Shown: piece after piece, positions 1-64,000 of the stretch | Layout of the letters: each line of letters starts with the position of its first letter | Numbering within the stretch: position 1 is the stretch's first letter | NCBI RefSeq assembly: GCF_001894745.1 | Contig: NZ_BBYF01000008.1 | Location: 1-64,000, forward strand | DNA: 64,000 bases | Source of the DNA: Paenibacillus sp. NAIST15-1 | GTDB taxonomy: Bacteria; Bacillota; Bacilli; Paenibacillales; Paenibacillaceae | Direction of reading: 5' to 3' | Position numbers and translations under genes: made by a program | The notes under the pieces: generated by a model | Databases searched by the model: none | What the model was told of the DNA's origin: nothing | The model's input: only the letters and a program-made list of their open reading frames with translations

Positions 1-70
1 AAATCATATACACTCTTAGTGTCCAAGTTCATTAAGGGGCTTATGAGCTATTATGATAGATCATGTACGG

Positions 71-100
71 ATGTCCTCTCTTCGCGGTGAGGACATTTCT
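71..100 (+). terminator. Rho-independent terminator of the upstream gene
   Basis: An 8-bp stem, ATGTCCTC (71-78) against GAGGACAT (89-96), closes a 10-base loop and is followed by a short T-rich stretch. It probably ends a gene lying before the window. The rest of 101-250 shows no coding potential. Confidence 0.55.
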
Positions 101-254
101 TTGCAATAAGCGAGGGATGTACGGGACTGGGGAGAGGAAGTATCGTTTGTTAGATAGGAATAAGTGACAATTCTCCCTATTAATACTTTAGAATCGAATA
201 TTTTTTTCTTTTAACTATATATTTTTAAAAGAAAATTTAGTATTATTTATAACG

Positions 255-299
255 GAATCCGAATAATACGATAAAAATCATTTTTGTTTGTTCGGTTTT
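255..299. promoter_or_regulatory. Putative PurR double box (PurBox pair)
   Basis: CCGAA at 259-263 faces TTCGG at 291-295. Read on the minus strand, 299-287 is AAAACCGAACAAA, which fits the Bacillus PurBox (AWWWCCGAACWWT) at 12 of 13 positions. The upstream box at 255-267 fits at 11 of 13. The two boxes are inverted with about 19 bases between the 13-mers, slightly more than the 16-17 usual in B. subtilis. The site precedes a purine/pyrimidine nucleoside salvage operon, so PurR control fits the context. The assignment is by eye. Confidence 0.55.
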
Positions 300-373
300 G
301 CGACACTTTGTACGGACATAACATAGAATACATTTACTTCACATGAAGTGTTGATGTATGGAATGGAGACAAG

Positions 374-1327
374 ATGAAGAAAAAGATTTATTTTAACCAC
401 GATGGCGGCGTTGATGATTTGATTTCTTTGTTTTTGTTATTGCAAATGGATAACGTTGAGTTAACAGGTGTATCCGTTATTCCAGCGGATTGCTACTTAG
501 AACCAGCGATGTTTGCAAGCCGTAAAATCATTGATCGCTTCGGAACAGGCGGGCTAGATGTAGCTGCGTCTAATTCGCGTGGGAAAAATCCTTTCCCGAA
601 AGACTGGCGCATGCATGCATTCTATGTGGATGCTCTGCCGCTCTTGAATGAATCTGGCAAGGTCGTAACTCCGGTTGCGGACAAGCCGGCACATGAACAC
701 ATTATTGATACGCTGCGTGCAACGGAAGGCAAGACGACCTTATTATTCACAGGTCCGCTGACTGATCTTGCTCGCGCATTAGATATGGATCCAACAATTG
801 AAGAGAAGGTAGAACGCCTTGTATGGATGGGCGGTACATTCCGCGAAGCGGGTAATGTGCATGAGCCTGAGCATGATGGAACAGCAGAATGGAACGTATT
901 CTGGGATCCGGATGCTGCTGCTCGCGTGTGGGAGAGCGGAATCGAGATTGATCTCGTAGCGCTGGAAAGCACGAACCAAGTACCGCTTACATTGGATGTT
1001 CGTGAACGCTGGGCTGCAGAGCGCAAGCATATCGGGGTTGATTTCCTCGGTCAATGCTACGCAATGGTGCCGCCGCTCGTTCATTTCTCTACGAACTCGA
1101 CGTACTATCTGTGGGATGTATTAACGACTGCCTTCGTTGGCAAGAGCGATCTTGTGAAGGTACAGACGGTGAATAGCAAGGTAATTACCGAAGGTGCTAG
1201 CCAAGGCCGTACGGTAGAAACGGCAGACGGTCGTCCGGTACAGGTCGTATACGATGTAGACCGCGATGCATTCTTCGATTACATGACAGACCTAGCGAAA
1301 AAAGCAACAGAGAAGAGGGAGTCATAA
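374..1327 (+). CDS. Nucleoside hydrolase (IUNH family), first copy
   Basis: Inosine/uridine-preferring nucleoside hydrolases split ribonucleosides into base and ribose. The 317-residue length fits the family. The N-terminal calcium/ribose-binding signature is present in the form HDGGVDD (residues 9-15), in place of the usual DTDPGxDD. FTGPLTDLA in the middle and the later conserved TAEWN region, NVFWDPDAA, also fit. Start: ATG with GGAG five bases upstream. The stop overlaps the next ATG (TAATG), so the two hydrolases are translationally coupled. The unusual first motif (N and H for the first Asp/Thr pair) may mean altered substrate range. Cytoplasmic; partner of the downstream transporter. 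Confidence 0.9.
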   Translation: MKKKIYFNHDGGVDDLISLFLLLQMDNVELTGVSVIPADCYLEPAMFASRKIIDRFGTGGLDVAASNSRGKNPFPKDWRMHAFYVDALPLLNESGKVVTPVADKPAHEHIIDTLRATEGKTTLLFTGPLTDLARALDMDPTIEEKVERLVWMGGTFREAGNVHEPEHDGTAEWNVFWDPDAAARVWESGIEIDLVALESTNQVPLTLDVRERWAAERKHIGVDFLGQCYAMVPPLVHFSTNSTYYLWDVLTTAFVGKSDLVKVQTVNSKVITEGASQGRTVETADGRPVQVVYDVDRDAFFDYMTDLAKKATEKRES

Positions 1328-2283
1328 TGTCAGAGAAGAAACGCGTCATTATTGATACCGACACAGCAGGAGACGATACAATCGCGATCTTAACGGCCCT
1401 TCACTATTTCCAAGTCGAAGGCATTATGATTACAGGCGGTAATGTGCAGTTCGATCAACAGGTGGAAAATGCACTGTATACGGTTCAAGTTGCAGGACAT
1501 AGCGGCAAGGTTCCGGTGTACAAAGGATATGAAGGCCCACTTATGGGACTTGGCCATAAAGAGCATCGTACTGTTGAGGATGTTCACGGCAAGGACGGGA
1601 TGGGCGATTCCTTTTTCGAAAAGGCGATTCAATCCCCTGCAACTGGACATGCGGTTGATTTCTTAATTGATACGGTGCATAACAATCCTGGGGAAATCCA
1701 TCTGCTGGCGATTGCGCCGCTGACGAATATTGCGATGGCGATCAAGAAGGACCCGACAATTATACCGTTAATCCCGCATCTGTATATTATGGGCGGCACG
1801 AACAATGCGCTCGGCAACATCACGCCGACGGCAGAGTACAACTTCTATGTTGACCCAGAAGCGGCTAAGATCGTGCTTCACTCAGGTATTCCAATCACGA
1901 TGGTTGGCTGGGAAATGTGTACGCAATATTCCATCATGGACGACAACGACCATGCGGAAATCGAGCAGCTCGGCACAAAGGGTGCGAAATTCTTCAAGGA
2001 CGTGAACAAGGTCGTCATGCGCTTCAACAAGACCGTTCACCGTCTGAATGGTACGACGCATCCAGATACATTGCTGGCCGCAGTTGCGGCAGATGAGTCG
2101 ATTATGACGAACTCTCATCTCTATCATGTTGATGTAGAGACGGTGGGCGAGCTGACTAGAGGCTACAGCCTAGTCGACATCAACAATCGATTGGAGCGTA
2201 CGCGCAATGTTCGTGTATGTGAAGCGATCGATCGCGATGCGTTTAAGGGAATGCTAGTTGATGTATTAAAATCCATAAACTAA
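1327..2283 (+). CDS. Nucleoside hydrolase (IUNH family), second copy
   Basis: A second hydrolase of the same family, 318 residues, with the canonical signature DTDTAGDD (residues 10-17), IAPLTNIAMA, a GGTNN turn and TAEYNFYVDPEAA. It retains the consensus metal-binding motif that the first copy has altered, so the two may differ in base or sugar preference. It starts at the A of the previous stop codon, which indicates coupling. Together with the NupC-type transporter 100 bp downstream it makes a complete import-and-cleave nucleoside salvage route. Substrate cannot be told from sequence alone. Confidence 0.92.
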   Translation: MSEKKRVIIDTDTAGDDTIAILTALHYFQVEGIMITGGNVQFDQQVENALYTVQVAGHSGKVPVYKGYEGPLMGLGHKEHRTVEDVHGKDGMGDSFFEKAIQSPATGHAVDFLIDTVHNNPGEIHLLAIAPLTNIAMAIKKDPTIIPLIPHLYIMGGTNNALGNITPTAEYNFYVDPEAAKIVLHSGIPITMVGWEMCTQYSIMDDNDHAEIEQLGTKGAKFFKDVNKVVMRFNKTVHRLNGTTHPDTLLAAVAADESIMTNSHLYHVDVETVGELTRGYSLVDINNRLERTRNVRVCEAIDRDAFKGMLVDVLKSIN

Positions 2284-2383
2284 CATAGAATATTCGAATT
2301 CATGCAAGTGAAAATGAAGAGGTCTATCCGACCCTTTCGTATTACAATCTTGGCCATAGACTCGATGAAGAAAGGATCTGTAT

Positions 2384-3598
2384 ATGCAATACATTTGGGG
2401 GCTTCTAGGAATTTTAGGCATTCTCGTTATAGCGCTGGCATTATCTAAAAATCGCAAGTCGATTAACCCGAGAACGGTCATTGGCGCGTTCGCGATTCAA
2501 TTCATCTTTGCGTTAATCGTACTGAAGTGGGAATTCGGCAAGACGATGTTGAACTACTTATCCAAAGTTGTACAGAGCATCATTGATTCCACGAATGCGG
2601 GGATTCAGTTCTTGTTCGGCGGGATACTCGGGGCAGAGAAGGCGGGCTTTACGTTCGCACTGCAGGTGCTGCCGATCATTATTTTCTTCTGTTCCTTAAT
2701 CGCAGTTCTGTATTACCTCGGCATTATGCAGTGGGCAACAAGAATCATTGGCGGATTTCTATCTAAAGTACTCAAGACGAGCGAAACGGAATCCATGTCA
2801 GCGGCAGCGAATATTTTCCTCGGTCCAACCGAAGCGCCGCTTGTTGTTAAGCCTTATATCGAGAAAATGACCAAGTCGGAGCTGTTCGCGATTATGGTCG
2901 GCGGGCTGGCGTGCGTATCCGGCTCCGTCCTTGGCGGATATGCGATGCTCGGCGTACCGATCGAATACTTGCTTGCGGCAGCATTCATGGGAGCACCAGG
3001 CGGCTTGTTGATGGCCAAGATCATGATGCCGGAAACTGATCACCATCTTCGAGTGGAAAAGGTTCAGATGGTCAAGGATACGGAGTCCCGTAATGTGATC
3101 GACGCTGCTGCTCGCGGTGCCTCAGACGGTCTGAAAATTGCTGCCGGGGTAGGAGCGATGCTTCTGGCGTTCATCTCGCTCATCTTCCTAGTGAACATGA
3201 TCATCGGCTGGGTTGGCGGCGTGTTCGGCATTGAAGCATTGACGCTCGAGCAAATTCTCGGCTACCTGTTCGCACCGATCGCCTTCTTGATCGGCGTTCC
3301 ATGGAGCGAAGCACTGCAAGCAGGTTCCTTCATCGGGCAGAAGTTCGTCTTGAATGAATTCGTCGCGTACACTTCGTTCGCGCCTGAGATTGCAAGCTTG
3401 TCTCCGAAGAGCGTAGTCATCATCAGCTTTGCGTTGTGCGGCTTTGCCAATCTGGCGGCTATCGCGCTGCTTATTGGAGGACTGGGCGGTATAGCTCCTT
3501 CCCGCAGGCAGGATCTCGCTGAGCTGGGCTTCCGCGCGATCATTGCTGCAACACTGGCAAACTTGCTGAGTGCAGCCATTGCGGGTATGCTCGTGTAG
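2384..3598 (+). CDS. nupC: Concentrative nucleoside transporter, NupC/CNT family
   Basis: A 404-residue polytopic membrane protein, the usual length of bacterial CNT transporters. Visible CNT features are the N-terminal helix pair, the gate-like segment with [15 protein letters not shown] (near residues 145-160), [13 protein letters not shown], and the C-terminal [19 protein letters not shown]. The family imports nucleosides with protons or sodium. Start: ATG with AAAGGA about ten bases upstream. It follows the two hydrolase genes, so imported nucleosides would be split to base and pentose in the cytoplasm. Specificity (purine versus pyrimidine) is not decided, though the PurBox upstream of the operon favours purine nucleosides. 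Confidence 0.9.
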
Positions 3599-3656
3599 TG
3601 TGAGTGTGTGCGAGGCTAATAGTCAAATAACAATAACATATCGTTAGGAATCAAGA

Positions 3657-3700
3657 GGCGGTCGCTTCCCTGGATTGAACCAGGGAACGGCCGCCCTTTT
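3657..3700 (+). terminator. Terminator of the nucleoside operon
   Basis: A long hairpin pairs GGCGGTCG-TTCCCTGG with CCAGGGAA-CGGCCGCC around a six-base loop and is followed by CTTTT. Confidence 0.85.
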
Positions 3701-3735
3701 CATATAAAAAGAGTGGCAGGAAGCATGTCTAACAC

Positions 3736-3763
3736 TTGAAATTTTCAGAAAAAGGTATAAAAT
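3736..3763 (+). promoter_or_regulatory. Putative sigma-A promoter of mntH
   Basis: TTGAAA (3736-3741) and TAAAAT (3758-3763) are separated by 16 bases and lie 57 bp before the mntH ATG. I did not see a clear MntR box, which would be expected for this gene. Confidence 0.4.
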
Positions 3764-3819
3764 GATTAAAAGTTGATGTAGAGAAACATTTTTGGGAGTG
3801 GAAAAAAGGTGGGCTGATT

Positions 3820-5169
3820 ATGGAGTCAGGAAAAGGCAGATTCTTTCACAAAACACAAAATGGCTCAAGCTTAGAGGAAATAAATAATACGGTTCCGATA
3901 CCTCAAGATGCAGGTTTCTGGAGGAAGCTGCTAGCTTATTCAGGGCCGGGTGCATTAGTCGCAGTAGGATACATGGATCCTGGCAACTGGGTTACCTCCA
4001 TTGCGGGTGGGGCGCAGTTTGGTTATTTGCTGTTGTCGGTCATTCTCATCTCCAGTCTGATTGCCATGCTATTGCAGAGCATGTCTGCGAAGCTAGGAAT
4101 TGTAACTGGAATGGACTTGGCGCAAGTAACCCGGTTGAAAACGGGCAAAAAATGGGGCTTTGCCCTATGGATGATTACAGAGCTGGCCATTATGGCTACA
4201 GATATAGCTGAGGTTATTGGTAGTGCGGTGGCACTGAATTTATTGTTCAATATCCCTTTGCTCGTCGGTGTATTTATTACCGTACTTGATGTATTTTTAC
4301 TATTGATATTAGCGCGGTTTGGTTTTCGGAAAATTGAAGCCATCGTCGTTACCTTGATTGCAACGATTCTTGTTGTTTTTCTGTATGAAGTCATTATCGC
4401 TCAACCAGATGTGGCTCAAATGCTTGGAGGATTCATCCCAAGAACGGAGATCGTTTTTAATGACGGGGCATTATTTATCGCGCTAGGCATCGTTGGCGCC
4501 ACGGTAATGCCGCACAATTTATATTTGCATTCGTCGATTGTGCAGGCACGCCAGTATGATCGTGGAGATCGGAAATCACTCAAAGAAGCAGTCAAATTTG
4601 CGACGATCGACTCCAATATACAGCTAACTGTCGCGTTTGTGGTGAACTGCTTACTGCTTATTCTAGGTGCATCCTTGTTCTTCGGTTACAGTGGCTCCTT
4701 GGATACACTGGGGCAGTTATACCGTGCACTGAATGACAGCTCGATTGTCGGTGCGATTGCCAGCCCTGTACTGAGCGTACTGTTTGCCGTCGCCCTGCTG
4801 GCATCAGGCCAGAATTCAACGATTACAGGAACCTTATCCGGGCAGATCATTATGGAAGGCTTCATTCATATGAAAATGCCGATGTGGGCTAGACGGATGA
4901 TTACTCGTCTTGTTGCCATTATTCCCGTCGTAGTATGTATCCTGGTGTTCGGGAGTACGGAATCTGTAGTCGAGAAATTATTGATCTATTCACAAGTATT
5001 TCTAAGCGTCGCATTGCCGTTTTCCATCATTCCTTTGACCCTCTTTACGAGCGATGAGAAACTGATGGGCGAATTTAAAAATAAATTATGGGTCGTTATT
5101 CTCGCCTGGGTCACTTCCGTAGTATTAACGATTCTCAATATCTGGCTTATTATTACGACATTCCAATAA
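3820..5169 (+). CDS. mntH: Manganese/divalent metal transporter MntH (Nramp family)
   Basis: Proton-coupled import of Mn2+ and related metals across the cytoplasmic membrane. The 449-residue protein has both Nramp metal-site signatures: DPGN in GYMDPGNW (helix 1) and MPHN in [14 protein letters not shown] (helix 6). About eleven hydrophobic helices can be seen, and the glycine-rich loop [13 protein letters not shown] is present. Start: ATG preceded by AAAAGGTGG. Single-gene unit between two terminators. Manganese-dependent repression by MntR is usual for the family but the operator was not seen here. Confidence 0.95.
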
Positions 5170-5200
5170 TATTGCATAACATGAAGGCTGCAAGCCTATG

Positions 5201-5246
5201 AACCCGAGTGGTGACACGATAAAGCGTGCTCCTCTCGGGTTCTTTG
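5201..5246 (+). terminator. Terminator of mntH
   Basis: AACCCGAG (5201-5208) pairs with CTCGGGTT (5234-5241), with an inner CACG/CGTG stem, followed by CTTTG. Confidence 0.7.
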
Positions 5247-5412
5247 TGTTTAGGTTGCATAAGAGGAGAAAAAAGAAGGAATAGAAAGGACGAAAGAGTT
5301 AATCTCCAACTGAGATTTCCTCATTTTCTTTTGAAAAGGATACGCCTATCAAGTATCGAATATATGACGTAATAACAATATACATACAGAGGAATTTGAG
5401 GGAGGAGAAACG

Positions 5413-5940
5413 ATGTACAAATCATTAGGGCAATTTGAAATCACCTCCGGGAAACTGGTTGTATCCGATCCATGCTATGACTTGAATGAGAATACGATCA
5501 TTATGGGTGTGCTGGACGATGTGCTGAATGGAGCATGGAGCGCATATGTAAGCAAGACGGAGGTTCAAGATTGGGGAGAAGCTTGTGCCAAGCTCATTGC
5601 TTGTCATAGCTCGGTTGCCGATAAGCTGGAGACCCTTGAATGGGTGAAAGGGAACTTCATTGTAGGTGTAGATAGCGGACAGGCCGGAATCTTTGACGCA
5701 AGCAAATATCGAATTCCCGATGCCGATACAGATAGTACAGAACCCAATGATACGGACAGCGAATGGTATTACGCTTGCTGCGATATTACAGGGAGCGGTG
5801 AAGAGGCCGGTGTGCTGGATGGTGGAGTAGTTTCTCGCACAGGATTTGGCGATGGAGCTTATGCGGTGTATTATGCCGTCAACGGGCAGACTCAGGTGAT
5901 TGGAGTTAAGATTATTTTCATTAAAGACGCAGATTTATGA
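5413..5940 (+). CDS. Uncharacterised acidic cytoplasmic protein
   Basis: I do not recognise this 175-residue protein with confidence. It starts at ATG behind a strong GGGAGGAG site. Near the N-terminus it has VVSDPCYDL, and near the C-terminus FGDGAYAVYYA, a pattern that recalls DUF4241-type proteins. The middle (residues 100-120) is very acidic and Asp/Thr/Ser-rich. No signal peptide or membrane segment is evident. It stands alone, with a terminator before it and a bidirectional one after it. Confidence 0.7.
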   Translation: MYKSLGQFEITSGKLVVSDPCYDLNENTIIMGVLDDVLNGAWSAYVSKTEVQDWGEACAKLIACHSSVADKLETLEWVKGNFIVGVDSGQAGIFDASKYRIPDADTDSTEPNDTDSEWYYACCDITGSGEEAGVLDGGVVSRTGFGDGAYAVYYAVNGQTQVIGVKIIFIKDADL

Positions 5941-6015
5941 GAAACAACGGCAGAACTACTTGAACGGGTCATCGAGAAATGTCTGCTGTTAAAGGGTAAG
6001 GGTACTAACAAAGAG

Positions 6016-6066
6016 CAAGCATAATGATATTCCGAAGGAGATGGAATGTCATTATGCTTGTTTTTT
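6016..6066. terminator. Bidirectional terminator
   Basis: CAAGCATAATGA (6016-6027) is perfectly repeated in inverse at 6049-6060 and followed by TTTTTT. It serves the plus-strand gene ending at 5940 and may serve the minus-strand HxlR gene ending at 6111. Confidence 0.85.
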
Positions 6067-6110
6067 CATATCTTTATCTTACGAATCTTCCAGCAATAAT
6101 TTATATAACT

Positions 6111-6515
6111 TTAATTTGTGGAAGATTGAGGGGCTTTTTCATTCGCCAGATCATACGCAGCTCTTGACGCTTCGACACTTGCATAATGAGCCCTTGCCCA
6201 TTGCCTCAGCTCTTTCATTGGCTGAAGCAAGGATTCGCCTAGGGGCGTTAGCGAGTATTCAACGGCTGGAGGCACGGTTGGTGTAATATGTCGTTGAACC
6301 AGCCCATCCCGTTCCAGCTTCCGTACTGTCTGCGTCAGCATTTTTTTGGAGATCCCCTCGATTCTCCTTCCCATTTCCCCATATCGGATGCTTCCGTTCT
6401 CCAATGCATAAATGACGAGTGAAGTCCATTTGTTCGAAATGATTTCAAGTACTCTGCTATAGCCGCACCCTGCCAACGAGATGTCAGGGTGCTTTGTTGT
6501 GGGTGAAGATGTCAA
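6111..6515 (-). CDS. HxlR-family winged-helix transcription regulator
   Basis: A 134-residue regulator. The HxlR pattern is clear: a cysteine (GCGYSRVLEII) early on, then KWTSLVIYAL, IRYGEMGRRIEGISKKMLTQTVRKLERDGLV and a wing with VEYSLTPLGESL. Several members sense quinones, aldehydes or diamide through the N-terminal cysteine, which is present here (about residue 17). The start appears to be TTG at 6515, because AGGAGGGAG lies about eight bases upstream and no ATG fits. Divergent from the lactonase-like gene; a palindrome in the shared intergenic region is a likely operator. Confidence 0.9.
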   Translation of the reverse strand: MTSSPTTKHPDISLAGCGYSRVLEIISNKWTSLVIYALENGSIRYGEMGRRIEGISKKMLTQTVRKLERDGLVQRHITPTVPPAVEYSLTPLGESLLQPMKELRQWARAHYASVEASRAAYDLANEKAPQSSTN

Positions 6516-6555
6516 ATGATCTCCCTCCTATGCACCTTGAAGTATCCTGGACACC

Positions 6556-6599
6556 AAAAAGTGCCTACTTTTGTAATTTTAGTTTATAAAATATATTAT
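6556..6599 (+). promoter_or_regulatory. Promoter with overlapping HxlR-type palindrome
   Basis: The palindrome AAAAGT-GCCT-ACTTTT (6557-6572) overlaps a -35 TTGTAA (6571-6576), which is spaced 17 bases from a -10 TATTAT (6594-6599). The layout would let the divergently encoded HxlR regulator block or activate the hydrolase gene. Confidence 0.5.
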
Positions 6600-6710
6600 T
6601 GTATGTCTATATCAACGGAATAGGCGTCATTCTTAGTCATAAAGTAATAGGGACTTCGAATGAAAACACATGTAGGTGAAAACTTAGCTGTTTAATGGGA
6701 GGAAATGAAG

Positions 6711-7559
6711 ATGACAAATGTGATCAAGGCTCGTCCAAAGCTGTATGTGATGGATAATGGCCGTATGAGCATGGATAAGAACTGGTTGCTTGCCATGCAT
6801 AATCCGGCTACGGTTCTGAATCCGAATGCGGCGACCGAATTTGTGGAGTTTCCTGTCTATACGGTGTTAATTGATCATCCAGAAGGCAAGATTTTGTTCG
6901 ATACAGCTTGCAATCCGAATGGAATGGGCAAGGAGGGCCGGTGGGCTGAATCGATACAAATGCTTTTTCCGTGGAAAGCCAGTGAGGAATGTTATCTGCA
7001 TAATCGACTGGAACAGTTGAACGTATCTCCTCAGGATATCAAATATGTCGTGGCTTCTCATTTGCATTTGGATCATGCAGGATGTCTGGAGTTGTTTACG
7101 AACGCGACCATTATCGTTCACGAGGACGAACTGAACGGAGCTTTGCAAACATATGCCCGCAACGAAAAAGAAGGGGGCTACATATGGGCCGACATCGATG
7201 CTTGGATCAAGAATAACCTACAGTGGAAAACGATCAAGCGGACAGAGGATCAACTGGAATTGGCCGAGGGCATTACGCTGCTGAACTTCGGAAGCGGGCA
7301 TGCTTGGGGCATGCTGGGCTTGCATATCAACATGCCGGAAACGGGTGGGATCATCCTTGCTTCCGATACCATTTATACGGCGGAGAGCTATGGTCCACCG
7401 GTGAGACCGCCAGGCAATCTGTATGACTCGGTTGGATACCGGAATACGGTAGATCGTATCCGCACGCTTGCCACACGAACAAACTCCCAAGTATGGTACG
7501 GGCATGATGCCAATCAGTTTAAGGGATTTCGTAAGTCAACAGAAGGATACTATGAGTAA
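6711..7559 (+). CDS. Metallo-beta-lactamase-fold hydrolase, N-acyl-homoserine lactonase-like
   Basis: The protein has the two-zinc MBL motif SHLHLDHAG (HxHxDH). Downstream ligands fit GHAWGML (His), LASDTIY (Asp) and WYGHDANQF (His). Overall layout and the N-terminal phrase ending in ILFDTACNP resemble AiiA/AttM-type quorum-quenching lactonases, although related members hydrolyse other lactones or esters. Start: an ATG at 6705 sits only two bases after GGAGG, whereas the ATG at 6711 is eight bases away, so 6711 is preferred (282 residues). Divergent from the HxlR gene, which may respond to an electrophile or signal that this enzyme clears. Confidence 0.85.
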   Translation: MTNVIKARPKLYVMDNGRMSMDKNWLLAMHNPATVLNPNAATEFVEFPVYTVLIDHPEGKILFDTACNPNGMGKEGRWAESIQMLFPWKASEECYLHNRLEQLNVSPQDIKYVVASHLHLDHAGCLELFTNATIIVHEDELNGALQTYARNEKEGGYIWADIDAWIKNNLQWKTIKRTEDQLELAEGITLLNFGSGHAWGMLGLHINMPETGGIILASDTIYTAESYGPPVRPPGNLYDSVGYRNTVDRIRTLATRTNSQVWYGHDANQFKGFRKSTEGYYE

Positions 7560-7632
7560 GTGGTTGCCAATTTAGGATTCATCCTTTAATGAAATGATGA
7601 AGGTATCAGTCCCCATAAAAGCTAGTAAAAAA

Positions 7633-7667
7633 GGAGTTCATCCGCTGATGAACTCCCTGCTTCTTTT
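7633..7667. terminator. Bidirectional terminator
   Basis: GGAGTTCATC (7633-7642) and GATGAACTCC (7647-7656) form a perfect 10-bp stem with an A-run to the left and a T-rich run to the right. It lies between convergent genes. Confidence 0.8.
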
Positions 7668-8097
7668 AAAAGGTCAACATTGCCCCTCGCTCGTCAAACA
7701 CGGAATCTGGATTCCAAGCGACTTCCCAATAGTTGTTCTCCGGATCTGCGAAGTAAGCAATTCTTCCTCCCCAGAAGGCATCGCTCGGTTCGCGGAGAAT
7801 GCGTGCACCTGCAAGTCTAATTTGCTCAATGGTGGAATCGACTTGTTCAGGGGCATCGACATTGATAGCGAACGTGACTCCACGGAATACATTTGTCTGC
7901 TTCGGCACTTCAACTCCTGCATCTTCCGCCAGCTTCTCAATTGGGAACAGTGAGAGAATAACCCCTGACGTCTTGAATACGGCATATTCATCCGAACTTA
8001 TTTCCGTTTCTGCCCATCCTAACCGCTGATAAAAGGCTCTCAGGGAAGGCAGATGATATGCGCCAATCGTGAGAAGACTTACTCGTTGCGGTACCAT
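7666..8097 (-). CDS. VOC-family (glyoxalase/bleomycin-resistance fold) protein
   Basis: A 143-residue single-domain VOC protein with two beta-alpha-beta-beta-beta modules: LTIGAYHLPSLRAFYQRLGW at the start, and GGRIAYFADPENNYWEVAWNP near the end, the classic dioxygenase-like terminus with a metal-ligand Glu. Members include glyoxalases and antibiotic-binding proteins; the substrate is unknown. The start is placed at 8097 rather than 8133, because AGGAGG lies seven bases before the second ATG and none lies before the first. Confidence 0.85.
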   Translation of the reverse strand: MVPQRVSLLTIGAYHLPSLRAFYQRLGWAETEISSDEYAVFKTSGVILSLFPIEKLAEDAGVEVPKQTNVFRGVTFAINVDAPEQVDSTIEQIRLAGARILREPSDAFWGGRIAYFADPENNYWEVAWNPDSVFDERGAMLTF

Positions 8098-8131
8098 ATG
8101 TACGCCTCCTAGCAAGGTAATAGATTTCCTC

Positions 8132-8161
8132 ATTGTATCCCAATCACAAATTCAACTTCAA
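8132..8161 (-). promoter_or_regulatory. Putative promoter of the VOC gene
   Basis: On the minus strand TTGAAG and TACAAT are separated by 18 bases, 35 bases ahead of the chosen start codon. Confidence 0.4.
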
Positions 8162-8202
8162 TCCTAGGACCTTAGGTGATATGCACCATACAGAAATGGG
8201 TC

Positions 8203-8231
8203 TTGTTGCCAATTGCTCTGCACTTTATAAT
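8203..8231 (+). promoter_or_regulatory. Putative sigma-A promoter of the stalk-domain protein
   Basis: TTGTTG (8203-8208), a 17-base spacer and a consensus TATAAT (8226-8231) lie 50 bp before the ATG at 8281. Confidence 0.55.
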
Positions 8232-8280
8232 CTCCTTGTATGTCAGAACTACAAAGAGAAAAGCCGAGGTCATATATCAT

Positions 8281-9513
8281 ATGAAGAGATTGCTTTTGTA
8301 CATGACAGTTATATGTATAGGGATGAGTGTTGGATTCAATATTCCTAACGTCTATGCTTCTTCACTTCGAGTCGAGGTGGATGGAAGGGAAGTAGCCTTC
8401 CCGGACGAACTCCCTTATGTGGACGCTGCTACCAACCTGACTATGGTTCCTGCCAAGTTCGTGTCCGAGAAGCTTGGCGCAACAGTGAAGTGGAACAGGC
8501 CGCAGAACCAGATCCTATTTACCTATAAAAATGATACGATTGCGCTGGGGCTTGGAGAAAATCATGCCATTGTAAACGGGGAAACCGTAACATTCGGTGG
8601 GGGCGCTCTGGTCAAAAACGGACGCACCATGGTTCCGCTGCGCTTCATTAGCGAGGCCTTTCATGCTCAAGTGGAATGGCAGCCGAAGCAGAATCAGGTC
8701 AGCATCATGACGGCCGTCAGCAATGTGCCGAAGGGGACATGGATATGGGACAGCCAAGTGATCGTAAGGGATTCAGACAAGGCGATAAGCTTGGCTAAAG
8801 AGCGCAATGTGACTACCATCTACCTTCAAATTAATACTGATATGGCCCCGGCGATCTATGAAAGCTTTGTTCGCAGCGCCAAGGAACAGGGGATTCAAGT
8901 AGAGGCACTAGAGGGACGACCCGAATGGGCTTATAAGAAAAACCAGGATAAAATAAAAAAATTCATTGCTTGGGTCAACGCCTACAATGCGTCCGTCGAA
9001 GCGGAGGCAAGGTTTGCGGGACTACATTTCGATATCGAGCCTTACCGCTTAAGCGAATGGAAGAAAGACAATAAGGTGCTTTTGGAAGGCTGGATGGACA
9101 ACTTGCGACTGATCGAGAAGGAAACCAAGGAGAACGATCTCAAAATTACGATGGACGTTCCGTATTGGCTGAATACGATCAAAGTGCCGGGGACGGATTA
9201 CAGCATGAGCGCATGGCTTTTGGAAAAATTCGATTGCCTGGTAATCATGAATTATCGCAATCATGCGTTAGGCAAAAATGGGATCGTGGAAAATGCGCAG
9301 GCGATGCTGAGAGAAGCTTCCACGCTGAAAAAGAAAATTGTCATTGCCGTGGAGACAGTAAAAAGTTCGGAGGGTCCACGGACATCATTCTACTCCATGA
9401 GCAGCGAAACGATGGAAAAGGAACTGCAAGCCGCCCATAACCAATTAACACGCTATATGAGCTATGCTGGATTTGCTGTTCATGATTTTAAAAGTTGGCA
9501 GGCTATGAAATAA
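8281..9513 (+). CDS. Secreted protein: copper-amine-oxidase-N stalk domain plus TIM-barrel-like domain
   Basis: The start at 8281 gives a clean signal peptide (KRLLLYMTVICIGMSV, likely cleavage after VYA); the longer reading begins in non-coding-like sequence. Residues about 30-140 are a copper-amine-oxidase N-terminal (stalk) domain, with YVDAATNLTMVPAKFVSEKLGA and the second repeat NGRTMVPLRFISEAFHAQVEW. The remainder, about 260 residues, has barrel-like segments (TIYLQINTDM, FAGLHFDIEPY, LKITMDVPYW, CLVIMNYR, KIVIAVET). The acidic FDIEPY strand end resembles glycoside-hydrolase-like barrels, but no enzyme family can be named. Probably exported and wall-associated. 410 residues. Confidence 0.85.
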   Translation: MKRLLLYMTVICIGMSVGFNIPNVYASSLRVEVDGREVAFPDELPYVDAATNLTMVPAKFVSEKLGATVKWNRPQNQILFTYKNDTIALGLGENHAIVNGETVTFGGGALVKNGRTMVPLRFISEAFHAQVEWQPKQNQVSIMTAVSNVPKGTWIWDSQVIVRDSDKAISLAKERNVTTIYLQINTDMAPAIYESFVRSAKEQGIQVEALEGRPEWAYKKNQDKIKKFIAWVNAYNASVEAEARFAGLHFDIEPYRLSEWKKDNKVLLEGWMDNLRLIEKETKENDLKITMDVPYWLNTIKVPGTDYSMSAWLLEKFDCLVIMNYRNHALGKNGIVENAQAMLREASTLKKKIVIAVETVKSSEGPRTSFYSMSSETMEKELQAAHNQLTRYMSYAGFAVHDFKSWQAMK

Positions 9514-9692
9514 GAACTACCTTTGACAGGGTTATTATTACGTATCACTTCCATATATTTCAATGGCGAGAGAACTTTGATTCTAATGCTTAGCTTTGAT
9601 ATAGTTAGCTCTTAGGTCGCAAATTAAGGATTAAGGATTAAAACCACCCAGGTACAGGGAACTCTATATACAAACAATCGTGGAGTGATTAT

Positions 9693-9869
9693 ATGAGCAA
9701 AGCTAAGGGTAAGGGCGGAACAGGTAGAGGAACGGATAAAAAGGGTTGGACTAGATGGCAAGCTAGTGAAAGAAGAGCAAAAAACAAACCAAAACCTTAC
9801 ACAAGCAAAGGTACTAAAAAAGCGAATGGGCCAAAGTCGGATGGCGCAAAGAGCACAAGCAGTAAGTAA
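9693..9869 (+). CDS. Small basic Lys/Gly-rich protein (58 aa), DUF3934-like
   Basis: A short gene with a good ribosome site (GGAG eight bases before ATG) encodes 58 residues, about a third of them Lys or Arg. Features are SKAKGKGGTGRGTDKKGW, then TRWQASERRAKN and KPYTSKGTKK. This recalls the small DUF3934 proteins of Bacillus cereus-group genomes; I assign that from memory and it needs a profile search. No hydrophobic segment. A nucleic-acid-binding role would fit the composition but is inference. Confidence 0.7.
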   Translation: MSKAKGKGGTGRGTDKKGWTRWQASERRAKNKPKPYTSKGTKKANGPKSDGAKSTSSK

Positions 9870-10047
9870 TAAAGGATAAAGGGTATGGTTCGTTAGACAG
9901 AAACGTGCACTTTTATTAGAGTCATCAGCAATTTTCAAAATGTGATTACAACATCTAAATGAAAAAATGAGAGAACACCTCTTTTTCTAGCATGGTTTGC
10001 ACGTAGCAATTCCGAGCTGGCTGAATCACTCTCTCCTGAGTGGAAGA

Positions 10048-10086
10048 GAAGCAGCGCGTGCCTGTAAGAACGGCATGCGCTGCTTC
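10048..10086 (-). terminator. Hairpin terminator of the response regulator gene
   Basis: GAAGCAGCGCGTGCC (10048-10062) pairs with GGCATGCGCTGCTTC (10072-10086). On the minus strand it follows the regulator stop codon by about 30 bases. Confidence 0.65.
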
Positions 10087-10118
10087 TTTGCTTGTTATTC
10101 GTCATTCTTTGATTCAGC

Positions 10119-10898
10119 CTAACTGCCATAGAATTCTTGATACTGGCTCGGCGTGACGTGGGCGTACTTTTTGAAAATGCTGATGAAGTACTTGTAGTCG
10201 CTGAAGCCAATATCGTGAGCAATGTTGTAAACTTTGTTGTCGCCTGATTTCAGCAGGTCGATTGACTTTTGGATACGATAGCGATTCAGGAATTCGTTGA
10301 ACGTATAGCTCGTCTCAGCTTTGAATTTCTGATTTAAGTAGTAGGCACTCAAGTCGAGCTGCTCCACAAGATCGTGGATGCTGATTTTCTTCGCATAATT
10401 CTCCTGCACGTACGCGATCATTTGCGATACATACTTCGAAGTCTTCGTTTCTTTCTCCATAAATTTGCTGTTCAGTATCTCTTCGGTTTCTTGCGGATGA
10501 TTCGAAATGACCTCATATTTGCGCTGCAAATCGACCTTCGTCTTGGCCGATTCTAGGGCGGCGATCAATTGATCATCCTCCAGCGGCTTCACGAGGAACT
10601 CGGTTACCCCCAATTGCAGTGCCTGCTTGGCAAGATGGAACTCATTATAGCCGGAAATAATAATGCTGCTGAACGTATGCTGCTGCAAACCCTCGCGAAT
10701 CATGGAGATGCCGTCCATAATGGGCATGTTGATATCCGTGATGACGATATCCGGCTTCAGCTCGCAAATTTTCTCATAACCGTCCTGTCCGTTCAGCGCT
10801 TCTTCCATCACGATGCAATCATACTGCAGCCAATCAATGCTGAAGCGTATGCCTCTGCGTATCATATCTTCATCTTCAACTAGCAGAACCTTGAACAT
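10119..10898 (-). CDS. Response regulator, receiver plus AraC DNA-binding domain (YesN type)
   Basis: N-terminal receiver: LLVEDEDMIRRGI with the acidic pair, phospho-acceptor Asp in DIVITDINMPIMDG, and the Lys in FLVKPLEDD. The C-terminal 100 residues are an AraC double helix-turn-helix (ISIHDLVEQLDLSAYYLNQKFK; IAHDIGFSDYKYFISIFKKY). About 259 residues. GGAG lies eight bases before the ATG at 10898; the GTG at 10907 has no such site. It overlaps the 3' end of the sensor kinase gene by 23 bases. It should act on the adjacent ABC importer promoter, as such pairs usually do. Confidence 0.92.
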   Translation of the reverse strand: MFKVLLVEDEDMIRRGIRFSIDWLQYDCIVMEEALNGQDGYEKICELKPDIVITDINMPIMDGISMIREGLQQHTFSSIIISGYNEFHLAKQALQLGVTEFLVKPLEDDQLIAALESAKTKVDLQRKYEVISNHPQETEEILNSKFMEKETKTSKYVSQMIAYVQENYAKKISIHDLVEQLDLSAYYLNQKFKAETSYTFNEFLNRYRIQKSIDLLKSGDNKVYNIAHDIGFSDYKYFISIFKKYAHVTPSQYQEFYGS

Positions 10899-12591
10899 CG
10901 TCTTCACTCCATTCGTAAGGAATTGTTAGTGTTATACAAGTGCCAGTCCCTTGCTTGCTGTTGATGTGGATGCCGGATTCCTCGCCGTAGAGCAGCACTA
11001 AGCGGCGGTGAACATTGTAGAGCCCGATATGCTGTGTCGTATTGTTTTGGCTGTGTAGGATTCGGTTCACCTTCAGCAGTGTCTCCGCGTCCATGCCTTG
11101 TCCGTTGTCGCATACCTCCAGCATCAGCTTCCCGTCAGAAGGGTAGATGCGGATTTCGATAAGCACATTGCTTTGATTTTGGTAACCATACTTGATAGCG
11201 TTTTCAATGATTGGCTGCAGCAGCAGCTTAGGTACGTATACATGATTGGTTTCCTCTTCGACGGTAATGCGGTATTCCAACCGCTCATTGAACCGGATTT
11301 GCTGCAGCTTCAAATAATCCCGTACATAATTCATGTCATCCTTAAGCTGAACGCTCCGATCATTGCCGATGCTGTATCGCAGCAGTCGCGACAGCAGAAT
11401 AACGATTTGCTGCGCTTGATTGGCGTCCATCTTAATGGCGTATCGCAGCGTCTCCAAAACGTTGAAAATGAAATGCGGATGGAACTGCGATTGCAGCTGC
11501 TTGACCTCGATAATCGTGCGTAGCTCGGACAGCTCTTTATTTTTCATCATCAATTCCTTCAACCGATCCAGCATCACATTGTACTCATCGCCGAGTATCT
11601 CGAACTCATCATTCGTGTGAATATCGACATAGCCGTTGAAATTCCCTTCGCGAAGTTGGGCCAAGGCCAGAATTAATTTATCGACGGATTCAGAATTGCG
11701 GGCAGACATTTTGTTCGATAGGAAATGAATGATGACCCACAGCAGCAGGCTGGCAGCGAGAATAAAGACAGACACCGTGTAGTAGGTGTATTGCTCTGAC
11801 TTGTAGGAATTGAGCGTGACCACTTGAATCGGTGTGCCCGGTATGCGCTTGGTATACATGTAGTACGTACCGTCGTTCAACAGAACATGTCCTTGCTTGT
11901 CCAGCTTAGGACTGAATTTGTTCAATACGCCCTTGGTGACATTGCTGGTAGTGGCAATGATCGTGTTATGCTCGTCCGTGATCATCGCAATCTCATTGTT
12001 CTGTTCGAAAATGAGCTTCTGCATGTCAGATTCGTAGAGCTGGTAGATGATATAGCCAATCGTCTGCTCATCCTTGACGATCGCTTTGCCGAACGTGTAG
12101 CTTGTGTCGCGATCATGGGAATAGCGGAAGCTGTTCATTTCAGTCAGCGTGTTGCCGGATTTCTGATCAATCCGGTTGATGAGATTGCCGAAGGCGAAGC
12201 TGTTGTAGAGTGCATCCGGCGAATCGGAGCTGGCTCGGAAGATGCCGTCCGTGTCGACGATATGGAAGATGCTCTTCACCTTTTGCCGATTATTGAAGTC
12301 ATAGAATTCGGAATACACCTTGTCGCTGCCTAAGCGTGTAGTCACATATTTCGTCACGGCAGGTGAGATAGCCATCCGATTGATTTCCTCGTGATACTGT
12401 TGAAACACCTCCGCCATAGATTTACTGATCGACTCGGCGGCCTCCGTCGTTTTTTGCGTCAAATTCATCCTTCCGTTAATGATCGTAAAGATGAAAAACA
12501 GCACAATCAAAATCAAAAATGGAATCACCGCATACAGCTGAAATAAGTGACGGGTTGACTCCTTGAAGGTGCGAATCTTCTTCTGTTCCAT
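10876..12591 (-). CDS. Sensor histidine kinase, YesM type
   Basis: A 571-residue membrane kinase. It has an N-terminal helix (FLILIVLFFIFTIING), an extracellular sensor region of about 230 residues, a second helix (SVFILAASLLLWVIIHFL) and a HAMP segment. The HisKA_YesM-like box is QSQFHPHFIFNVLETLRY (phospho-accepting His near residue 372). The ATPase boxes are IENAIKYGY and VCDNGQGMD. Ends with partial overlap of the regulator gene. The extracellular sensor domain and the importer upstream suggest that it senses the importer substrate outside the cell. Confidence 0.92.
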   Translation of the reverse strand: MEQKKIRTFKESTRHLFQLYAVIPFLILIVLFFIFTIINGRMNLTQKTTEAAESISKSMAEVFQQYHEEINRMAISPAVTKYVTTRLGSDKVYSEFYDFNNRQKVKSIFHIVDTDGIFRASSDSPDALYNSFAFGNLINRIDQKSGNTLTEMNSFRYSHDRDTSYTFGKAIVKDEQTIGYIIYQLYESDMQKLIFEQNNEIAMITDEHNTIIATTSNVTKGVLNKFSPKLDKQGHVLLNDGTYYMYTKRIPGTPIQVVTLNSYKSEQYTYYTVSVFILAASLLLWVIIHFLSNKMSARNSESVDKLILALAQLREGNFNGYVDIHTNDEFEILGDEYNVMLDRLKELMMKNKELSELRTIIEVKQLQSQFHPHFIFNVLETLRYAIKMDANQAQQIVILLSRLLRYSIGNDRSVQLKDDMNYVRDYLKLQQIRFNERLEYRITVEEETNHVYVPKLLLQPIIENAIKYGYQNQSNVLIEIRIYPSDGKLMLEVCDNGQGMDAETLLKVNRILHSQNNTTQHIGLYNVHRRLVLLYGEESGIHINSKQGTGTCITLTIPYEWSEDDVQGSAS

Positions 12592-12668
12592 GTCTCCCTC
12601 CAGTGTCGGTAAGCCCTTTCATTCCATATTATACTGGTTCGTTGTTGAAAGAAGATCATCCAAATACA

Positions 12669-12714
12669 ACCAAGCCGGCCCTCCAGATGAGGTACCGACT
12701 TGGTGTGGATGAAG
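12669..12714 (-). terminator. Intercistronic hairpin between importer and two-component genes
   Basis: ACCAAGCCGG pairs imperfectly with CCGACTTGGT across 26 bases. It may attenuate read-through from the importer genes into the sensor kinase gene. The remainder of 12592-12809 shows nothing else. Confidence 0.4.
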
Positions 12715-12809
12715 CATTCAAATATGTTGTTCAAGAAGTTTGGTTTTCAGTACCGAGTTACTTCCTGTGCAACTTCGTGATCAAAGGCGGACTTTTTGAA
12801 TTTCCTCTC

Positions 12810-14465
12810 TTATAGGGAGACTTCTTTTTGTCCGGACAACTTCAGGAAGACGAGCAGCGATATGACTGTGATGACGGTCAGGATTGTAGATAGTGCTGCT
12901 GCCACGCCATAGTTACCGCGAATAACTTCGGTATAAATGGCTACCGTAACGGTCTTCGTCTTACCTGTATACAAGATGATCGAGGTACTTAATTCAGTAA
13001 TGATTGTGATCCAGCTTAGAATTGCACCAGAGACAACGCCCGCGAGCATCATCGGCAGTGTAATCTTGAAGAATGTTTTCATCTGGGAAGCGCCCAAGCT
13101 GATTGCGGCTTCCTCAATACCGCCGTTAATTTGATGCAAAATGGCTGCACTGGAACGAATCGTATAAGGCAAACGCCGAATGACGAACGAGATAATCATA
13201 ATGAATGCTGTTCCGCTCAGTGCCAGCGGCTTATCGTTGAACGTAATCAACAAGGCGATACCTAAGATAGAACCAGGAACGATGTAAGGGAACATCGTGA
13301 AAATATCGATTGTGTTCGTTAATGCATTCTTTCTGCGAACGGTTACGTAAGCAATCAGAATCGCAAGCAGGATAATGATGACGAGCGACACGATAGCTAG
13401 GATGAACGTGTTCGTAATGACACCACCGATGCTACTGAAAGCATTCTGATAGCTTTGCAGTGAGAAGCCATCAACGAAGACGCGGCCGTTCGATTTCAAG
13501 AATGAAGTATAAATGACGTACAATTGCGGCAGCAGCGCGATTAACGTATACAGATAGATGACAGCATGCGCCGCGATGTTGCCGATGCCTTTCTTCTTCT
13601 TCGCTTCAAGCGGGTGCAAAGCACTCATTGTGATGGATTTGCGATTGGCGATAAACTTTTGCATCAGGAAGACTGCTGTTGCGAACAATACAACGATGAC
13701 ACTGATTGCGGCAGCAAAGCCGTCGTCGCCGCCGACTTCACTGATGAACTCGGTAAAGATCAGGACAGGAACGGTCTTGTAGCCTTCACCGATCAGCATC
13801 GGCGTACCGAAGTCAGCCAGCGCGCGCATGAACACGAGCAGACCGCCTGCGAGCAGGGTTGGTGTGATGAGCGGGAGCAGTACCTTGCGCATCTTGTTGA
13901 TGCCCTTATAGCCCATGCTCTCTGCTGCTTCCATAAGCGATTGATCCACATTTTTGAGTGCCCCGGATACGTACATGAAGATAAGAGGCACCATTTGCAG
14001 GGTCAAGACAACTAAAATACCGGTAAATCCATATATGTCAGGCATTTGGAAGCCAAATGTATTGCTGACGAATTTGGTAATGACGCCGTTTCTTCCGAGT
14101 AGAAGAATCCAAGAGTAAGCACCGATGAATGGGGCCGACATGGACGAGAGCAGAATCAAAATCCGAATCGTTGAGTCCCCTTTAATCTTAACGGTAGCCA
14201 TTATATAGGCTAGCGGTGTTGCGATGAGCGCCGCAAGGGCGGTTACGCTGACGGTAACTTTAATACTGTTGAATAGTGCATTGGTGTAATACGGCTTGCT
14301 GAAAAACTTCACGAAGTAGGCGAGTGAGAAATCGCCTGTTGTACCGTTGAAAAAGCTTTTGAACAGCATCGTAAACAAAGGCAAGGCTAGGAACAAAAGA
14401 TAGAAACCAAATATCAGGAACGAAATGTTAGTCCAGACGTCAAATCGTTTGCGCGTCCCCCTCAT
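12810..14465 (-). CDS. ABC importer permease, double-length (FbpB/AfuB-like)
   Basis: A 551-residue permease made of two fused halves of about six helices. Each half has an EAA loop: MEAAESMGYKGINKMRKVLLPL in the first, IEEAAISLGASQMKTFFKITLPM in the second. This architecture is typical of importers annotated as ferric iron transporters, but the same family includes hexose-phosphate (AfuABC), thiamine and phosphonate systems. Its start overlaps the ATPase stop by four bases (ATGA), so translation is coupled. Confidence 0.9.
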   Translation of the reverse strand: MRGTRKRFDVWTNISFLIFGFYLLFLALPLFTMLFKSFFNGTTGDFSLAYFVKFFSKPYYTNALFNSIKVTVSVTALAALIATPLAYIMATVKIKGDSTIRILILLSSMSAPFIGAYSWILLLGRNGVITKFVSNTFGFQMPDIYGFTGILVVLTLQMVPLIFMYVSGALKNVDQSLMEAAESMGYKGINKMRKVLLPLITPTLLAGGLLVFMRALADFGTPMLIGEGYKTVPVLIFTEFISEVGGDDGFAAAISVIVVLFATAVFLMQKFIANRKSITMSALHPLEAKKKKGIGNIAAHAVIYLYTLIALLPQLYVIYTSFLKSNGRVFVDGFSLQSYQNAFSSIGGVITNTFILAIVSLVIIILLAILIAYVTVRRKNALTNTIDIFTMFPYIVPGSILGIALLITFNDKPLALSGTAFIMIISFVIRRLPYTIRSSAAILHQINGGIEEAAISLGASQMKTFFKITLPMMLAGVVSGAILSWITIITELSTSIILYTGKTKTVTVAIYTEVIRGNYGVAAALSTILTVITVISLLVFLKLSGQKEVSL

Positions 14466-15568
14466 AGTTGACCGCCCCTTGTATAGTTCAATTCACCTGC
14501 AGCATCGTATACATTGATTTTTTCCTTTTTCACCTTCAAATGAACGACTTGGCCAGGATCAAGAATCTGTGTTGTCTTCGATTCCTGTGTAATTTCCACG
14601 CGCTGACCGGATTCCAGATCGACGAAGTAATGCGTGTTCTGACCCAAAAAGACGCTGTGTACGATGGTTGCCTTCATACCCGTCTGATCCTCAGTAATGA
14701 CGAATTCCTCTGGTCGAACCGAGATTTTGACATTCAATTCATTTTGCTTCGCTGAAGCCGGAAGCTGAATGTTAGGAAGCTCCTCAGCATAGCCGGAACC
14801 GAAGTTCACCTTATAGTTGTCGCCCTGACGCGTTAAGCTGCCTTCGATAATGTTCGTGCGGCCGATGAATGTAGCTACGAATACGTTGGCTGGACGTTGG
14901 TAGATTTCCTGCGGTGTGCCCAAGTGCTGAATGACGCCTGACTTCATAACGGCGATGCGATCGGATACAGCCATAGCCTCTTCCTGATCGTGTGTTACAT
15001 ACACCGTTGTAATGCCGACTTCGCGTTGAATTTCCTTAATCGCGTTCCGCATATCGACGCGGAGCTTCGCATCAAGGTTGGACAACGGTTCGTCCATGAG
15101 CAGTACATCCGGGTGGATGACGATTGCACGGGCAAGCGCGACGCGCTGCTGTTGGCCACCGGACAGGTTCTTCGGCATGCGATCTTTATATTGCTCGATT
15201 TGTACGACCTTGAGGATATCTTCTACTTTGTCGTTGATTTCGGCCTTGGACAGCTTCCGGTTCTCTAGACCGAACGCAATATTTCCCTTAACGGTAAGGT
15301 GAGGGAAGATCGCATAGCTCTGGAACACCATCCCGATATTCCGCTTGCCTGGCTCAACCTGATTAATGACGCGTTCGTTGAAGTTGATTGTTCCGCCTTC
15401 AATGCTGTTGAAGCCAGCAATCATGCGCAGAAGTGTCGTTTTTCCGCACCCGGAAGGACCGAGAAGCGTGAAGAATTCGCCTTTCTTGATCTCCAAGGAC
15501 AACTCTGGGATGACGGTCGTATCGCCGTATTTCTTGACTAGGTCTTTTATTTTTATTGTTACGCTCAT
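14462..15568 (-). CDS. ABC importer ATP-binding protein (PotA/FbpC/AfuC-like)
   Basis: About 368 residues. Walker A is LLGPSGCGKTTLLRM, the signature LSGGQQQRVALARAI, Walker B VLLMDEPLSNLDAKL, and the switch His is in YVTHDQEEA. The C-terminal TOBE-like domain (ISVRPEEFVI) is usual for the sugar/spermidine/iron MOI-type ATPases. Start: AGGTG six bases before the ATG at 15568; a GTG nine bases upstream is the alternative. A strong inverted repeat separates it from the binding-protein gene. Confidence 0.93.
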   Translation of the reverse strand: MSVTIKIKDLVKKYGDTTVIPELSLEIKKGEFFTLLGPSGCGKTTLLRMIAGFNSIEGGTINFNERVINQVEPGKRNIGMVFQSYAIFPHLTVKGNIAFGLENRKLSKAEINDKVEDILKVVQIEQYKDRMPKNLSGGQQQRVALARAIVIHPDVLLMDEPLSNLDAKLRVDMRNAIKEIQREVGITTVYVTHDQEEAMAVSDRIAVMKSGVIQHLGTPQEIYQRPANVFVATFIGRTNIIEGSLTRQGDNYKVNFGSGYAEELPNIQLPASAKQNELNVKISVRPEEFVITEDQTGMKATIVHSVFLGQNTHYFVDLESGQRVEITQESKTTQILDPGQVVHLKVKKEKINVYDAAGELNYTRGGQL

Positions 15569-15595
15569 TGTTGTCACCTAACCTTTTTATAGGTA

Positions 15596-15645
15596 GTCAA
15601 AAAGTCCGATAATCAAAAGTGGTGCTGAGAACCGGACTTTTTGAC
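15596..15645 (-). terminator. Strong inverted repeat between binding-protein and ATPase genes
   Basis: GTCAAAAAGTCCG (15596-15608) and CGGACTTTTTGAC (15633-15645) are perfect 13-base arms. On the minus strand it lies 26 bases after the binding-protein stop. Such elements usually cause partial termination or protect the 3' end, raising binding protein over membrane components. Confidence 0.7.
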
Positions 15646-15671
15646 ACGCATATTTTGATTCTGAAAACCGA

Positions 15672-16691
15672 TTATTTGCTTGTGAATACAGAGATGTAGC
15701 GCTCTACGATTTCAGATTTATGTGCACTCACGTAGTCTGTATCTTCGTCAATCATGTTTATCTTGTCGAGTGGCGTCATGTAGTCGCCGAGCTGTGTATC
15801 TTTGCGAAGCGGACGGTTCGTCAATTGCGTGCCGAATGCATCTTGCGCTTCCTTGGACAGGATGAAGTCGATAAATTTCTTCGCATTTTCCATGTGTGGT
15901 GCGTCTTTAATAATGGCGGATGCTGCATCCAAGAATACTGCGCCTTCCTTCGGATACACGACTTCTACCGGTGCACCGTTTCTGACATATGTGCTAGAAG
16001 GATCTTCGTATGTCAAGCCAACGATGTACTCGCCGTCTGCGACACTCTTATGAACCGCACCAGAGCCGCTTGCAATTTTGCCGTCGAGATTCTCAATCAG
16101 CTTGCTGACATAATCCCAGCCCTTTTGATTTTCATAGTCGCCGCCCATAGCTTTCAGCATGTTCGTAAGCTGAGCGAAGGCGGAGCTGGAGCTTGCCGGG
16201 TCAGCGGATGCAATTTTGCCTTTCAGCTTCGGATTGAGCAAATCTTCATAACCCTCAATTTTGATATCGCCGATCAGGTTCTTGTTCACGAGCAGCACGC
16301 TGCCGTCTGAAACAAACGGAGTTGCGAACCCTGTCTTATTGCGATGGCCTTCAATCAAGTTCGCATCTTCTGGAGATACGTAAGGCTCATACAGGTCAGC
16401 ATGCTCGCGGTAGCCCGCCATGGAGCCGCCGAACATAACGTCCGCGTAAGGATTTTTCTTTTCGGACTGTAGACGCTTAACAATTTCGCCTGTACCGGCT
16501 GTTACGAGCTCAACCGTAATGCCTGTCTTCTTTTCAAACATTGGGATGATCGTCTTGATGATTTCTTCGCTGTTCGGACTGTAAATGACCAATTTATTGG
16601 ATGAACCCGAATCCGATTCACTGCCGCCACAACCGCTTAACACTCCGACAAACATCATGCAAGCCGCTAGCATCAAAGAAAGCCTTTTCAT
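15672..16691 (-). CDS. ABC importer substrate-binding lipoprotein (family 1, AfuA/FbpA-like)
   Basis: The start at 16691 is set by AGGGGG upstream and gives a lipoprotein signal (MLAACMMFVGVLSGC, Cys acylation). The longer reading adds 29 unlikely residues. The mature part begins LVIYSPNSEEII and contains EIVKRLQSEKKNPYADVMFGG, features of the iron/polyamine-type binding proteins. The tyrosine pair (YY) of ferric-binding proteins is not obvious to me, which weakens an iron role. 339 residues. First gene of the operon and the only one with its own strong promoter. Confidence 0.9.
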   Translation of the reverse strand: MKRLSLMLAACMMFVGVLSGCGGSESDSGSSNKLVIYSPNSEEIIKTIIPMFEKKTGITVELVTAGTGEIVKRLQSEKKNPYADVMFGGSMAGYREHADLYEPYVSPEDANLIEGHRNKTGFATPFVSDGSVLLVNKNLIGDIKIEGYEDLLNPKLKGKIASADPASSSSAFAQLTNMLKAMGGDYENQKGWDYVSKLIENLDGKIASGSGAVHKSVADGEYIVGLTYEDPSSTYVRNGAPVEVVYPKEGAVFLDAASAIIKDAPHMENAKKFIDFILSKEAQDAFGTQLTNRPLRKDTQLGDYMTPLDKINMIDEDTDYVSAHKSEIVERYISVFTSK

Positions 16692-16734
16692 TTGTATATT
16701 CCCCCTTGAGCAATGTTCATTGCGTTGTGAGTCT

Positions 16735-16762
16735 ATTGTAGCAAGTATGGTACCGCTTACAA
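16735..16762 (-). promoter_or_regulatory. Promoter with overlapping cre (CcpA) site
   Basis: On the minus strand TTGTAA (-35) and TACAAT (-10) are separated by 16 bases. TGTAAGCGGTACCA (16761-16748) overlaps the -35 and spacer and matches the cre pattern TGWAANCGNTNNCA throughout. Binding here should block initiation when preferred sugars are present. Confidence 0.6.
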
Positions 16763-16937
16763 ATCCTATAATCCGCAAACATCGTCTAAAATTCGCAAGT
16801 GTATTTTGGAGGGGAGGACCTAAAGTAGAAACAGCGAATAATGCGTTTTCTTTGACTTCGAATGAAAAAAATAGAGACTATGATTAGTTTAATTCGAGAC
16901 ATGGTTAAATCCTTTCATAAGTATTAGTTGTTAATTA

Positions 16938-17001
16938 TCAATAATAATTTAACGATAAACATTAAATTATTATTGAAATACATAAACATCCCTGCTATGC
17001 T
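16938..17001 (+). promoter_or_regulatory. Promoter with perfect 15-bp inverted repeat operator
   Basis: TCAATAATAATTTAA (16938-16952) is perfectly repeated in inverse at 16962-16976, with nine bases between. The right arm overlaps the -35 TTGAAA (16973-16978). A -10 TATGCT (16996-17001) follows after 17 bases. The HTH protein encoded by the second gene of this operon is the obvious candidate to bind it. Confidence 0.6.
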
Positions 17002-17032
17002 CTAGTCATCATAATAAAGGAGCAGGAAACAT

Positions 17033-17575
17033 ATGAGCACCCTTAAAATTCAGAAAACGAGCAAAATATTGGCTGTTTGTTTACGAATGCTGTGTATCAT
17101 GCTGTTGCTAGTAACGATTGTGGAAATTGTCGCAATCCTATGGCTTTCTCAGATGTCAGGGGATGAAATTCCAGCAGCAATAAACACTATGAGCTCTATA
17201 TTCTTACATATCGACCATAGTGATTACGCCAAATCGGATCTGATTATTACATTCAGTGGGGATGTAGTGAGGCTATGTCTAATCATGGTGATACTATTTA
17301 TTGCCGGGGGGATTTTTAAAGATATTAGTAAGGATTATACACCGTTTGTTGCCAAGCATATGAAGCGTTTGAAACGGATATCCTTGCTCATAGCTGGGAT
17401 CGCCATTATTCCTGGATTTGTTGAAATAGCAATGATTCAAATGGTCACGCCAGCGGCAAGGGTTAATGTGTCGTTTGAGCTGTTTTATATTTTGGTCGCG
17501 GTCGTATTCTTTTGTCTAGCTCAAATATTCGATTATGGTAGAATGCTGCAACAGCAATCCGATGAAACTCTGTAA
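17033..17575 (+). CDS. DUF2975 membrane protein (YoaS-like)
   Basis: A 180-residue protein with four predicted helices (MLCIMLLLVTIVEIVAIL; LCLIMVILFIAGGIF; ISLLIAGIAIIPGFVEIAM; LFYILVAVVFFCLAQIF). The DUF2975 pattern is recognisable by layout and by the neighbour: in Bacillus, YoaS is encoded just before a small Cro/CI-type regulator, YozG, as here. Function is unknown. Start: ATG after AAAGGAG. The next gene follows after 13 bases. Confidence 0.85.
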   Translation: MSTLKIQKTSKILAVCLRMLCIMLLLVTIVEIVAILWLSQMSGDEIPAAINTMSSIFLHIDHSDYAKSDLIITFSGDVVRLCLIMVILFIAGGIFKDISKDYTPFVAKHMKRLKRISLLIAGIAIIPGFVEIAMIQMVTPAARVNVSFELFYILVAVVFFCLAQIFDYGRMLQQQSDETL

Positions 17576-17588
17576 GGATGTGTGTATT

Positions 17589-17798
17589 ATGGCTATTGTT
17601 TTGAGGCTGGATCGTGTGATGGCAGACCGTAAGATATCTCTGAACGAGCTTGCGGCTAAGGTAGGAATATCAAATGTTAATCTCTCGAATATAAAAACGG
17701 GGAAAATAAGTGCGATTCGTTTCTCTACACTTGATGCGATTTGTAAAGTCCTTGATTGCCAGCCTGGCGACATTTTAGAGTACAAGGGAGAGGAGTAA
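17589..17798 (+). CDS. Small Cro/CI-type HTH regulator (YozG-like)
   Basis: A 69-residue single-domain regulator: RVMADRKISLNELAAKVGI, SNVNLSNIKTGKISAIRF and STLDAICKVLDCQPGDILEY form the five-helix HTH. The start is at 17589 (MAIVLRLDRVM) behind AAGGATG; the longer reading would extend into the preceding gene. DUF2975 partner upstream and CPBP protease downstream. Likely autoregulator through the inverted repeat at the operon promoter. Confidence 0.88.
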   Translation: MAIVLRLDRVMADRKISLNELAAKVGISNVNLSNIKTGKISAIRFSTLDAICKVLDCQPGDILEYKGEE

Positions 17799-17804
17799 TA
17801 AGAG

Positions 17805-18413
17805 ATGACTGTTCCCATGTTGGTTTCATCACTTATTCAAGTAATCTTATTTAGTGTAATTCCACTGGTATGTTGGTTCCTATTCGCCAGAAAGAAGCAG
17901 TCTTTTTTTGAATGGATTGGATGTAAACTTCCTGTTATCGAGAAAAGAAACAGCTTTTTCATCCTGTTCTTCTTAGCGCTTCTCTTGTTCATATCTCTTG
18001 GGTGGATAATTATTTTGTTTTTCACTAATGACACCGATGTTGCTGCATCGCAATTTTATGGAGTAGGCGTTTCAGGTATAGCTGCGGCTTTGTTGTATGC
18101 TTTCGTACAGACCGGTTTATCTGAGGAAATTTTATTCAGAGGTTTTATCGGGAAGAGATTGATTTCTGCGTTTGGATTTGCAACAGGGAACACGGTTCAG
18201 GCGTTATTGTTTGGTTGTTTGCACGGAGTTATGTTTTTTTCAAGAACCGGAATTATCAATGCTGTTATCATAACGTTATTTACTGCTTTAATTGGCTGGT
18301 TTATGGGGTACATAAACGAGAGATTAGCAGGAGGATCGATTATTCCAAGCTGGATGATGCACGGATTGGCCAATTCGTTCTCAGCGATGACGATGATGTT
18401 CCAATTGGTGTAG
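17805..18413 (+). CDS. CPBP-family intramembrane metalloprotease (CAAX/Abi type)
   Basis: A 202-residue polytopic protein. The family motifs are present: SEEILFRGFIGKRL (EExxxR), LLFGCLHGVMFF (His) and a third AGGSIIPSWMMHGLANSF (HxxxN). Members process peptides or prenylated proteins, or provide immunity against bacteriocins. Third gene of the DUF2975/HTH operon; starts six bases after the HTH stop. Confidence 0.88.
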   Translation: MTVPMLVSSLIQVILFSVIPLVCWFLFARKKQSFFEWIGCKLPVIEKRNSFFILFFLALLLFISLGWIIILFFTNDTDVAASQFYGVGVSGIAAALLYAFVQTGLSEEILFRGFIGKRLISAFGFATGNTVQALLFGCLHGVMFFSRTGIINAVIITLFTALIGWFMGYINERLAGGSIIPSWMMHGLANSFSAMTMMFQLV

Positions 18414-18500
18414 TAAGATGATATGCCATGCGGCTCTTCCATTGGATGGATTCTAATCCCTAGATACTCTTGATATTTTGGATATTATCCTAATTAAGAA

Positions 18501-18526
18501 AGCGACCCTTGAACTCAAGAGTCGCT
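18501..18526. terminator. Hairpin following the CPBP gene
   Basis: AGCGAC-CTTGA pairs with TCAAG-GTCGCT. It shares its loop-proximal sequence (CCCTTGAACTC) with the hairpin at 19030-19065, so the small lipoprotein gene is bracketed by related hairpins. Confidence 0.5.
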
Positions 18527-18597
18527 ATCTGTATGTTTTGAACCTATACCTTAATATTACGCAGTTTAGTAATTTTCTACATAAAGGAGGGCTGTGT

Positions 18598-18975
18598 ATG
18601 AAATCAGTAAAACTTCTCATCATCATGCTTTCATGCGTATTACTTATTAGCTGTTCTAAAAAAGATGCCGTGGAAGGAGTTGATTTTACAAAGGTATTTG
18701 ATGAGGTTATTGGTTATTTATATATAGATGATAAGCTCTACAGTCTGAAAACCAGAGATAATTTCCCGGAAGAGAATTTAGGCGAACAAATCGGTGAGGT
18801 TCATGAAATCGTTGAGAAGCCCGTAACTGAAGGAGATGTGGTGTATCCGGAGGCCACTCGTACCTATGAAATTCGCAAGGGCGATAAAATATTCAGGGTA
18901 AAGGATGGCGATAAACTTCTAGTTGTTATCCAAACGAAGGATGGCTATATATTAGGTGTCATTTTTCCCACTTAA
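18598..18975 (+). CDS. Small lipoprotein, unknown function
   Basis: A 125-residue lipoprotein. The start at 18598 is set by AAAGGAGGG and gives a signal (KSVKLLIIMLSCVLLISC, acylated Cys). The mature domain is acidic and beta-rich (LYIDDKLYSLKTRDN; TYEIRKGDKIFRVKDGDKLLVVI), with no family I can name. Stands between the CPBP operon and the convergent regulator/pheromone unit; not obviously part of either. Confidence 0.75.
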   Translation: MKSVKLLIIMLSCVLLISCSKKDAVEGVDFTKVFDEVIGYLYIDDKLYSLKTRDNFPEENLGEQIGEVHEIVEKPVTEGDVVYPEATRTYEIRKGDKIFRVKDGDKLLVVIQTKDGYILGVIFPT

Positions 18976-19029
18976 GTTGCTCTCTATTATTATGTGCCAG
19001 ATTGGGTACCTTTGATCACTGAACAAAAT

Positions 19030-19065
19030 AGGATAGCAACCCTTGAACTCAGGAGTTGCTATCCT
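19030..19065 (-). terminator. Terminator of the regulator/pheromone unit
   Basis: AGGATAGCAAC-CCT pairs with AGG-AGTTGCTATCCT (15-bp arms with one mismatch). On the minus strand it is followed by ATTTTGTT and lies about 75 bases beyond the precursor stop codon. Confidence 0.75.
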
Positions 19066-19141
19066 GTATTACCTTGAATTTATACACCATTCCTTACTTC
19101 TACAACGCTGCCCGACGGGCTCTATCTCGAGCCGATGTTGC

Positions 19142-19360
19142 TTACCACCCTGATCCAATGTCCAAAGTTGACCATCCTGACCCGTTGTCACTTTTCGCTG
19201 GAGACCATCCCGAGCCGATGTCACTGACTGACCAGCCTGAACCAATATCACTTAACGGAGACCATCCTGATCCGATGTCAGCTAGATTCACTCCCGAAGA
19301 TGCTCCTGTAGAACCGAACAAGAAAAGAGCCATGGACATCGTGATTAATATTTTTTTCAT
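19142..19360 (-). CDS. Secreted multi-copy peptide pheromone precursor (putative), five D-I/N-G-S-G-W repeats
   Basis: A 72-residue precursor. Residues 1-20 are a Sec signal: two Lys, a hydrophobic core ITMSMALFLFG, likely cleavage near TGA-SS. The rest is five copies of a hexapeptide: DIGSGW at 28-33, 38-43, 47-52, DNGSGW at 58-63, and DIGSGW at 67-72, the last forming the C-terminus. Most copies are preceded by S or A and followed by S or SP. Start: AGGTGG lies six bases before the ATG at 19360. The first 83 bases overlap the 3' end of the RRNPP-type regulator gene in another frame, which is the usual place for the cognate signal gene. I infer export, proteolysis to short peptides, and re-import through an oligopeptide permease to bind the regulator. 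Similar regulator/precursor pairs (the Alo systems) have been described in Paenibacillus polymyxa, as I recall. A multi-core modified peptide is the main alternative. Confidence 0.8.
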   Translation of the reverse strand: MKKILITMSMALFLFGSTGASSGVNLADIGSGWSPLSDIGSGWSVSDIGSGWSPAKSDNGSGWSTLDIGSGW

Positions 19361-20633
19361 TTGAATCCACCTCATTTAATAGAATGTGTGTGAAACGACT
19401 TTTGTGCTCTTCAGAAGCATGGATCTCATACTCTTGAAAGGTGAGAACAGCCATTCCGACATACTGCATATTTTTAAGTGAAAGTGCCAGTTCCAACGAT
19501 AATGCATTGTAGTCAAATCCTAATTCATGTTGGGTTGTTTTCAAGTAGTATTGCGCCATTGCATGTGCAAGGCGTAATTTATGCTTTTCGTGGAAAGGAT
19601 CTTTTCTAGATAATAGATCGTCGATCTGAGCTTTGTATTTCTCGATATATATTGTGGCGGCTTGGAAAGCTTCATTGCTGACATAACATTCTAAAGCAAC
19701 AGGAACTACAAGAAGGAGTTGGTCACCTTCGAGCATAGCCATGAGCTTCTCAATAGACTCTTCTTGCTTCATTTCAATAGATATATATAGACGATTACAT
19801 TGAGACAGCCATGCATAATGATCTCCATATGAGGCATATTGCTGTGTTGCTTTTAAAGCGACTTCAAAGTTTTTCATTCCCTTAAGTGCAAACGATTCAT
19901 ACAACCAGCCTTCTGCCACGAAGTCATTTTGCCCTACCTCAAACGCAACAGCGCGCAATTCCTTGGCATACTGGAGCAGCTTTGCCCAGTTCTCTACGAC
20001 ATTGTAGTATGTAAGAATACGATAATAGGCGTCGAGCCTTAGTGAATCAGGCAGTATAGGCAGATATTCAATCAGCTGGCATAAGGCTTCGTTGCCGGCT
20101 CCACTCGTATCCAAGTCTCTCAAGATGAGGAATCTTCTGAAGTAGGAGATGGCTATTTTCTCGCTGCGGCTGTATCCATTGCGAATGATGATGTCGTAGA
20201 ACGGGAGTGAGTAGTTGCGTTTCGGTGACTGGAAGATGCGTTCGGCGATTTTGAAGGCGGTGTCGATCAGTTTGGAACGATTGGTTTCTTCATAGAGGAG
20301 TTGTACTAGCTGTTTGACCAAGTCATACTTTTCTACTTCAATACAGTGGAGAATAAAATCGCTTGTCTTATCAGGCCGCAATCGGCCCAGTTCGTTGCAG
20401 CATTCCCCTATGAATTCTTCATAGAAGGTGTCTATTGGTAATCCGAATGCATGATTGATCGCGTGGAGCTGAGGCAGCATAAGTGATTGCTTGTTGTTGA
20501 AAATGTAACTAATGGTTGAACTGTCGATGCCGGATGCCTCTGCTAACTCTTTCTGCTTCCACCCCCTTATGCTCAATTCATCTTGTAACCTGTGGCGGAG
20601 TTCCATCGGAGCTACATGAAGATTGCTTGTCAT
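19278..20633 (-). CDS. RRNPP-type peptide-responsive regulator (AimR/PlcR/Rap-like)
   Basis: A 451-residue regulator. Residues about 15-65 are a Cro/CI helix-turn-helix (WKQKELAEASGI, then DSSTISYIFNNKQSL). Residues about 85-430 are an all-helical repeat array with the rhythm of TPR-like units, for example SDFILHCIEVEKYDLVKQLV, AEGWLYESFALKGMKNFEVA and LRLAHAMAQYYLKTTQHE. The early repeat segment resembles AimR and the AimR-like Alo regulators. Start: ATG with AAGGAGG eight bases upstream. The gene ends inside the precursor gene downstream. In this family the helical domain binds a re-imported pheromone and changes DNA binding; direct repeats upstream of the divergent gene could be its target. 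Confidence 0.85.
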   Translation of the reverse strand: MTSNLHVAPMELRHRLQDELSIRGWKQKELAEASGIDSSTISYIFNNKQSLMLPQLHAINHAFGLPIDTFYEEFIGECCNELGRLRPDKTSDFILHCIEVEKYDLVKQLVQLLYEETNRSKLIDTAFKIAERIFQSPKRNYSLPFYDIIIRNGYSRSEKIAISYFRRFLILRDLDTSGAGNEALCQLIEYLPILPDSLRLDAYYRILTYYNVVENWAKLLQYAKELRAVAFEVGQNDFVAEGWLYESFALKGMKNFEVALKATQQYASYGDHYAWLSQCNRLYISIEMKQEESIEKLMAMLEGDQLLLVVPVALECYVSNEAFQAATIYIEKYKAQIDDLLSRKDPFHEKHKLRLAHAMAQYYLKTTQHELGFDYNALSLELALSLKNMQYVGMAVLTFQEYEIHASEEHKSRFTHILLNEVDSNEKNINHDVHGSFLVRFYRSIFGSESS

Positions 20634-20685
20634 GTCGAATCCTCCTTATTTAGTAATTCAGCATAACAATTCGAAATCCTTCCTG

Positions 20686-20777
20686 AATTGACAATTTATT
20701 TAAATTTCTGTTGGTTTTTAGTATAAATGAAGATGAAGTAAATGGCAAATTGACATCTGGTTGAATTTCTATACTAT
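20686..20777 (+). promoter_or_regulatory. Direct repeats and promoter in the regulator / beta-propeller intergenic region
   Basis: The pattern AATTGACA-(6-7)-TRAATTTCT occurs at 20686-20709 and 20748-20770. The second copy contains the -35 TTGACA (20750-20755) of a good promoter with TACTAT at 20772-20777 (16-base spacer). The rest of the 385-base region 20634-21018 holds a 13-codon reading frame at 20897-20938 with GGAGG upstream, which I do not accept as a gene. Confidence 0.45.
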
Positions 20778-21018
20778 TTTTGTCGAAAAATGGAGAGTCC
20801 TACTTCGATCAGGTTGGCACGCAATAATTATCTATTGATGGCATATGCACAAGCAGCCTCACCTATAGGTTCATAGGATAGGAGGACAAATTACAGATGA
20901 AGCATTTATCGGGGAATCCATGCTGTAAGCGGTACTAAGTATAAGGGGAGTAGCGTTTGCAACCGGGCGTCCCTTACACTCTCTTGTACCTCCTATCTTC
21001 TCACAAAAAGGTGATGAC

Positions 21019-22518
21019 ATGTCCATAGAAGCGTTTCAAAGGCTGGTCAGCAATGCGACTTCTGTCTTTGTGGGTACGAACATGGATCAAGCTGCGCTGA
21101 ATGCGGCCAACGGTACAGGCACGAATGCTGACCAAGTAGCCCGCACCCTTGCTCCTGTAGCGTGGCCACTATTGGAGAAGTACGATAATGATAACAGCCT
21201 GCAAGCGTATTCTCCATTCGGAGGCGTTCCCAATCCGGAATACGTATGGAAGCTGCCGGTATCTGATGGTCAGACATCGGCTTTTGCAGCAGCTTCCGCA
21301 CCATTTCTGATTCCTGCGGGTGCAAGTGTCTCGTTCAGCTTGTTTCTCAATGCCTTTGCCGACAATGCGATGGAGGCGAGAATTGAGCTTTTTGAGGATA
21401 CGGGCGGTGCTGGGACCGGGCCCTTTGCGAAGTCTGCTGAGCAGCCTGCGGGGTTAGATGACTTCTTCTTGATCGCGGGAGATCCCAATATGCCAGCACT
21501 CGGACTCCTAGAGACGCAGCCGTATAACTGGCAGGATATCCGCGTATATTCTACTCGCTGCCTCGTTTCTGGTTCGCCAACCGCCTCTCGAACATTCAAA
21601 ATCGTAGTTTCCTTTCATGTGACGAATTATCTTGTCATGAATCCACCGAATCCAGCCGGCTTGCAATTTGCTGTCGATATGTACGCTGACGGACCTGATT
21701 ATCTGTATGTATCGAATGTAGGCGATAAGACGGTAGAAATCTATAATATCTCAAACCCTACAGCTCCTGCGCGTATCGGGCAGTTTAATGGAGGCAACTT
21801 GAACAATCCAAGAGGCATGGCGATAACCGGAACCACGCTCTATGTTGCGAATGCAGGCAGTTCCACGGTGTCTATGTATAATGCAGCTAATCCAACAGCT
21901 CCTCTGTATATAGGGGAATTTAATGGAGCCAACTTAAGCTCTCCTCATGGCTTGGCGATAACGGGCACTACACTGTATATAGCCAATCGGGGGGATGGTA
22001 CAATTGAAATCTATGATATTTCAAATCCTACGAATCCTGTGCATGTAACCGAGTTTGGCTCAGGAGATTTGCACCGACCTGAAGGCCTCGCAATAACGGG
22101 CACTACGCTGTATGTAGCCAATCAAAATGATGGTACGGTCGAAATATATGATATTGCGAATCCGGTAGCTCCGGTACGCGTAACTGAGTTTGGTTCTGGA
22201 GACTTAAGCGAGCCTGTAGGACTGGCGATAACGGGAACCACGCTGTATGTCGCCAATCAGGGCAACAGCACGATTGAAATTTATAATATTACGAACCCAA
22301 TCGCTCCGGTGCGTATAACTGAATTTGGTTCAGGCGAGGTAAGCGAACCTGCTGGAATGGCGATAACCGGGATCACGTTGTATGTAGCCAATCAACTTGA
22401 TAACACGGTTGAAATTTATAATATTTCTACTCCAACGTCCCCTGTGCGGGTGGGAGAGTTTAATGGAGGAAATCTAAATCAACCTTACGGGTTGGAGATA
22501 AATTCGTTTGTAGGCTAA
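21019..22518 (+). CDS. Beta-propeller protein with six LVIVD/NHL-like repeats
   Basis: A 499-residue protein. Residues 1-230 are a unique domain without a signal peptide. Residues about 230-495 are six repeats of about 46 residues, each with the pattern (R/E)P.G(L/M)AITGTTLYVAN, then T(V/I)EIYNI.NP..PVR(V/I). These build one beta-propeller, probably for protein or ligand binding. At DNA level the repeats are 138-141 bases and well diverged. Start: ATG after AAAGGTG. It is divergent from the peptide-responsive regulator and could be its target. No anchor or export signal was seen, so location is open. Confidence 0.82.
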   Translation: MSIEAFQRLVSNATSVFVGTNMDQAALNAANGTGTNADQVARTLAPVAWPLLEKYDNDNSLQAYSPFGGVPNPEYVWKLPVSDGQTSAFAAASAPFLIPAGASVSFSLFLNAFADNAMEARIELFEDTGGAGTGPFAKSAEQPAGLDDFFLIAGDPNMPALGLLETQPYNWQDIRVYSTRCLVSGSPTASRTFKIVVSFHVTNYLVMNPPNPAGLQFAVDMYADGPDYLYVSNVGDKTVEIYNISNPTAPARIGQFNGGNLNNPRGMAITGTTLYVANAGSSTVSMYNAANPTAPLYIGEFNGANLSSPHGLAITGTTLYIANRGDGTIEIYDISNPTNPVHVTEFGSGDLHRPEGLAITGTTLYVANQNDGTVEIYDIANPVAPVRVTEFGSGDLSEPVGLAITGTTLYVANQGNSTIEIYNITNPIAPVRITEFGSGEVSEPAGMAITGITLYVANQLDNTVEIYNISTPTSPVRVGEFNGGNLNQPYGLEINSFVG

Positions 22519-22613
22519 AGAGTCCGGATGAGATACAATCAACATACAGACCAATGTTTTCCGCGACCGGTATGAACCTTTGTATGTCAGCCACTTGATT
22601 TGACGGAGAAGTC

Positions 22614-22638
22614 AAGCCGTCAATGACGGCGGCTTTTT
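22614..22638 (+). terminator. Terminator of the beta-propeller gene
   Basis: AAGCCG (22614-22619) pairs with CGGCTT (22630-22635), alternative GCCGTC/GACGGC, followed by TTTTT. Confidence 0.65.
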
Positions 22639-22698
22639 GTTCCCTTTCAAGAAGAATCGAAATCCTATTAGAACCTAGCAGATAGAGGGATTTTTCCA

Positions 22699-23637
22699 AT
22701 GAACAATGACTATCAATCCAGAATCGATAAGATCATCTCTTATATAAAAGAAAACAGCCATCAGAAGCTTAGTCTCGATCAGCTTGCCAGCATTGCGAAC
22801 TTTTCCAAATATCATTTTACGAGAGTCTTTGCGGCGCATGTCGGCATAACGCCTATGGCATTTGTGAATCAAGAGCGCTTGCAGAAGGCAATTCACTTAT
22901 TGGAGCAAACGGATCACACCATACTGGACATCTCAAGTCTGTGCGGTTTCGAGTCCATATCCACCTTCAATGCTGTATTCAAGAAGCACCAAGGAAGTAC
23001 ACCGAGCGCGGTTAGGAGCAAGCTGCGAGATACCATTCAGCATACAAATCGGGAAGAACGCAATTTGTCAGCAAATCATAGCAATAAGCAAGAAGAGTTA
23101 TCTTTCTCTCCAGACTACAATAGAAGTCGCAGACATCCATTGCTGCAGAGAGCGTGGGAGAACATGATTGCGATCAAGGATATTCCGGAAGTCGAAGTGG
23201 CGTATGTGCGGCATGTCGGGAGTTATTTGGATACCCGCAGTGCATGGGACAAGTTAGGCAACTGGGTACGAGAGCAGGGGCTTGCCGCAAGAGAACTGTC
23301 ATTCATTGGCGTTTCGTTAGACGATGGAAATGAATTCGAGGAGTATGCCTGCCGCTACGATGCTTGTGTCACGCTGCCGCCAGGATTCACCAAGCAGGAG
23401 CACAAGGACATCTCATATGGAACCCTGCCCGGTGGTAGGTTTGCGGTCTATTCGTATTACGATACCGTTCCGAATTTCGTTCTTGCTTACGAGACGATGT
23501 TCAGGCTGTGGCTGCCAAGCAGCGGCTATGAGGCAGATGATCGACCATGTCTTGAACTTTGCCTGAACGATCCCAAGCAGGATAAGGAAGGCAAGTGCAG
23601 AGTGGATTTACATATTCCGATTCGTCAAAGAGCATGA
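22699..23637 (+). CDS. AraC-family regulator with GyrI-like effector-binding domain
   Basis: 312 residues. The N-terminal 105 residues are the AraC double HTH (LSLDQLASIANFSKYHFTRVF; ILDISSLCGFESISTFNAVFKKH). The C-terminal half (from about residue 155) is a GyrI/BmrR-type ligand-binding domain (VEVAYVRHVGSYLDTRSAW ... YRYDA-like segments and the final CLELCLNDP). This order is seen in Rob/SoxS-related multidrug regulators. Followed after 30 bases by a phosphotransferase and then an acetyltransferase gene, all three perhaps transcribed together. Confidence 0.9.
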   Translation: MNNDYQSRIDKIISYIKENSHQKLSLDQLASIANFSKYHFTRVFAAHVGITPMAFVNQERLQKAIHLLEQTDHTILDISSLCGFESISTFNAVFKKHQGSTPSAVRSKLRDTIQHTNREERNLSANHSNKQEELSFSPDYNRSRRHPLLQRAWENMIAIKDIPEVEVAYVRHVGSYLDTRSAWDKLGNWVREQGLAARELSFIGVSLDDGNEFEEYACRYDACVTLPPGFTKQEHKDISYGTLPGGRFAVYSYYDTVPNFVLAYETMFRLWLPSSGYEADDRPCLELCLNDPKQDKEGKCRVDLHIPIRQRA

Positions 23638-23667
23638 GAAGCATAAACAGAGGGGCGGTATGAAGGT

Positions 23668-24561
23668 ATGATGGAACATGAACATAAGCACAAGCAGCAT
23701 GAGCATGATCTGGTAGCAATAGAGTGGCAGGACAAGCATGATCATCTTGATCGCATCTTGCAGCAAGCGGGTACGATTACGATCACTCCCTTGATGCAAG
23801 GTATGGAAGCAGAGACCGTTAAGGTGGTAACCGATACGGACAGCTATGTGCTGAAAATATGGAGCAGAGATTCCAAACCGGATATTCGTCTGCAATACCA
23901 GTCTCTCAATTTGCTGCATGCGCAGGGAGTATCCGTATCGAAGCCATTCGGTTGGGGGATAAATGCGAACGGTGACAATGTGCTGCTGACTACCTTCGAT
24001 GGCGAGCCGTTGGGTGATGGCAATGATCAGACTATAAAGGAGATTGCGAATCTATTAAACCGCGTACACCGCATTTCTCCAGAAGAATTCCATACTCAGG
24101 TACAACTGCCTCGGCATGATTTCAGCGAATATTTCTTCCCGGGTATGCAGGCGCATTCGGATCTGCATCCTCACCTAGAGCAATTGGTCGAGCTGGCAGC
24201 ACCGAAGCATGAGCGAATCATCCACGGGGATTATCATCTTGGTAATCTCGTTGAGAAGGCGGGACAATTAACGGTCATCGACTGGACCAATGTGCAATTG
24301 GGAGATGCAAGATATGATTTCGCTTGGTCGCTCACGCTGCAGCAGATCTATATACCGGAGCACTTTGCCGAAGTATTTCGTGATACGTATTTAGCTATAA
24401 ATGATATTCCCCAAGAGGAACTTGATATGTTCCAAGCGCTGGCATGTCTCAGATGGATACTTCTGTATCGCAATGGGGGCATTCCAATGGGGCCAGATAC
24501 CCTAGACAGGGTACAGCGGTTGCTGACTAGCAATCCACATCTACACGGGATTACATGCTAA
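23668..24561 (+). CDS. Aminoglycoside-phosphotransferase-fold (APH) protein with His-rich N-terminus
   Basis: 297 residues. The catalytic loop and metal motif of the APH/choline-kinase fold are present: RIIHGDYHLGNLV (HGDxxxxN) and LTVIDWTNVQLGDARYDFAW (IDW/D). Upstream, VLKIWSRD holds the likely ATP-binding Lys. The first 27 residues contain seven His in HEHKHKQHEHD-like order, which may bind metal. Substrates of such proteins include antibiotics, homoserine, choline and hydroxyurea-type small molecules; none can be chosen. Position behind an effector-sensing regulator is suggestive of detoxification. Confidence 0.85.
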   Translation: MMEHEHKHKQHEHDLVAIEWQDKHDHLDRILQQAGTITITPLMQGMEAETVKVVTDTDSYVLKIWSRDSKPDIRLQYQSLNLLHAQGVSVSKPFGWGINANGDNVLLTTFDGEPLGDGNDQTIKEIANLLNRVHRISPEEFHTQVQLPRHDFSEYFFPGMQAHSDLHPHLEQLVELAAPKHERIIHGDYHLGNLVEKAGQLTVIDWTNVQLGDARYDFAWSLTLQQIYIPEHFAEVFRDTYLAINDIPQEELDMFQALACLRWILLYRNGGIPMGPDTLDRVQRLLTSNPHLHGITC

Positions 24562-24659
24562 AAGGCTTAAAAGGTGGAACAAGACGGTCAAGGTCAAGGC
24601 AGTGATGTTACGATCATACGACGAATACGATTAAGCTGAAAATATGGAGCGGTGATACG

Positions 24660-25235
24660 ATGAACCTGGACGCCGTGTTTGGGCAATTTCCGATATTGAA
24701 GTCAGATACACTTATGTTGAAGAAAGTCGAAGAGCATCATCTGGATGAGATTTATGACATTTACAGCAACGATACCGTTTTTGAATATTGCGGCATTATT
24801 CCGAAGCATAACAAGGCGACCGTCAAGAACATGATCGGACATTTTGAGAGAGACTTCAATAAGAGGTCGCGCATCAAATGGGGGATATTCACCAATGAGG
24901 ACAGCAAGAGATTGGTAGGTATCATGGAAGCGTTCGACTTTAATCAGAAAGTGAATATGGTGATGATCGGGTACTTCTTGGCAGAAACGGAGTGGGGGCA
25001 AGGCATTGCTGCGGAAGCGACGCGAATTGTTGTGAAGTTCTTGTTCGAGGACGTGGATGTAAACCGAATTCAAGCCGAAGTTATGCCTGCAAATGAACGA
25101 TCGAAGCGGGTGCTGCTGAAGAATGGCTTCATCAAGGAAGGGACGCTGCGGCAAGCATCGCTCTGGTCGGGCAAAGGAATCGTAGACTTAGAGATATATG
25201 GACTATTACAGAGAGAGTATAAGATCGAGGTTTAG
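24660..25235 (+). CDS. GNAT-family N-acetyltransferase (RimJ/RimL type)
   Basis: 191 residues. The acetyl-CoA fold is visible: LMLKKVEEHHLDEIYDIY at the start, MIGYFLAETEWGQGIAAEATRIVVKFLFE (the Q/RxxGxG/A-type pyrophosphate loop) and NRIQAEVMPANERSKRVLLKNGF. RimJ/RimL relatives modify protein N-termini or small amines. Start: ATG after GGAGCGG. Confidence 0.88.
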   Translation: MNLDAVFGQFPILKSDTLMLKKVEEHHLDEIYDIYSNDTVFEYCGIIPKHNKATVKNMIGHFERDFNKRSRIKWGIFTNEDSKRLVGIMEAFDFNQKVNMVMIGYFLAETEWGQGIAAEATRIVVKFLFEDVDVNRIQAEVMPANERSKRVLLKNGFIKEGTLRQASLWSGKGIVDLEIYGLLQREYKIEV

Positions 25236-25270
25236 TGAGCAGTCCTCACTTTGTGTTGTAATTTCCTAAT

Positions 25271-25308
25271 AAAAAGGTTCGAGGGGGTGCGGCTTCTCGG
25301 ACTTTTTG
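25271..25308 (+). terminator. Terminator of the acetyltransferase gene
   Basis: AAAAAGGTTCGAG pairs imperfectly with CTCGGACTTTTT and ends in a T-run. Confidence 0.65.
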
Positions 25309-25424
25309 TATTGTTACGAGCCAATTTGGACAATCTGCTTTCTCTACTAAATAAGTACGATTCTCATAAAAAAATGATGGAAACTACTAGATTTAGAGAG
25401 CATAGGCTATAGTACAATCAAAAT

Positions 25425-25439
25425 TGTAAGCGATTACCA
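25425..25439 (+). promoter_or_regulatory. Putative cre site upstream of the GH110-SLH gene
   Basis: TTGTAAGCGATTACC fits the cre pattern WTGNAANCGNWNNCW at 14 of 15 positions. It lies just downstream of TATAGTACAAT, a possible -10 region with a poor -35. Catabolite repression of a polysaccharide-degrading enzyme would be expected. Confidence 0.45.
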
Positions 25440-25529
25440 TATCTGCAACAGATAAGACGACTACATAAGCAAAGGAGGACAAACGTAACGCGTAACGAAG
25501 AACAACAATCTTTTGTTGGGAGGAATGAG

Positions 25530-28500
25530 ATGAAGCGGTCAAGCAAGAATGTAGTGATTTTCATGCTATTCGTGCTAGCAACTTGGATGCTGGCACCCTA
25601 TTATGCAATGGCTTACGACGATGCTAGCAATGCTGTCATGCTCGATGTTGTACAGGAGGGAAATTCGATCCAACAAGACACTCCTTCGGTTGTTGATTCC
25701 ACATATGGTGGAGAGCAGCTCAAATCTGCATCCATGCCTACTGTCATTGATGTTACTTACTATGGAGCAAAGCCGAATTCGCATGAGGATGCGGTAGTTC
25801 CCGTCCAGCGAGCGATTGCTGCTGCGGCGGCTGTGGATGGCCCTGTCGTTCTACATTTCCCGGAAGGCAGATATGATTTTTATGCGGAAGATGCGGAGAA
25901 GCGGCCCTATTACATCTCCAATACAGCTTCCGAGAGCGAGAATCCAGATGTAACGAAGACGATTGGCTTGCTGCTTAAGGATATGAAGCAGGTAACGGTT
26001 GAAGGCAACGGGTCATTGTTCATGCTGCACGGGAAAATGACGACCTTTGTCATCGATCAAAGCGAGGATATCGAGATTCGCAATGTGCGAGTCGACTATG
26101 AGCGACCGACGATGTCGGAAGTGAAGGTGCTGGAGATTGGCAGTGACTATATGGATGTCGAGGTTAATCAGGATTCCTTATATGAGATTCGCGGCGGTCA
26201 AGTCTATTGGGTGAGCGAACCGAATAAGACTGGAGCGCGTTATTGGGAATTCAAGGACGGAATCGCCCAAGAGTTTGATCCGGATCAAAATATTACATGG
26301 AGGACAGGCAATCCCGTATCCAGCGCGACAAGCGTGCAGGAGTTGAAGGCCAATACGCTGCGGCTGCATTATAATCAGGCTCCGAATACGACGGTAGGGC
26401 ATGTATTTCAAATTCGAGACGGGGTTCGCAGTCAGGTGGGCTCCTTCATTCATAAGAGCAAAAATGTCACGTGGAAGCATGTGACGATGCACTATACGCA
26501 TGGGCTGGGGATCATTGGACAATTCAGCGAGAACCTGACATTCGAGGACATGACGTTCGCACCGCGCGCAGAAACGGGACGTAGCGCGACCGGATTCGCT
26601 GATTTCATCCAGGCATCAGGCGTGAAGGGCAAGCTAAAGATTATGAACAGTACCTTCCGTGGGGCTCATGATGATGTCATTAATGTGCATGGGACTCATC
26701 TCGAAGTGGTGCGCAAGCCGGCACCGAATCAGATCGTCGTTCGCTTTATGCATCATCAGACGTACGGATTTGAGGCGTTCTTCCCTGGTGATGCGATCGA
26801 GTTCATCGATAATAGAACCCTTACGTCTGTAGGCAGCGGCAAGGTCGCTCAGGCAGCCCGGATCAACGACCGTGAAATTACCCTCACCCTTGAAGAGGAT
26901 GTACCTTCGAGTATTGGAACAGGCGTTGTAATCGAGAATGCCACCTGGGCGCCAGAGGTCGAAATTAAAGGAAATCACTTCTCGCGCATTCCGACGCGAG
27001 GAATTCTTCTATCCACGCGCGGCAAATCCATCATTGAAGACAATGTGTTCGAGCGCATGCAGATGAGCGGAATCCTCATCGCTAGCGATGCGCAAACCTG
27101 GTACGAATCCGGGATGGTTCAAGATGTAACGATTCGCAATAATACGTTCATCGAGAACGGGAATCCGGTGATTCAGATTCATCCGGAGAATACGAAGTAT
27201 GCAGGGCCTGTTCATCGCAATATCAACATTGAAGGCAATACGTTTCAGATGCTAGACAATACCGTACTGTTCGCTAAGAGCACGGACGGCATTCGTTTCT
27301 CCGACAACAAGATTACGAGAACGCACCCCAACATGAACCCCAATGAGCAAGTCGCATTCCACCTCTTAGAGAGCAATCATATTTCAATAGAAGGCAATCA
27401 ATTCGAAGGCGAAGGTGTAAATCGAACCGTTCTTCTGGACAGGACGCCTGCGGATGAGGTCACAATCTCCCCAGAGCAGCAGTTGCATGTGAATGATAAG
27501 GGAGTGCTGAAGAGTATTTCGATTGCAGCGGGCAACGACCAGATGACAGTGAAGGCAACAGCTTCAAGCGAGGCGACGCAGTACAATGGTGATGCTAAAT
27601 ACGCGATCGACGGCAATCCATCGACGTTCTGGCACAGCCAATGGGTTCCGTACGCACCACTTCCGCAATCGATTACGCTTGAGCTCAGCATGAAATCAGT
27701 CGTTAGCGGTTTAAGCTATCTTCCGAGACAGGAAGGGTATAACGGGAACATCACTGCTTATAAAATATATGCAAGTACAGATGGAGCCCAGTTTACCGAA
27801 ATCGCGAGCGGCAACTGGTCCTCCGATTCTTCGGAGAAATCAGCAGCATTCCCTCCTGTGACAGCTTCGTTCATCAAGCTGGAGGCTACTGAAGGCGTCG
27901 GCGGCTTCGCATCGGCAGCGGAGGTTCACTTAGAGAGCCGAGTGGAGCGGGATTATACAGTTGGGCAGAGCTTTCAATTAGGGGTAAAAGGCACGACGGT
28001 TGGCGGATACGCTGCAGATCTGACCAAGGCGGTCATTACCTACTCAAGCGACAACCGTGCCATTGCCCGAATCGATAACAACGGTGTCGTGACGGGCTTG
28101 CAAGCCGGAACGGCTAACCTTACAGCGACCGTAAATTTACGTGGAAATGTGGCGGAACAGACGATTCCCGTGACGTTCAAACCGCAGCAGGGAACTCCTG
28201 TGGAGCGAATTATCGTAACCGGTCACAATGGCATGCAAGAGATTACGGATCCATTCGGTACGCTGCTCATGCAGGCGAAGCTTGAACCGCCGCATGCTGA
28301 TAAGCAGGCGGTTGAATGGAGGGCGTACAATCCAGGCACGACACAAGCCTCGCACGTCGCCGCGATTGACAGCAATGGCCTGTTAACAGCGAAAGCTAAC
28401 GGGATTGTTGAGGTTCGTGCTGAAGCAACCGATGGATCAGGTGTGTATGGCAAAGCGCTCATTGCAGTAAGCGGCCAACTGACACTCAATTCCGTATGGA

Positions 28501-30254
28501 CATGGATCAGGGAAAATAAAGAGGCTTGGGCGCTTGATGCCGAGCACAACAACATGAAGATCAAGACAGAGAAAGGGAATCTGTGGAGGGACGCCAATTC
28601 GAACAAGAATATACTTCTTTATGCGCCATCTACCAAAGATGTTACGTTGATTACGCGGTTGACCTTCAAGCCGACGAAGGCGTATGCCGAGGGAGGACTG
28701 CTGATCTACGGCGATGATGATAACTACTTCTATGTGGCCAGAAAGAACCATCCGGGCTATGGAGGAGCCATATTCTCCGTTATTTCTGAGTCGAATGGAG
28801 CTCCGCAAGAGCAGGTAACGGCAGATCAGATTCAGAGCGATACGGTATATCTAAAAGTAACAAAGGAAGGCAATCGGTATGCAGGCTACTATAGCACGGA
28901 TCTTACGACATGGACGCAAATAGGGGGGGCATATGAAAATGCAACGATTGCGAATCTCCATGTCGGATTGTTCGCCAATAATGCAGGCGGAAGCCCAGGT
29001 GAGTATGGGGATACTGCTGAATTCCAAGACTTCCGACTGAACGATAACATCGTACCGTTCACAGGCTATGCCGTTGATCCGACTTCGTTGAACGATACGA
29101 TCATGCTAGCGAACAAGATCTATCATGCAGCGAAGGCTGGAACTGAACCGGGGCAATATCCGCAGAAGGTCATTGATGAGCTGCGAGCTGCTATCGAAGC
29201 AGCTGCTAAGGTTGCTCATGATGCAGGAGCGACGCAGCAAGAAGTGAACAGAGAGGCCGTAACCTTGATGGAGGCTCTTGATACGTTTCATAGCGGCGTC
29301 GTTCCGGGGGAAATTACAGCAATTCGCATGAACGATCGACTCCTTACGGACTTTGCGCCAGAGAAGACATCCTATCATATCGAATTGCCCGTAGGGACGG
29401 CAGAAGTGCCTATTGTCAGCGCGGAGGCCAATGATCCACGCTTGCGGGTAAGCGTCATTCAAGCCTTGGAGCTGCCGGGAACGGCTGTGATTCGAGTCAT
29501 GAATGAGGATTTCAAATTACTGCGCAGCTACTCGCTCCATTTCAAGATGGCGACGGTCCCCGAACCGGGTTCCCCATCCGGAGGATCGTCTGGAGGTTCT
29601 TCTTCCAGTGGATCTAACGGAGCAACTACTGGCAGCAGCGGAGCAAATAACGGTTCAGGCAATCAAACGGGCACAGGTGAAGGGTCTGCCAGTGGTTCGA
29701 CCGGGACGAAGAAGATCGCCCTCAAGGATATTTCCGGGCACTGGGCCCAAGCTGCGATTGAGCAGGCTGTAGCACAGGGGATCGTTACCGGATATGTAGA
29801 CGCTACCTTCCGTCCGAATGAGCGGGTCACGCGGGCCGAATTCGCGGCAATGCTTAGTCGCGCCTTGAAGTTGGATGGAGATGGTTCGAAGCTTCTGGAT
29901 TTCGCCGACCTCGACAAGATTCCGGTCTGGGCTCGGACTTACGTGGTGAGTACGGTCACTGCGGACATTATTACGGGGTATCCGGATCATACCTTCCGTG
30001 CAAGCCATCCGATCAGCCGTACGGAGATGATCGTGATGATCATTCGTGCATTAGGATTGAAGGCAGATTCGCAAGCCCAGCTTCCATTCGCTGATGCGGA
30101 GCAGATACCTCTGTGGGCCAGGGAGCATGTATCCGCAGCATATGCGGCAGGTTTTATTCGCGGTCAGCAGGGCAACAAGCTGGCTCCGAATAACCCGGCG
30201 ACGAGAGCGGAAGCGGTAACTTTACTTGTTAAGGCTATATCAAGTAAACACTAG
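25530..30254 (+). CDS. Secreted, SLH-anchored GH110-like alpha-1,3-galactosidase
   Basis: 1574 residues. Signal peptide (about 1-30, cleavage after YYAMA). Residues about 70-640 form a right-handed beta-helix with GH110 traits: DVTYYGAKPNSHEDAV, GLLLKDMKQVTVEGNGS, GAHDDVINVHGTHLEVV and FMHHQTYGFEAFFPGDAIEF. About 680-800 is an F5/8 type C carbohydrate-binding domain (YAIDGNPSTFWHS). Two Ig-like (BIG2) domains follow to about 990, then a laminin-G-like domain (to about 1175), a helical FIVAR-like segment and a cadherin-like domain. A Gly/Ser linker precedes three SLH domains (DISGHWAQAAIEQAV; GYPDHTFRASHPISRTEM; LPFADAEQIPLWAREHV). GH110 enzymes remove alpha-1,3-linked galactose, as on blood-group B glycans. 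Start: GGGAGG before ATG. Confidence 0.85.
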   Translation: MKRSSKNVVIFMLFVLATWMLAPYYAMAYDDASNAVMLDVVQEGNSIQQDTPSVVDSTYGGEQLKSASMPTVIDVTYYGAKPNSHEDAVVPVQRAIAAAAAVDGPVVLHFPEGRYDFYAEDAEKRPYYISNTASESENPDVTKTIGLLLKDMKQVTVEGNGSLFMLHGKMTTFVIDQSEDIEIRNVRVDYERPTMSEVKVLEIGSDYMDVEVNQDSLYEIRGGQVYWVSEPNKTGARYWEFKDGIAQEFDPDQNITWRTGNPVSSATSVQELKANTLRLHYNQAPNTTVGHVFQIRDGVRSQVGSFIHKSKNVTWKHVTMHYTHGLGIIGQFSENLTFEDMTFAPRAETGRSATGFADFIQASGVKGKLKIMNSTFRGAHDDVINVHGTHLEVVRKPAPNQIVVRFMHHQTYGFEAFFPGDAIEFIDNRTLTSVGSGKVAQAARINDREITLTLEEDVPSSIGTGVVIENATWAPEVEIKGNHFSRIPTRGILLSTRGKSIIEDNVFERMQMSGILIASDAQTWYESGMVQDVTIRNNTFIENGNPVIQIHPENTKYAGPVHRNINIEGNTFQMLDNTVLFAKSTDGIRFSDNKITRTHPNMNPNEQVAFHLLESNHISIEGNQFEGEGVNRTVLLDRTPADEVTISPEQQLHVNDKGVLKSISIAAGNDQMTVKATASSEATQYNGDAKYAIDGNPSTFWHSQWVPYAPLPQSITLELSMKSVVSGLSYLPRQEGYNGNITAYKIYASTDGAQFTEIASGNWSSDSSEKSAAFPPVTASFIKLEATEGVGGFASAAEVHLESRVERDYTVGQSFQLGVKGTTVGGYAADLTKAVITYSSDNRAIARIDNNGVVTGLQAGTANLTATVNLRGNVAEQTIPVTFKPQQGTPVERIIVTGHNGMQEITDPFGTLLMQAKLEPPHADKQAVEWRAYNPGTTQASHVAAIDSNGLLTAKANGIVEVRAEATDGSGVYGKALIAVSGQLTLNSVWTWIRENKEAWALDAEHNNMKIKTEKGNLWRDANSNKNILLYAPSTKDVTLITRLTFKPTKAYAEGGLLIYGDDDNYFYVARKNHPGYGGAIFSVISESNGAPQEQVTADQIQSDTVYLKVTKEGNRYAGYYSTDLTTWTQIGGAYENATIANLHVGLFANNAGGSPGEYGDTAEFQDFRLNDNIVPFTGYAVDPTSLNDTIMLANKIYHAAKAGTEPGQYPQKVIDELRAAIEAAAKVAHDAGATQQEVNREAVTLMEALDTFHSGVVPGEITAIRMNDRLLTDFAPEKTSYHIELPVGTAEVPIVSAEANDPRLRVSVIQALELPGTAVIRVMNEDFKLLRSYSLHFKMATVPEPGSPSGGSSGGSSSSGSNGATTGSSGANNGSGNQTGTGEGSASGSTGTKKIALKDISGHWAQAAIEQAVAQGIVTGYVDATFRPNERVTRAEFAAMLSRALKLDGDGSKLLDFADLDKIPVWARTYVVSTVTADIITGYPDHTFRASHPISRTEMIVMIIRALGLKADSQAQLPFADAEQIPLWAREHVSAAYAAGFIRGQQGNKLAPNNPATRAEAVTLLVKAISSKH

Positions 30255-30314
30255 CTGTTCGCGTATTGCATGCAAGCCGGATCTCTTTTAAATAGTAGTG
30301 TTAATAGATGAAGA

Positions 30315-30348
30315 AGCAGCCTTTTAATCTTAGAAGGCTGCTCCTTTA
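30315..30348 (+). terminator. Terminator of the GH110-SLH gene
   Basis: AGCAGCCTT (30315-30323) pairs with AAGGCTGCT (30334-30342), followed by CCTTTATTTT. The rest of the 478-base stretch to 30732 shows no convincing gene or promoter; a minus-strand frame at 30330-30536 overlaps this hairpin and was rejected. Confidence 0.8.
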
Positions 30349-30732
30349 TTTTGATATACGCGAATCAACGACGCTACATCTCCCATTGCTAGCATTTTCA
30401 GCATATCTATCAGGCATTTTTTCAGAAAAATTTGTTCTGGATCATATGCATAAAAATTGGTAATATTGGATAATGATAAATAAGTTTGTTCTGCTTTGGA
30501 ATACATGAATGCTTGATTTCTTCTCCTACAGTACAAACCTCTCCGTCGATTCTCAGGGAAAGGAAGAACGGTTAGCTTAGCAATAATTACCTATATCTCA
30601 GGATTCAATAGACATGTTAAAATCGTTCTTAACCTAAACATAGATAGCATAAAAATTGGTATGGGATGTAAATGTTTTAAATAATTACTGATTGTGTTTG
30701 CTTTTGCGTACCAGAGCATAGGGGGAATAATA

Positions 30733-32115
30733 TTGAATAAGCTTTTCCGAAAGAAGTCATTGAGCCTCATGCTTGCGCAGAGCGAGAAAAAAGAATTGGC
30801 ACGGGCGATGTCTTTGCTCGATTTGATTTTTCTTGGCGTAGGCTGCGTGATCGGGACAGGGATTTTCGTCGTTACGGGCGTCGTGGCGGCAGAATCTTCG
30901 GGGCCAGCGATCATGCTATCATTTGTTATCGCGGGTATTGCCTGCGCGCTTGCTGCATTTTGCTATGCGGAGTTCTCCTCGGCAGTGCCCGTCTCGGGAA
31001 GCGTATATACATTTACGTATGCAACATTGGGAGAATTGCTAGCTTTCCTTATAGGCTGGGATCTCATGCTCGAATATGTAATCGCGGTTTCCGCAGTCGC
31101 TACGGGATGGTCTGCGTACTTTCAATCTCTGCTTGCGGGCTTTAACCTGCCGATTCCAGACATTATATCCTCTGCTCCTAGTATGGGGAAAGGTGGCCTT
31201 ATTGATTTGCCGGCGGTTCTCATCATTTTGGCAATCACAGCGCTCGTCAGTAAAGGAGTTAAGGAAAGCATTAAGTTCAACACGGTCATGGTGTTCGTGA
31301 AATTAGCTATTATCTTGCTGTTTATCGCAGTCGGGATATGGTATGTAAAGCCTGATAACTGGACGCCGTTCATGCCTTTTGGATTTAGTGGTGTGATGAC
31401 GGGGGCGGCTACCGTGTTTTTCGCCTATATTGGGTTCGATATCATCGCTACGGCATCGGAAGAAGTGGAAAACCCCAAAAGAGCATTGCCAATCGGGATC
31501 ATCGTATCTCTGCTCATTTGTACGATTTTATATATTACGGTATCCGGGGTATTAACCGGGATGATTCCATATACCATGCTCAATGTCGGTGCGCCGGTTG
31601 CATTAGCATTGGAATCCGTAGGGCAGAACTCGATAGCGGGGATCATATCAATCGGAGCGGTATTTGGCATTACGACCGTAATCCTTGCCATGATTTATGC
31701 ACAAGTCCGCTTATCGTTCGCTATGAGTCGTGACGGCTTGTTGCCGAAAATGTTCTCGCAAGTGAATGCCAAGACCAAAACTCCAATCGGCAACACATGG
31801 TTAACCGGGTTCGTTGCGGCAGGCATTGCAGGTTTTGTTGATCTAACCACGCTTGCGCATTTGGTGAATATGGGGACATTGGCTGCGTTTACATTAATCT
31901 CGGTCGCTATCATTGTCTTGCGCAAGAAGTTTCCTGAATTGAAGGCTTCATTCCGTGTTCCGTTCGTACCCGTGCTCCCTATCATTAGTGCGCTGCTTTG
32001 CCTGTACCTTGCATCCAGCTTGCCTTATATGACGTGGATCTCATTTATGATATGGATCGGCATTGGCACGATTATATACTTTATGTATTCGCGTAAGCAC
32101 AGTAATCTGAATTAA
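30733..32115 (+). CDS. APC-superfamily amino acid permease (cationic amino acid transporter type)
   Basis: 460 residues, about twelve hydrophobic segments. Characteristic stretches: DLIFLGVGCVIGTGIFVVTG (the helix 1 break), GPAIMLSFVIAGIACALAAFCYAE and FFAYIGFDIIATASEEVENP (helix 6 region with the conserved E). The layout matches YfnA/CAT-like transporters. The start is TTG at 30733, with AGGGGG seven bases upstream; the GTG 39 bases earlier has no ribosome site. Substrate not decidable. Confidence 0.9.
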   Translation: MNKLFRKKSLSLMLAQSEKKELARAMSLLDLIFLGVGCVIGTGIFVVTGVVAAESSGPAIMLSFVIAGIACALAAFCYAEFSSAVPVSGSVYTFTYATLGELLAFLIGWDLMLEYVIAVSAVATGWSAYFQSLLAGFNLPIPDIISSAPSMGKGGLIDLPAVLIILAITALVSKGVKESIKFNTVMVFVKLAIILLFIAVGIWYVKPDNWTPFMPFGFSGVMTGAATVFFAYIGFDIIATASEEVENPKRALPIGIIVSLLICTILYITVSGVLTGMIPYTMLNVGAPVALALESVGQNSIAGIISIGAVFGITTVILAMIYAQVRLSFAMSRDGLLPKMFSQVNAKTKTPIGNTWLTGFVAAGIAGFVDLTTLAHLVNMGTLAAFTLISVAIIVLRKKFPELKASFRVPFVPVLPIISALLCLYLASSLPYMTWISFMIWIGIGTIIYFMYSRKHSNLN

Positions 32116-32138
32116 TAAATCATATGTTATGTCACAAA

Positions 32139-32172
32139 AGAAGCAGCCTTCTATCCAGAAAGCTGCTTCTTC
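32139..32172. terminator. Terminator between the permease and tryptophanase genes
   Basis: AGAAGCAGC (32139-32147) pairs with GCTGCTTCT (32162-32170) around CTTCTATCCAGAAA. It ends the permease gene and may also act on the minus strand. Confidence 0.7.
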
Positions 32173-32332
32173 ATTATGCCAATTTCCGTGTAGCAGCCGC
32201 CGCTCCCTCTGGGTGAGAAGGACGGCCTTTCACCCTCCTTCCTCACCAGCGTACATGCTGTAGGGAAGATGGCCATTTGACAAATGGCGGCATTTCGACG
32301 TCACCGTCCCTGTTCAGGATGAACGGCGTATG

Positions 32333-33727
32333 TCAGTGGGACAGGGCTTCTGTCTTGACGGGTCGAAGGCGCGCAGTGAAATGCCGCAATATCGGCGGTT
32401 CGTAGGTGAATTCTAATCCTGTTAGTGTTCCTGCCCGATCCTTGATTGCAATCAAGGCATCCGCAATAACATCCATATGGTTATTCGTATAGACACGGCG
32501 CGGAATCGTCAAGCGCAGCAATTCAAGCTTGCTCTCCAATTGCTCGCCAGTCGCAGCGTCACGTCCCAGCAGAAAGGAACCGATCTCAACCCCCCGTATC
32601 CCTGCTTCAAGATATAGCTCATTCGCCAGCACCTGGGCCGGGAATTGGGCCGCGGAAATATGCGGCAGCATCTTCTTCGCGTCTACGAAGACGGCATGGC
32701 CGCCCGTTGGCGTCTGGAACGGGATTCCGCCTTCCTCGAGGCGTCTGCCGAGATATTCGATCTGGCCGATGCGATAAGCAAGATACTGCTCGTTGATGCC
32801 TTCGCGCAGTCCGCGGGCAAGAGCTTCCATATCGCGGCCGGTCAAGCCGCCGTAGGTCGGAAAGCCCTCCATCGGCACTGTCATCGAACGCGCTTGCGTA
32901 AATAAGGTTTCATCCTCTTTAAAGGCCAGCAAGCCGCCGATATTGACAAGCCCATCCTTTTTAGCGCTCATCGTGAATCCTTCGCCATAAGAGAACATTT
33001 CACGGACGATATCAATAATCTCTTTATCTTCATAGCCTTGCTCGCGTTGCTTGATAAAGTACGCATTCTCGGCATAACGCGCGGCATCAAAGAAAACGCG
33101 AATCCCGTTCTGCTTCGCAATGGCGGATACCTCACGGATATTTTCCATGGATACGGGCTGGCCGCCGGCGCTGTTGTTCGTCACGGTAATAAGAATAAAT
33201 GCGATATTTTCTGCTCCTTTTTCAGCGAGCGCATGGCGCAGCTTATCCACATCAAAGTTTCCTTTGAACGGGTAAGGCGTCGTCGTGTCATAGGCTTGTT
33301 CGGTAACAAGATCAACCGCAATCCCGCCAGCCAGATCGACATGCGCACGCGTTGTATCGAAATGCCAATTGCTCAGGACATACTGTCCTTTTTGAATAAG
33401 CAGCGGAAACAGCACCTTCTCAGCGCCTCGTCCCTGATGCATGGGAATTACATGCTGATAGCCTGTAATCTGTTGCACCGCGTCGCACAGATGATAATAG
33501 TTGCGGCTGCCTGCGTACGATTCGTCGCCCAGCATCAGGCCTGCCCATTGGTTGTCGCTCATCGCGGTCGTACCGCTATCGGTCAACAGATCGATGTACA
33601 CTTCGTCCCCGCGCAGCAGGAATGGATTATATCCCGCCCGTTCAAGCGCCTTTTCCCGTTCTTCCCGTGAGATCATGTTCAACGGCTCTACCATTTTGAT
33701 TTTAAAAGGCTCTGCGAATCGCGCCAT
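32333..33727 (-). CDS. tnaA: Tryptophanase (tryptophan indole-lyase)
   Basis: PLP enzyme that splits tryptophan to indole, pyruvate and ammonia. 464 residues. Shared family stretches: [60 protein letters not shown] and the PLP Lys in [15 protein letters not shown]. Tryptophanase rather than tyrosine phenol-lyase is favoured by [11 protein letters not shown], where phenol-lyase has the Arg-bearing MERG segment. Start: ATG after GGAGGTG. Strong promoter and cre-like site upstream, in line with catabolite repression known for this enzyme. It would make the cell an indole producer. Confidence 0.92.
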
Positions 33728-33814
33728 TCCAACACCTCCGTCATTGAAAAGTTTTTATTCAACGTACAGCTTGGAAGTCCTCTCACATATATCCAATATT
33801 TTGAAATCAATTTT

Positions 33815-33843
33815 ATTATACTGGGAAAATATAACGCTTTCAA
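33815..33843 (-). promoter_or_regulatory. Consensus promoter of tnaA with overlapping cre-like site
   Basis: On the minus strand TTGAAA (33843-33838) and TATAAT (33820-33815) are exactly 17 bases apart. TTGAAAGCGTTATAT (33843-33829), covering the -35, fits the cre pattern at 14 of 15 positions. No TnaC-like leader peptide was seen in the 80-base leader. Confidence 0.65.
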
Positions 33844-33882
33844 TCAGAGGATCCGGCACGATTCGGGCAAAGTGTTCGCTGT

Positions 33883-35169
33883 TTATATGCTGTTCAACTC
33901 CATAATCTCGCCATTTGCAGCGTTCACAGCGTACGGACAGTCCAGCTTTCCGCACAATACATACTTCTTCAGTTCCGGATGATACACGTAGACCGGCGTC
34001 AGCTCGATGAATCCCTTTTCATTCAGCTTCACATAGGCTTCATCCTGACTGATGACAACCTCATCTGCTGCCTGAAAATCATCGAACATTTCGATAAATG
34101 GCAGGTTGTCCATTGCATTTACAGTCACAAAGCGCTGCGCATCAATAAACAGAACCAGCTTGCGCTGGAATACGCGTTTGCTTGGCGTCTGCTCCCGCAA
34201 TATCGCTTCCAAATATCCCTGATGACGATGCAAATGCAAAGTCTTCAACACCCATTGTCCGGAGTCGCTCGGGTATAGTTGGCTCATTCCTTCAACAACC
34301 GCTGCGACCGCCTTCTCTTGCTCTGCCTCGGTAATCGGGAAGGAGTCGGGATGCGGCTCACACGCTACCGCTTGTTCGACAGTGACCGTCTTCTGCCACT
34401 CGATGTCCACCTTTTCCAAAGGCTGTGTTTTAGCCTGTTCCCATTCGATGACCTGATCGATATTCAGCCACGAACCCGCATGGATAATGAATTCGAACGG
34501 AATGATGGAAGCTCTGCCGTTCGTCACATAAACCTCTTCGATTCCATAGAGCGGAAGAAGGCGTTGTTCCTCGTACACCGGATATTCGAGCAGCTTCAGC
34601 TGCTGCTTGGCAAGCTGCTCGACTTGTACTTGTTCAAGGGAGAGGGTGAACGCTTCCTTTTGAATCAATGACTCGGAAGCATAGAATCCATACTTGGAAT
34701 ACTGTACGAGCTTGTTGGCTTCATCGATGTGGATCTCGATACGTCCGCCAGGAGACAGAGGGGTTCCATCGACGCATTCATGGAAGATATATTGGCCATT
34801 CTGGTGGTGAGAGAGCTGAAACTGCTTGCCATAGACGAGTTCGGTATCTCTCTCAATCCACGCAATGATCTCTTCTAAGTTGATGTACGGAATAGAGGGG
34901 CTGTTCGCATACGATTTCCCTTGTACAAAAATAACACTCGTATATTGACCAGCAGTCAGGTCATAGGAAATAACGGCTGTCCCTTCGGGATTTGTATCTT
35001 CATCAACGGACTCCTTCACATAGGGCGGATACCACTCCATGCTGAGATAATAGGTCGTCTCATTGAATGGATTCACTTCCCGGTACAATTCTTGTGTGTG
35101 CAAGCGGTAATTCTCTAATCCGAACTTATGCTGTGTGGCCTGGATGATTTCTTGTATATTAATAGTCAT
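33883..35169 (-). CDS. Uncharacterised 428-residue protein, PepSY/YcdB-like repeats suspected
   Basis: No signal peptide or membrane helix. The sequence alternates acidic/aromatic beta segments and ends with YHPELKKYVLCGKLDCPYAVNAANGEIMEL, the style of PepSY-like domains in which a strand ends in VDAxTGEI. Two such units may be present (around residues 150-230 and 330-428), as in YcdB/YcdC-type proteins. Start: ATG after a modest GGAG. Upstream of tnaA on the same strand, but tnaA has its own promoter inside this gene's last bases, so a joint role is unproven. Confidence 0.7.
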   Translation of the reverse strand: MTINIQEIIQATQHKFGLENYRLHTQELYREVNPFNETTYYLSMEWYPPYVKESVDEDTNPEGTAVISYDLTAGQYTSVIFVQGKSYANSPSIPYINLEEIIAWIERDTELVYGKQFQLSHHQNGQYIFHECVDGTPLSPGGRIEIHIDEANKLVQYSKYGFYASESLIQKEAFTLSLEQVQVEQLAKQQLKLLEYPVYEEQRLLPLYGIEEVYVTNGRASIIPFEFIIHAGSWLNIDQVIEWEQAKTQPLEKVDIEWQKTVTVEQAVACEPHPDSFPITEAEQEKAVAAVVEGMSQLYPSDSGQWVLKTLHLHRHQGYLEAILREQTPSKRVFQRKLVLFIDAQRFVTVNAMDNLPFIEMFDDFQAADEVVISQDEAYVKLNEKGFIELTPVYVYHPELKKYVLCGKLDCPYAVNAANGEIMELNSI

Positions 35170-35321
35170 TCTTGTTAACTCCTCTAAATATTGTTGCTGA
35201 TATCATACCATTTTCAATATAAAAGTAGGTGAATGAAGCATAAGCGAAAGTGAGAAAGTTATAGCGCTAATAAGATAGTATCAGAATCAAGATTCGACAA
35301 AGGAATGGTTCGCTGTACCTA

Positions 35322-35351
35322 TTGAGCGAAGTAGACGCAATTTCCTATACT
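35322..35351 (+). promoter_or_regulatory. Putative promoter of the chitinase gene
   Basis: TTGAGC (35322-35327) and TATACT (35346-35351) are 18 bases apart, 40 bp before the ATG. Confidence 0.45.
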
Positions 35352-35390
35352 AGAGTCGTTATCAATAACAATCTGAATAGGAGGCGTATA

Positions 35391-37040
35391 ATGAATCGCA
35401 ATTTTCCGTTCTCGCACAAGCTTCTGCTCAAAAGTTTAAGCGCTGTTCTTGGTGCGGCAATTCTTACAGCAGCGCCACTCGGATCATCCTCTACAGCTTA
35501 TGCGGCAAGCAGCACGAATTCGTCTCAGGTACAAGCTTGGCAGACCAACAAGGCTTACTCTGCAGGCGATATTGTTTCCCATCAAGGCAAGATTTATGAA
35601 GCGAAGTGGTGGTCCTACAATAGTAGACCTGATGCAAAAGTAACGAACGAATGGGACACCTCATGGAAGTTATTGAATGACAACAACGAAGATACTACAC
35701 CTCCTACCGCTCCAACGAATCTCGTATCAACCGAGCAATCCTCCACCTTTATTACACTCACTTGGACAGCTTCAACCGACAATGTAGCCATTTCTCATTA
35801 TGATGTTCTCCGCAACGGTGCGAAAGCAGGCAGCACCATCGCCAAGAAATTCACAGACTATGAATTGGAAGCGGATACAGGATATCAATATGTCATTCGA
35901 GCGGTGGATACATCGGGCAACTATACTGACAGTTCAGCGATAAGCGCAACAACGAAGGGCGGTGGTGGCCCAGTCACTGACATTGGCGTAGGAGAGAGCC
36001 GTGTGCTGTCCGACGACCAGATTAGTCAGCTGTGGAATGGCATTAATCCTGCCTTCCTGCCGGATGCGGCTGCAGCGGAGGTACAAGCAGCGATTCCGAA
36101 GGCGGAATATGAGTCCACGTTCCCACTGCGCTACGGTACACCGGAATGGGATGCAAAAGCGAAGGGCAACTACTATTACAAGCCGAACCAGTCCGACTAT
36201 TATTCCTATGACAATCTCGTAGCAGCAGTACGCGAGATTGCGAATATTAAGTATAAGGAAGTCGTCCGCGAGGGCTATCCGAACGTGAAGCAAATTTACC
36301 GCCTGGACAAGCAGGCGAAGACCGAAACCTTGCTCTTCCAAGCGCCAGACTTCAATGATGCCAGTCATTCGAATTTGCCGAAGCTGACGCAGATCGTGGA
36401 TTTCGGCAGTTTCCTGGGTGAGGGGAGCAGTAATGACCGCAAGCGTGAGCTTGCTGGGTTCCTAGCGAACATCGCTCATGAGACAGGCGGCGGCTGGTCT
36501 ACGGCACCAGGTGGCGAGCTGCGCTGGGCGCTGTTTTTCAATGAAGAACTAGGCTTCGTCAATACGGACAAAATCGGCTATGTAGATGAGGACAACCTGT
36601 TCTGGAAGCCGGTACCGGGCAAGTCCTATCATGGGCGCGGTCCGATTCAGCTTAGCTGGAACTATAACTATGGCTTGATTAGCTCCATTGTATATCGCGA
36701 TCCTAGTGTACTGTTGAACGATCCAGACAAGATTACAGCAGATGGGAAGCTCGGATTCATTACAGGGCTGCTCTTCTGGTTGACCCCACAGGATCCGAAG
36801 CCTTCCAACCATGACATCATGACAGGGCAATGGACACCTACGGCAGATCAGTTGGCGAAGGGGCTCGTGCCGGGATTCGGAGCTACTATTATGGTAATCA
36901 ACGGCGGTCAAGAAGCGAATTTGCCGGAGACGGCCGATCCAGTGCGCCGCCGCGTTGCGCACTATCGTGATCTTACGACACGCATGGGTGCGAACATTGA
37001 TGGCGAGAAGCTGGATACTGCGGGAATGCAGCCATTTTAA
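35391..37040 (+). CDS. Secreted GH19 chitinase with CBM5/12 and fibronectin III domains
   Basis: 549 residues from the ATG at 35391, which follows AGGAGG; the longer frame is upstream non-coding sequence. Signal peptide to about residue 40 (cleavage after TAYA). About 45-95: chitin-binding CBM5/12 (AWQTNKAYSAGDIVSHQGKI, WDTSWKLL). About 105-195: fibronectin type III. From about 210: GH19 catalytic domain, with the catalytic Glu in ANIAHETGGGW and the substrate-groove motif YHGRGPIQLSWNYNYG. GH19 enzymes hydrolyse chitin with inversion and attack fungal walls. Monocistronic. Confidence 0.92.
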   Translation: MNRNFPFSHKLLLKSLSAVLGAAILTAAPLGSSSTAYAASSTNSSQVQAWQTNKAYSAGDIVSHQGKIYEAKWWSYNSRPDAKVTNEWDTSWKLLNDNNEDTTPPTAPTNLVSTEQSSTFITLTWTASTDNVAISHYDVLRNGAKAGSTIAKKFTDYELEADTGYQYVIRAVDTSGNYTDSSAISATTKGGGGPVTDIGVGESRVLSDDQISQLWNGINPAFLPDAAAAEVQAAIPKAEYESTFPLRYGTPEWDAKAKGNYYYKPNQSDYYSYDNLVAAVREIANIKYKEVVREGYPNVKQIYRLDKQAKTETLLFQAPDFNDASHSNLPKLTQIVDFGSFLGEGSSNDRKRELAGFLANIAHETGGGWSTAPGGELRWALFFNEELGFVNTDKIGYVDEDNLFWKPVPGKSYHGRGPIQLSWNYNYGLISSIVYRDPSVLLNDPDKITADGKLGFITGLLFWLTPQDPKPSNHDIMTGQWTPTADQLAKGLVPGFGATIMVINGGQEANLPETADPVRRRVAHYRDLTTRMGANIDGEKLDTAGMQPF

Positions 37041-37067
37041 TTTGGAAATAGCGAGCCACAATTTAAG

Positions 37068-37113
37068 AAGCTGTCTGACGGGTGGAGATTTCTACTTGTT
37101 GGGCAGCTTTTTG
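37068..37113 (+). terminator. Terminator of the chitinase gene
   Basis: AAGCTGTC pairs imperfectly with GGCAGCTT and is followed by TTTG. Confidence 0.55.
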
Positions 37114-37333
37114 TATGTTTTGCAGGTAATGAAATCCATGTGATGTAGAAATGACTTATAGCACGAGGGTATTACCAATTTATTCAAATGAAAACGTTCG
37201 ATTGTATGATATATTGTTGTTTGTATCTTCCTTATATAGCTAAATTATTGAAGAGTGTCGAAATGATGGGGAAACGTGACTGCATATAATGAATAGCTCG
37301 TTAAGAGAGAGAATGCAGGGGGAATGATATCAA

Positions 37334-38716
37334 ATGAAAATCCGATTAGTAGGGTTTCTATTATTTATCGCCATTATCGGGATTGTGATTGTTACGGCAC
37401 TAACGTGGAATGATAGCGTTACGGAAAAGGCGATTAGCAAGAAAGAAAAGCAGCTTCACGAACCTGCGGTTCTAACGAAGGAGCAGCAAAAAGCGATCAA
37501 AGACATCGAATTTCTGTATAACAAAATTGCGGACACACATCCTGCCACCGTAAATGGAATACCAGAGGAACTGAAGGCCCAATACGAACAAGTATTGAAG
37601 GAAATTAAAGAAAAGAAAGATCAGATATATCGCAAAGATATTTATTTCTGGGGACAATCCATTATCGCCCAACTGCATGATGCCAATTCAGGGTTTGTAA
37701 CCAATTTAAGCTTTCGAAAGCGCAACATTCCCATTCTATATAAATGGTATGAGAATGGGGTGTATATCTATCACAGTAATGAGGAAGATTTGAAGGTTGG
37801 AGATAAAATCATTTCTATTGGCGACAGAACAGTCGAAGAGTTGGCCCAAGAACTTAGCAAATATATCCCTAGTGATAATGAGATGTTTTTGCTCGCTTCG
37901 TTGGAGATATCACCCCTTTTGGCTGAAGAGGTGTATTTGGAGAAGTTAGGTTTGATTGAAAATAAAGATTATGTTGTCTATACCATCATGAGGGATGGGA
38001 AAAAGCTGCGGCGGCCGATTAGGTTGCAGGTGAAGCCTGTTTCAGTGGGATATCCTTCGAATTATTCTCAAAATATAGCTAAAGACAAAAACATAGCTCT
38101 ATTAAAAATGAATATGCTGAAGTCAGATGATGTGTATGATGCTGAATTAAAAAAGTTCTTCTCTTCTGTTAAGCACAATCAAATCGACAATGTCGTGCTA
38201 GACCTCCGTGATCATAAATTCGCTGGGAATCCGAATGCTATCGTGAAACTGCTCCAATATGTGAATGTGCAGCACTATCAATCCTTTGGGGTAACGCATA
38301 ATTCACAAGTGGCGAACAGTGGAGGGAACATGGAAGGAATGACAGAAATAATACGTTCAACACAGAATAATAATGTTCATAAAGAGCTTGTATTTAAAGG
38401 GAAACTGTATGTACTTACCTCCAAAAATACATATGGCGGAGCATCATTGATGGCGGCGATTTTGCAAGATAATAAGATTGGGCAGGTGATTGGCGAAACG
38501 CCTGGAGGAAATGCGAATGCATACATTGCTTCCGTAAAATTCGATCTGCCAAACAGTAAATTTTCCATGTATTTGTCAAGTAGACAACTCGAAAGACCGG
38601 ATGCTTCCAAAGGAGCAGCGCTTGTTCCTGATTATGTGGTGCCGTCAACCTACAACAAAACAAAACATGTGGATGAGCAGCTCGCCTTTGTCGAACAACT
38701 CGTGAACAAAAAATAA
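37334..38716 (+). CDS. S41-peptidase-like exported protein, possibly inactive
   Basis: 460 residues with an N-terminal membrane anchor or signal (VGFLLFIAIIGIVIVTALTW). A PDZ-like middle (DLKVGDKIISIGDRTVEELA) precedes a C-terminal S41/tail-protease core (NVVLDLRDHKF, LYVLTSKNTYGGASLMAAIL, GQVIGETPGGNANAY). In active relatives the serine nucleophile lies in a TxxSSA/TaSA segment. Here that segment reads NTYGGAS, with Gly at the expected serine positions, so activity is doubtful. Start: ATG after GGGGGAATGATATCAA. Stands alone. Confidence 0.78.
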   Translation: MKIRLVGFLLFIAIIGIVIVTALTWNDSVTEKAISKKEKQLHEPAVLTKEQQKAIKDIEFLYNKIADTHPATVNGIPEELKAQYEQVLKEIKEKKDQIYRKDIYFWGQSIIAQLHDANSGFVTNLSFRKRNIPILYKWYENGVYIYHSNEEDLKVGDKIISIGDRTVEELAQELSKYIPSDNEMFLLASLEISPLLAEEVYLEKLGLIENKDYVVYTIMRDGKKLRRPIRLQVKPVSVGYPSNYSQNIAKDKNIALLKMNMLKSDDVYDAELKKFFSSVKHNQIDNVVLDLRDHKFAGNPNAIVKLLQYVNVQHYQSFGVTHNSQVANSGGNMEGMTEIIRSTQNNNVHKELVFKGKLYVLTSKNTYGGASLMAAILQDNKIGQVIGETPGGNANAYIASVKFDLPNSKFSMYLSSRQLERPDASKGAALVPDYVVPSTYNKTKHVDEQLAFVEQLVNKK

Positions 38717-38732
38717 ATAGTGCGTACACTTG

Positions 38733-38764
38733 TCCCCAGCGCTTCCATGCGTCTGGGGATTTTC
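38733..38764 (+). terminator. Terminator of the S41-like gene
   Basis: TCCCCAG (38733-38739) pairs with CTGGGGA (38753-38759), followed by TTTTC. Confidence 0.75.
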
Positions 38765-38901
38765 ATTGCAATGGGCGAGAAAAGTGGAGTCTGAACAAAC
38801 GTGAATAGGTGATTCGAAGCTTCCGCCCATGGATCTTGTCAGGTACAATGAATGCAGCAGCACTTCACAACAATTACCATTCATAAAAGGGGAGACAAGG
38901 G

Positions 38902-39363
38902 ATGGTGTATATACGCCAAGCCGCAGTGCAGGATGTTCATATACTTAGTGAGCTTGCTTATGCATCCAAGGCGTACTGGGGTTATGATGAAGCATTTATG
39001 GAAGCTTGCCGGGAGGACTTGACGATTACTGAGGCGCATCTTACAGCCGCTCAATTATTTGTCGTCGAGAAGAATCAGCAGATTCAAGGATTTATTGCGC
39101 TCGAACAGGATATTTCACAGCAGGACAAGGGCCTAGTAACCTATTTGTTCATTCATCCGAATGCTATCGGACGAGGGTATGGACAAGCGTTATGGAACCG
39201 TATGATCGATGCTGCTAGGGATCAGGGAATACGCGCGGTACTCGTACATAGTGATCCGCATGCGGAACCTTTTTACATACGAATGGGGGCTAGAAGAATT
39301 GGTGAAATAGCCTCAACGGTATTCCCTGGCAGGGATCTCCCTGTACTAGAAATCATAGTCTAA
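38902..39363 (+). CDS. GNAT-family N-acetyltransferase
   Basis: 153 residues. Acetyl-CoA binding pattern: LVTYLFIHPNAIGRGYGQALWNRMIDAA (GRGYG loop) followed by VLVHSDPHAEPFYIRMGARRIG. Start: ATG after AAAGGGGAG. Substrate unknown; probably a separate unit from the ABC importer downstream. Confidence 0.87.
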   Translation: MVYIRQAAVQDVHILSELAYASKAYWGYDEAFMEACREDLTITEAHLTAAQLFVVEKNQQIQGFIALEQDISQQDKGLVTYLFIHPNAIGRGYGQALWNRMIDAARDQGIRAVLVHSDPHAEPFYIRMGARRIGEIASTVFPGRDLPVLEIIV

Positions 39364-39413
39364 GCTTCCATTTAGATGGATGCGGAGCAACGGGCGACAA
39401 ATCATGTGCACCA

Positions 39414-39476
39414 CAACAGTTGTATATAGAAGTAAAGACCAGTATATGGAACGCCTTAGGAACGATATCTACAATT
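39414..39476 (+). promoter_or_regulatory. Promoter/operator block, copy 1 (binding-protein gene)
   Basis: It contains GTAAAGACCAGTATATGG, then ten variable bases, then TATCTACAAT with TACAAT as the likely -10 (39470-39475). The same block occurs at 41325-41387 with identical spacing. The conserved upstream part is a likely binding site for the response regulator encoded downstream. Confidence 0.65.
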
Positions 39477-39515
39477 AGAAGTGGGTCTTCAATACACATA
39501 TTAGGAGGGTCAGAC

Positions 39516-41201
39516 GTGAAAAGAATGCGGAATATGTTATTATCGCTTACGCTTATCTTGAGTCTCGTCGCAACAGCTTGCACAAGCAATACAGCTGATA
39601 CATCACAGCCAACAACGGATAAACCAGCAGAAAACACAACCGCAGAGAAACCAGCTGAAACACCAGAAAATACAGTAATTGAAGTATCTACGGTTCGTGC
39701 GAAGGATCCGTATTTGAAATTTGATGCAGGTGAAACGTATGATAAGAATGCCGTATATGATGCTCTTGAAAAAGACATTGGCGTTAAAGTGACGAATAAG
39801 TGGGTTGTAGATGGAGGGAATACCGGTCCGCAGTTCCAAGAGAAGCTCAAGATGGCGATTGCGACTGACGACTTGCCTGACTTCTTTGTGGCTACACCAG
39901 CTCAACTGCAGCAGCTCATCGAGGCAGATATGATTCAAGACTTGACCGAAGTATATGACAAATATGCTACGGATGAAACGAAAGAGTTCTTAATGCGCGA
40001 TGGCGGTTTGCAGATGAAGTCTGGTACATTTGACGGTAAATTGATGGGAGTTCCAGAGTCGGGTACTGCGTTCACTCCTCAATTTGTATGGGTTCGTACG
40101 GACTGGCTGAAGAAGCTGAACCTGCCTGAGCCGAAAACGATGCAAGACCTGATTAAAATTATGGAAACGTTTGCAGCAAAAGATCCAGGGGGCACTGGAA
40201 AGTCCTATGGTCTGGCAGTGAATAAAGAATATTATGAACCTACAGGTGCACTTGGTCTCGTAGGCTTCCTGAATGGATATCACGCTTACATGAAGCAATG
40301 GATTGATGATGGCAAGGGTGGATTGATGTACAGTGATATCCAGCCAGAGATGAAGGAAGCTCTCCGTTCCCTGCAAGATATGTTCAAGAAGGGGCTAATT
40401 GATCCAGAATTTGCAGTTAAGGACATGATGAAGGAATCCGAATTGATCTTCAATAACCAAATTGGCGTACTCTATGGTGCGGAATGGACTCCGGCTCATT
40501 TAGCTCAAGGTGCAGTCAAGGACGGCAAGGTTATTCAAGAATGGAAACCATTCCGCCTTCTTTCCATTGATGGTACGGAAGCGTCCACGCAAACCGAACT
40601 GGGTACCGAAAAATATAATGTTGTCTCCAAGAAAGCGAAACATCCAGAGGCAATGATTAAATTGTTGAACAATTGGATCGTGGTTGACAACCATCCAACA
40701 GAGGAACAGAAGGTATACGAGTATGGTAAGAGCAGGAAAGAGAGCGGCAATAACTACTGGCAATTGAGCCCGGTTATGGCGTTCAACCAAGGGAACAACA
40801 ATGGCGAAATATTGCCAAAGGCAATCGAAACGAAGGATGAAAGCTTGCTGCAAACGAAAGACCAAAGAAGGCGCTATGAACGTGCTATGAAGTATTTGAA
40901 CGGTGAAGATATTTCGATGTGGTGGGAAATGTTGATTTCCGGTCCAGGCGGAGCGGTATCTAACACTCCATACTTGAAAGAGCACAACCTGTTCCATCGC
41001 AACAAATTCTATGGCGCTCCAACGCCTACGATGGTCGAAAAGCAAGAGCTGCTCTTGCGCAAGCGTGACGAAATCTTCGTAAAGATCATCATGAACCAAG
41101 CGCCGATCGATGAATTCGACAAATTTGTGGAAGACTGGAAGAAGCTTGGCGGCGATGACATGACGAAGGAAGTAAACGAATGGTACGCAGCAAATAAATG
41201 A
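39516..41201 (+). CDS. ABC importer substrate-binding lipoprotein (LplA-like, family 1)
   Basis: 561 residues from a GTG at 39516, placed by AGGAGG seven bases upstream; the earlier ATG at 39420 lies inside the promoter block. Lipoprotein signal MLLSLTLILSLVATAC. A Thr/Glu/Pro-rich spacer (residues about 25-50) precedes the binding fold. ATDDLPDFFVATPAQLQQLIEADMI-type strands and a C-terminal WYAANK agree with large LplA/YtcQ-type proteins that bind oligosaccharides or peptides for YesMN-controlled importers. Followed by a terminator, then a second promoter. Confidence 0.9.
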   Translation: MKRMRNMLLSLTLILSLVATACTSNTADTSQPTTDKPAENTTAEKPAETPENTVIEVSTVRAKDPYLKFDAGETYDKNAVYDALEKDIGVKVTNKWVVDGGNTGPQFQEKLKMAIATDDLPDFFVATPAQLQQLIEADMIQDLTEVYDKYATDETKEFLMRDGGLQMKSGTFDGKLMGVPESGTAFTPQFVWVRTDWLKKLNLPEPKTMQDLIKIMETFAAKDPGGTGKSYGLAVNKEYYEPTGALGLVGFLNGYHAYMKQWIDDGKGGLMYSDIQPEMKEALRSLQDMFKKGLIDPEFAVKDMMKESELIFNNQIGVLYGAEWTPAHLAQGAVKDGKVIQEWKPFRLLSIDGTEASTQTELGTEKYNVVSKKAKHPEAMIKLLNNWIVVDNHPTEEQKVYEYGKSRKESGNNYWQLSPVMAFNQGNNNGEILPKAIETKDESLLQTKDQRRRYERAMKYLNGEDISMWWEMLISGPGGAVSNTPYLKEHNLFHRNKFYGAPTPTMVEKQELLLRKRDEIFVKIIMNQAPIDEFDKFVEDWKKLGGDDMTKEVNEWYAANK

Positions 41202-41210
41202 TTTCACGGG

Positions 41211-41240
41211 GAGAGCGGATATGTTCCGCTCTCTTTTTTT
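41211..41240 (+). terminator. Terminator between binding-protein and permease genes
   Basis: GAGAGCGGA (41211-41219) pairs with TCCGCTCTC (41225-41233), followed by seven T. The binding protein is thus made mostly from its own transcript. Confidence 0.85.
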
Positions 41241-41324
41241 ACTGTGTCAGTCACTGTGAATAATTGCAAATGCGCTCATCGGACATGATTCTATTGGATT
41301 AAGGCCCAAGAGCATGAGGAATCG

Positions 41325-41387
41325 CAACAGCTGTATATAGAAGTAAAGACCAGTATATGGAATGGGATTTGAATGGTATCTACAATA
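41325..41387 (+). promoter_or_regulatory. Promoter/operator block, copy 2 (permease genes)
   Basis: Same order as copy 1: CAACAG, TGTATATAGAA, GTAAAGACCAGTATATGG, ten unrelated bases, TATCTACAAT (-10 TACAAT at 41381-41386). The 29-base distance from GACC to TACAAT is identical in both copies, whereas the ten bases between differ. This points to selected protein-binding rather than recent duplication only. Confidence 0.65.
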
Positions 41388-41457
41388 AAGGTAGTTCTTC
41401 ATTCATATATAGGGCATGCCCTTCTTTTTACATTTTACTACAAGTAGGTGGAGCAGA

Positions 41458-42363
41458 ATGAATCGATTATCTCGGATGTGGAAGCGTGAATGGCCGCTGC
41501 ACTTGATGCTCATTCCCGCACTAATTTTCATTATTGTATTCAGCTATATTCCGATGGTAGGCATTATGATGGCATTCCAGAAATATATCCCGTCGAAGGG
41601 ATTGCTGGGATCGCCATTCGTGGGATGGAAGAACTTTAAGTTCCTGATGGATTACCCGGATATCGGCCGCATCTTTTTCAATACCATTTACATCGCGGTC
41701 ATGAAGATTCTTGCTGGATTGTTTGTTCCCATAACGATCGCAATTCTCTTAAACGAATTACGCAAGGAATGGGTGAAGCGAACGTTTCAGACTTTGGTTT
41801 ATTTGCCGCATTTCTTATCTTGGGTCCTGCTCAGTGGTATCGTTATCGACGTACTCTCTCCTTCTACAGGAATTGTGAATCATTTACTCAGTCTGTTCGG
41901 AGTGAAGCCGATCTTCTTCCTTGGTGAAAGCAGCTGGTTCCCTTATGTGATGGTCGTTACGGACGTATGGAAGGAATTCGGCTTCGGTACAATCATTTAT
42001 TTGGCGGCGCTTACAGGCATTAATCCTGTGCTGTATGAAGCTGCGGAAATTGACGGAGCTGGGCGCTGGAAGCAGACCTTGAATGTAACCTTGCCGGGCA
42101 TGCTGCCGATTATCGTACTCATGCTTACGCTTAGCATCGGGAACGTGCTGAATGCCGGATTCGATCAAATATTCAACCTGTACAGCCCGCAGGTATACGA
42201 GAGCGGAGATATTATTGATACATTCGTATATCGAATGGGAGTCGTGGAATCACAGTATGGGTTTGCAACAGCTGTTGGACTGCTAAAGTCGGCTGTTTCT
42301 TTCATACTAATATCCGTATCGTATGTCATGGCCTATCGCTTCGCCAATTACCGCATATTCTAG
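41458..42363 (+). CDS. ABC importer permease (LplB-like)
   Basis: 301 residues from ATG at 41458 (GTAGGTGGAG upstream), six helices. The N-terminal MLIPALIFIIVFSYIPMVGI and the EAA loop YEAAEIDGAGRWKQTLNVTLPG identify a MalF-type sugar permease of the LplB group. It forms the channel with the next gene product. No ATPase is encoded here, so a shared MsmX-type ATPase must energise the importer, as is usual for this group. Confidence 0.92.
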   Translation: MNRLSRMWKREWPLHLMLIPALIFIIVFSYIPMVGIMMAFQKYIPSKGLLGSPFVGWKNFKFLMDYPDIGRIFFNTIYIAVMKILAGLFVPITIAILLNELRKEWVKRTFQTLVYLPHFLSWVLLSGIVIDVLSPSTGIVNHLLSLFGVKPIFFLGESSWFPYVMVVTDVWKEFGFGTIIYLAALTGINPVLYEAAEIDGAGRWKQTLNVTLPGMLPIIVLMLTLSIGNVLNAGFDQIFNLYSPQVYESGDIIDTFVYRMGVVESQYGFATAVGLLKSAVSFILISVSYVMAYRFANYRIF

Positions 42364-42382
42364 TCAAGGAGGACGAAACGTT

Positions 42383-43261
42383 ATGAAAAAGTCGTTAGGC
42401 CGACGTATCTTCTTAGGTTGCAACTTTGTATTTCTAGCTTTTATCTCGATATTATGTCTATTACCGCTTGTTCATATATTAGCCGTGTCCTTCAGTTCAG
42501 GGTCAGCGGCATCCGCAGGCAGGGTCATACTGTGGCCGGTTGAATTCACGACAGCAGCGTACCAGAACGTATTCGGCAAGCCGGAATACTTGCGCGCGTT
42601 CGGGATCACAGTTGAGCGTGCCATATTGGGCACGGCCTTCAGCATGTTCTTGACGATCATGACCGCATATCCATTGTCGAAGGATACATCACAGTTCCGT
42701 TTGCGAACCGTGTATGTATGGATATTTGTATTCACAATATTGTTCAACGGCGGCTTGATTCCATGGTATATGACCGTTAAAGCGGTCGGTATTATAGATA
42801 CGATATGGGCTTTAATACTACCGAATGCTGTTCAAGTATTCAACATTATTCTCCTGCTTAACTTCTATCGCAACTTGCCGAAGGAGCTGGAGGAATCTTC
42901 GAAGATTGACGGAGCGGGACATTTCACAACCTTGTGGAAAATATATGCACCCTTATCCATTCCGGCACTGGCAACGACTGGACTCTTTACGGTTGTCTGG
43001 CACTGGAACAGCTGGTTCGATGGTATGCTGTTAATGAACCATCCTGATAAATATCCGCTGCAAACCTTCCTGCAGTCGATAATAATAAAGCTGGATCTGC
43101 GCTACCTCAAGCCTGAGGAAATTCAGCTGATGCAGAAGCTGTCCGACCGTACAAGTAAGGCTGCACAGATCTTCGTTGCTGCATTCCCAATATTAATTAT
43201 ATATCCATTCTTACAGCGATTCTTCATTAAAGGAATTGTGATGGGAAGTGTCAAAGAATAA
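42383..43261 (+). CDS. ABC importer permease (YtcP-like, MalG type)
   Basis: 292 residues from ATG at 42383 (AAGGAGG upstream). Six helices, PLVHILAVSFSSGSAASAGRV near the N-terminus and the EAA loop LEESSKIDGAGHFTTLWKIYAPLS. Typical ending FIKGIVMGSVKE. Second half of the transmembrane channel. Confidence 0.92.
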   Translation: MKKSLGRRIFLGCNFVFLAFISILCLLPLVHILAVSFSSGSAASAGRVILWPVEFTTAAYQNVFGKPEYLRAFGITVERAILGTAFSMFLTIMTAYPLSKDTSQFRLRTVYVWIFVFTILFNGGLIPWYMTVKAVGIIDTIWALILPNAVQVFNIILLLNFYRNLPKELEESSKIDGAGHFTTLWKIYAPLSIPALATTGLFTVVWHWNSWFDGMLLMNHPDKYPLQTFLQSIIIKLDLRYLKPEEIQLMQKLSDRTSKAAQIFVAAFPILIIYPFLQRFFIKGIVMGSVKE

Positions 43262-43298
43262 TAGTAGCTGAAACCTCCAAATGTAGGGAGAAAATACG

Positions 43299-45029
43299 AT
43301 GAAACTATTATTCCGCATAAAAGATTCTTCCATCTTCATGAAGATTATGGCTGTATTTCTAATCGTATTGCTCCCCCTCATGATGATTACGTTATTCATC
43401 AATGAGCGGGGAGCTAATAGCATTCAGCGGGAAGTATCACGTTCTACCTTAAATACGACAAGCTTCTACCTGGACTCGCTCGATAAGGAAGTTGAACGAA
43501 TTAACCGTTACTTGCCGAACTATGTAACGGACAACGATTTGCTGGAGCTGGCGGCACTAGGGACAGACTTGACCGCCTACGAGCGGGCCAACAACATTAC
43601 GCTAATTCAGAAGCGATTGGAGCTCATGAAGAATTCGAGTCCGTTTATTAACGAAGCCAGGGCATACGTACCGAAAATTGATCGTACGCTGCTCAGTCAG
43701 CAATATGACACGACGCTCAATCGAGAGGAATTTGATGCCATGCAGCATGAGAGTCCTTTCTATAGCAAGCCATTCATATACTGGAACAATCGACTGTTTA
43801 TTACCCTACAATACCCGACGACTACTTTCAAGGACCCAATCTATTTGGTTGGTGCAGAGTTGTCCGTTAGAAAGATCAAGGAAGCGCTTGATCAGATTGC
43901 AGGTTCTCTGAATGGAGAGACGATGCTGCTGAATGTGGAGCACGGATGGGATATTCGCAGCAATGAGCAGTCTACACTGTATGAATCGATGAAGGCATTT
44001 ATTCAGCAGAAATGGAAAGAAGAAAAGCAAGAAGGCTACGATATCGTAGAGTATAACGGAGAGCGATATTTGACTGTTTACAAGTATTCTGCCGTTTGGA
44101 GTTCTTACTCTGTAACCTGCATACCGGAATCAACCGTTCTGGGGCCGATTCAGAAGTATCGGCAATGGTTCTGGTGGGCATGTGGATTGGCTGTTGTGGC
44201 AGCGCTGTTTTTCTCTTACTCCTTGATGAAGCTCATGTATCGACCACTCATGAAGCTCATTCATGCGTTCAGGCGGGTGAAGCAGCTTAACTTGACGCCT
44301 GTTCCGATTGATCGAGGTCATGATGAGTTCGGATATTTGTATCAGGCGTTCAATGATACCGTGCACTCGTTGAAAACACTCATTGAACAGAACTACGAGC
44401 AGCAAATTCGAAGCCAGCGCTCGGAACTGAAGCGGCTTCAATCGCAAATCAATCCCCATTTCTTGTACAATTGCTTCTTTGTACTGTGCCGGCTTATTAA
44501 GTCGGAGGACAAAGAGAAGGCCTACCAATTCTGCTTGTATATCGGCGAGTATTTTCATTTCATTACCCGGAACGATGAAGATGAAATTCCGCTAGAGATG
44601 GAAGTGAAGCATTCCTCGACCTATGTAGAGATGCAATCAATCTGCTATGGGGATCGGATTCAAGTGTTCCTCGACATCGAGAGCCAGCCAATACGTGTAC
44701 CGCGTCTTGTGCTGCAGCCGATCATTGAGAATGCCTATAAGTATGCATTCGGCAATATGCGTGGAGCAGGAGAGTTGTGGGTTCACAGCGAACAGGTTGA
44801 AGATGGAGTTGTGATCAGTGTCGAAGATAATGGAGATGACTTGGACGACGAGAAGCTGAATGAGCTTTGCAATCGCCTTGCCAATTGTACCAATCACATC
44901 GATGAGACGACAGGGCTTATTAATGTACACAGACGGATACAGCTTCGCTACGGAGATTCATATGGATTGAAATTGTCGCGTTCTGAACTTGGCGGACTGA
45001 AGGTACGTATACATCTGGGGCTTGAATAA
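43299..45029 (+). CDS. Sensor histidine kinase, YesM type
   Basis: 576 residues. Helix at about 12-30 (FMKIMAVFLIVLLPLMMITLF), extracellular sensor to about 285, second helix (WWACGLAVVAALFFSYSL), HAMP, then the phospho-accepting His in LQSQINPHFLYNCFF (about residue 387). ATP-binding boxes IIENAYKYAFG and VEDNGDD. The G2 box and the final part of the ATPase domain appear reduced. Gene lies 37 bases after the permease, so importer and sensor are likely cotranscribed. Confidence 0.92.
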   Translation: MKLLFRIKDSSIFMKIMAVFLIVLLPLMMITLFINERGANSIQREVSRSTLNTTSFYLDSLDKEVERINRYLPNYVTDNDLLELAALGTDLTAYERANNITLIQKRLELMKNSSPFINEARAYVPKIDRTLLSQQYDTTLNREEFDAMQHESPFYSKPFIYWNNRLFITLQYPTTTFKDPIYLVGAELSVRKIKEALDQIAGSLNGETMLLNVEHGWDIRSNEQSTLYESMKAFIQQKWKEEKQEGYDIVEYNGERYLTVYKYSAVWSSYSVTCIPESTVLGPIQKYRQWFWWACGLAVVAALFFSYSLMKLMYRPLMKLIHAFRRVKQLNLTPVPIDRGHDEFGYLYQAFNDTVHSLKTLIEQNYEQQIRSQRSELKRLQSQINPHFLYNCFFVLCRLIKSEDKEKAYQFCLYIGEYFHFITRNDEDEIPLEMEVKHSSTYVEMQSICYGDRIQVFLDIESQPIRVPRLVLQPIIENAYKYAFGNMRGAGELWVHSEQVEDGVVISVEDNGDDLDDEKLNELCNRLANCTNHIDETTGLINVHRRIQLRYGDSYGLKLSRSELGGLKVRIHLGLE

Positions 45030-45043
45030 AGGAGGAGATCGGC

Positions 45044-46780
45044 ATGCGACGAATGCTCATCGTGGACGACTTGCCTATTATTGTAGATGGGTTGTTGGAG
45101 TTATTTCAGGGCATGGAGCATCTTGAACTCGATATTTTGAAAGCGTATTCGGGTGAAGAGGCATTGGATATGATGCGCAGATCCGCTTCGCCCATAGATA
45201 TTGTTATCTCTGATATTAAAATGCCTGGCCTGGAAGGGATTGAGCTGCTTCAAAATATTAAGCAGAGTTGGCCGAACTGTAAAGTGATTTTCTTGACGGG
45301 CTATAATGACTTCCATTATGTGCAAAGTGCTATGGTTCTTGGCGGATTCGACTATATCTTGAAAATTGAGAGCGATGAGAAGATTATCGCTGCTGTTGAA
45401 CGGGCCATTGCTCAGCTTAACAAGGAATGTGAGCAGATGCGCAGACTGGAGCAGGCGCATTATCGGATGCGGCAAGCGCTACCGCTGCTGCAGAGAGAAT
45501 ATGTATGGGAGCTTCTAGAGGGCAAGGCGGAGGTGCTGAGAGGGATTGAGCGGCATTTTCAAGAATATGATATTCCGCTGCGTGCCGATCTGCCTGTCAT
45601 GATGGTGGTTGGTAAGGTGGATGCTTGGAAGAATTCCTTCAGTTCACTTGATAAATCCTTATTGCTGTATGGCGTTCAGAATATCGTCGAGGAGTATGTC
45701 ACCCCGTATATGGAATGCTTCTCCTGCCCATTCGAGCATTCCAAGCTTGTATGGCTGCTGCAGCCGCGAATGACGAAAGACGGCAATCATAGCTATTCCT
45801 ACTCCAGTTATGAGTCTCATGAAGATGTGATGTCCGAGTCGGAAGTGTGGAAGTCATCACAGGCTCGCTTGAACGGAGTTATGGGCATGATCCAACAGAC
45901 CTGTCAGCGCCTTCTGCAAGTAACGGTATCCTTCGCATTCAGCAGTACATCGACGGAATGGGCGAATGTAGCAGAACGATTCCAGATGCTGAAGTATTGC
46001 TTCGTGTCGGGGGAGCGGCTGCCTAACGAGGTTATTTTGACGGATTCCGATATTCTGCAAATGCAGGAGTGTGGAGACGGCACAAATACGCAAGATTACT
46101 TTCAACATAACCGAATTCAACTGCTGCTGAAATGTCTGGAGAACAATCATCGCAAGGAGTTTTATGAATTGTTCCTGCGCATTACGAAGGATTGGAACAA
46201 TGAGGAGGAGAGCAGCTATGCTCGGAAGATGGCGTTGTATCATTCCTTGTCGGCGTTGTTTCTGTCCCATTTGGGAGAGAATCCGAAGTTGAAGCAAGAG
46301 GTCGGCGCGAAGATGGATATTAGTTTCTTGTACCAGAAGAAGGAGTCATTCACATGGCTTGATATGAAGAAATATTTCTGGGAACTCGCTGATCATTTAT
46401 TCGAGCGGCAAGAAGGAAGAGAAGAACAAGTTCCAGGTGAACTGATCAAGCGAGTTCATCGTTACATTGCCAATAATTTAACCCATGATATCTCGCTGAT
46501 TGCGATTGCGAACGAGGTAGGGTTGAATCCTTCCTACTTATCTAGACTATATAAGCAAATGACAGGCATCGGGATATCCGATTACATCAACGATTATCGC
46601 AATCTGCAGGCGAAGGAATGGCTGCTCAATACCTCGAAGAGGGTCAATGAGATCGCATCCGCGCTAGGTTACAATTCGGCGCTGGCCTTCATTCGCTTCT
46701 TCAAGAAGCAGAATCAGATGACACCGCTTGAATATCGGATGAAGCTGCAGGAGAAGAACATTAAAGAGGGAATGTCCTAA
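45044..46780 (+). CDS. Response regulator, receiver plus AraC domain (YesN type, long form)
   Basis: 578 residues. Receiver: LIVDDLPIIVDGLLELF, phospho-Asp in DIVISDIKMPGLEG, Thr/Lys region FLTGYNDFHYV and DYILKIESD. A central region of about 330 residues is typical of long YesN forms. The C-terminal AraC domain reads ISLIAIANEVGLNPSYLSRLYKQ and VNEIASALGYNSALAFIRFFKK. Start: GGAGGAG before ATG. It probably activates the two duplicated promoter blocks in front of the importer genes. Confidence 0.92.
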   Translation: MRRMLIVDDLPIIVDGLLELFQGMEHLELDILKAYSGEEALDMMRRSASPIDIVISDIKMPGLEGIELLQNIKQSWPNCKVIFLTGYNDFHYVQSAMVLGGFDYILKIESDEKIIAAVERAIAQLNKECEQMRRLEQAHYRMRQALPLLQREYVWELLEGKAEVLRGIERHFQEYDIPLRADLPVMMVVGKVDAWKNSFSSLDKSLLLYGVQNIVEEYVTPYMECFSCPFEHSKLVWLLQPRMTKDGNHSYSYSSYESHEDVMSESEVWKSSQARLNGVMGMIQQTCQRLLQVTVSFAFSSTSTEWANVAERFQMLKYCFVSGERLPNEVILTDSDILQMQECGDGTNTQDYFQHNRIQLLLKCLENNHRKEFYELFLRITKDWNNEEESSYARKMALYHSLSALFLSHLGENPKLKQEVGAKMDISFLYQKKESFTWLDMKKYFWELADHLFERQEGREEQVPGELIKRVHRYIANNLTHDISLIAIANEVGLNPSYLSRLYKQMTGIGISDYINDYRNLQAKEWLLNTSKRVNEIASALGYNSALAFIRFFKKQNQMTPLEYRMKLQEKNIKEGMS

Positions 46781-46860
46781 AGCTCAAGAGCGTAAGAGCG
46801 TAGAAATTGCCAAGCAGTGCGGCAAGTGAAGTTCGCAAGTTTGTAAATTCGGAAATCGTT

Positions 46861-46881
46861 GGCCGGATACAGCTTCCGGCC
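46861..46881. other. Hairpin in the 360-base gap after the regulator gene
   Basis: GGCCGG and CCGGCC enclose nine bases. It lacks a T-run. The gap 46781-47140 otherwise contains the terminator at 46925-46967, the promoter at 46998-47027 and a small leader hairpin GCCCG/CGGGC at 47037-47053. Confidence 0.4.
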
Positions 46882-46924
46882 GCGCATTCGCAATCGGATG
46901 CATGTTCATTTTTGCAAGTTCTCT

Positions 46925-46967
46925 AGACCTTCAGTCATGGCAAGCTTGGCTGGAGGTCTATTTCTTT
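46925..46967 (+). terminator. Terminator of the importer/two-component operon
   Basis: AGACCTTCAG (46925-46934) pairs with CTGGAGGTCT (46950-46959), followed by ATTTCTTTTTG. Confidence 0.8.
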
Positions 46968-46997
46968 TTGTTCTGCAATTCTTTTTCCACAATTAGG

Positions 46998-47027
46998 TTG
47001 GCCTCTCCATTGGATGTTATTTATAAT
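46998..47027 (+). promoter_or_regulatory. Putative promoter of the zinc-ribbon membrane protein
   Basis: TTGGCC and TATAAT are 18 bases apart, about 115 bp before the ATG at 47141. Confidence 0.35.
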
Positions 47028-47140
47028 GAGTGTTATGCCCGTAAATGGCGGGCCATATGAATCGGAATGCCGTCTTTAGCGGATATGAGCTATACGGAAT
47101 GTGATGGTTTGGTGTGATAGGTGATAGGAGGTTTAGCGGA

Positions 47141-47845
47141 ATGAGGGGAAAGATCGGTTCTTTTTTGAAATTTTGCGGCGGTTTTCTCATATTTGCGCTT
47201 GTACTTAGTATCCTTGGGATGCTTATGGATCGATCTATGTTTCGGAAGGATTATCTAATGATATGTCTGCTTGTATTTCTTCTTCCGGGATTGGTGCTCC
47301 GAAAAATTGGGGGCAGTATGAAGAAAAAAGCAGATGAACGCGAGCAATTGCGACAACTAGGGCTTAATCCGCCTAGCATGGCCTTCCAATCATTCCTGCG
47401 ATTTGCAGGAGGATTTCTTATGTTCTTATATGGGATCGTATGGTTTGGTATGATCGTGAACTGGTCGACGCAAGGAGATAAGTTCATGTTGGCTGCTCTT
47501 TTTGCGCTGCTCTTTTTCACACCGGGGGTATTGCTCTGGTGGGCAGCATCAGGATTGGAGAAAAGGTCACAGGAGCGCTTTAGAAGAGAGCATCTAGCTT
47601 ATTTCGAACAGGAGCCTGTGCCAATGCCTTCGTATGCGCCAACAATTGAGGAGATCGTTAAGGAAGCTCCAGCACAGCCGATTCGTCGTGCAGAAATGGA
47701 AGCAGCAGCTAGCTCGACCGTACCACAGACTGCACCACAGCTGCCCAAAATGATTGCATGTTCTAGCTGTGGCGCACAAACGAGCGTATCTCCTAGCTCC
47801 ACCTCAACTTGTGAGTATTGCGGTTCAACGGTGTCTTATCGGTAA
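47141..47845 (+). CDS. Membrane protein with C-terminal zinc ribbon
   Basis: 234 residues from ATG at 47141 (AGGAGG upstream). Two similar halves of paired helices: FCGGFLIFALVLSILGML / LMICLLVFLLPGLVLRKIGG, and FAGGFLMFLYGIVWFGMIV / FALLFFTPGVLLWWAASGL. This is an internal duplication (each half starts SFL-F-GGF). After a linker the last 35 residues hold CSSCG and CEYCG, a four-cysteine zinc ribbon. Function unknown. Confidence 0.8.
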   Translation: MRGKIGSFLKFCGGFLIFALVLSILGMLMDRSMFRKDYLMICLLVFLLPGLVLRKIGGSMKKKADEREQLRQLGLNPPSMAFQSFLRFAGGFLMFLYGIVWFGMIVNWSTQGDKFMLAALFALLFFTPGVLLWWAASGLEKRSQERFRREHLAYFEQEPVPMPSYAPTIEEIVKEAPAQPIRRAEMEAAASSTVPQTAPQLPKMIACSSCGAQTSVSPSSTSTCEYCGSTVSYR

Positions 47846-47864
47846 GCTTATCATGACGTAAGAT

Positions 47865-47899
47865 AGCAGCCAGGGGATAAATTCCTTTGGCTGCTTTTA
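47865..47899 (+). terminator. Terminator of the zinc-ribbon gene
   Basis: AGCAGCCA and TGGCTGCT enclose GGGGATAAATTCCTT; followed by TTTAT. Nearly identical to the terminator at 49186-49220. Confidence 0.8.
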
Positions 47900-48045
47900 T
47901 TTATAGGCGATTATTATTTGCATGTATAGTGAATAGTGTTTTATTAGCGCTCTGCAAGTGACTAAATTGTCACCTTCACTGTCACTTGAAAGTCATGTTA
48001 GGCAGATAAAATGATATCCATCAGCATAGCTATGGGGGTTTGACA

Positions 48046-48165
48046 ATGGATATTTTAAAAATCGAGCATCTGTCTGAAATATACGGTAAAGACGAGTCGG
48101 TGGTTAAGGAGCTTGACGATGTTTCTTTTTCGGCAATCGCCTATAAGGGAGTAAACCATGACTAA
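48046..48165 (+). pseudogene. Truncated ABC transporter ATPase remnant (BceA/LolD-like N-terminus)
   Basis: A 39-codon frame behind GGGGG begins MDILKIEHLSEIYGKD and continues KELDDVSFS, which is the N-terminal strand pair of a MacB/BceA-type ATPase (normally followed by GEFVAIIGPSGSGKST). Homology stops at about residue 29, right before Walker A, and the frame ends inside the start of the VanZ gene. A deletion seems to have removed the rest of the ATPase and joined its start to the next gene. Upstream, repeated GTCAC/GTGAC motifs (47955-47985) may be the old operator. Confidence 0.7.
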
Positions 48166-49102
48166 ACAGCAGCGTAAGATTATATTGGGCATAACCATAT
48201 GCTATACATTTTTGATTCTTTATTTTATATTTCTAGCTTTCGGTAGAGTAGGTACCATAGATCAAAAGGATGGTTACACCTTTATTCTTATACCAGACAG
48301 TTTTTTTAGGCTGCCAAGTGTATCAGATCTTCTACATCCTACTCTAATGGACTTGGTTGGATTTGGAAACATCGCAGCTTTCATTCCTTTTGGCATTTTG
48401 ATTCCGTTGTTATATCGAACGGGCTTTATTCGATTCATTGCATTGTTCATCCTATCCATTCTCGTGATTGAAACGATTCAGGCACTAACTTTGCTCGGCA
48501 GCTTCGATATTAACGACGTAATTGAAAACTCATTAGGCGCAGCAATCGGATTCTGGGCGTACAAACTTGGCTTTCGTACAAATAATATCCGGAAAAGTAT
48601 AGCTGCCACGGGCATTTTCATTGTTGTCCTTATGACTGTGGTTTGGGGAAGCTTCGGGATTGTTGACAAGGCGTTCACCCAAGAAATGGGTCCCTTTGTG
48701 GCGTTGAACGAACTGATAGACAGCACCGGAAATACATCAACGGGCACAAAACCATACCGTTTCAAAATTGGCGGTCAAACCGTAGAGCCCAAATATAATG
48801 TGTATAGTATCGAAGGTAAAAATAGGGAAACATACACGTATTCGTTAGGAAGTAAGGAGCTTTATCTCTCCTTGTTTTATGGAGTTCCCGATCAAAAGGA
48901 ATTGAAGGGGAGAGTAAGTGTTTCCGTTGATGGTCATGAGTTCCTGTCTGCGTCTGCAGAACATCAACGCCAAGAACCGGAAATATTCACTGTTTATCTC
49001 GAAAAGGCAAATGAGCTAACGATAACCATTGAAGGAAATGAAACGGTGTGGGATGTTGCGTTTAGAGAGATGAAATATTATTGGAGCTGGGAAAAGCGCT
49101 AG
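48158..49102 (+). CDS. VanZ-family membrane protein with C-terminal NPCBM-like domain
   Basis: 314 residues. The N-terminal 160 residues have five helices and the VanZ pattern (NIAAFIPFGILIPLLY, VIETIQALTLLGSFDINDVIENSLGAAIG). VanZ proteins are linked to teicoplanin resistance, but most homologues are uncharacterised. The C-terminal half (about 215-310) has beta strands like an NPCBM domain (YTYSLGSKELYLSLFYG, VSVSVDGHEF). The ATG overlaps the end of the ATPase remnant, so its translation may now depend on that start site. Confidence 0.85.
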   Translation: MTKQQRKIILGITICYTFLILYFIFLAFGRVGTIDQKDGYTFILIPDSFFRLPSVSDLLHPTLMDLVGFGNIAAFIPFGILIPLLYRTGFIRFIALFILSILVIETIQALTLLGSFDINDVIENSLGAAIGFWAYKLGFRTNNIRKSIAATGIFIVVLMTVVWGSFGIVDKAFTQEMGPFVALNELIDSTGNTSTGTKPYRFKIGGQTVEPKYNVYSIEGKNRETYTYSLGSKELYLSLFYGVPDQKELKGRVSVSVDGHEFLSASAEHQRQEPEIFTVYLEKANELTITIEGNETVWDVAFREMKYYWSWEKR

Positions 49103-49185
49103 CAATAAGGCGAAATCCGAATGCTGTACAAGATAAGGTGATTCATGTTCTTGATTGAAGATCGATAGAAGCTTGCCGATCTAAT

Positions 49186-49220
49186 AAGCAGCCAGGGGAT
49201 AATTGCCCTTGGCTGCTTTA
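49186..49220. terminator. Terminator of the VanZ gene
   Basis: AAGCAGCC (49186-49193) pairs with GGCTGCTT (49211-49218) with inner AGGG/CCCTT pairing, followed by TAATTTAT. Confidence 0.8.
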
Positions 49221-49323
49221 ATTTATATGACGAATTGTATATGAAGTGCGACAGTTACCATTAAATAATCCTTACATGCGCAAGGATGGTCTATAAGATT
49301 CATCGCTCAATTCGGATGATGGA

Positions 49324-50076
49324 TTAGCGCTTTCTTGCAACGATGGCGAACCGTTGTTCATTTGTACGAATGCCTTTGTCCGTCCTATTGTCGGCAACGA
49401 ATTGCTTGAAGATGCGCATATCATCCTCGAATTGCCCGAAGTTCGGTATCGTTGGCGTATGTGTAAGAATGAACATCAGATCTTCTTCGGTCTGATAATA
49501 CTGTGTCAGATTGATTTCATAGGATTGGATATTCATGAATCCTGCTTCGCCAAGCTCTTTCTGATATCGACGCAGCAGGGTGCCGGATTCAACGCCGTTG
49601 CTTTGTCCTCTGCCGAATGCCTGCTTCAGGTTGAGCTTGTTGCCTTCACTGATTTGTTGGGTTAGGAACACGCCATCGTCCGTCAATACCCTAGCAACTT
49701 CTGTGGAATTGAATTCGGAATGTCGACATGTGATGATGTTGAAGTGTCGATCTGGGAACATAAGCTGCTCTGCATTCATCTGCATAAAGCGAACATTGGA
49801 CTTCTGCGCTGCTGCCAGATTCGCTTGTGCCATACAGACCATGCTTGCAGAAGCATCGATTCCAACGAGCAGAAGCACTTGACCTGCGATCGGCAGCACA
49901 GATTCACCGCCACCTGTACCGATGTCGAGCAGGATGTCCGACTTGGCGCACAGCTTGCCAGCCTCATGGAATAGCTCCCAATTCGTCCCCTCTGTAGTTG
50001 ATTTCACTTGACTGAAATCCCAACCGTTCAGCTTGCCTACTTGATTATAAAATTGTTTGTAATCGAAAGAGTTCAT
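49324..50076 (-). CDS. SAM-dependent methyltransferase (class I)
   Basis: 250 residues from ATG at 50076 (GGAAGGCGG upstream). SAM motif I is ILLDIGTGGGESVLPIAG, motif II LVGIDASASM, motif III-like FNIITCRHSEFN, and motif IV DDGVFLTQQIS. Acceptor unknown: small-molecule or rRNA methylation are both possible. It has a consensus promoter 250 bases upstream and a long structured leader with a short leader peptide, the arrangement of inducible antibiotic-resistance genes. That context makes ribosome or drug methylation an attractive but unproven idea. Confidence 0.87.
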   Translation of the reverse strand: MNSFDYKQFYNQVGKLNGWDFSQVKSTTEGTNWELFHEAGKLCAKSDILLDIGTGGGESVLPIAGQVLLLVGIDASASMVCMAQANLAAAQKSNVRFMQMNAEQLMFPDRHFNIITCRHSEFNSTEVARVLTDDGVFLTQQISEGNKLNLKQAFGRGQSNGVESGTLLRRYQKELGEAGFMNIQSYEINLTQYYQTEEDLMFILTHTPTIPNFGQFEDDMRIFKQFVADNRTDKGIRTNEQRFAIVARKR

Positions 50077-50194
50077 ATTGATTCCGCCTTCCAATAGTAT
50101 GTGAAATTAATGGGGCATACGAGTTGTCAGAACGGCAGGAACTGTACAACTGCATATCCTTCTGAATGGATTCCATTTCGTTGCGCGGCTCTCT

Positions 50195-50265
50195 GGTTCC
50201 GTTAGGCTCAAAAGGGCAGACTATCCCCTTGATAGCTGGTACGCGTTTTGACCCAGCCCGGAACC
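50195..50265 (-). ncRNA. Structured leader element of the methyltransferase mRNA (candidate attenuator/riboswitch)
   Basis: On the minus strand GGTTCCG (50265-50259) closes with CGGAACC (50201-50195). Inside are two further stems, GCTGG/CCAGC and AAGGG/CCCTT, giving a three-way-junction shape. TCAAAA/TTTTGA offers an alternative pairing. It matches no riboswitch I recognise. The outer stem begins at the stop codon of the leader peptide. The 439 bases between 50077 and 50515 otherwise hold the promoter, the leader peptide and the kinase 5' region. Confidence 0.5.
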
Positions 50266-50294
50266 TACATACCTCGAACGTTGCGGAATGACAT
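50265..50294 (-). CDS. Leader peptide (9 aa) of the methyltransferase mRNA
   Basis: A ten-codon frame, M-S-F-R-N-V-R-G-M, starts at 50294 with GAGGTG six bases upstream and follows the promoter by about 30 bases. Its stop codon overlaps the first base of the closing stem of the structured element, so a stalled ribosome here would prevent that stem from forming. Short MSxR-type leader peptides with a following hairpin control several resistance genes; the analogy is inference. Confidence 0.5.
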   Translation of the reverse strand: MSFRNVRGM

Positions 50295-50324
50295 CCATTT
50301 CACCTCATTGGAAAGAATGACCGA

Positions 50325-50354
50325 ATTATATCATGGGAAAAGATTGAAGGTCAA
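50325..50354 (-). promoter_or_regulatory. Consensus promoter of the methyltransferase transcript
   Basis: On the minus strand TTGACC (50354-50349) and TATAAT (50330-50325) are 18 bases apart. Transcription would start near 50318, giving a leader of about 240 bases. Confidence 0.65.
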
Positions 50355-50515
50355 AGCATTATCTCTCTTGATCGTTATCTCATAGAATTCAATAAACCAT
50401 ATAAATCTTATATAGCAAATATTGGGTATCGTGTTACAATAATAGATACTACGTGTCTGCTGGCGGACGATGCAACTTCCACGTCCCAGTCAGGCCAGAG
50501 CTTCTGGAGGAAACC

Positions 50516-51463
50516 GTGAAACCGGATTATGCTGGCATTTGTTTGAATCGAAATGTTGTGCTTCATCATTCCTATAAAGTGAAGAAAGTAATCGCTTGCA
50601 GCGAGCTGGCCAATGTATATGCGGGACGGAAGCTGGCGGACGGAGCGGCGGTCATCGTGAAGGAGTTCTACCCGAGGCAGGTAGCTCTTCGCGATCTGGA
50701 CAAGCGAACCGTGCTGTGCCGTGTACCCTCTGTTCAACGGCAGTATGATGAGCTGCGGGAGGCCTTCCTGATGGAAACGCAGATGCTGCAGCAATTGAGC
50801 CACTCGAACATCGTTCGCCTTGTGGATTATTTTGAGGAGAACGGGACGCATTATATGATAATGGAGTATTGCAAGGGCATCTCGCTTGAGCGGTTTGTTG
50901 AAGAAGGCAGGCTTGTTTCCGTGGCCGATTTCCTGCGCGATACGATACTGCCGCTTGCATCTGCGCTTGAATATGTCCATGCGCAAGGCATCATTCATCG
51001 CGATATCAAGCCAGCGAACATTATCATTGGAGAGGACGGTCAGCCGAAGCTGCTCGATTTCGGTTCTGCTATATACTATGAGAAGACGGGTCATCGGATT
51101 TTTACGAGCACGGGATATTCACCGCTTGAATTCTATTCCGAAAAATCGCAGCAGGGAATCACGTCCGACGTATACAGCTTTGCAGCTACGATGTATTTTT
51201 GCCTAAGCGGCCGCACGCCGAATGATGTGACTAGGCGCTTGTTCCAGGATAATCTGGAATCGGTCAGAAGCCTAAACCGCAGCGTCAGCCCGCTGATGGA
51301 GCGCACTATTCGCAAGGGACTAGCGGTTCGCCCAGATAAGAGGCATGCTTCTATGAAGCAGATGAAGGCCGCGCTGCATGCGGAACGAATTCTGCTGGCA
51401 ATGGTTGAGCGCTTGCTCGGCAAGCACAAGGCGCGGCAGCAGGATGATCGCAAGCAGGCTTAG
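50516..51463 (+). CDS. Serine/threonine protein kinase (Hanks type), soluble
   Basis: 315 residues from a GTG at 50516, chosen because GGAGG lies five bases upstream; the GTG at 50453 has no ribosome site. Kinase motifs: AAVIVKEFYP (catalytic Lys), HIIHRDIKPANI-type loop (HAQGIIHRDIKPANIIIG), KLLDFGSA (DFG) and the APE-like SPLEFY. No membrane helix or PASTA domain, unlike PrkC. The C-terminal tail is basic. It opens the contractile-injection-like locus, where FHA proteins and a PP2C phosphatase are also encoded, so its targets are probably in that apparatus. Confidence 0.9.
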   Translation: MKPDYAGICLNRNVVLHHSYKVKKVIACSELANVYAGRKLADGAAVIVKEFYPRQVALRDLDKRTVLCRVPSVQRQYDELREAFLMETQMLQQLSHSNIVRLVDYFEENGTHYMIMEYCKGISLERFVEEGRLVSVADFLRDTILPLASALEYVHAQGIIHRDIKPANIIIGEDGQPKLLDFGSAIYYEKTGHRIFTSTGYSPLEFYSEKSQQGITSDVYSFAATMYFCLSGRTPNDVTRRLFQDNLESVRSLNRSVSPLMERTIRKGLAVRPDKRHASMKQMKAALHAERILLAMVERLLGKHKARQQDDRKQA

Positions 51464-51602
51464 AGGTAGGTTGGATACAACTACGTTCGCAACAGGCCAT
51501 ATGTTGTACGATTTACAACAATATAGTGTGTTAGGTAGCATTTATAGGATTTGCTGCATAAAGCGCAACATGGCATGACGATGCCTTATTAATAAATAAT
51601 GA

Positions 51603-51634
51603 GAGGCTGTCCGAATGTGGGACAGCCTCTTTAT
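51603..51634. terminator. Bidirectional terminator between kinase and vWA genes
   Basis: GAGGCTGTCC (51603-51612) pairs with GGACAGCCTC (51620-51629), followed by TTTATTT. Confidence 0.8.
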
Positions 51635-51720
51635 TTACTTATTGAAATCTAGGTTCTAATGAACTGAATCGGCCCCTGATTTGTATTTACTTCCATTGTC
51701 CTACCGGTTGCCCATTTCAT

Positions 51721-53778
51721 TTAGCGTGACATTGCAGACGGATCCGCATACGATACAGTGCCCTGTTTAACAGCTTTGAAGCGCAGCTCGATCTCCGTTA
51801 TCCCATCCTCGAACGTAATGTACAGCTTATCATTGTATTCAAGCGTTTCCGTATCGTTCGGCTTAATAGGCGTACGTCCCTTGGCCACCGTACAGTTGGT
51901 ACGGTGCTTGATTCGGAGCGTGCCGTTCTTGCCAGCCTCGAACAGGATATGGGCGGCTTCCGGCAATGGCTCATTCACATCCAGGCGGGCAAACAGCTGC
52001 TGCAGGCTCACCTTCCGCGTTTTGCCGAAGGAAGTAAGTGGCCAGTATTTAACGGGAACCTCATTGCCGCTTGCCGTATTTAAGAAGTACCCTTCCAGTC
52101 TCCCAGTGAACGTCGGCTTTGGACGCAGCAGCACGTATAGTGCGAATAAGGCAATCAATGCAGCCAACGCACAGCCTCCGATAATCCAATAACGTTCCCA
52201 CACCGAAGAAATCTGCACGTTCAGCTTTCCAGTAACCGTTCCCCCCTCAGGGTCAGTTGCCGTTACGGTTATTTCCGATGAGCCGGAATGCAGCGGGGAC
52301 AGGTAGAGCGTCGCACCGTCGACACGTGCCTCCATTCGATTTTTATGATCGCTGGAGACAATCTTGTACGTCAATTCATCTCCGTTCGGATCGGTGAAAT
52401 AATCCCCGAAATTCAGCTTCGCCTCGCCATCTTCCTTCACGATGCCAATTTGATTCTGTCCGGACAATACGGGCGCTTTATTGACGATTTCGAGCATACT
52501 GCCAGCAGTTTCTCTGAAGAAGTGGGGCCCATTCATGATGATTTTCCAGTCGTATTTTCCTGATATGCGGAAACGATGCTCCGCCGAGAAGCCTGTCCCA
52601 TTGTTCGTCATCTGCACGCGTTCTTTCTGCTTCGTCTGACGATTGGTGATAACAAGCTCTGCCTGTACGTCCGTGTATACATCCTGATCTTCCAATGGCT
52701 GCTTGTTCGACAGGGAATACAAGCGAGCCGCGAAGGCTGTCGGCAGTCCTTTCGTCGCTTCCTTGGAAGTCAATTCTCCGCCTGCCCGCATGTTATAGCT
52801 GCCAAGCAGGTTCACCTTTATAACATCCCCTGTCATTCCCCTGAACTTCAATAGCAGCTCGCCTTTGCGCGGCTCGGGAATCTTCATCAACGTATATTTG
52901 CCGGATTTATAGAATCGCGCATTCTTGGTGCTGTTATAGAGCTGAGACTCCAGCAAAGGGCTCTGAGACAGCAGAATGAGATTCGCCTCTGACATGCTGG
53001 AGTTCGGAAGTGGAACCTTTACTTCCTGCAAGTCTCCAGTCGCAGTTAACGCGGCGATCGGAACGAGAACCGATTGGATTTGATCGGCGAAAATGCGGTT
53101 GAATATATCAGGCAGCTCCTCTGTGCTTGTCGTGACATACGAAGTGCCGCCGGTCTTTGCGGCAATGGTCTTCAGCTGCTTCTCATTCACCGAGCCGTCC
53201 TGATTCAGGCCGATGGTGTAAATACGGTATCCCTGCTTCTTCGCCTGCTGAATGACGCGCTCTACGTCCTGGTTCGAGTCGGCGATCGTTCTGCCCGTGT
53301 AAGCATTGCCGAAGTCGGTGCCTCCGTCGGACAGCAGAATAATGAATGGCTTATGGCCTTGTCCAGTTCCTTTCCCAGCGATCTCGGCTCCCTTCTTCAA
53401 GCCGAGGCCTAGATCCGTGTACCCATAGCGGCGCAAGCTGCTGATCTGACGCTTCAGCTTCTCCTTCTGCCTGGGCTCGGCGAGCGAAGTTAGCGGCTCC
53501 GAGGCCACGATTCTGTCGTTATAGGCAACGAACCCAATACGCGTGCGTTCCGAATCGCTCATGTCCATGAACATATTGACGACTTCCGACGCAATGCCTT
53601 CCTTGTCGGTCTCGTTCATGGAATAACTGACGTCCATGACGAATACGGCATCGATTCCTTGTGCTGAATCGGCCTGAGCTAGGGAAGTGCGAATAGGTAT
53701 TAGGGATGATGACGTTAGAAATAACAAGCAGGTCGTAAGCAGGAAAATCATAGATTTGAAAATATTTCGTCTACACAT
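51721..53778 (-). CDS. Exported membrane von Willebrand factor A protein
   Basis: 685 residues from ATG at 53778. Signal sequence (FLLTTCLLFLTSSSLIPI). vWA domain at about 40-245 with an intact MIDAS site: DVSYSMN (DxSxS), GYTDLG (Thr) and LSDGGTDFG (Asp). Then beta-rich extracellular domains, including a cadherin-like repeat (NFGDYFTDPNGDELTYKIV ... VTATDPEGGTV). One membrane helix near residue 550 (IIGGCALAALIALFALYVLL) precedes a cytoplasmic tail of about 110 residues that looks FHA-like. It lies head to head with the sheath-like gene. A role in anchoring or sensing for the apparatus is inferred from position. Confidence 0.87.
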   Translation of the reverse strand: MCRRNIFKSMIFLLTTCLLFLTSSSLIPIRTSLAQADSAQGIDAVFVMDVSYSMNETDKEGIASEVVNMFMDMSDSERTRIGFVAYNDRIVASEPLTSLAEPRQKEKLKRQISSLRRYGYTDLGLGLKKGAEIAGKGTGQGHKPFIILLSDGGTDFGNAYTGRTIADSNQDVERVIQQAKKQGYRIYTIGLNQDGSVNEKQLKTIAAKTGGTSYVTTSTEELPDIFNRIFADQIQSVLVPIAALTATGDLQEVKVPLPNSSMSEANLILLSQSPLLESQLYNSTKNARFYKSGKYTLMKIPEPRKGELLLKFRGMTGDVIKVNLLGSYNMRAGGELTSKEATKGLPTAFAARLYSLSNKQPLEDQDVYTDVQAELVITNRQTKQKERVQMTNNGTGFSAEHRFRISGKYDWKIIMNGPHFFRETAGSMLEIVNKAPVLSGQNQIGIVKEDGEAKLNFGDYFTDPNGDELTYKIVSSDHKNRMEARVDGATLYLSPLHSGSSEITVTATDPEGGTVTGKLNVQISSVWERYWIIGGCALAALIALFALYVLLRPKPTFTGRLEGYFLNTASGNEVPVKYWPLTSFGKTRKVSLQQLFARLDVNEPLPEAAHILFEAGKNGTLRIKHRTNCTVAKGRTPIKPNDTETLEYNDKLYITFEDGITEIELRFKAVKQGTVSYADPSAMSR

Positions 53779-54030
53779 AAAAGCTATATACCCACCTTTT
53801 AACAAAAAATATAAATATTTTTTGTTTCGATATAAAGTATTTGTTAGATTCTACCGAAATATTTGGGAAAAGGAGGAATGGTGTCTGGGATACTGGGCAG
53901 TTGGTACTGTCATCCTATCTCAAATCATCGGAAATAAGTACCAAAAAGTGAAGGGCTAACGACAAATTTTTTTCTTGATTTGGGTAAATCAAGGGGATTT
54001 ATAGCGAATTTGAGCGACAAATAAATAATA

Positions 54031-54060
54031 TTGACAAATTTGGGATGTTCTCTCTAAGAT
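54031..54060 (+). promoter_or_regulatory. Promoter of the sheath/tube genes
   Basis: TTGACA (54031-54036) and TAAGAT (54055-54060) are 18 bases apart. About 40 bases upstream is a perfect palindrome, CTTGATTT-GGGT-AAATCAAG (53974-53993), a possible operator. The 468-base gap 53779-54246 also contains the small frame and hairpin listed next. Confidence 0.5.
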
Positions 54061-54177
54061 TTAAATAGAACTAATCACCCAAATTATAGAAACTGTATTT
54101 GCGAAGGAATGACTTCTCTTGCATATCTAGTGCGAGAAGACTATAGCAACGAAATAGAGAGGAGGAAGCATAAAGTC

Positions 54178-54213
54178 GTGCATGCCAGTCCTAGCTTATG
54201 CGTTCCAGCGTAA
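54178..54213 (+). CDS. Possible upstream leader frame (11 aa) before the sheath-like gene
   Basis: A GTG-initiated frame of 11 codons follows GAGGAGGA, the only good ribosome site in this leader, and stops 33 bases before the ATG of the sheath-like gene. That gene has no ribosome site of its own. The frame includes the hairpin GCTTATGC/GCGTAAGC (54195-54216). Translational coupling or shunting from this frame would explain the missing site. Could also be chance. Confidence 0.3.
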   Translation: MHASPSLCVPA

Positions 54214-54246
54214 GCCAAGTTGGCTGCCGTTTTTTGTGCTGACATT

Positions 54247-56415
54247 ATGGACATTATCAGTCAAACGAACCGAGCCATGCTTTTCGAGGAGATTAACCCG
54301 GAAATGCTGGATCTGCTGACCATCGTAGGCGATGTCAAAGGAATTGACAGCCTCAGTGACGACAAGATCAAGGAAGTGAACGAGCACCTGCTTGTTCGGA
54401 GCTTTGATGAGTTCCTCGACAAGTTCTCCCCGAGCGTGTATTCGTTCTACAATGCAGCCAATCAGAAAGTGATGTATACGCTGAAGAAGCCGGAGGGAAT
54501 CGCCGAGGATTGCATCTCAGAAATTAAGATCGACCAGAACAATGATTTTCTGAAAATGCTGTTCACCCTGATCGATACGAAGCGCAGTCAGGGAATTACG
54601 AACGTCGATTTCAAGTTCGAGAATCTGCTCGACATGATTTCGCCGAAGAAGGTGATGGACGATATTCGCCAAGTGCGCAAGGAAATCCATTACTTGTATG
54701 GCCAGTATGACAAGCTGGATGAAGGGGATCCGAAGAAGCTTGATTTGGGCGATAAGCTGAACGGGATGTTCGAGGACGCCAGCAAAAATTACAACAACGT
54801 GATGGCAATGCTGCCGCTCGCGATTGAAGATATCAAGACACGGCTCTTGCTGGGCGGCTCGCGGGAGGAGAATCAAGCCGAGGCGATCCAAATCGGCATG
54901 CTGACGATCGGCGAGTCGGGCGAGTTGAAGATCATTGAAGCGCCGAAGAGCGATAATACCGAGCTGATGCTCTTGGATGACAACAGCGGTACCGAGCTTT
55001 CGAACGTGTTCGGCGAAGATTATGAATCCATTACAGAGACGCCGTCTTCATACGTGAAGGATTTGGTAGTGCGTACATTCTGTCCGCTGCCAGCGGTACA
55101 TAACGAGGTCGATACGGAGACGGAAGTACAAAACTATAATACGTATTTGGAGTTCTACAAGAATGCGAAGGATGACTTTGTAAAAACAGTCAAGCCGCTC
55201 GTGGAGAAGATACTGGGCGTACGGATGTTCTTCGATCAGTATGCGACCAAGAACAAGGGAATGCTTCCGTCCATGCTCATCACGAACGCGAAGCTGGATA
55301 TGACCGTGAAGAGCAGCAATATTCCGCGCTTGGAGACGTATCTGAACACGGTGAACTCGAAGAATGAATTCTCCGACACGATCTGGTTCGGGATTGTGCC
55401 GTCCGTCGAGTTGGAATCGGCCGGCAAGGTGAAGGTGTCCCGCGAACGCTTCCGCGGCAACGGCAAGACCGTGAAGCAGGAGGGCAACACGATGGAATCG
55501 CTGTCGATGCTCCTGCAAGTCGTGAAGGACTATAAGGTGCAGGTATTCTTCAACTTCGAATCTGGAGAAGAGACGACCTTCAACAGTCTGGCAACCACCG
55601 GTCTCGACAAGTATATCGACAAATGCAGCAGCATGGTTCGCAAGGAATACAGCGAGTTCGCCATTCCATGCATCCCGAACTTCACCATTATTCCGAAGGA
55701 TAAGTCCGGCGTTGTCATCGATAGCCGCATGCTCCACACGGAGGACGGAGTCAAGCTGTCCCAAGATAAGGAAGACATCTTGAAGCTGTGGATCGAGGGC
55801 GTGTACGTAGGCGCCGCTTATGTTGCTGCAGGGGTCGTTGCTGCCTATCAGTGTCCGGAATATTTGCGCGAATCGTTCAAGAACGTCAGCCGTGACTATC
55901 CGGGCGTACGCTTCGATATTGAAGCAAGCGACCATGCGCTGCGCGCGGTTACGACGATGGCGAAGGAGATTACTGGATTTACGAACAACATCAAAGACGC
56001 GATCAACTATAAAAACTTTGGCTTCGTCTTCTCTTCCGAGAATGCACAGCTTCAGGATAAAGACATCAAGCGAATCACGGTATACAAGGCCAGAAGCATG
56101 GCATTGACCGAGAATGGCTTCGATTCCATATACAAAACGCTTGTCAGCACCTATATCGAGCGGATTCTCCGCTTCCAGACGGGTGACTTCAAGCATGAGA
56201 ACATCGTGAAATTCTTCAGCAATAATCCGAGCAGCCAAAGGAGCAAGTGGCTTGGTACGCGCGGCTTTGTCAACTCGATCATTCAAGACGGGGATGACAT
56301 GTCCTATGTGATAGACGACAAGAGCAATCTATGCCATATCGATCTTGTGTTCAACGGCAATGTGAAGAATCTCGAAGTCATGATCACGAAGGGCACTACG
56401 CCTGTTAAAGCCTAA
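54247..56415 (+). CDS. Large sheath-like structural protein of a contractile-injection-like system (tentative)
   Basis: 722 residues from ATG at 54247. No signal peptide, helix-turn-helix or enzyme motif. The N-terminal 230 residues are helical and charged. The rest is mixed alpha/beta and ends with a segment containing KARSMALTENGFDSIYKTLVS, YIERILRF and RGFVNSIIQDG, then a final beta hairpin (LCHIDLVFNG, NLEVMITKG). This layout resembles the C-terminal domain of tail-sheath/TssC proteins. I infer a sheath role from this, from size, and from the tube-like protein encoded next. By-eye fold assignment is weak and a structure prediction is needed. No own ribosome site is evident. Confidence 0.45.
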   Translation: MDIISQTNRAMLFEEINPEMLDLLTIVGDVKGIDSLSDDKIKEVNEHLLVRSFDEFLDKFSPSVYSFYNAANQKVMYTLKKPEGIAEDCISEIKIDQNNDFLKMLFTLIDTKRSQGITNVDFKFENLLDMISPKKVMDDIRQVRKEIHYLYGQYDKLDEGDPKKLDLGDKLNGMFEDASKNYNNVMAMLPLAIEDIKTRLLLGGSREENQAEAIQIGMLTIGESGELKIIEAPKSDNTELMLLDDNSGTELSNVFGEDYESITETPSSYVKDLVVRTFCPLPAVHNEVDTETEVQNYNTYLEFYKNAKDDFVKTVKPLVEKILGVRMFFDQYATKNKGMLPSMLITNAKLDMTVKSSNIPRLETYLNTVNSKNEFSDTIWFGIVPSVELESAGKVKVSRERFRGNGKTVKQEGNTMESLSMLLQVVKDYKVQVFFNFESGEETTFNSLATTGLDKYIDKCSSMVRKEYSEFAIPCIPNFTIIPKDKSGVVIDSRMLHTEDGVKLSQDKEDILKLWIEGVYVGAAYVAAGVVAAYQCPEYLRESFKNVSRDYPGVRFDIEASDHALRAVTTMAKEITGFTNNIKDAINYKNFGFVFSSENAQLQDKDIKRITVYKARSMALTENGFDSIYKTLVSTYIERILRFQTGDFKHENIVKFFSNNPSSQRSKWLGTRGFVNSIIQDGDDMSYVIDDKSNLCHIDLVFNGNVKNLEVMITKGTTPVKA

Positions 56416-56446
56416 TGATTAGAAGCTTGGCTGGCATATGGAAGCG

Positions 56447-56511
56447 TATGTTAGAGGCGTGCTTCAAGCGCGCCTTCCAACATAAATCCCGTAAGCATTC
56501 CATGCTTGCGG
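56447..56511 (+). other. Two hairpins between sheath-like and tube-like genes
   Basis: Hairpin 1 (56447-56484): TATGTT/AACATA outside and GGCGTGC/GCGCGCC inside a five-base loop. Hairpin 2 (56489-56511): CCGTAAGCA/TGCTTGCGG with five loop bases. Neither has a T-run, which suggests RNA processing or 5' stabilisation of the tube-gene mRNA rather than termination. Confidence 0.6.
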
Positions 56512-56546
56512 AACCTAAATTATTTTCATTCAAGGAGGCAAAATTC

Positions 56547-56972
56547 ATGGGATTCATACTTAGAGTAGAAGGCGCAGAAACGATCGAGCTCGGCATGGAC
56601 AACATTCAGAAAGTTGTGTATGACACGGACACACCGAACGATTCCAACGCAAGATCGACGGACGTGGGTGCGACGCTGCGCATTTCCGGCAAAATCATCA
56701 CGGCGACTGACGGTGACAACGCTGACGACACGAAGAAGCTGGCATTGTGGTCGCTCGTTCCTGCCGAGAAGGCGGACTGCTACCGCAAGGTAACGCTTGA
56801 GGTTGTAGCTGCGGATCAAGTGGTACGCAAAGTGTATTTCCCGAACGCATTCGTGGTTGACTACTCCGAAACTTACGGGGACACGGAAGGCGTAGGTACA
56901 TTCACGCTGTACATCAAACAAAAGAAAGACAAAACCGAACTGGCTACAATCGACGGCGGTTACCCGGTATAA
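56547..56972 (+). CDS. Hcp/tail-tube-like small beta protein
   Basis: 141 residues from ATG at 56547, behind a strong AAGGAGG; the longer frame covers the hairpins. Acidic, almost wholly beta-stranded: GFILRVEGAETIELGMDNIQ, DVGATLRISGKIITA, KVTLEVVAADQVVRKVYF, AFVVDYSETYGDTEGVGTF, TLYIKQKKDKTEL. Length and strand order resemble Hcp and phage tail-tube subunits, which stack as hexameric rings. Own ribosome site, upstream hairpins and an immediately following terminator suggest high-level expression, as expected for a tube subunit. Homologues in Paenibacillus often carry uninformative names. Confidence 0.6.
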   Translation: MGFILRVEGAETIELGMDNIQKVVYDTDTPNDSNARSTDVGATLRISGKIITATDGDNADDTKKLALWSLVPAEKADCYRKVTLEVVAADQVVRKVYFPNAFVVDYSETYGDTEGVGTFTLYIKQKKDKTELATIDGGYPV

Positions 56973-57011
56973 GCAGGTACGGCCTGTTCTGGTGGCAGTG
57001 CGGACAACAAA

Positions 57012-57045
57012 TATTAAGAGGCTTACAGCCTCTTAATATTTTTAT
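57012..57045 (+). terminator. Terminator after the tube-like gene
   Basis: TATTAAGAGGCT (57012-57023) and AGCCTCTTAATA (57027-57038) form a perfect 12-bp stem, followed by TTTTTAT. Confidence 0.88.
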
Positions 57046-57120
57046 CCGGTACACTGGGAAATTCATGAGAAGCATTGCAATATTTTGTTGAAAACCGTTA
57101 GAAAGGCAGGGGCGAGGCGA

Positions 57121-57582
57121 ATGACGAACTATTATGAACTTCTGGGCGTACAGCGGCATGCATCGCCTGAAGAATTGAAGAAGGCATATCGGCGGCTCGC
57201 CAAGCAGTATCATCCCGACGTAAATGGGGGAAGCAGCGAGGCTGAACAACGGTTCAAGCAGATTCATGAAGCCTACGCGGTGCTTCAGGATGAGGCTGCA
57301 CGGAAGGCTTATGATGATAAGCTGGACGGCATGGAGCGCGGCTCCGAACGAAATCATGATAATCAGTCTGCTCATTCAAGAGGGCGCAATTCAGCTTCCG
57401 GAGAAGCGGCAAGAGGAAGAGCCAACTTCGATCCACAGAACGTGGAAGCCAATTTCGCGCGATTTTTCGGCTTTGATCCAAAAACGAAGAAGCCAATGCA
57501 GAACGGCGGCAAGGACGCGGGGAATCCGATAGATACGTCCGAGATGTTCCAACGCTTTTTCGGTATGAACAAGAAAAAATAG
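57121..57582 (+). CDS. Type III J-domain (DnaJ-like) protein
   Basis: 153 residues from ATG at 57121. J domain at residues 3-65 with HPD at 31-33 ([14 protein letters not shown]). No zinc finger or C-terminal substrate domain, so this is a J-only co-chaperone that would recruit DnaK. The tail repeats a short pattern: [15 protein letters not shown] and [13 protein letters not shown], which may be a docking motif (F-x-R-F-F-G). In this locus it may help fold or disassemble the apparatus, a role played by ClpV in T6SS; inference only. Confidence 0.85.
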
Positions 57583-57791
57583 AGTGGCTCTGCCGATTGC
57601 CCATGCAATTCGGGTACGGCTTCGGCGACTATACGCACGCGGTATGGTATTTTCGGACGAATGACAAGGCAGAGTGACAGGTGAGAACAGCTCCGAACAA
57701 GCTAGCAAAGCCATCGTTTTGCTTTAGGTACGGTGCTTTTTTTTGATAAAAGGGATGCACATGAGTTGAGCGAGCAACGGAGGAATGAGAT

Positions 57792-58370
57792 GTGAGTAAG
57801 CAAAATAGCAGCGATCAAGTTCAACGTCATGCCAATCGGAATAGCGGGTGGATCGCGCTCATTGATATAGGGGTTGCAGCTATTGTGGTTGCTGCTCTGT
57901 TATATGTGTACATATGGAACATCGATCCCGTCCTGAAGGCGGCGGTCGGAGTCCTTCTGGCGATCGCGATAATCGCGTATGCGGCGCGGCGTTCCGGTAG
58001 TCGTGAAGCAGGCCGGCAGGACGAAGTCGACACCATTGCCAAGCTTGTACTCCTGAATGAAGAGGGAGAGAGCGTAAAGGAATGGTATATCCACGGCGAA
58101 ACATCCTTGCTTATCGGCAAAACCGGTGCAGAAGGCGAGGTTGACATAGATCTGTCGGATTCGGAATATGCGTCGCTTATTAGCAAACATCATGCGGTGC
58201 TCAATTATGCCTCGGGCCATTGGTTCATCGAGGATCTTGATTCCCGCAGCGGGGTGGGCATTCGAAGAGCCGGGGGAAAAAGGGTGAATCAGTTGGAGCC
58301 GGAGGAGCCATGCCGGATTCATTCCGGCGATGTCATCAGCATTGCCAACACGCGGTTACTGGCGAAATAA
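57792..58370 (+). CDS. Membrane-anchored FHA-domain protein
   Basis: 192 residues, GTG start after GGAGGAATGAGAT. Two helices at about 20-70 (WIALIDIGVAAIVVAALLYV; AAVGVLLAIAIIAYAA), then an FHA domain at about 85-190: LLIGKTG (GR-like), SLISKHHAVLNY (S..H motif) and DLDSRSGVGIRRAGG (N/G motif in variant form). FHA domains bind phosphothreonine. Its likely ligands are substrates of the kinase encoded at 50516. Membrane location would let phosphorylation recruit apparatus parts to the membrane. Confidence 0.87.
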   Translation: MSKQNSSDQVQRHANRNSGWIALIDIGVAAIVVAALLYVYIWNIDPVLKAAVGVLLAIAIIAYAARRSGSREAGRQDEVDTIAKLVLLNEEGESVKEWYIHGETSLLIGKTGAEGEVDIDLSDSEYASLISKHHAVLNYASGHWFIEDLDSRSGVGIRRAGGKRVNQLEPEEPCRIHSGDVISIANTRLLAK

Positions 58371-58434
58371 CGAACGATACATTGACTTCATGATCATAGG
58401 AGAACTATTCAAATTGACGGGGGAATGAAGAAAG

Positions 58435-58956
58435 ATGAGTCTGACAAGATGCGCTAACGGACACATGTTCAGTACGAGGAAGCATGGCAGCATATGCCCT
58501 TATTGCAGCATATCGGTGGAACAGCCGCAGAGTGCGGACGCGAAGAGGCCGCCGCACGTGGAGGACAATGAGAAGACGATGCCGTACTTGGGGGAAACGA
58601 CTGGCATTGAGCCAGTTACTGGCTGGCTCGTATGCATCGAAGGCCCTCAGCTCGGTCAGGACTATCGAATTATGGCGGAGAAGAATTTTATCGGCCGCGC
58701 AGAGGAGATGCATATTCGCATCTTGGGCGACAATGCCATCTCGCGCAGGAATCATGCGGTAATTGTATACGATCCGAAGAAGCGCAATTTCTACCTGTTG
58801 CCAGGAGATGCCTCAGGACTTGCTTATCACAACGAAGAAGCCGTTTATTCGCCGGTGGAGCTGGCAGCGTATGACGTCATTCAGCTCGGTCGCAGCAAAT
58901 TTATCTTCATTCCGCTCTGCGGCATACATTTCGAGTGGAATCACAATATGGGTTAG
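58435..58956 (+). CDS. Zinc-ribbon/FHA-domain protein
   Basis: 173 residues. The N-terminus reads TRCANGHMFSTRKHGSICPYC, a C/H-x-CxxC-type zinc ribbon. From about residue 60 an FHA domain follows: NFIGRAEEMHI (GR), NAISRRNHAVIVYD (S..H) and PVELAAYDVIQLGRSKFIF. The middle N-terminal linker contains Thr-rich EKTMPYLGETT, a phosphorylatable segment like those of OdhI/GarA, where kinase action creates an internal FHA ligand. Soluble. Confidence 0.85.
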   Translation: MSLTRCANGHMFSTRKHGSICPYCSISVEQPQSADAKRPPHVEDNEKTMPYLGETTGIEPVTGWLVCIEGPQLGQDYRIMAEKNFIGRAEEMHIRILGDNAISRRNHAVIVYDPKKRNFYLLPGDASGLAYHNEEAVYSPVELAAYDVIQLGRSKFIFIPLCGIHFEWNHNMG

Positions 58957-58958
58957 GG

Positions 58959-59822
58959 ATGATGACCACAATGGATGTACAGAATTGGGTACCGTATCTG
59001 ATCGTGTTGACTTGTACTGCCGCAATTCTGCTTCTGCTGGGTGTGCGGCGCCGGCTGCTGCTGGATACAGTGAGCCTTGATCCACCTGCGTCCGGCATGC
59101 CGATCGGCAATGGGCAGACGATTGGCGCCCGTGAGGAGCAGGATGATTATTTTGCTAGCGTCACGACCGCACACGGTACGGCCGCCGTACTTGCGGACGG
59201 CATAAGCGGCCTGGCGCACGGCAGAATGGCGAGTACGCTCGCGGTGACCGTATTTATTCGAGAGTTCCTCAAGCTAGAGCATATTCGGGAAGTCCAGAGC
59301 TTTTTCGCGAAGGCGGCCAAGATAAGCAATACGGAAATTTTGCGGAATTTGAAGGGCGCTCCTGGAGGAACGACGCTGGTAGCTGCCGTCATTGCGGATG
59401 ATCTTCTGTACTGGGGAGCCGTGGGCGACAGTATGATCATGGTGTTCCGGGAAGACAATTTCATCCGCATGAATGAACGTCATATCTTGGAGTCGGTGCT
59501 GCAGGAACGCTGCTTAACGGGGCAGATCACAAGGGAAGAAGCAATGGAGCACCCGATGAAGAGGCGGCTCATCAATTACTTGGGGTATGAGAATTTCAAG
59601 AGCATTGAGATTGGCAGCGAGCCGTTCAGACTGCAACCGGGAGACCGGATCCTTCTCTGCAGCGATGGGGTGTACAACACGATGACGGAAGTGGAATTGG
59701 AGCAGATTCTGTCCAAGCCGATTTCGCCTCACGATGCAGCCGAGGAGATCATCGAAGCGATCGAACAGAAGAGATTGATCAATCAAGACAATGCGACCAT
59801 TGTCATTGTGGATAACGCATGA
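58959..59822 (+). CDS. Membrane-anchored PP2C-type Ser/Thr phosphatase
   Basis: 287 residues from ATG at 58959, three bases after the preceding stop. One helix near the N-terminus (LIVLTCTAAILLLLGV), then a PP2C domain with its metal ligands: EEQDDYF, LADGISGL (DG), ILLCSDGVYN (Asp) and QDNATIVIV (DN). GGTTLVAAVI is the central strand. All catalytic Asp residues appear intact. It would reverse the kinase at 50516, as PppA reverses PpkA in some T6SS. Confidence 0.88.
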   Translation: MMTTMDVQNWVPYLIVLTCTAAILLLLGVRRRLLLDTVSLDPPASGMPIGNGQTIGAREEQDDYFASVTTAHGTAAVLADGISGLAHGRMASTLAVTVFIREFLKLEHIREVQSFFAKAAKISNTEILRNLKGAPGGTTLVAAVIADDLLYWGAVGDSMIMVFREDNFIRMNERHILESVLQERCLTGQITREEAMEHPMKRRLINYLGYENFKSIEIGSEPFRLQPGDRILLCSDGVYNTMTEVELEQILSKPISPHDAAEEIIEAIEQKRLINQDNATIVIVDNA

Positions 59823-59977
59823 AGCCTGCTGTTCCTGGCTTCGGTAGATTTCTGGGAGAGACAGATCGAATCGACCACTTTACTCGCTTTTGATTGCGTG
59901 AAGGCGAGAATTTCCTTTTTGAACACGAGCTCCGTGATAGGTATGCGAATCATGGGACAGGAGAAGCGGGGGTAAGG

Positions 59978-61714
59978 ATGAGAAAGGAGAACAGCGACTT
60001 TAAGACCAGCTTCGTGACGGAGGCCGGTTCTTTTCTACATAATAAAGACTATTTCGCCTATGTGGAGCTGGATGATATGGCCTGCTGGGTCATCGCGGAC
60101 GGCTTGGATTCGGACATGGAAGTCGACAGTGCCGAGATGGTCGTCAAGAGCATTCTTGGCCGATTTACGGAGAAGCCGACGATGTCTTCGCTGCGGTTGA
60201 AGCATTACATGCAGGAAGCGCATGAATGGCTGCGAGCGGAGAGCAAGCGCGTGCGCCTTAAGGCAAGCCTGATTCTGGTCGTGACAGATTATGCGAAGAT
60301 TCGCTGGGTGGCAGCGGGCAATGCCCGCCTGTATCATTTTCGCGGCGGACGCTTATTCGGTCGCAGCAGGGATCAGAGCTTGGCACAGTCCATGAAGGAT
60401 GCCGGAGAAATCTCGGAAGAAGCGATGGAGGTTCATGAAGAACGCCACAATCTTCTTCAATATATGGGGCAGCCGGAGCGCCTGGAGCCGTACGTGTCGA
60501 AAAAGGTTCCTTTGTCTGAAGGAGATGTTCTGCTGCTGTGCACCCCAGGCTTGTGGGAGGATGTCAACGCAACGGAAATGGTCGACGCATTAGCGGATGC
60601 GAAGGAGCCAGAGGATTTCACGGATACGCTTGAGGACGTGCTGCTCAGCAAGCAGCGGCAAACGGTGAGCAATTACACGGCTGTTGCTGTGTATGCGAAC
60701 AAGGTGTTCAAGGAGGATCCGAAGCGTAAATGGCGTTTGCTGAAGAAGTGGCTATTGGCCCTGATCGTGCTGCTGCTGGTTGGTGGAGGCGCGGCCTTCT
60801 ACTTCATAAAGCAGGCGGCGATCCAAGCGGAGAATTTGGAGAACATGCTCGAATATCAGAAAAGTGCAGACATGTATATGAAGGATAGCGATTATCCGAA
60901 GGCCATTAAGGATTACAGTGAGGCGCGCAATATGGCGATTCGGTTGAAGGACAAGTTCCACCGGGATTTTTTCGCGAAGAAGCAGCGCGTGATGCAGCTT
61001 ATGGTGGACGGAGACGAAGCCTTCAAGGGACAGGACTTCGCGAAGGCGCTGGACAAATACGGGAAGGCGCAGGAGGAAGCAAAGCCATACAAAGAGTTCA
61101 ATCATAAGCAGCTGGAGGAGAAAATAGACCGTTCCCGCACGTACATGCAGATTATGAGCTGGGTGCAGGAAGGGGACAAGAAGTTCGAGGCACAGGATTA
61201 TGTTGGGGCGCGCAGCTCTTACCAGAAGGCACGGAAATCCGCGCTTGAGGAAGGGTACACCGACGGTGAGAAGGATATCCGAGCCAAGCTCGATTCAGCG
61301 GAGGAGAAGCTTACTGGTTTGCGGAAGGAGAAGCGGCTGCTGGAGGGCGAGAAGTATGAGAAGAAGGGCGACCAGCAGTTTGCCGGGCAAGATTATCTGG
61401 GAGCTATCGATGCTTATTCCGCCGCGCAGCAAATCTATCAGGAAATCGACATGTTGGAACGTGTGCTGGGCATGGAGCGCAAGATCGATAAGGCGCTGGG
61501 CAAGCTGAATCCGGCGCCGCCCGCTGCACAGCCGCCTGCCGCCGCGAATGGAAGCGGGGACGCAGGAGGCAATGCCGGGGGCGGAGGCGCAGCGGGCAAT
61601 ACGGCAGGCGGATCTGCGCCGAGCAACGCCGGGGGCGGAAGTGCAGCGGGCAATGCCGCTGGTGGAGCCGTGCCGAGCAACGCCGAAAGCGGAGCAGCTG
61701 CGAGCAGCGGATAA
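59978..61714 (+). CDS. Degenerate PP2C domain, membrane helix and coiled/TPR-like repeats
   Basis: 578 residues from ATG at 59978. Residues about 1-245 keep the PP2C fold (WVIADGLDSD, RWVAAGNARLYHF, LLLCTPGLWED, NYTAVAVYA) but two metal ligands are lost: the CSDG motif reads CTPG, and the DN pair reads SN. A helix (LLALIVLLLVGGGAAFYFI, about 265) follows. Next is an extracellular helical region with three A-D-x-Y/DF-K/G-A-type repeats (DYPKAIKDYSEA; DFAKALDKYGKA; DYVGARSSYQKA; DYLGAIDAYSAA). The tail is Gly/Ala/Ser/Asn-rich with an 18-residue repeat. Probably a phospho-sensor or scaffold rather than an enzyme. Confidence 0.83.
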   Translation: MRKENSDFKTSFVTEAGSFLHNKDYFAYVELDDMACWVIADGLDSDMEVDSAEMVVKSILGRFTEKPTMSSLRLKHYMQEAHEWLRAESKRVRLKASLILVVTDYAKIRWVAAGNARLYHFRGGRLFGRSRDQSLAQSMKDAGEISEEAMEVHEERHNLLQYMGQPERLEPYVSKKVPLSEGDVLLLCTPGLWEDVNATEMVDALADAKEPEDFTDTLEDVLLSKQRQTVSNYTAVAVYANKVFKEDPKRKWRLLKKWLLALIVLLLVGGGAAFYFIKQAAIQAENLENMLEYQKSADMYMKDSDYPKAIKDYSEARNMAIRLKDKFHRDFFAKKQRVMQLMVDGDEAFKGQDFAKALDKYGKAQEEAKPYKEFNHKQLEEKIDRSRTYMQIMSWVQEGDKKFEAQDYVGARSSYQKARKSALEEGYTDGEKDIRAKLDSAEEKLTGLRKEKRLLEGEKYEKKGDQQFAGQDYLGAIDAYSAAQQIYQEIDMLERVLGMERKIDKALGKLNPAPPAAQPPAAANGSGDAGGNAGGGGAAGNTAGGSAPSNAGGGSAAGNAAGGAVPSNAESGAAASSG

Positions 61715-61814
61715 GGGATGCCAACGGGGAATGCTTCAACTTCCGGCAAAGGGAATGAAGCTCCATCCCCTAGCAGGGAGAACAAGGGAACAAGGAAGGA
61801 GTCCATCAGGCGCC

Positions 61815-63107
61815 ATGAAGGAACTGATACATGATCGATTAAGCAGGATGGAGGATCTGGAGCAGCGCAAGTTATTGAAAAATGTAATGACTGGATTGTT
61901 CCTGAACCTGGTGGAATATCAGGAAGACATGAATCGGAAAATAGAGCGCAAGGTATTCGACGAAATTGAGGATGGCGAGGAAAAGCACGATATTTTCGTA
62001 TCGATGTGCCGCCGCGACGATGTCGACCCGATTCATGATTTCCTCCGCCCGATGCTGCCGGAGGACACGGCACACAAAACGATAGAAATGGGAAGTCTTG
62101 TCGAGCAGATGATGCAGCAGGGGAAAGCGCTGCTGCTAACTCTGTTTTTGCAGTGTGATTTTGCAAGGCTGCATAACCTGATGTCAGGGAAAAGAACATT
62201 CCGTGGAGAGATGAAGACATCAGGGGGCAATTATGCGATTACGGTGCGCTTGTCGCAAAGCCGACTGTACATCAACGAAATCGAGAAGCTATACCGTGTC
62301 TTTCAACAGAACAGCGTTCCGTGGAAGACATTGAATCATCCATACGCTTATAAATTTTTTGACGTATGGCTCACGGACTGCGACAGTGCTTTGCGGGAAG
62401 AGGACGAGATCAACGAGATTACCGTTAATCTAGAGGAGTTCGAGCCTCATAAGCACGTGGATCTCGTACCGCTCTGGAATATCGAGCGGCTTGCCATTCA
62501 GAACGACGGCTTTCCCGAGCCTGCAGCCGATCGAATTAATTACGAACATGTTCTGGCGATTCACAAGCTGGGCAGCGAACATGGCTATCTGGTGGAAGGA
62601 AATGAGGAGCACATTCGTTATATCAAGCGAACGAGAGACGATTTGACGATTGTGTCGCCGCATGAGAAATCCGGCATGTGGACGGTCGTGAAGATTGCGC
62701 AGCCTTCGGAATCCCGGCTTGGAAGCTTGGAATACAAGCTGGTATCCAATCGCAGAGCAGATGGCTTTATCGGCAAATATGCGCGGAAGCAAGCCCAAAT
62801 CGTGCGATCCAAGGGCGAGATTGTGCGGCTCGTGAATGCTTTTGAGGCAGCGCAGATGCTTCAACTGGAGCATGTGGATATCCTGGAAGCGAATAACGGC
62901 GGAGAACAATCCTATGAGATGAACTCGTTCATTAGCGACAATGTGCGGACGGTACTGGATAAGAAAATTATGCGGCTTAGCTTCCGCGCAGTCGAGGACG
63001 AAGTGTCGGAAGGAGAGCAGTTCATTCTGCATGATCTGATGAGCTTTCTCGTTTCCGAGGTGCAGATGCATTTTCCCGAGTATAAGTGCGAAGGGGTATT
63101 GGCGTGA
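61815..63107 (+). CDS. Conserved-looking locus protein of unknown function (430 aa)
   Basis: Start ATG at 61815; the frame is open upstream to 61548 but there it is a shadow of the repeat tail of the previous gene. No membrane segment. Helical N-terminal 60 residues (LEQRKLLKNVMTGLFLNLVEYQ), then mixed alpha/beta with MKTSGGNYAITVRLSQSRLYINEIEKLYRVF. I recognise no family; homologues in Paenibacillus tend to carry misleading automatic names. It overlaps the next gene by four bases (GTGA). Baseplate or assembly roles are possible only by context. Confidence 0.75.
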   Translation: MKELIHDRLSRMEDLEQRKLLKNVMTGLFLNLVEYQEDMNRKIERKVFDEIEDGEEKHDIFVSMCRRDDVDPIHDFLRPMLPEDTAHKTIEMGSLVEQMMQQGKALLLTLFLQCDFARLHNLMSGKRTFRGEMKTSGGNYAITVRLSQSRLYINEIEKLYRVFQQNSVPWKTLNHPYAYKFFDVWLTDCDSALREEDEINEITVNLEEFEPHKHVDLVPLWNIERLAIQNDGFPEPAADRINYEHVLAIHKLGSEHGYLVEGNEEHIRYIKRTRDDLTIVSPHEKSGMWTVVKIAQPSESRLGSLEYKLVSNRRADGFIGKYARKQAQIVRSKGEIVRLVNAFEAAQMLQLEHVDILEANNGGEQSYEMNSFISDNVRTVLDKKIMRLSFRAVEDEVSEGEQFILHDLMSFLVSEVQMHFPEYKCEGVLA

Positions 63108-63799
63108 ATTACATATGGGATTTGGTCATTAAGGCAGAGCAATCCGGCCTGAGCGCGTCGGATTTTTGCTTTGTCCCCGCCAAGGTGTATTCGCCCTATA
63201 TGGAGCTGAGCTTGGAGGAGCTCAACGTTTGGGCGAATGCGGTGCCGGACACAATCGAGGTGAATCCGTATTATCGGTTCTACGATCTGTTCAAGGACAT
63301 GTTCGACATTAACAATGAAGAGGATGTGGAGCTGCGCCAAACGCTGTTCGATATCGTGCTTCACTTTTTGACGGAAATTGATCGTTATCAGGGGATGAAC
63401 CGGCGCGAGTATTACATAAAGTTCGTGCTGCGCGACATGGAAGAGGGGAAGTTCGGTTTGCGCGTCAGCAAGGGGATCGGCCTGTTCAATCAAGAGCAGC
63501 GCGAGATGATCGCGGGGAATGTGCTGCGGCTATATGAGACGGGTGAGGCGATATACCTGCTCAAGGATACGATGCGTGGCATCTTCCGCAGCTCGACGAT
63601 CTATGCGAATTGCGAGGATCGGGACGAGCTTCTCTTCTATGTCGGACAGGAGGAAAGTGAACCGGCGCGAATGAAGCTCGAATTGATTCAGGAGCTGTTC
63701 CTGCCGGCAAGATTCCATACGGAAGTGTATTGGCAGGATCATTTCGGCATTATTGGCATGGAGGATACGATGCGGATTGGAAATGTGTCGCTGTATTAA
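63104..63799 (+). CDS. Locus protein of unknown function (231 aa)
   Basis: GTG start at 63104, overlapping the previous stop, with AAGGGG upstream. Begins NYIWDLVIKAEQSGLSASD and is acidic, with EVNPYYRFYDLFKDMF, LHFLTEIDRYQGMNRREYY and a C-terminal FHTEVYWQDHFGIIGMEDTMRIGNV. No signal, helix or catalytic motif was seen. The aromatic-rich sequence and coupling to the previous gene suggest the two products form a complex. Confidence 0.75.
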   Translation: MNYIWDLVIKAEQSGLSASDFCFVPAKVYSPYMELSLEELNVWANAVPDTIEVNPYYRFYDLFKDMFDINNEEDVELRQTLFDIVLHFLTEIDRYQGMNRREYYIKFVLRDMEEGKFGLRVSKGIGLFNQEQREMIAGNVLRLYETGEAIYLLKDTMRGIFRSSTIYANCEDRDELLFYVGQEESEPARMKLELIQELFLPARFHTEVYWQDHFGIIGMEDTMRIGNVSLY

Positions 63800-63852
63800 C
63801 TTATAAAGATAAGAAGCAAGGCTGGACGCGAGGCGGCCGGGAGGGGGCAAAG

Positions 63853-64000
63853 ATGAGCGAGTATACATATAGGCTTTATAAGCAGCCGGCCAAGCGGGAT
63901 GCGGGGCGGAAGCATGTGGAATATACCCGGGAGGAACTATCGGAGATGACGACATTTCAGCTCCGGAACATTTGCCATCAGGAGAAGCTCATTGAAGGAA
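63853..64000 (+). CDS. 5' end of a further locus gene, SAP-like N-terminus (partial)
   Basis: ATG behind GAGGGGG; the frame is open to the window edge (49 complete codons). The protein starts SEYTYRLYKQPAKRD and then has YTREELSEMTTFQLRNICHQEKL, which resembles the helix-extended loop-helix of SAP-type motifs. The rest lies outside the window. Confidence 0.65.
   Translation, partial: MSEYTYRLYKQPAKRDAGRKHVEYTREELSEMTTFQLRNICHQEKLIEG

What the first reader, a model, noticed from the sequence alone, without database searches (positions are those of the whole stretch)
19142..20633. Peptide-receptor regulator with an overlapping, five-copy pheromone precursor (DIGSGW repeats)
Seen: a 72-residue frame with a good ribosome site and Sec signal carries D-(I/N)-G-S-G-W five times at residues 28, 38, 47, 58 and 67, ending exactly on the last W. 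It overlaps by 83 bases the end of a regulator with an N-terminal HTH and a helical-repeat domain. Known: RRNPP receptors (Rap, PlcR, NprR, AimR) are usually encoded next to a small exported precursor, most often with one signal copy. Inferred: this is a quorum or arbitrium-like system in which one precursor yields several identical signal peptides, as yeast alpha-factor does. I recall AimR-like Alo systems in Paenibacillus polymyxa; a tandem multi-copy precursor of this sequence is new to me.
Basis: partly seen in the sequence, partly recalled or inferred. Interest (0 to 1): 0.95.

Follow-up and report, generated by a model that had tools for sequence, protein, structure and literature searches.

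The report
Five-copy quorum peptide precursor and receptor
A Paenibacillus bacterium carries a gene for a likely peptide-sensing DNA-binding switch and, overlapping its end, a small gene whose product repeats a six-residue unit five times and is predicted to be exported and cut into signal peptides; related loci carry the same pair with one to six copies of the unit.

Summary
The 72-residue frame is a real gene: its five units share their amino acids while 30 of 34 differences between them lie at third codon positions. The overlap and the repeats recur in relatives. Of 18 close receptor loci, 10 carry 2-6 units, 7 carry one and one shows none. Single-copy Brevibacillus-type versions (chromosome, plasmid, two viral contigs) end exactly in ...GEGW. 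More distant Brevibacillus phage and plasmid pairs hold two identical hexapeptides, one right after a signal-peptidase-like site and one at the C-terminus, so the unit is most likely a hexapeptide. The receptor (HTH plus predicted TPR-like superhelix) is a full-length but remote homologue of an AloR13-like receptor (20-24% identity). It fails the published 30% rule for AloR and lacks the DPG peptide of 'cluster 8'. I read it as an undescribed RRNPPA subfamily, sister to Alo/Aim, with a G-x-G-W peptide. Multi-copy precursors are already published for Rap, NprR, PlcR and AimR, so the principle is not new; the subfamily, its peptide and its 1-6 copy series appear to be. Export, processing, binding and target are untested.

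The parts
19278..20633 (-). Receptor/regulator gene, 451 aa
   Evidence: Open frame; homologues in 10 of 19 genomes of the genus; remote full-length homologue of Alo-like receptors
20427..20567 (-). HTH domain of the receptor (residues 23-69)
   Evidence: Pfam HTH_3, 33.7 bits, cut-off 23
19142..19360 (-). Precursor gene, 72 aa plus stop, five DIGSGW-type units
   Evidence: synonymous pattern; relatives
19280..19360 (-). Predicted N-terminal export signal of the precursor (residues 1-27)
   Evidence: MKK then hydrophobic stretch; prediction by eye
19262..19279 (-). Unit 1, DIGSGW
19232..19249 (-). Unit 2, DIGSGW
19205..19222 (-). Unit 3, DIGSGW
19172..19189 (-). Unit 4, DNGSGW
19145..19162 (-). 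Unit 5, DIGSGW, at the exact C-terminus
19278..19360 (-). 83-base overlap of the two genes in different frames
   Evidence: 83 bases in 7 of the 17 loci with a precursor frame, 47-95 bases in the others
19367..19373 (-). Ribosome site GAGGTGG of the precursor
   Evidence: conserved in most P. alvei-group loci
19030..19065 (-). Hairpin followed by a U-rich stretch, likely terminator of the two-gene unit
   Evidence: -21.6 kcal/mol, z -4.77, 0 of 200 shuffles as stable
20748..20787 (-). Conserved non-coding block 115-154 bases before the receptor start, possible operator
   Evidence: Alignment by eye of 13 upstream regions: clear in 8, weak in 3, not seen in B. laterosporus or sp. 2.1; its core occurs once in the genome at up to 3 mismatches
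20720..20748 (-). Promoter-like TTGCCA-17-TATACT before the receptor
   Evidence: 10 of 12 matches, but the number of such sites is at chance level

Best explanation
The locus is a two-gene unit: a DNA-binding receptor (HTH domain shown; peptide-binding TPR superhelix predicted) and, overlapping its last 83 bases, a small gene whose product carries five DIGSGW-type units and is predicted to be exported and cut into several copies of a hexapeptide that would re-enter the cell and switch the receptor. Shown by sequence: HTH, overlap, ribosome site, five units kept at protein but not at DNA level, a 1-6 copy series in relatives, and full-length homology to an AloR13-like receptor. Inferred: Sec export, release of units by extracellular proteases, uptake by an oligopeptide permease, binding in the TPR groove, and control of the unit's own promoter through the block at 20748-20787. 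More units per precursor would give more signal per transcript, so copy number would tune the density at which the switch flips. The sign is unknown; for AloR13 the peptide turned the target off (PMC7425212).
Confidence: 0.8

Rival explanations
1. It is a peptide-receptor pair, but only one unit (the C-terminal one, or the one freed by signal peptidase) becomes the signal; the inner units are inert duplicates or spacers.
For: Most known RRNPP signals lie at the C-terminus; relatives with one unit exist; unit 4 of the window and single units elsewhere have drifted.
Against: Inner units are kept in protein despite saturated synonymous change. In a published Phr with two identical copies both were released and active (passages of PMC11343458).
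Confidence: 0.13
2. The repeat protein acts outside the cell or on the membrane (bacteriocin-like, adhesive or a modified peptide precursor) and the regulator merely controls it.
For: An exported small repeat protein beside a regulator would look alike; no Pfam or PHROGs family names it.
Against: The hexapeptide layout, the fixed overlap with a receptor-type protein, the Alo homology and the absence of any modification, transport or immunity gene common to the loci (neighbours compared by BLAST, and only some of them by Pfam).
Confidence: 0.05
3. The pair is a worn-down arbitrium-type module left by a mobile element and no longer works in this genome.
For: Relatives on a plasmid and two viral contigs; broken receptors in 5 of 18 loci.
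Against: In the window both genes are open, the units are under protein-level constraint, and ribosome site, promoter block and terminator are present.
Confidence: 0.07
4. The small frame is a non-coding repeat that is open by chance.
For: It overlaps another gene and carries a tandem-like pattern.
Against: Codon-position pattern 0/4/30; frame, start and units conserved in other species.
Confidence: 0.01

Closest known systems
AloR-AloP of Paenibacillus polymyxa (AloR13, mature peptide SHGRGG; PMC7425212)
   Same: HTH plus helical-repeat receptor followed by a small exported precursor; full-length homology; hexapeptide size
   Different: Only 20-24% identity to the AloR13-like receptor; GxGW instead of ..RGG; up to six units; the passages and sections read mention no repeated AloP; no spo0E-like gene seen beside the window pair
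Rap-Phr, NprR-NprX and PlcR-PapR with repeated precursors (PMC5199041, PMC9765709, PMC11343458)
   Same: Several identical or near-identical mature peptides in one precursor, up to 6-8 copies in print
   Different: Other receptor subfamilies; AloR appears in PMC9765709 only by name in the introduction and not in its tables
AimR-AimP (arbitrium)
   Same: Receptor then precursor, hexapeptide signal; two viral-contig relatives of this subfamily sit beside repressor-type genes
   Different: The window receptor has no match to the NCBIfam AimR model at E up to 1; other peptide
RRNPP_detector cluster 8 / subfamily 08 of Paenibacillaceae (PMC10075063, PMC12700828)
   Same: Same bacterial family; on chromosomes, plasmids and phages
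   Different: DPG peptides; on the LMG 15441 plasmid pBRLA33 the small gene that I take for cluster 8 ends DPGY, and receptors on that strain's plasmids match our B. laterosporus member at only 20-25%

Membership tests
RRNPPA peptide-receptor systems | Adjacent small precursor with export signal | tested here: met
   17 of 18 close loci have it, overlapping the receptor end; export signal judged by eye; in 2 of the 17 the usual start is deleted
RRNPPA peptide-receptor systems | HTH plus TPR or TPR-like array | tested here: met
   HTH_3 above cut-off; predicted TPR-like helical array, NprR first. No TPR family of Pfam matches in 8 receptors
RRNPPA peptide-receptor systems | Fold closer to RRNPPA receptors than to other TPR proteins | tested here: inconclusive
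RRNPPA peptide-receptor systems | Receptor binds the mature peptide | not testable with these tools
   Needs peptide and protein
AloR | Full-length homology to AloR13 | tested here: met
   Profile match E 1.4e-32 over residues 25-475 of the AloR13-like receptor; 99.9 over 406 columns against ten Alo-like rows
AloR | At least 30% identity over 80% coverage to AloR13 (rule of PMC10075063) | tested here: not met
Cluster 8 / subfamily 08 | DPG motif in the peptide | tested here: not met
   No DPG in the 17 precursors listed
AimR | Match to NCBIfam AimR model NF038310 | tested here: not met
   Window: none at E up to 1; 2 of 13 members match, best 4.4e-05; none of 6 tested at E up to 0.1
[quoted passage not shown]
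   10 of 18 loci

The most novel reading that the evidence does not exclude
An undescribed Alo/Aim-sister subfamily speaks one 'G-x-G-W' hexapeptide language across Brevibacillus phages, plasmids and Paenibacillus chromosomes; on the chromosomes its precursor has been amplified to as many as six units, so that unit number is an evolvable volume control, and lineages that keep the receptor but lost the precursor's start, or the reverse, are listeners and talkers in one network.
Probability: 0.35. Interest if true: 0.78.

Novelty: new variant of a known kind. Interest (0 to 1): 0.58.

Why it matters
If true, it adds a receptor subfamily that detectors relying on TPR models would probably miss, and a natural series of 1, 2, 3, 4, 5 and 6 units behind one receptor type. 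That makes an open question directly testable: does unit number set signal dose and quorum threshold, or does it feed the birth of new signals? It also puts related signals on phage, plasmid and chromosome within two sister genera, where cross-talk can be tried with synthetic peptides.

Tried and rejected
Non-coding repeat: rejected. AloR by the 30% rule, cluster 8 and AimR: tested, not met. Conserved target gene: flanking genes agree only within two groups (window with P. alvei; P. dendritiformis with G007, G016, G018 and sp. 2.1), apart from one small gene that the window shares with a P. apiarius locus, on the other side of the pair. Regulon by operator search: the core of the block occurs once in the genome; the piece TTCGACAAAAATAG occurs in 12 of 19 genomes of the genus, 8 of them without a receptor, and in two receptor-bearing ones (G011, G013) away from it, so alone it is not specific. 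PHROGs and NCBIfam give only generic HTH matches for the receptor. A second viral scan returned the same two contigs. Wider sampling with the Brevibacillus alignment did not complete. Rows left out: alignment A1 holds the window and 12 of 19 database proteins; the tree holds 13 of the 18 close receptors, the 5 broken or truncated ones being dropped, plus the AloR13-like one, and the tool warns of long branches; leave out drifted units and the DNA-identical units of P. dendritiformis and G018. Of 33 plasmid and phage records with a match I fetched 12, one close and 11 remote; of the 11, 3 have two-unit precursors, 5 one unrepeated exported frame, and in 3 my filter found none, though in one of these (L085) the record annotates a small gene there.

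Full report
What is there. On the minus strand the window holds a 451-residue regulator (19278-20633) and a 72-residue frame (19142-19360) that begins inside the regulator's last 83 bases. The small frame starts with MKK and a hydrophobic stretch and carries DIGSGW at residues 28, 38, 47 and 67 and DNGSGW at 58; the last W is the last residue. GAGGTGG ends 6 bases before its ATG. A hairpin with a U-rich tail follows at 19030-19065 (-21.6 kcal/mol, z -4.77), and the next gene beyond runs the other way, so the two genes look like a closed unit.

The small frame is a gene. Within the window the five units differ at synonymous sites (pS 0.76) but hardly in protein (pN 0.028); over 10 pairs the differences at codon positions 1, 2 and 3 are 0, 4 and 30. 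Over eight genes (53 pairs) they are 44, 12 and 154. The units were picked by motif, which biases pN downwards, not pS. Two loci left out of this count, P. dendritiformis and G018, have units that are identical at DNA level, as recent duplication would give. In six frames of the window xxGxGW occurs 12 times, 5 of them here.

Relatives. Regulators of this kind occur in 10 of 19 genomes of the genus; among 394 genomes of the family 14 match at E up to 1e-30, the other 4 being weaker Alo-like proteins. Named carriers are P. alvei, P. apiarius, P. profundus, P. dendritiformis, Paenibacillus sp. 2.1 and B. laterosporus. I tabulated 18 close loci. Units: window 5; P. profundus 4; P. apiarius 6, 4, 4 and 1 (four loci); P. 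alvei 4 plus a drifted one; G016 3; G007 2 plus a drifted one; P. dendritiformis 3; G018 2; two loci of G013 1 each; B. laterosporus, a B. halotolerans plasmid and two IMG/VR contigs 1 each; sp. 2.1 none found. That is 10 of 18 with two or more, 7 with one, 1 with none. In P. dendritiformis, G018 and sp. 2.1 a 24-base deletion removes the precursor's usual ribosome site and MKK start, so it is open whether they make the peptide. Five of the 18 receptors are broken or truncated: P. alvei, sp. 2.1, one of G013 and two of P. apiarius. The pair is gained, lost and eroded. In the protein database, 6 relatives of the precursor were found at E up to 1 among 27 candidates, one identical but for a residue.

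Size of the signal. The four Brevibacillus-type precursors end exactly in ...GEGW, the usual place of an RRNPP signal. Three more distant pairs are more telling: phage Emery gp61 reads ...SVSA-HGGIGW-...-HGGIGW, a plasmid of Brevibacillus sp. DP1.3A ...GANA-EDGPGW-...-EDGPGW, one of B. borstelensis ...AASA-DIGERP-...-DIGERP. In each the first copy follows an A-x-A-like signal-peptidase site, the second is C-terminal, and the copies differ only synonymously. They are 3 of 11 remote loci checked. They do not overlap their receptors, and the Emery receptor is no closer to ours (23%) than to the AloR13-like one (25%). The window's first unit also follows an alanine, but this is not general in the genus. 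Inner units are mostly followed by S, so a heptapeptide DIGSGWS is not excluded; a hexapeptide ending in W is the simplest reading.

Placement. In a tree of 14 receptors the eight P. alvei-group rows, all with 2-6 units, form a clade (98/98); the single-unit G013 and Brevibacillus-type rows fall outside. The tool warns of long branches, so 'single unit is ancestral' is likely, not shown. Flanks differ between species groups, while a non-coding block 115-154 bases before the window receptor is clear in 8 of 13 upstream regions, weak in 3 and not seen in 2 (by eye). Its core occurs once in this genome at up to 3 mismatches; a shorter piece is unspecific. I infer autoregulation; no common target was found.

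Phage link. Two IMG/VR contigs carry 42-44% relatives with single-unit precursors next to repressor-type HTH genes; L079 also has an endolysin. A Rha-like frame in both is my own reading. This placement is arbitrium-like. For the window, the neighbours that I compared with Pfam are not phage-type; the rest of the window was not tested for phage genes.

What is known. Alo: PMC7425212 (results and discussion read). Repeated Phr precursors: PMC5199041 (passages). Up to six copies in AimR, NprR, PlcR and Rap: PMC9765709 (section 7 and passages); AloR is named in its introduction but not in its tables. Processing and activity of duplicated Phr units, and mention of up to eight copies: PMC11343458 (abstract and passages). 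RRNPP_detector clusters and DPG peptides of subfamily 08: PMC10075063 and PMC12700828 (passages). Strain LMG 15441, named there for a plasmid with cluster 8 and AloR, has receptors matching our B. laterosporus member at 20-25% and a precursor ending DPGY (that this pair is cluster 8 is inferred). PMC4909266 on Brevibacillus phages was seen in a search listing only. Nine searches of the paper library listed no paper on this pair; most subscription journals and all supplementary tables were out of reach, so an entry there is not excluded.

Verdict. It is a new variant of a known kind: a remote Alo/Aim-sister RRNPPA subfamily with a GxGW hexapeptide and 1-6 units per precursor. Release, uptake, binding and target remain untested.

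Noticed in passing
L082 4275-4406 (phage Emery gp61); L088 2905-3000; L090 2880-2954: Three remote Brevibacillus phage or plasmid receptors are followed by precursors with two identical hexapeptides (HGGIGW, EDGPGW, DIGERP), the first right after an A-x-A-like site, the last at the C-terminus.
   Followed up: partly
L079 2983-4402; L080 2971-4375: Viral-contig versions of the receptor subfamily with single-unit precursors ending YGEGW and VGEGW, beside repressor-type regulators.
   Followed up: partly
L031 about 9190-9393; L056 about 5825-6000; L036 about 8540-8670: A shared 24-base deletion removes the precursor's usual ribosome site and start while the receptor frame stays in phase; in P. 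dendritiformis and G018 the repeat part is still there.
   Followed up: partly
L029 8001-9353: In P. alvei DSM 29 the receptor has an in-frame stop while the repeat-bearing precursor frame is intact.
   Followed up: no
window 21019-22518: A 499-residue protein with LVIVD and lactonase-type propeller repeats starts 385 bases from the receptor start on the other strand and is missing at the matching place in P. alvei.
   Followed up: no
L058 (G013) and L021, L024, L025, L027: Four Alo-like receptor genes follow one another in genome G013.
   Followed up: no
P0010: A 71% identical receptor is listed under the name Bacillus cereus on short contigs; the label may be wrong.
   Followed up: no
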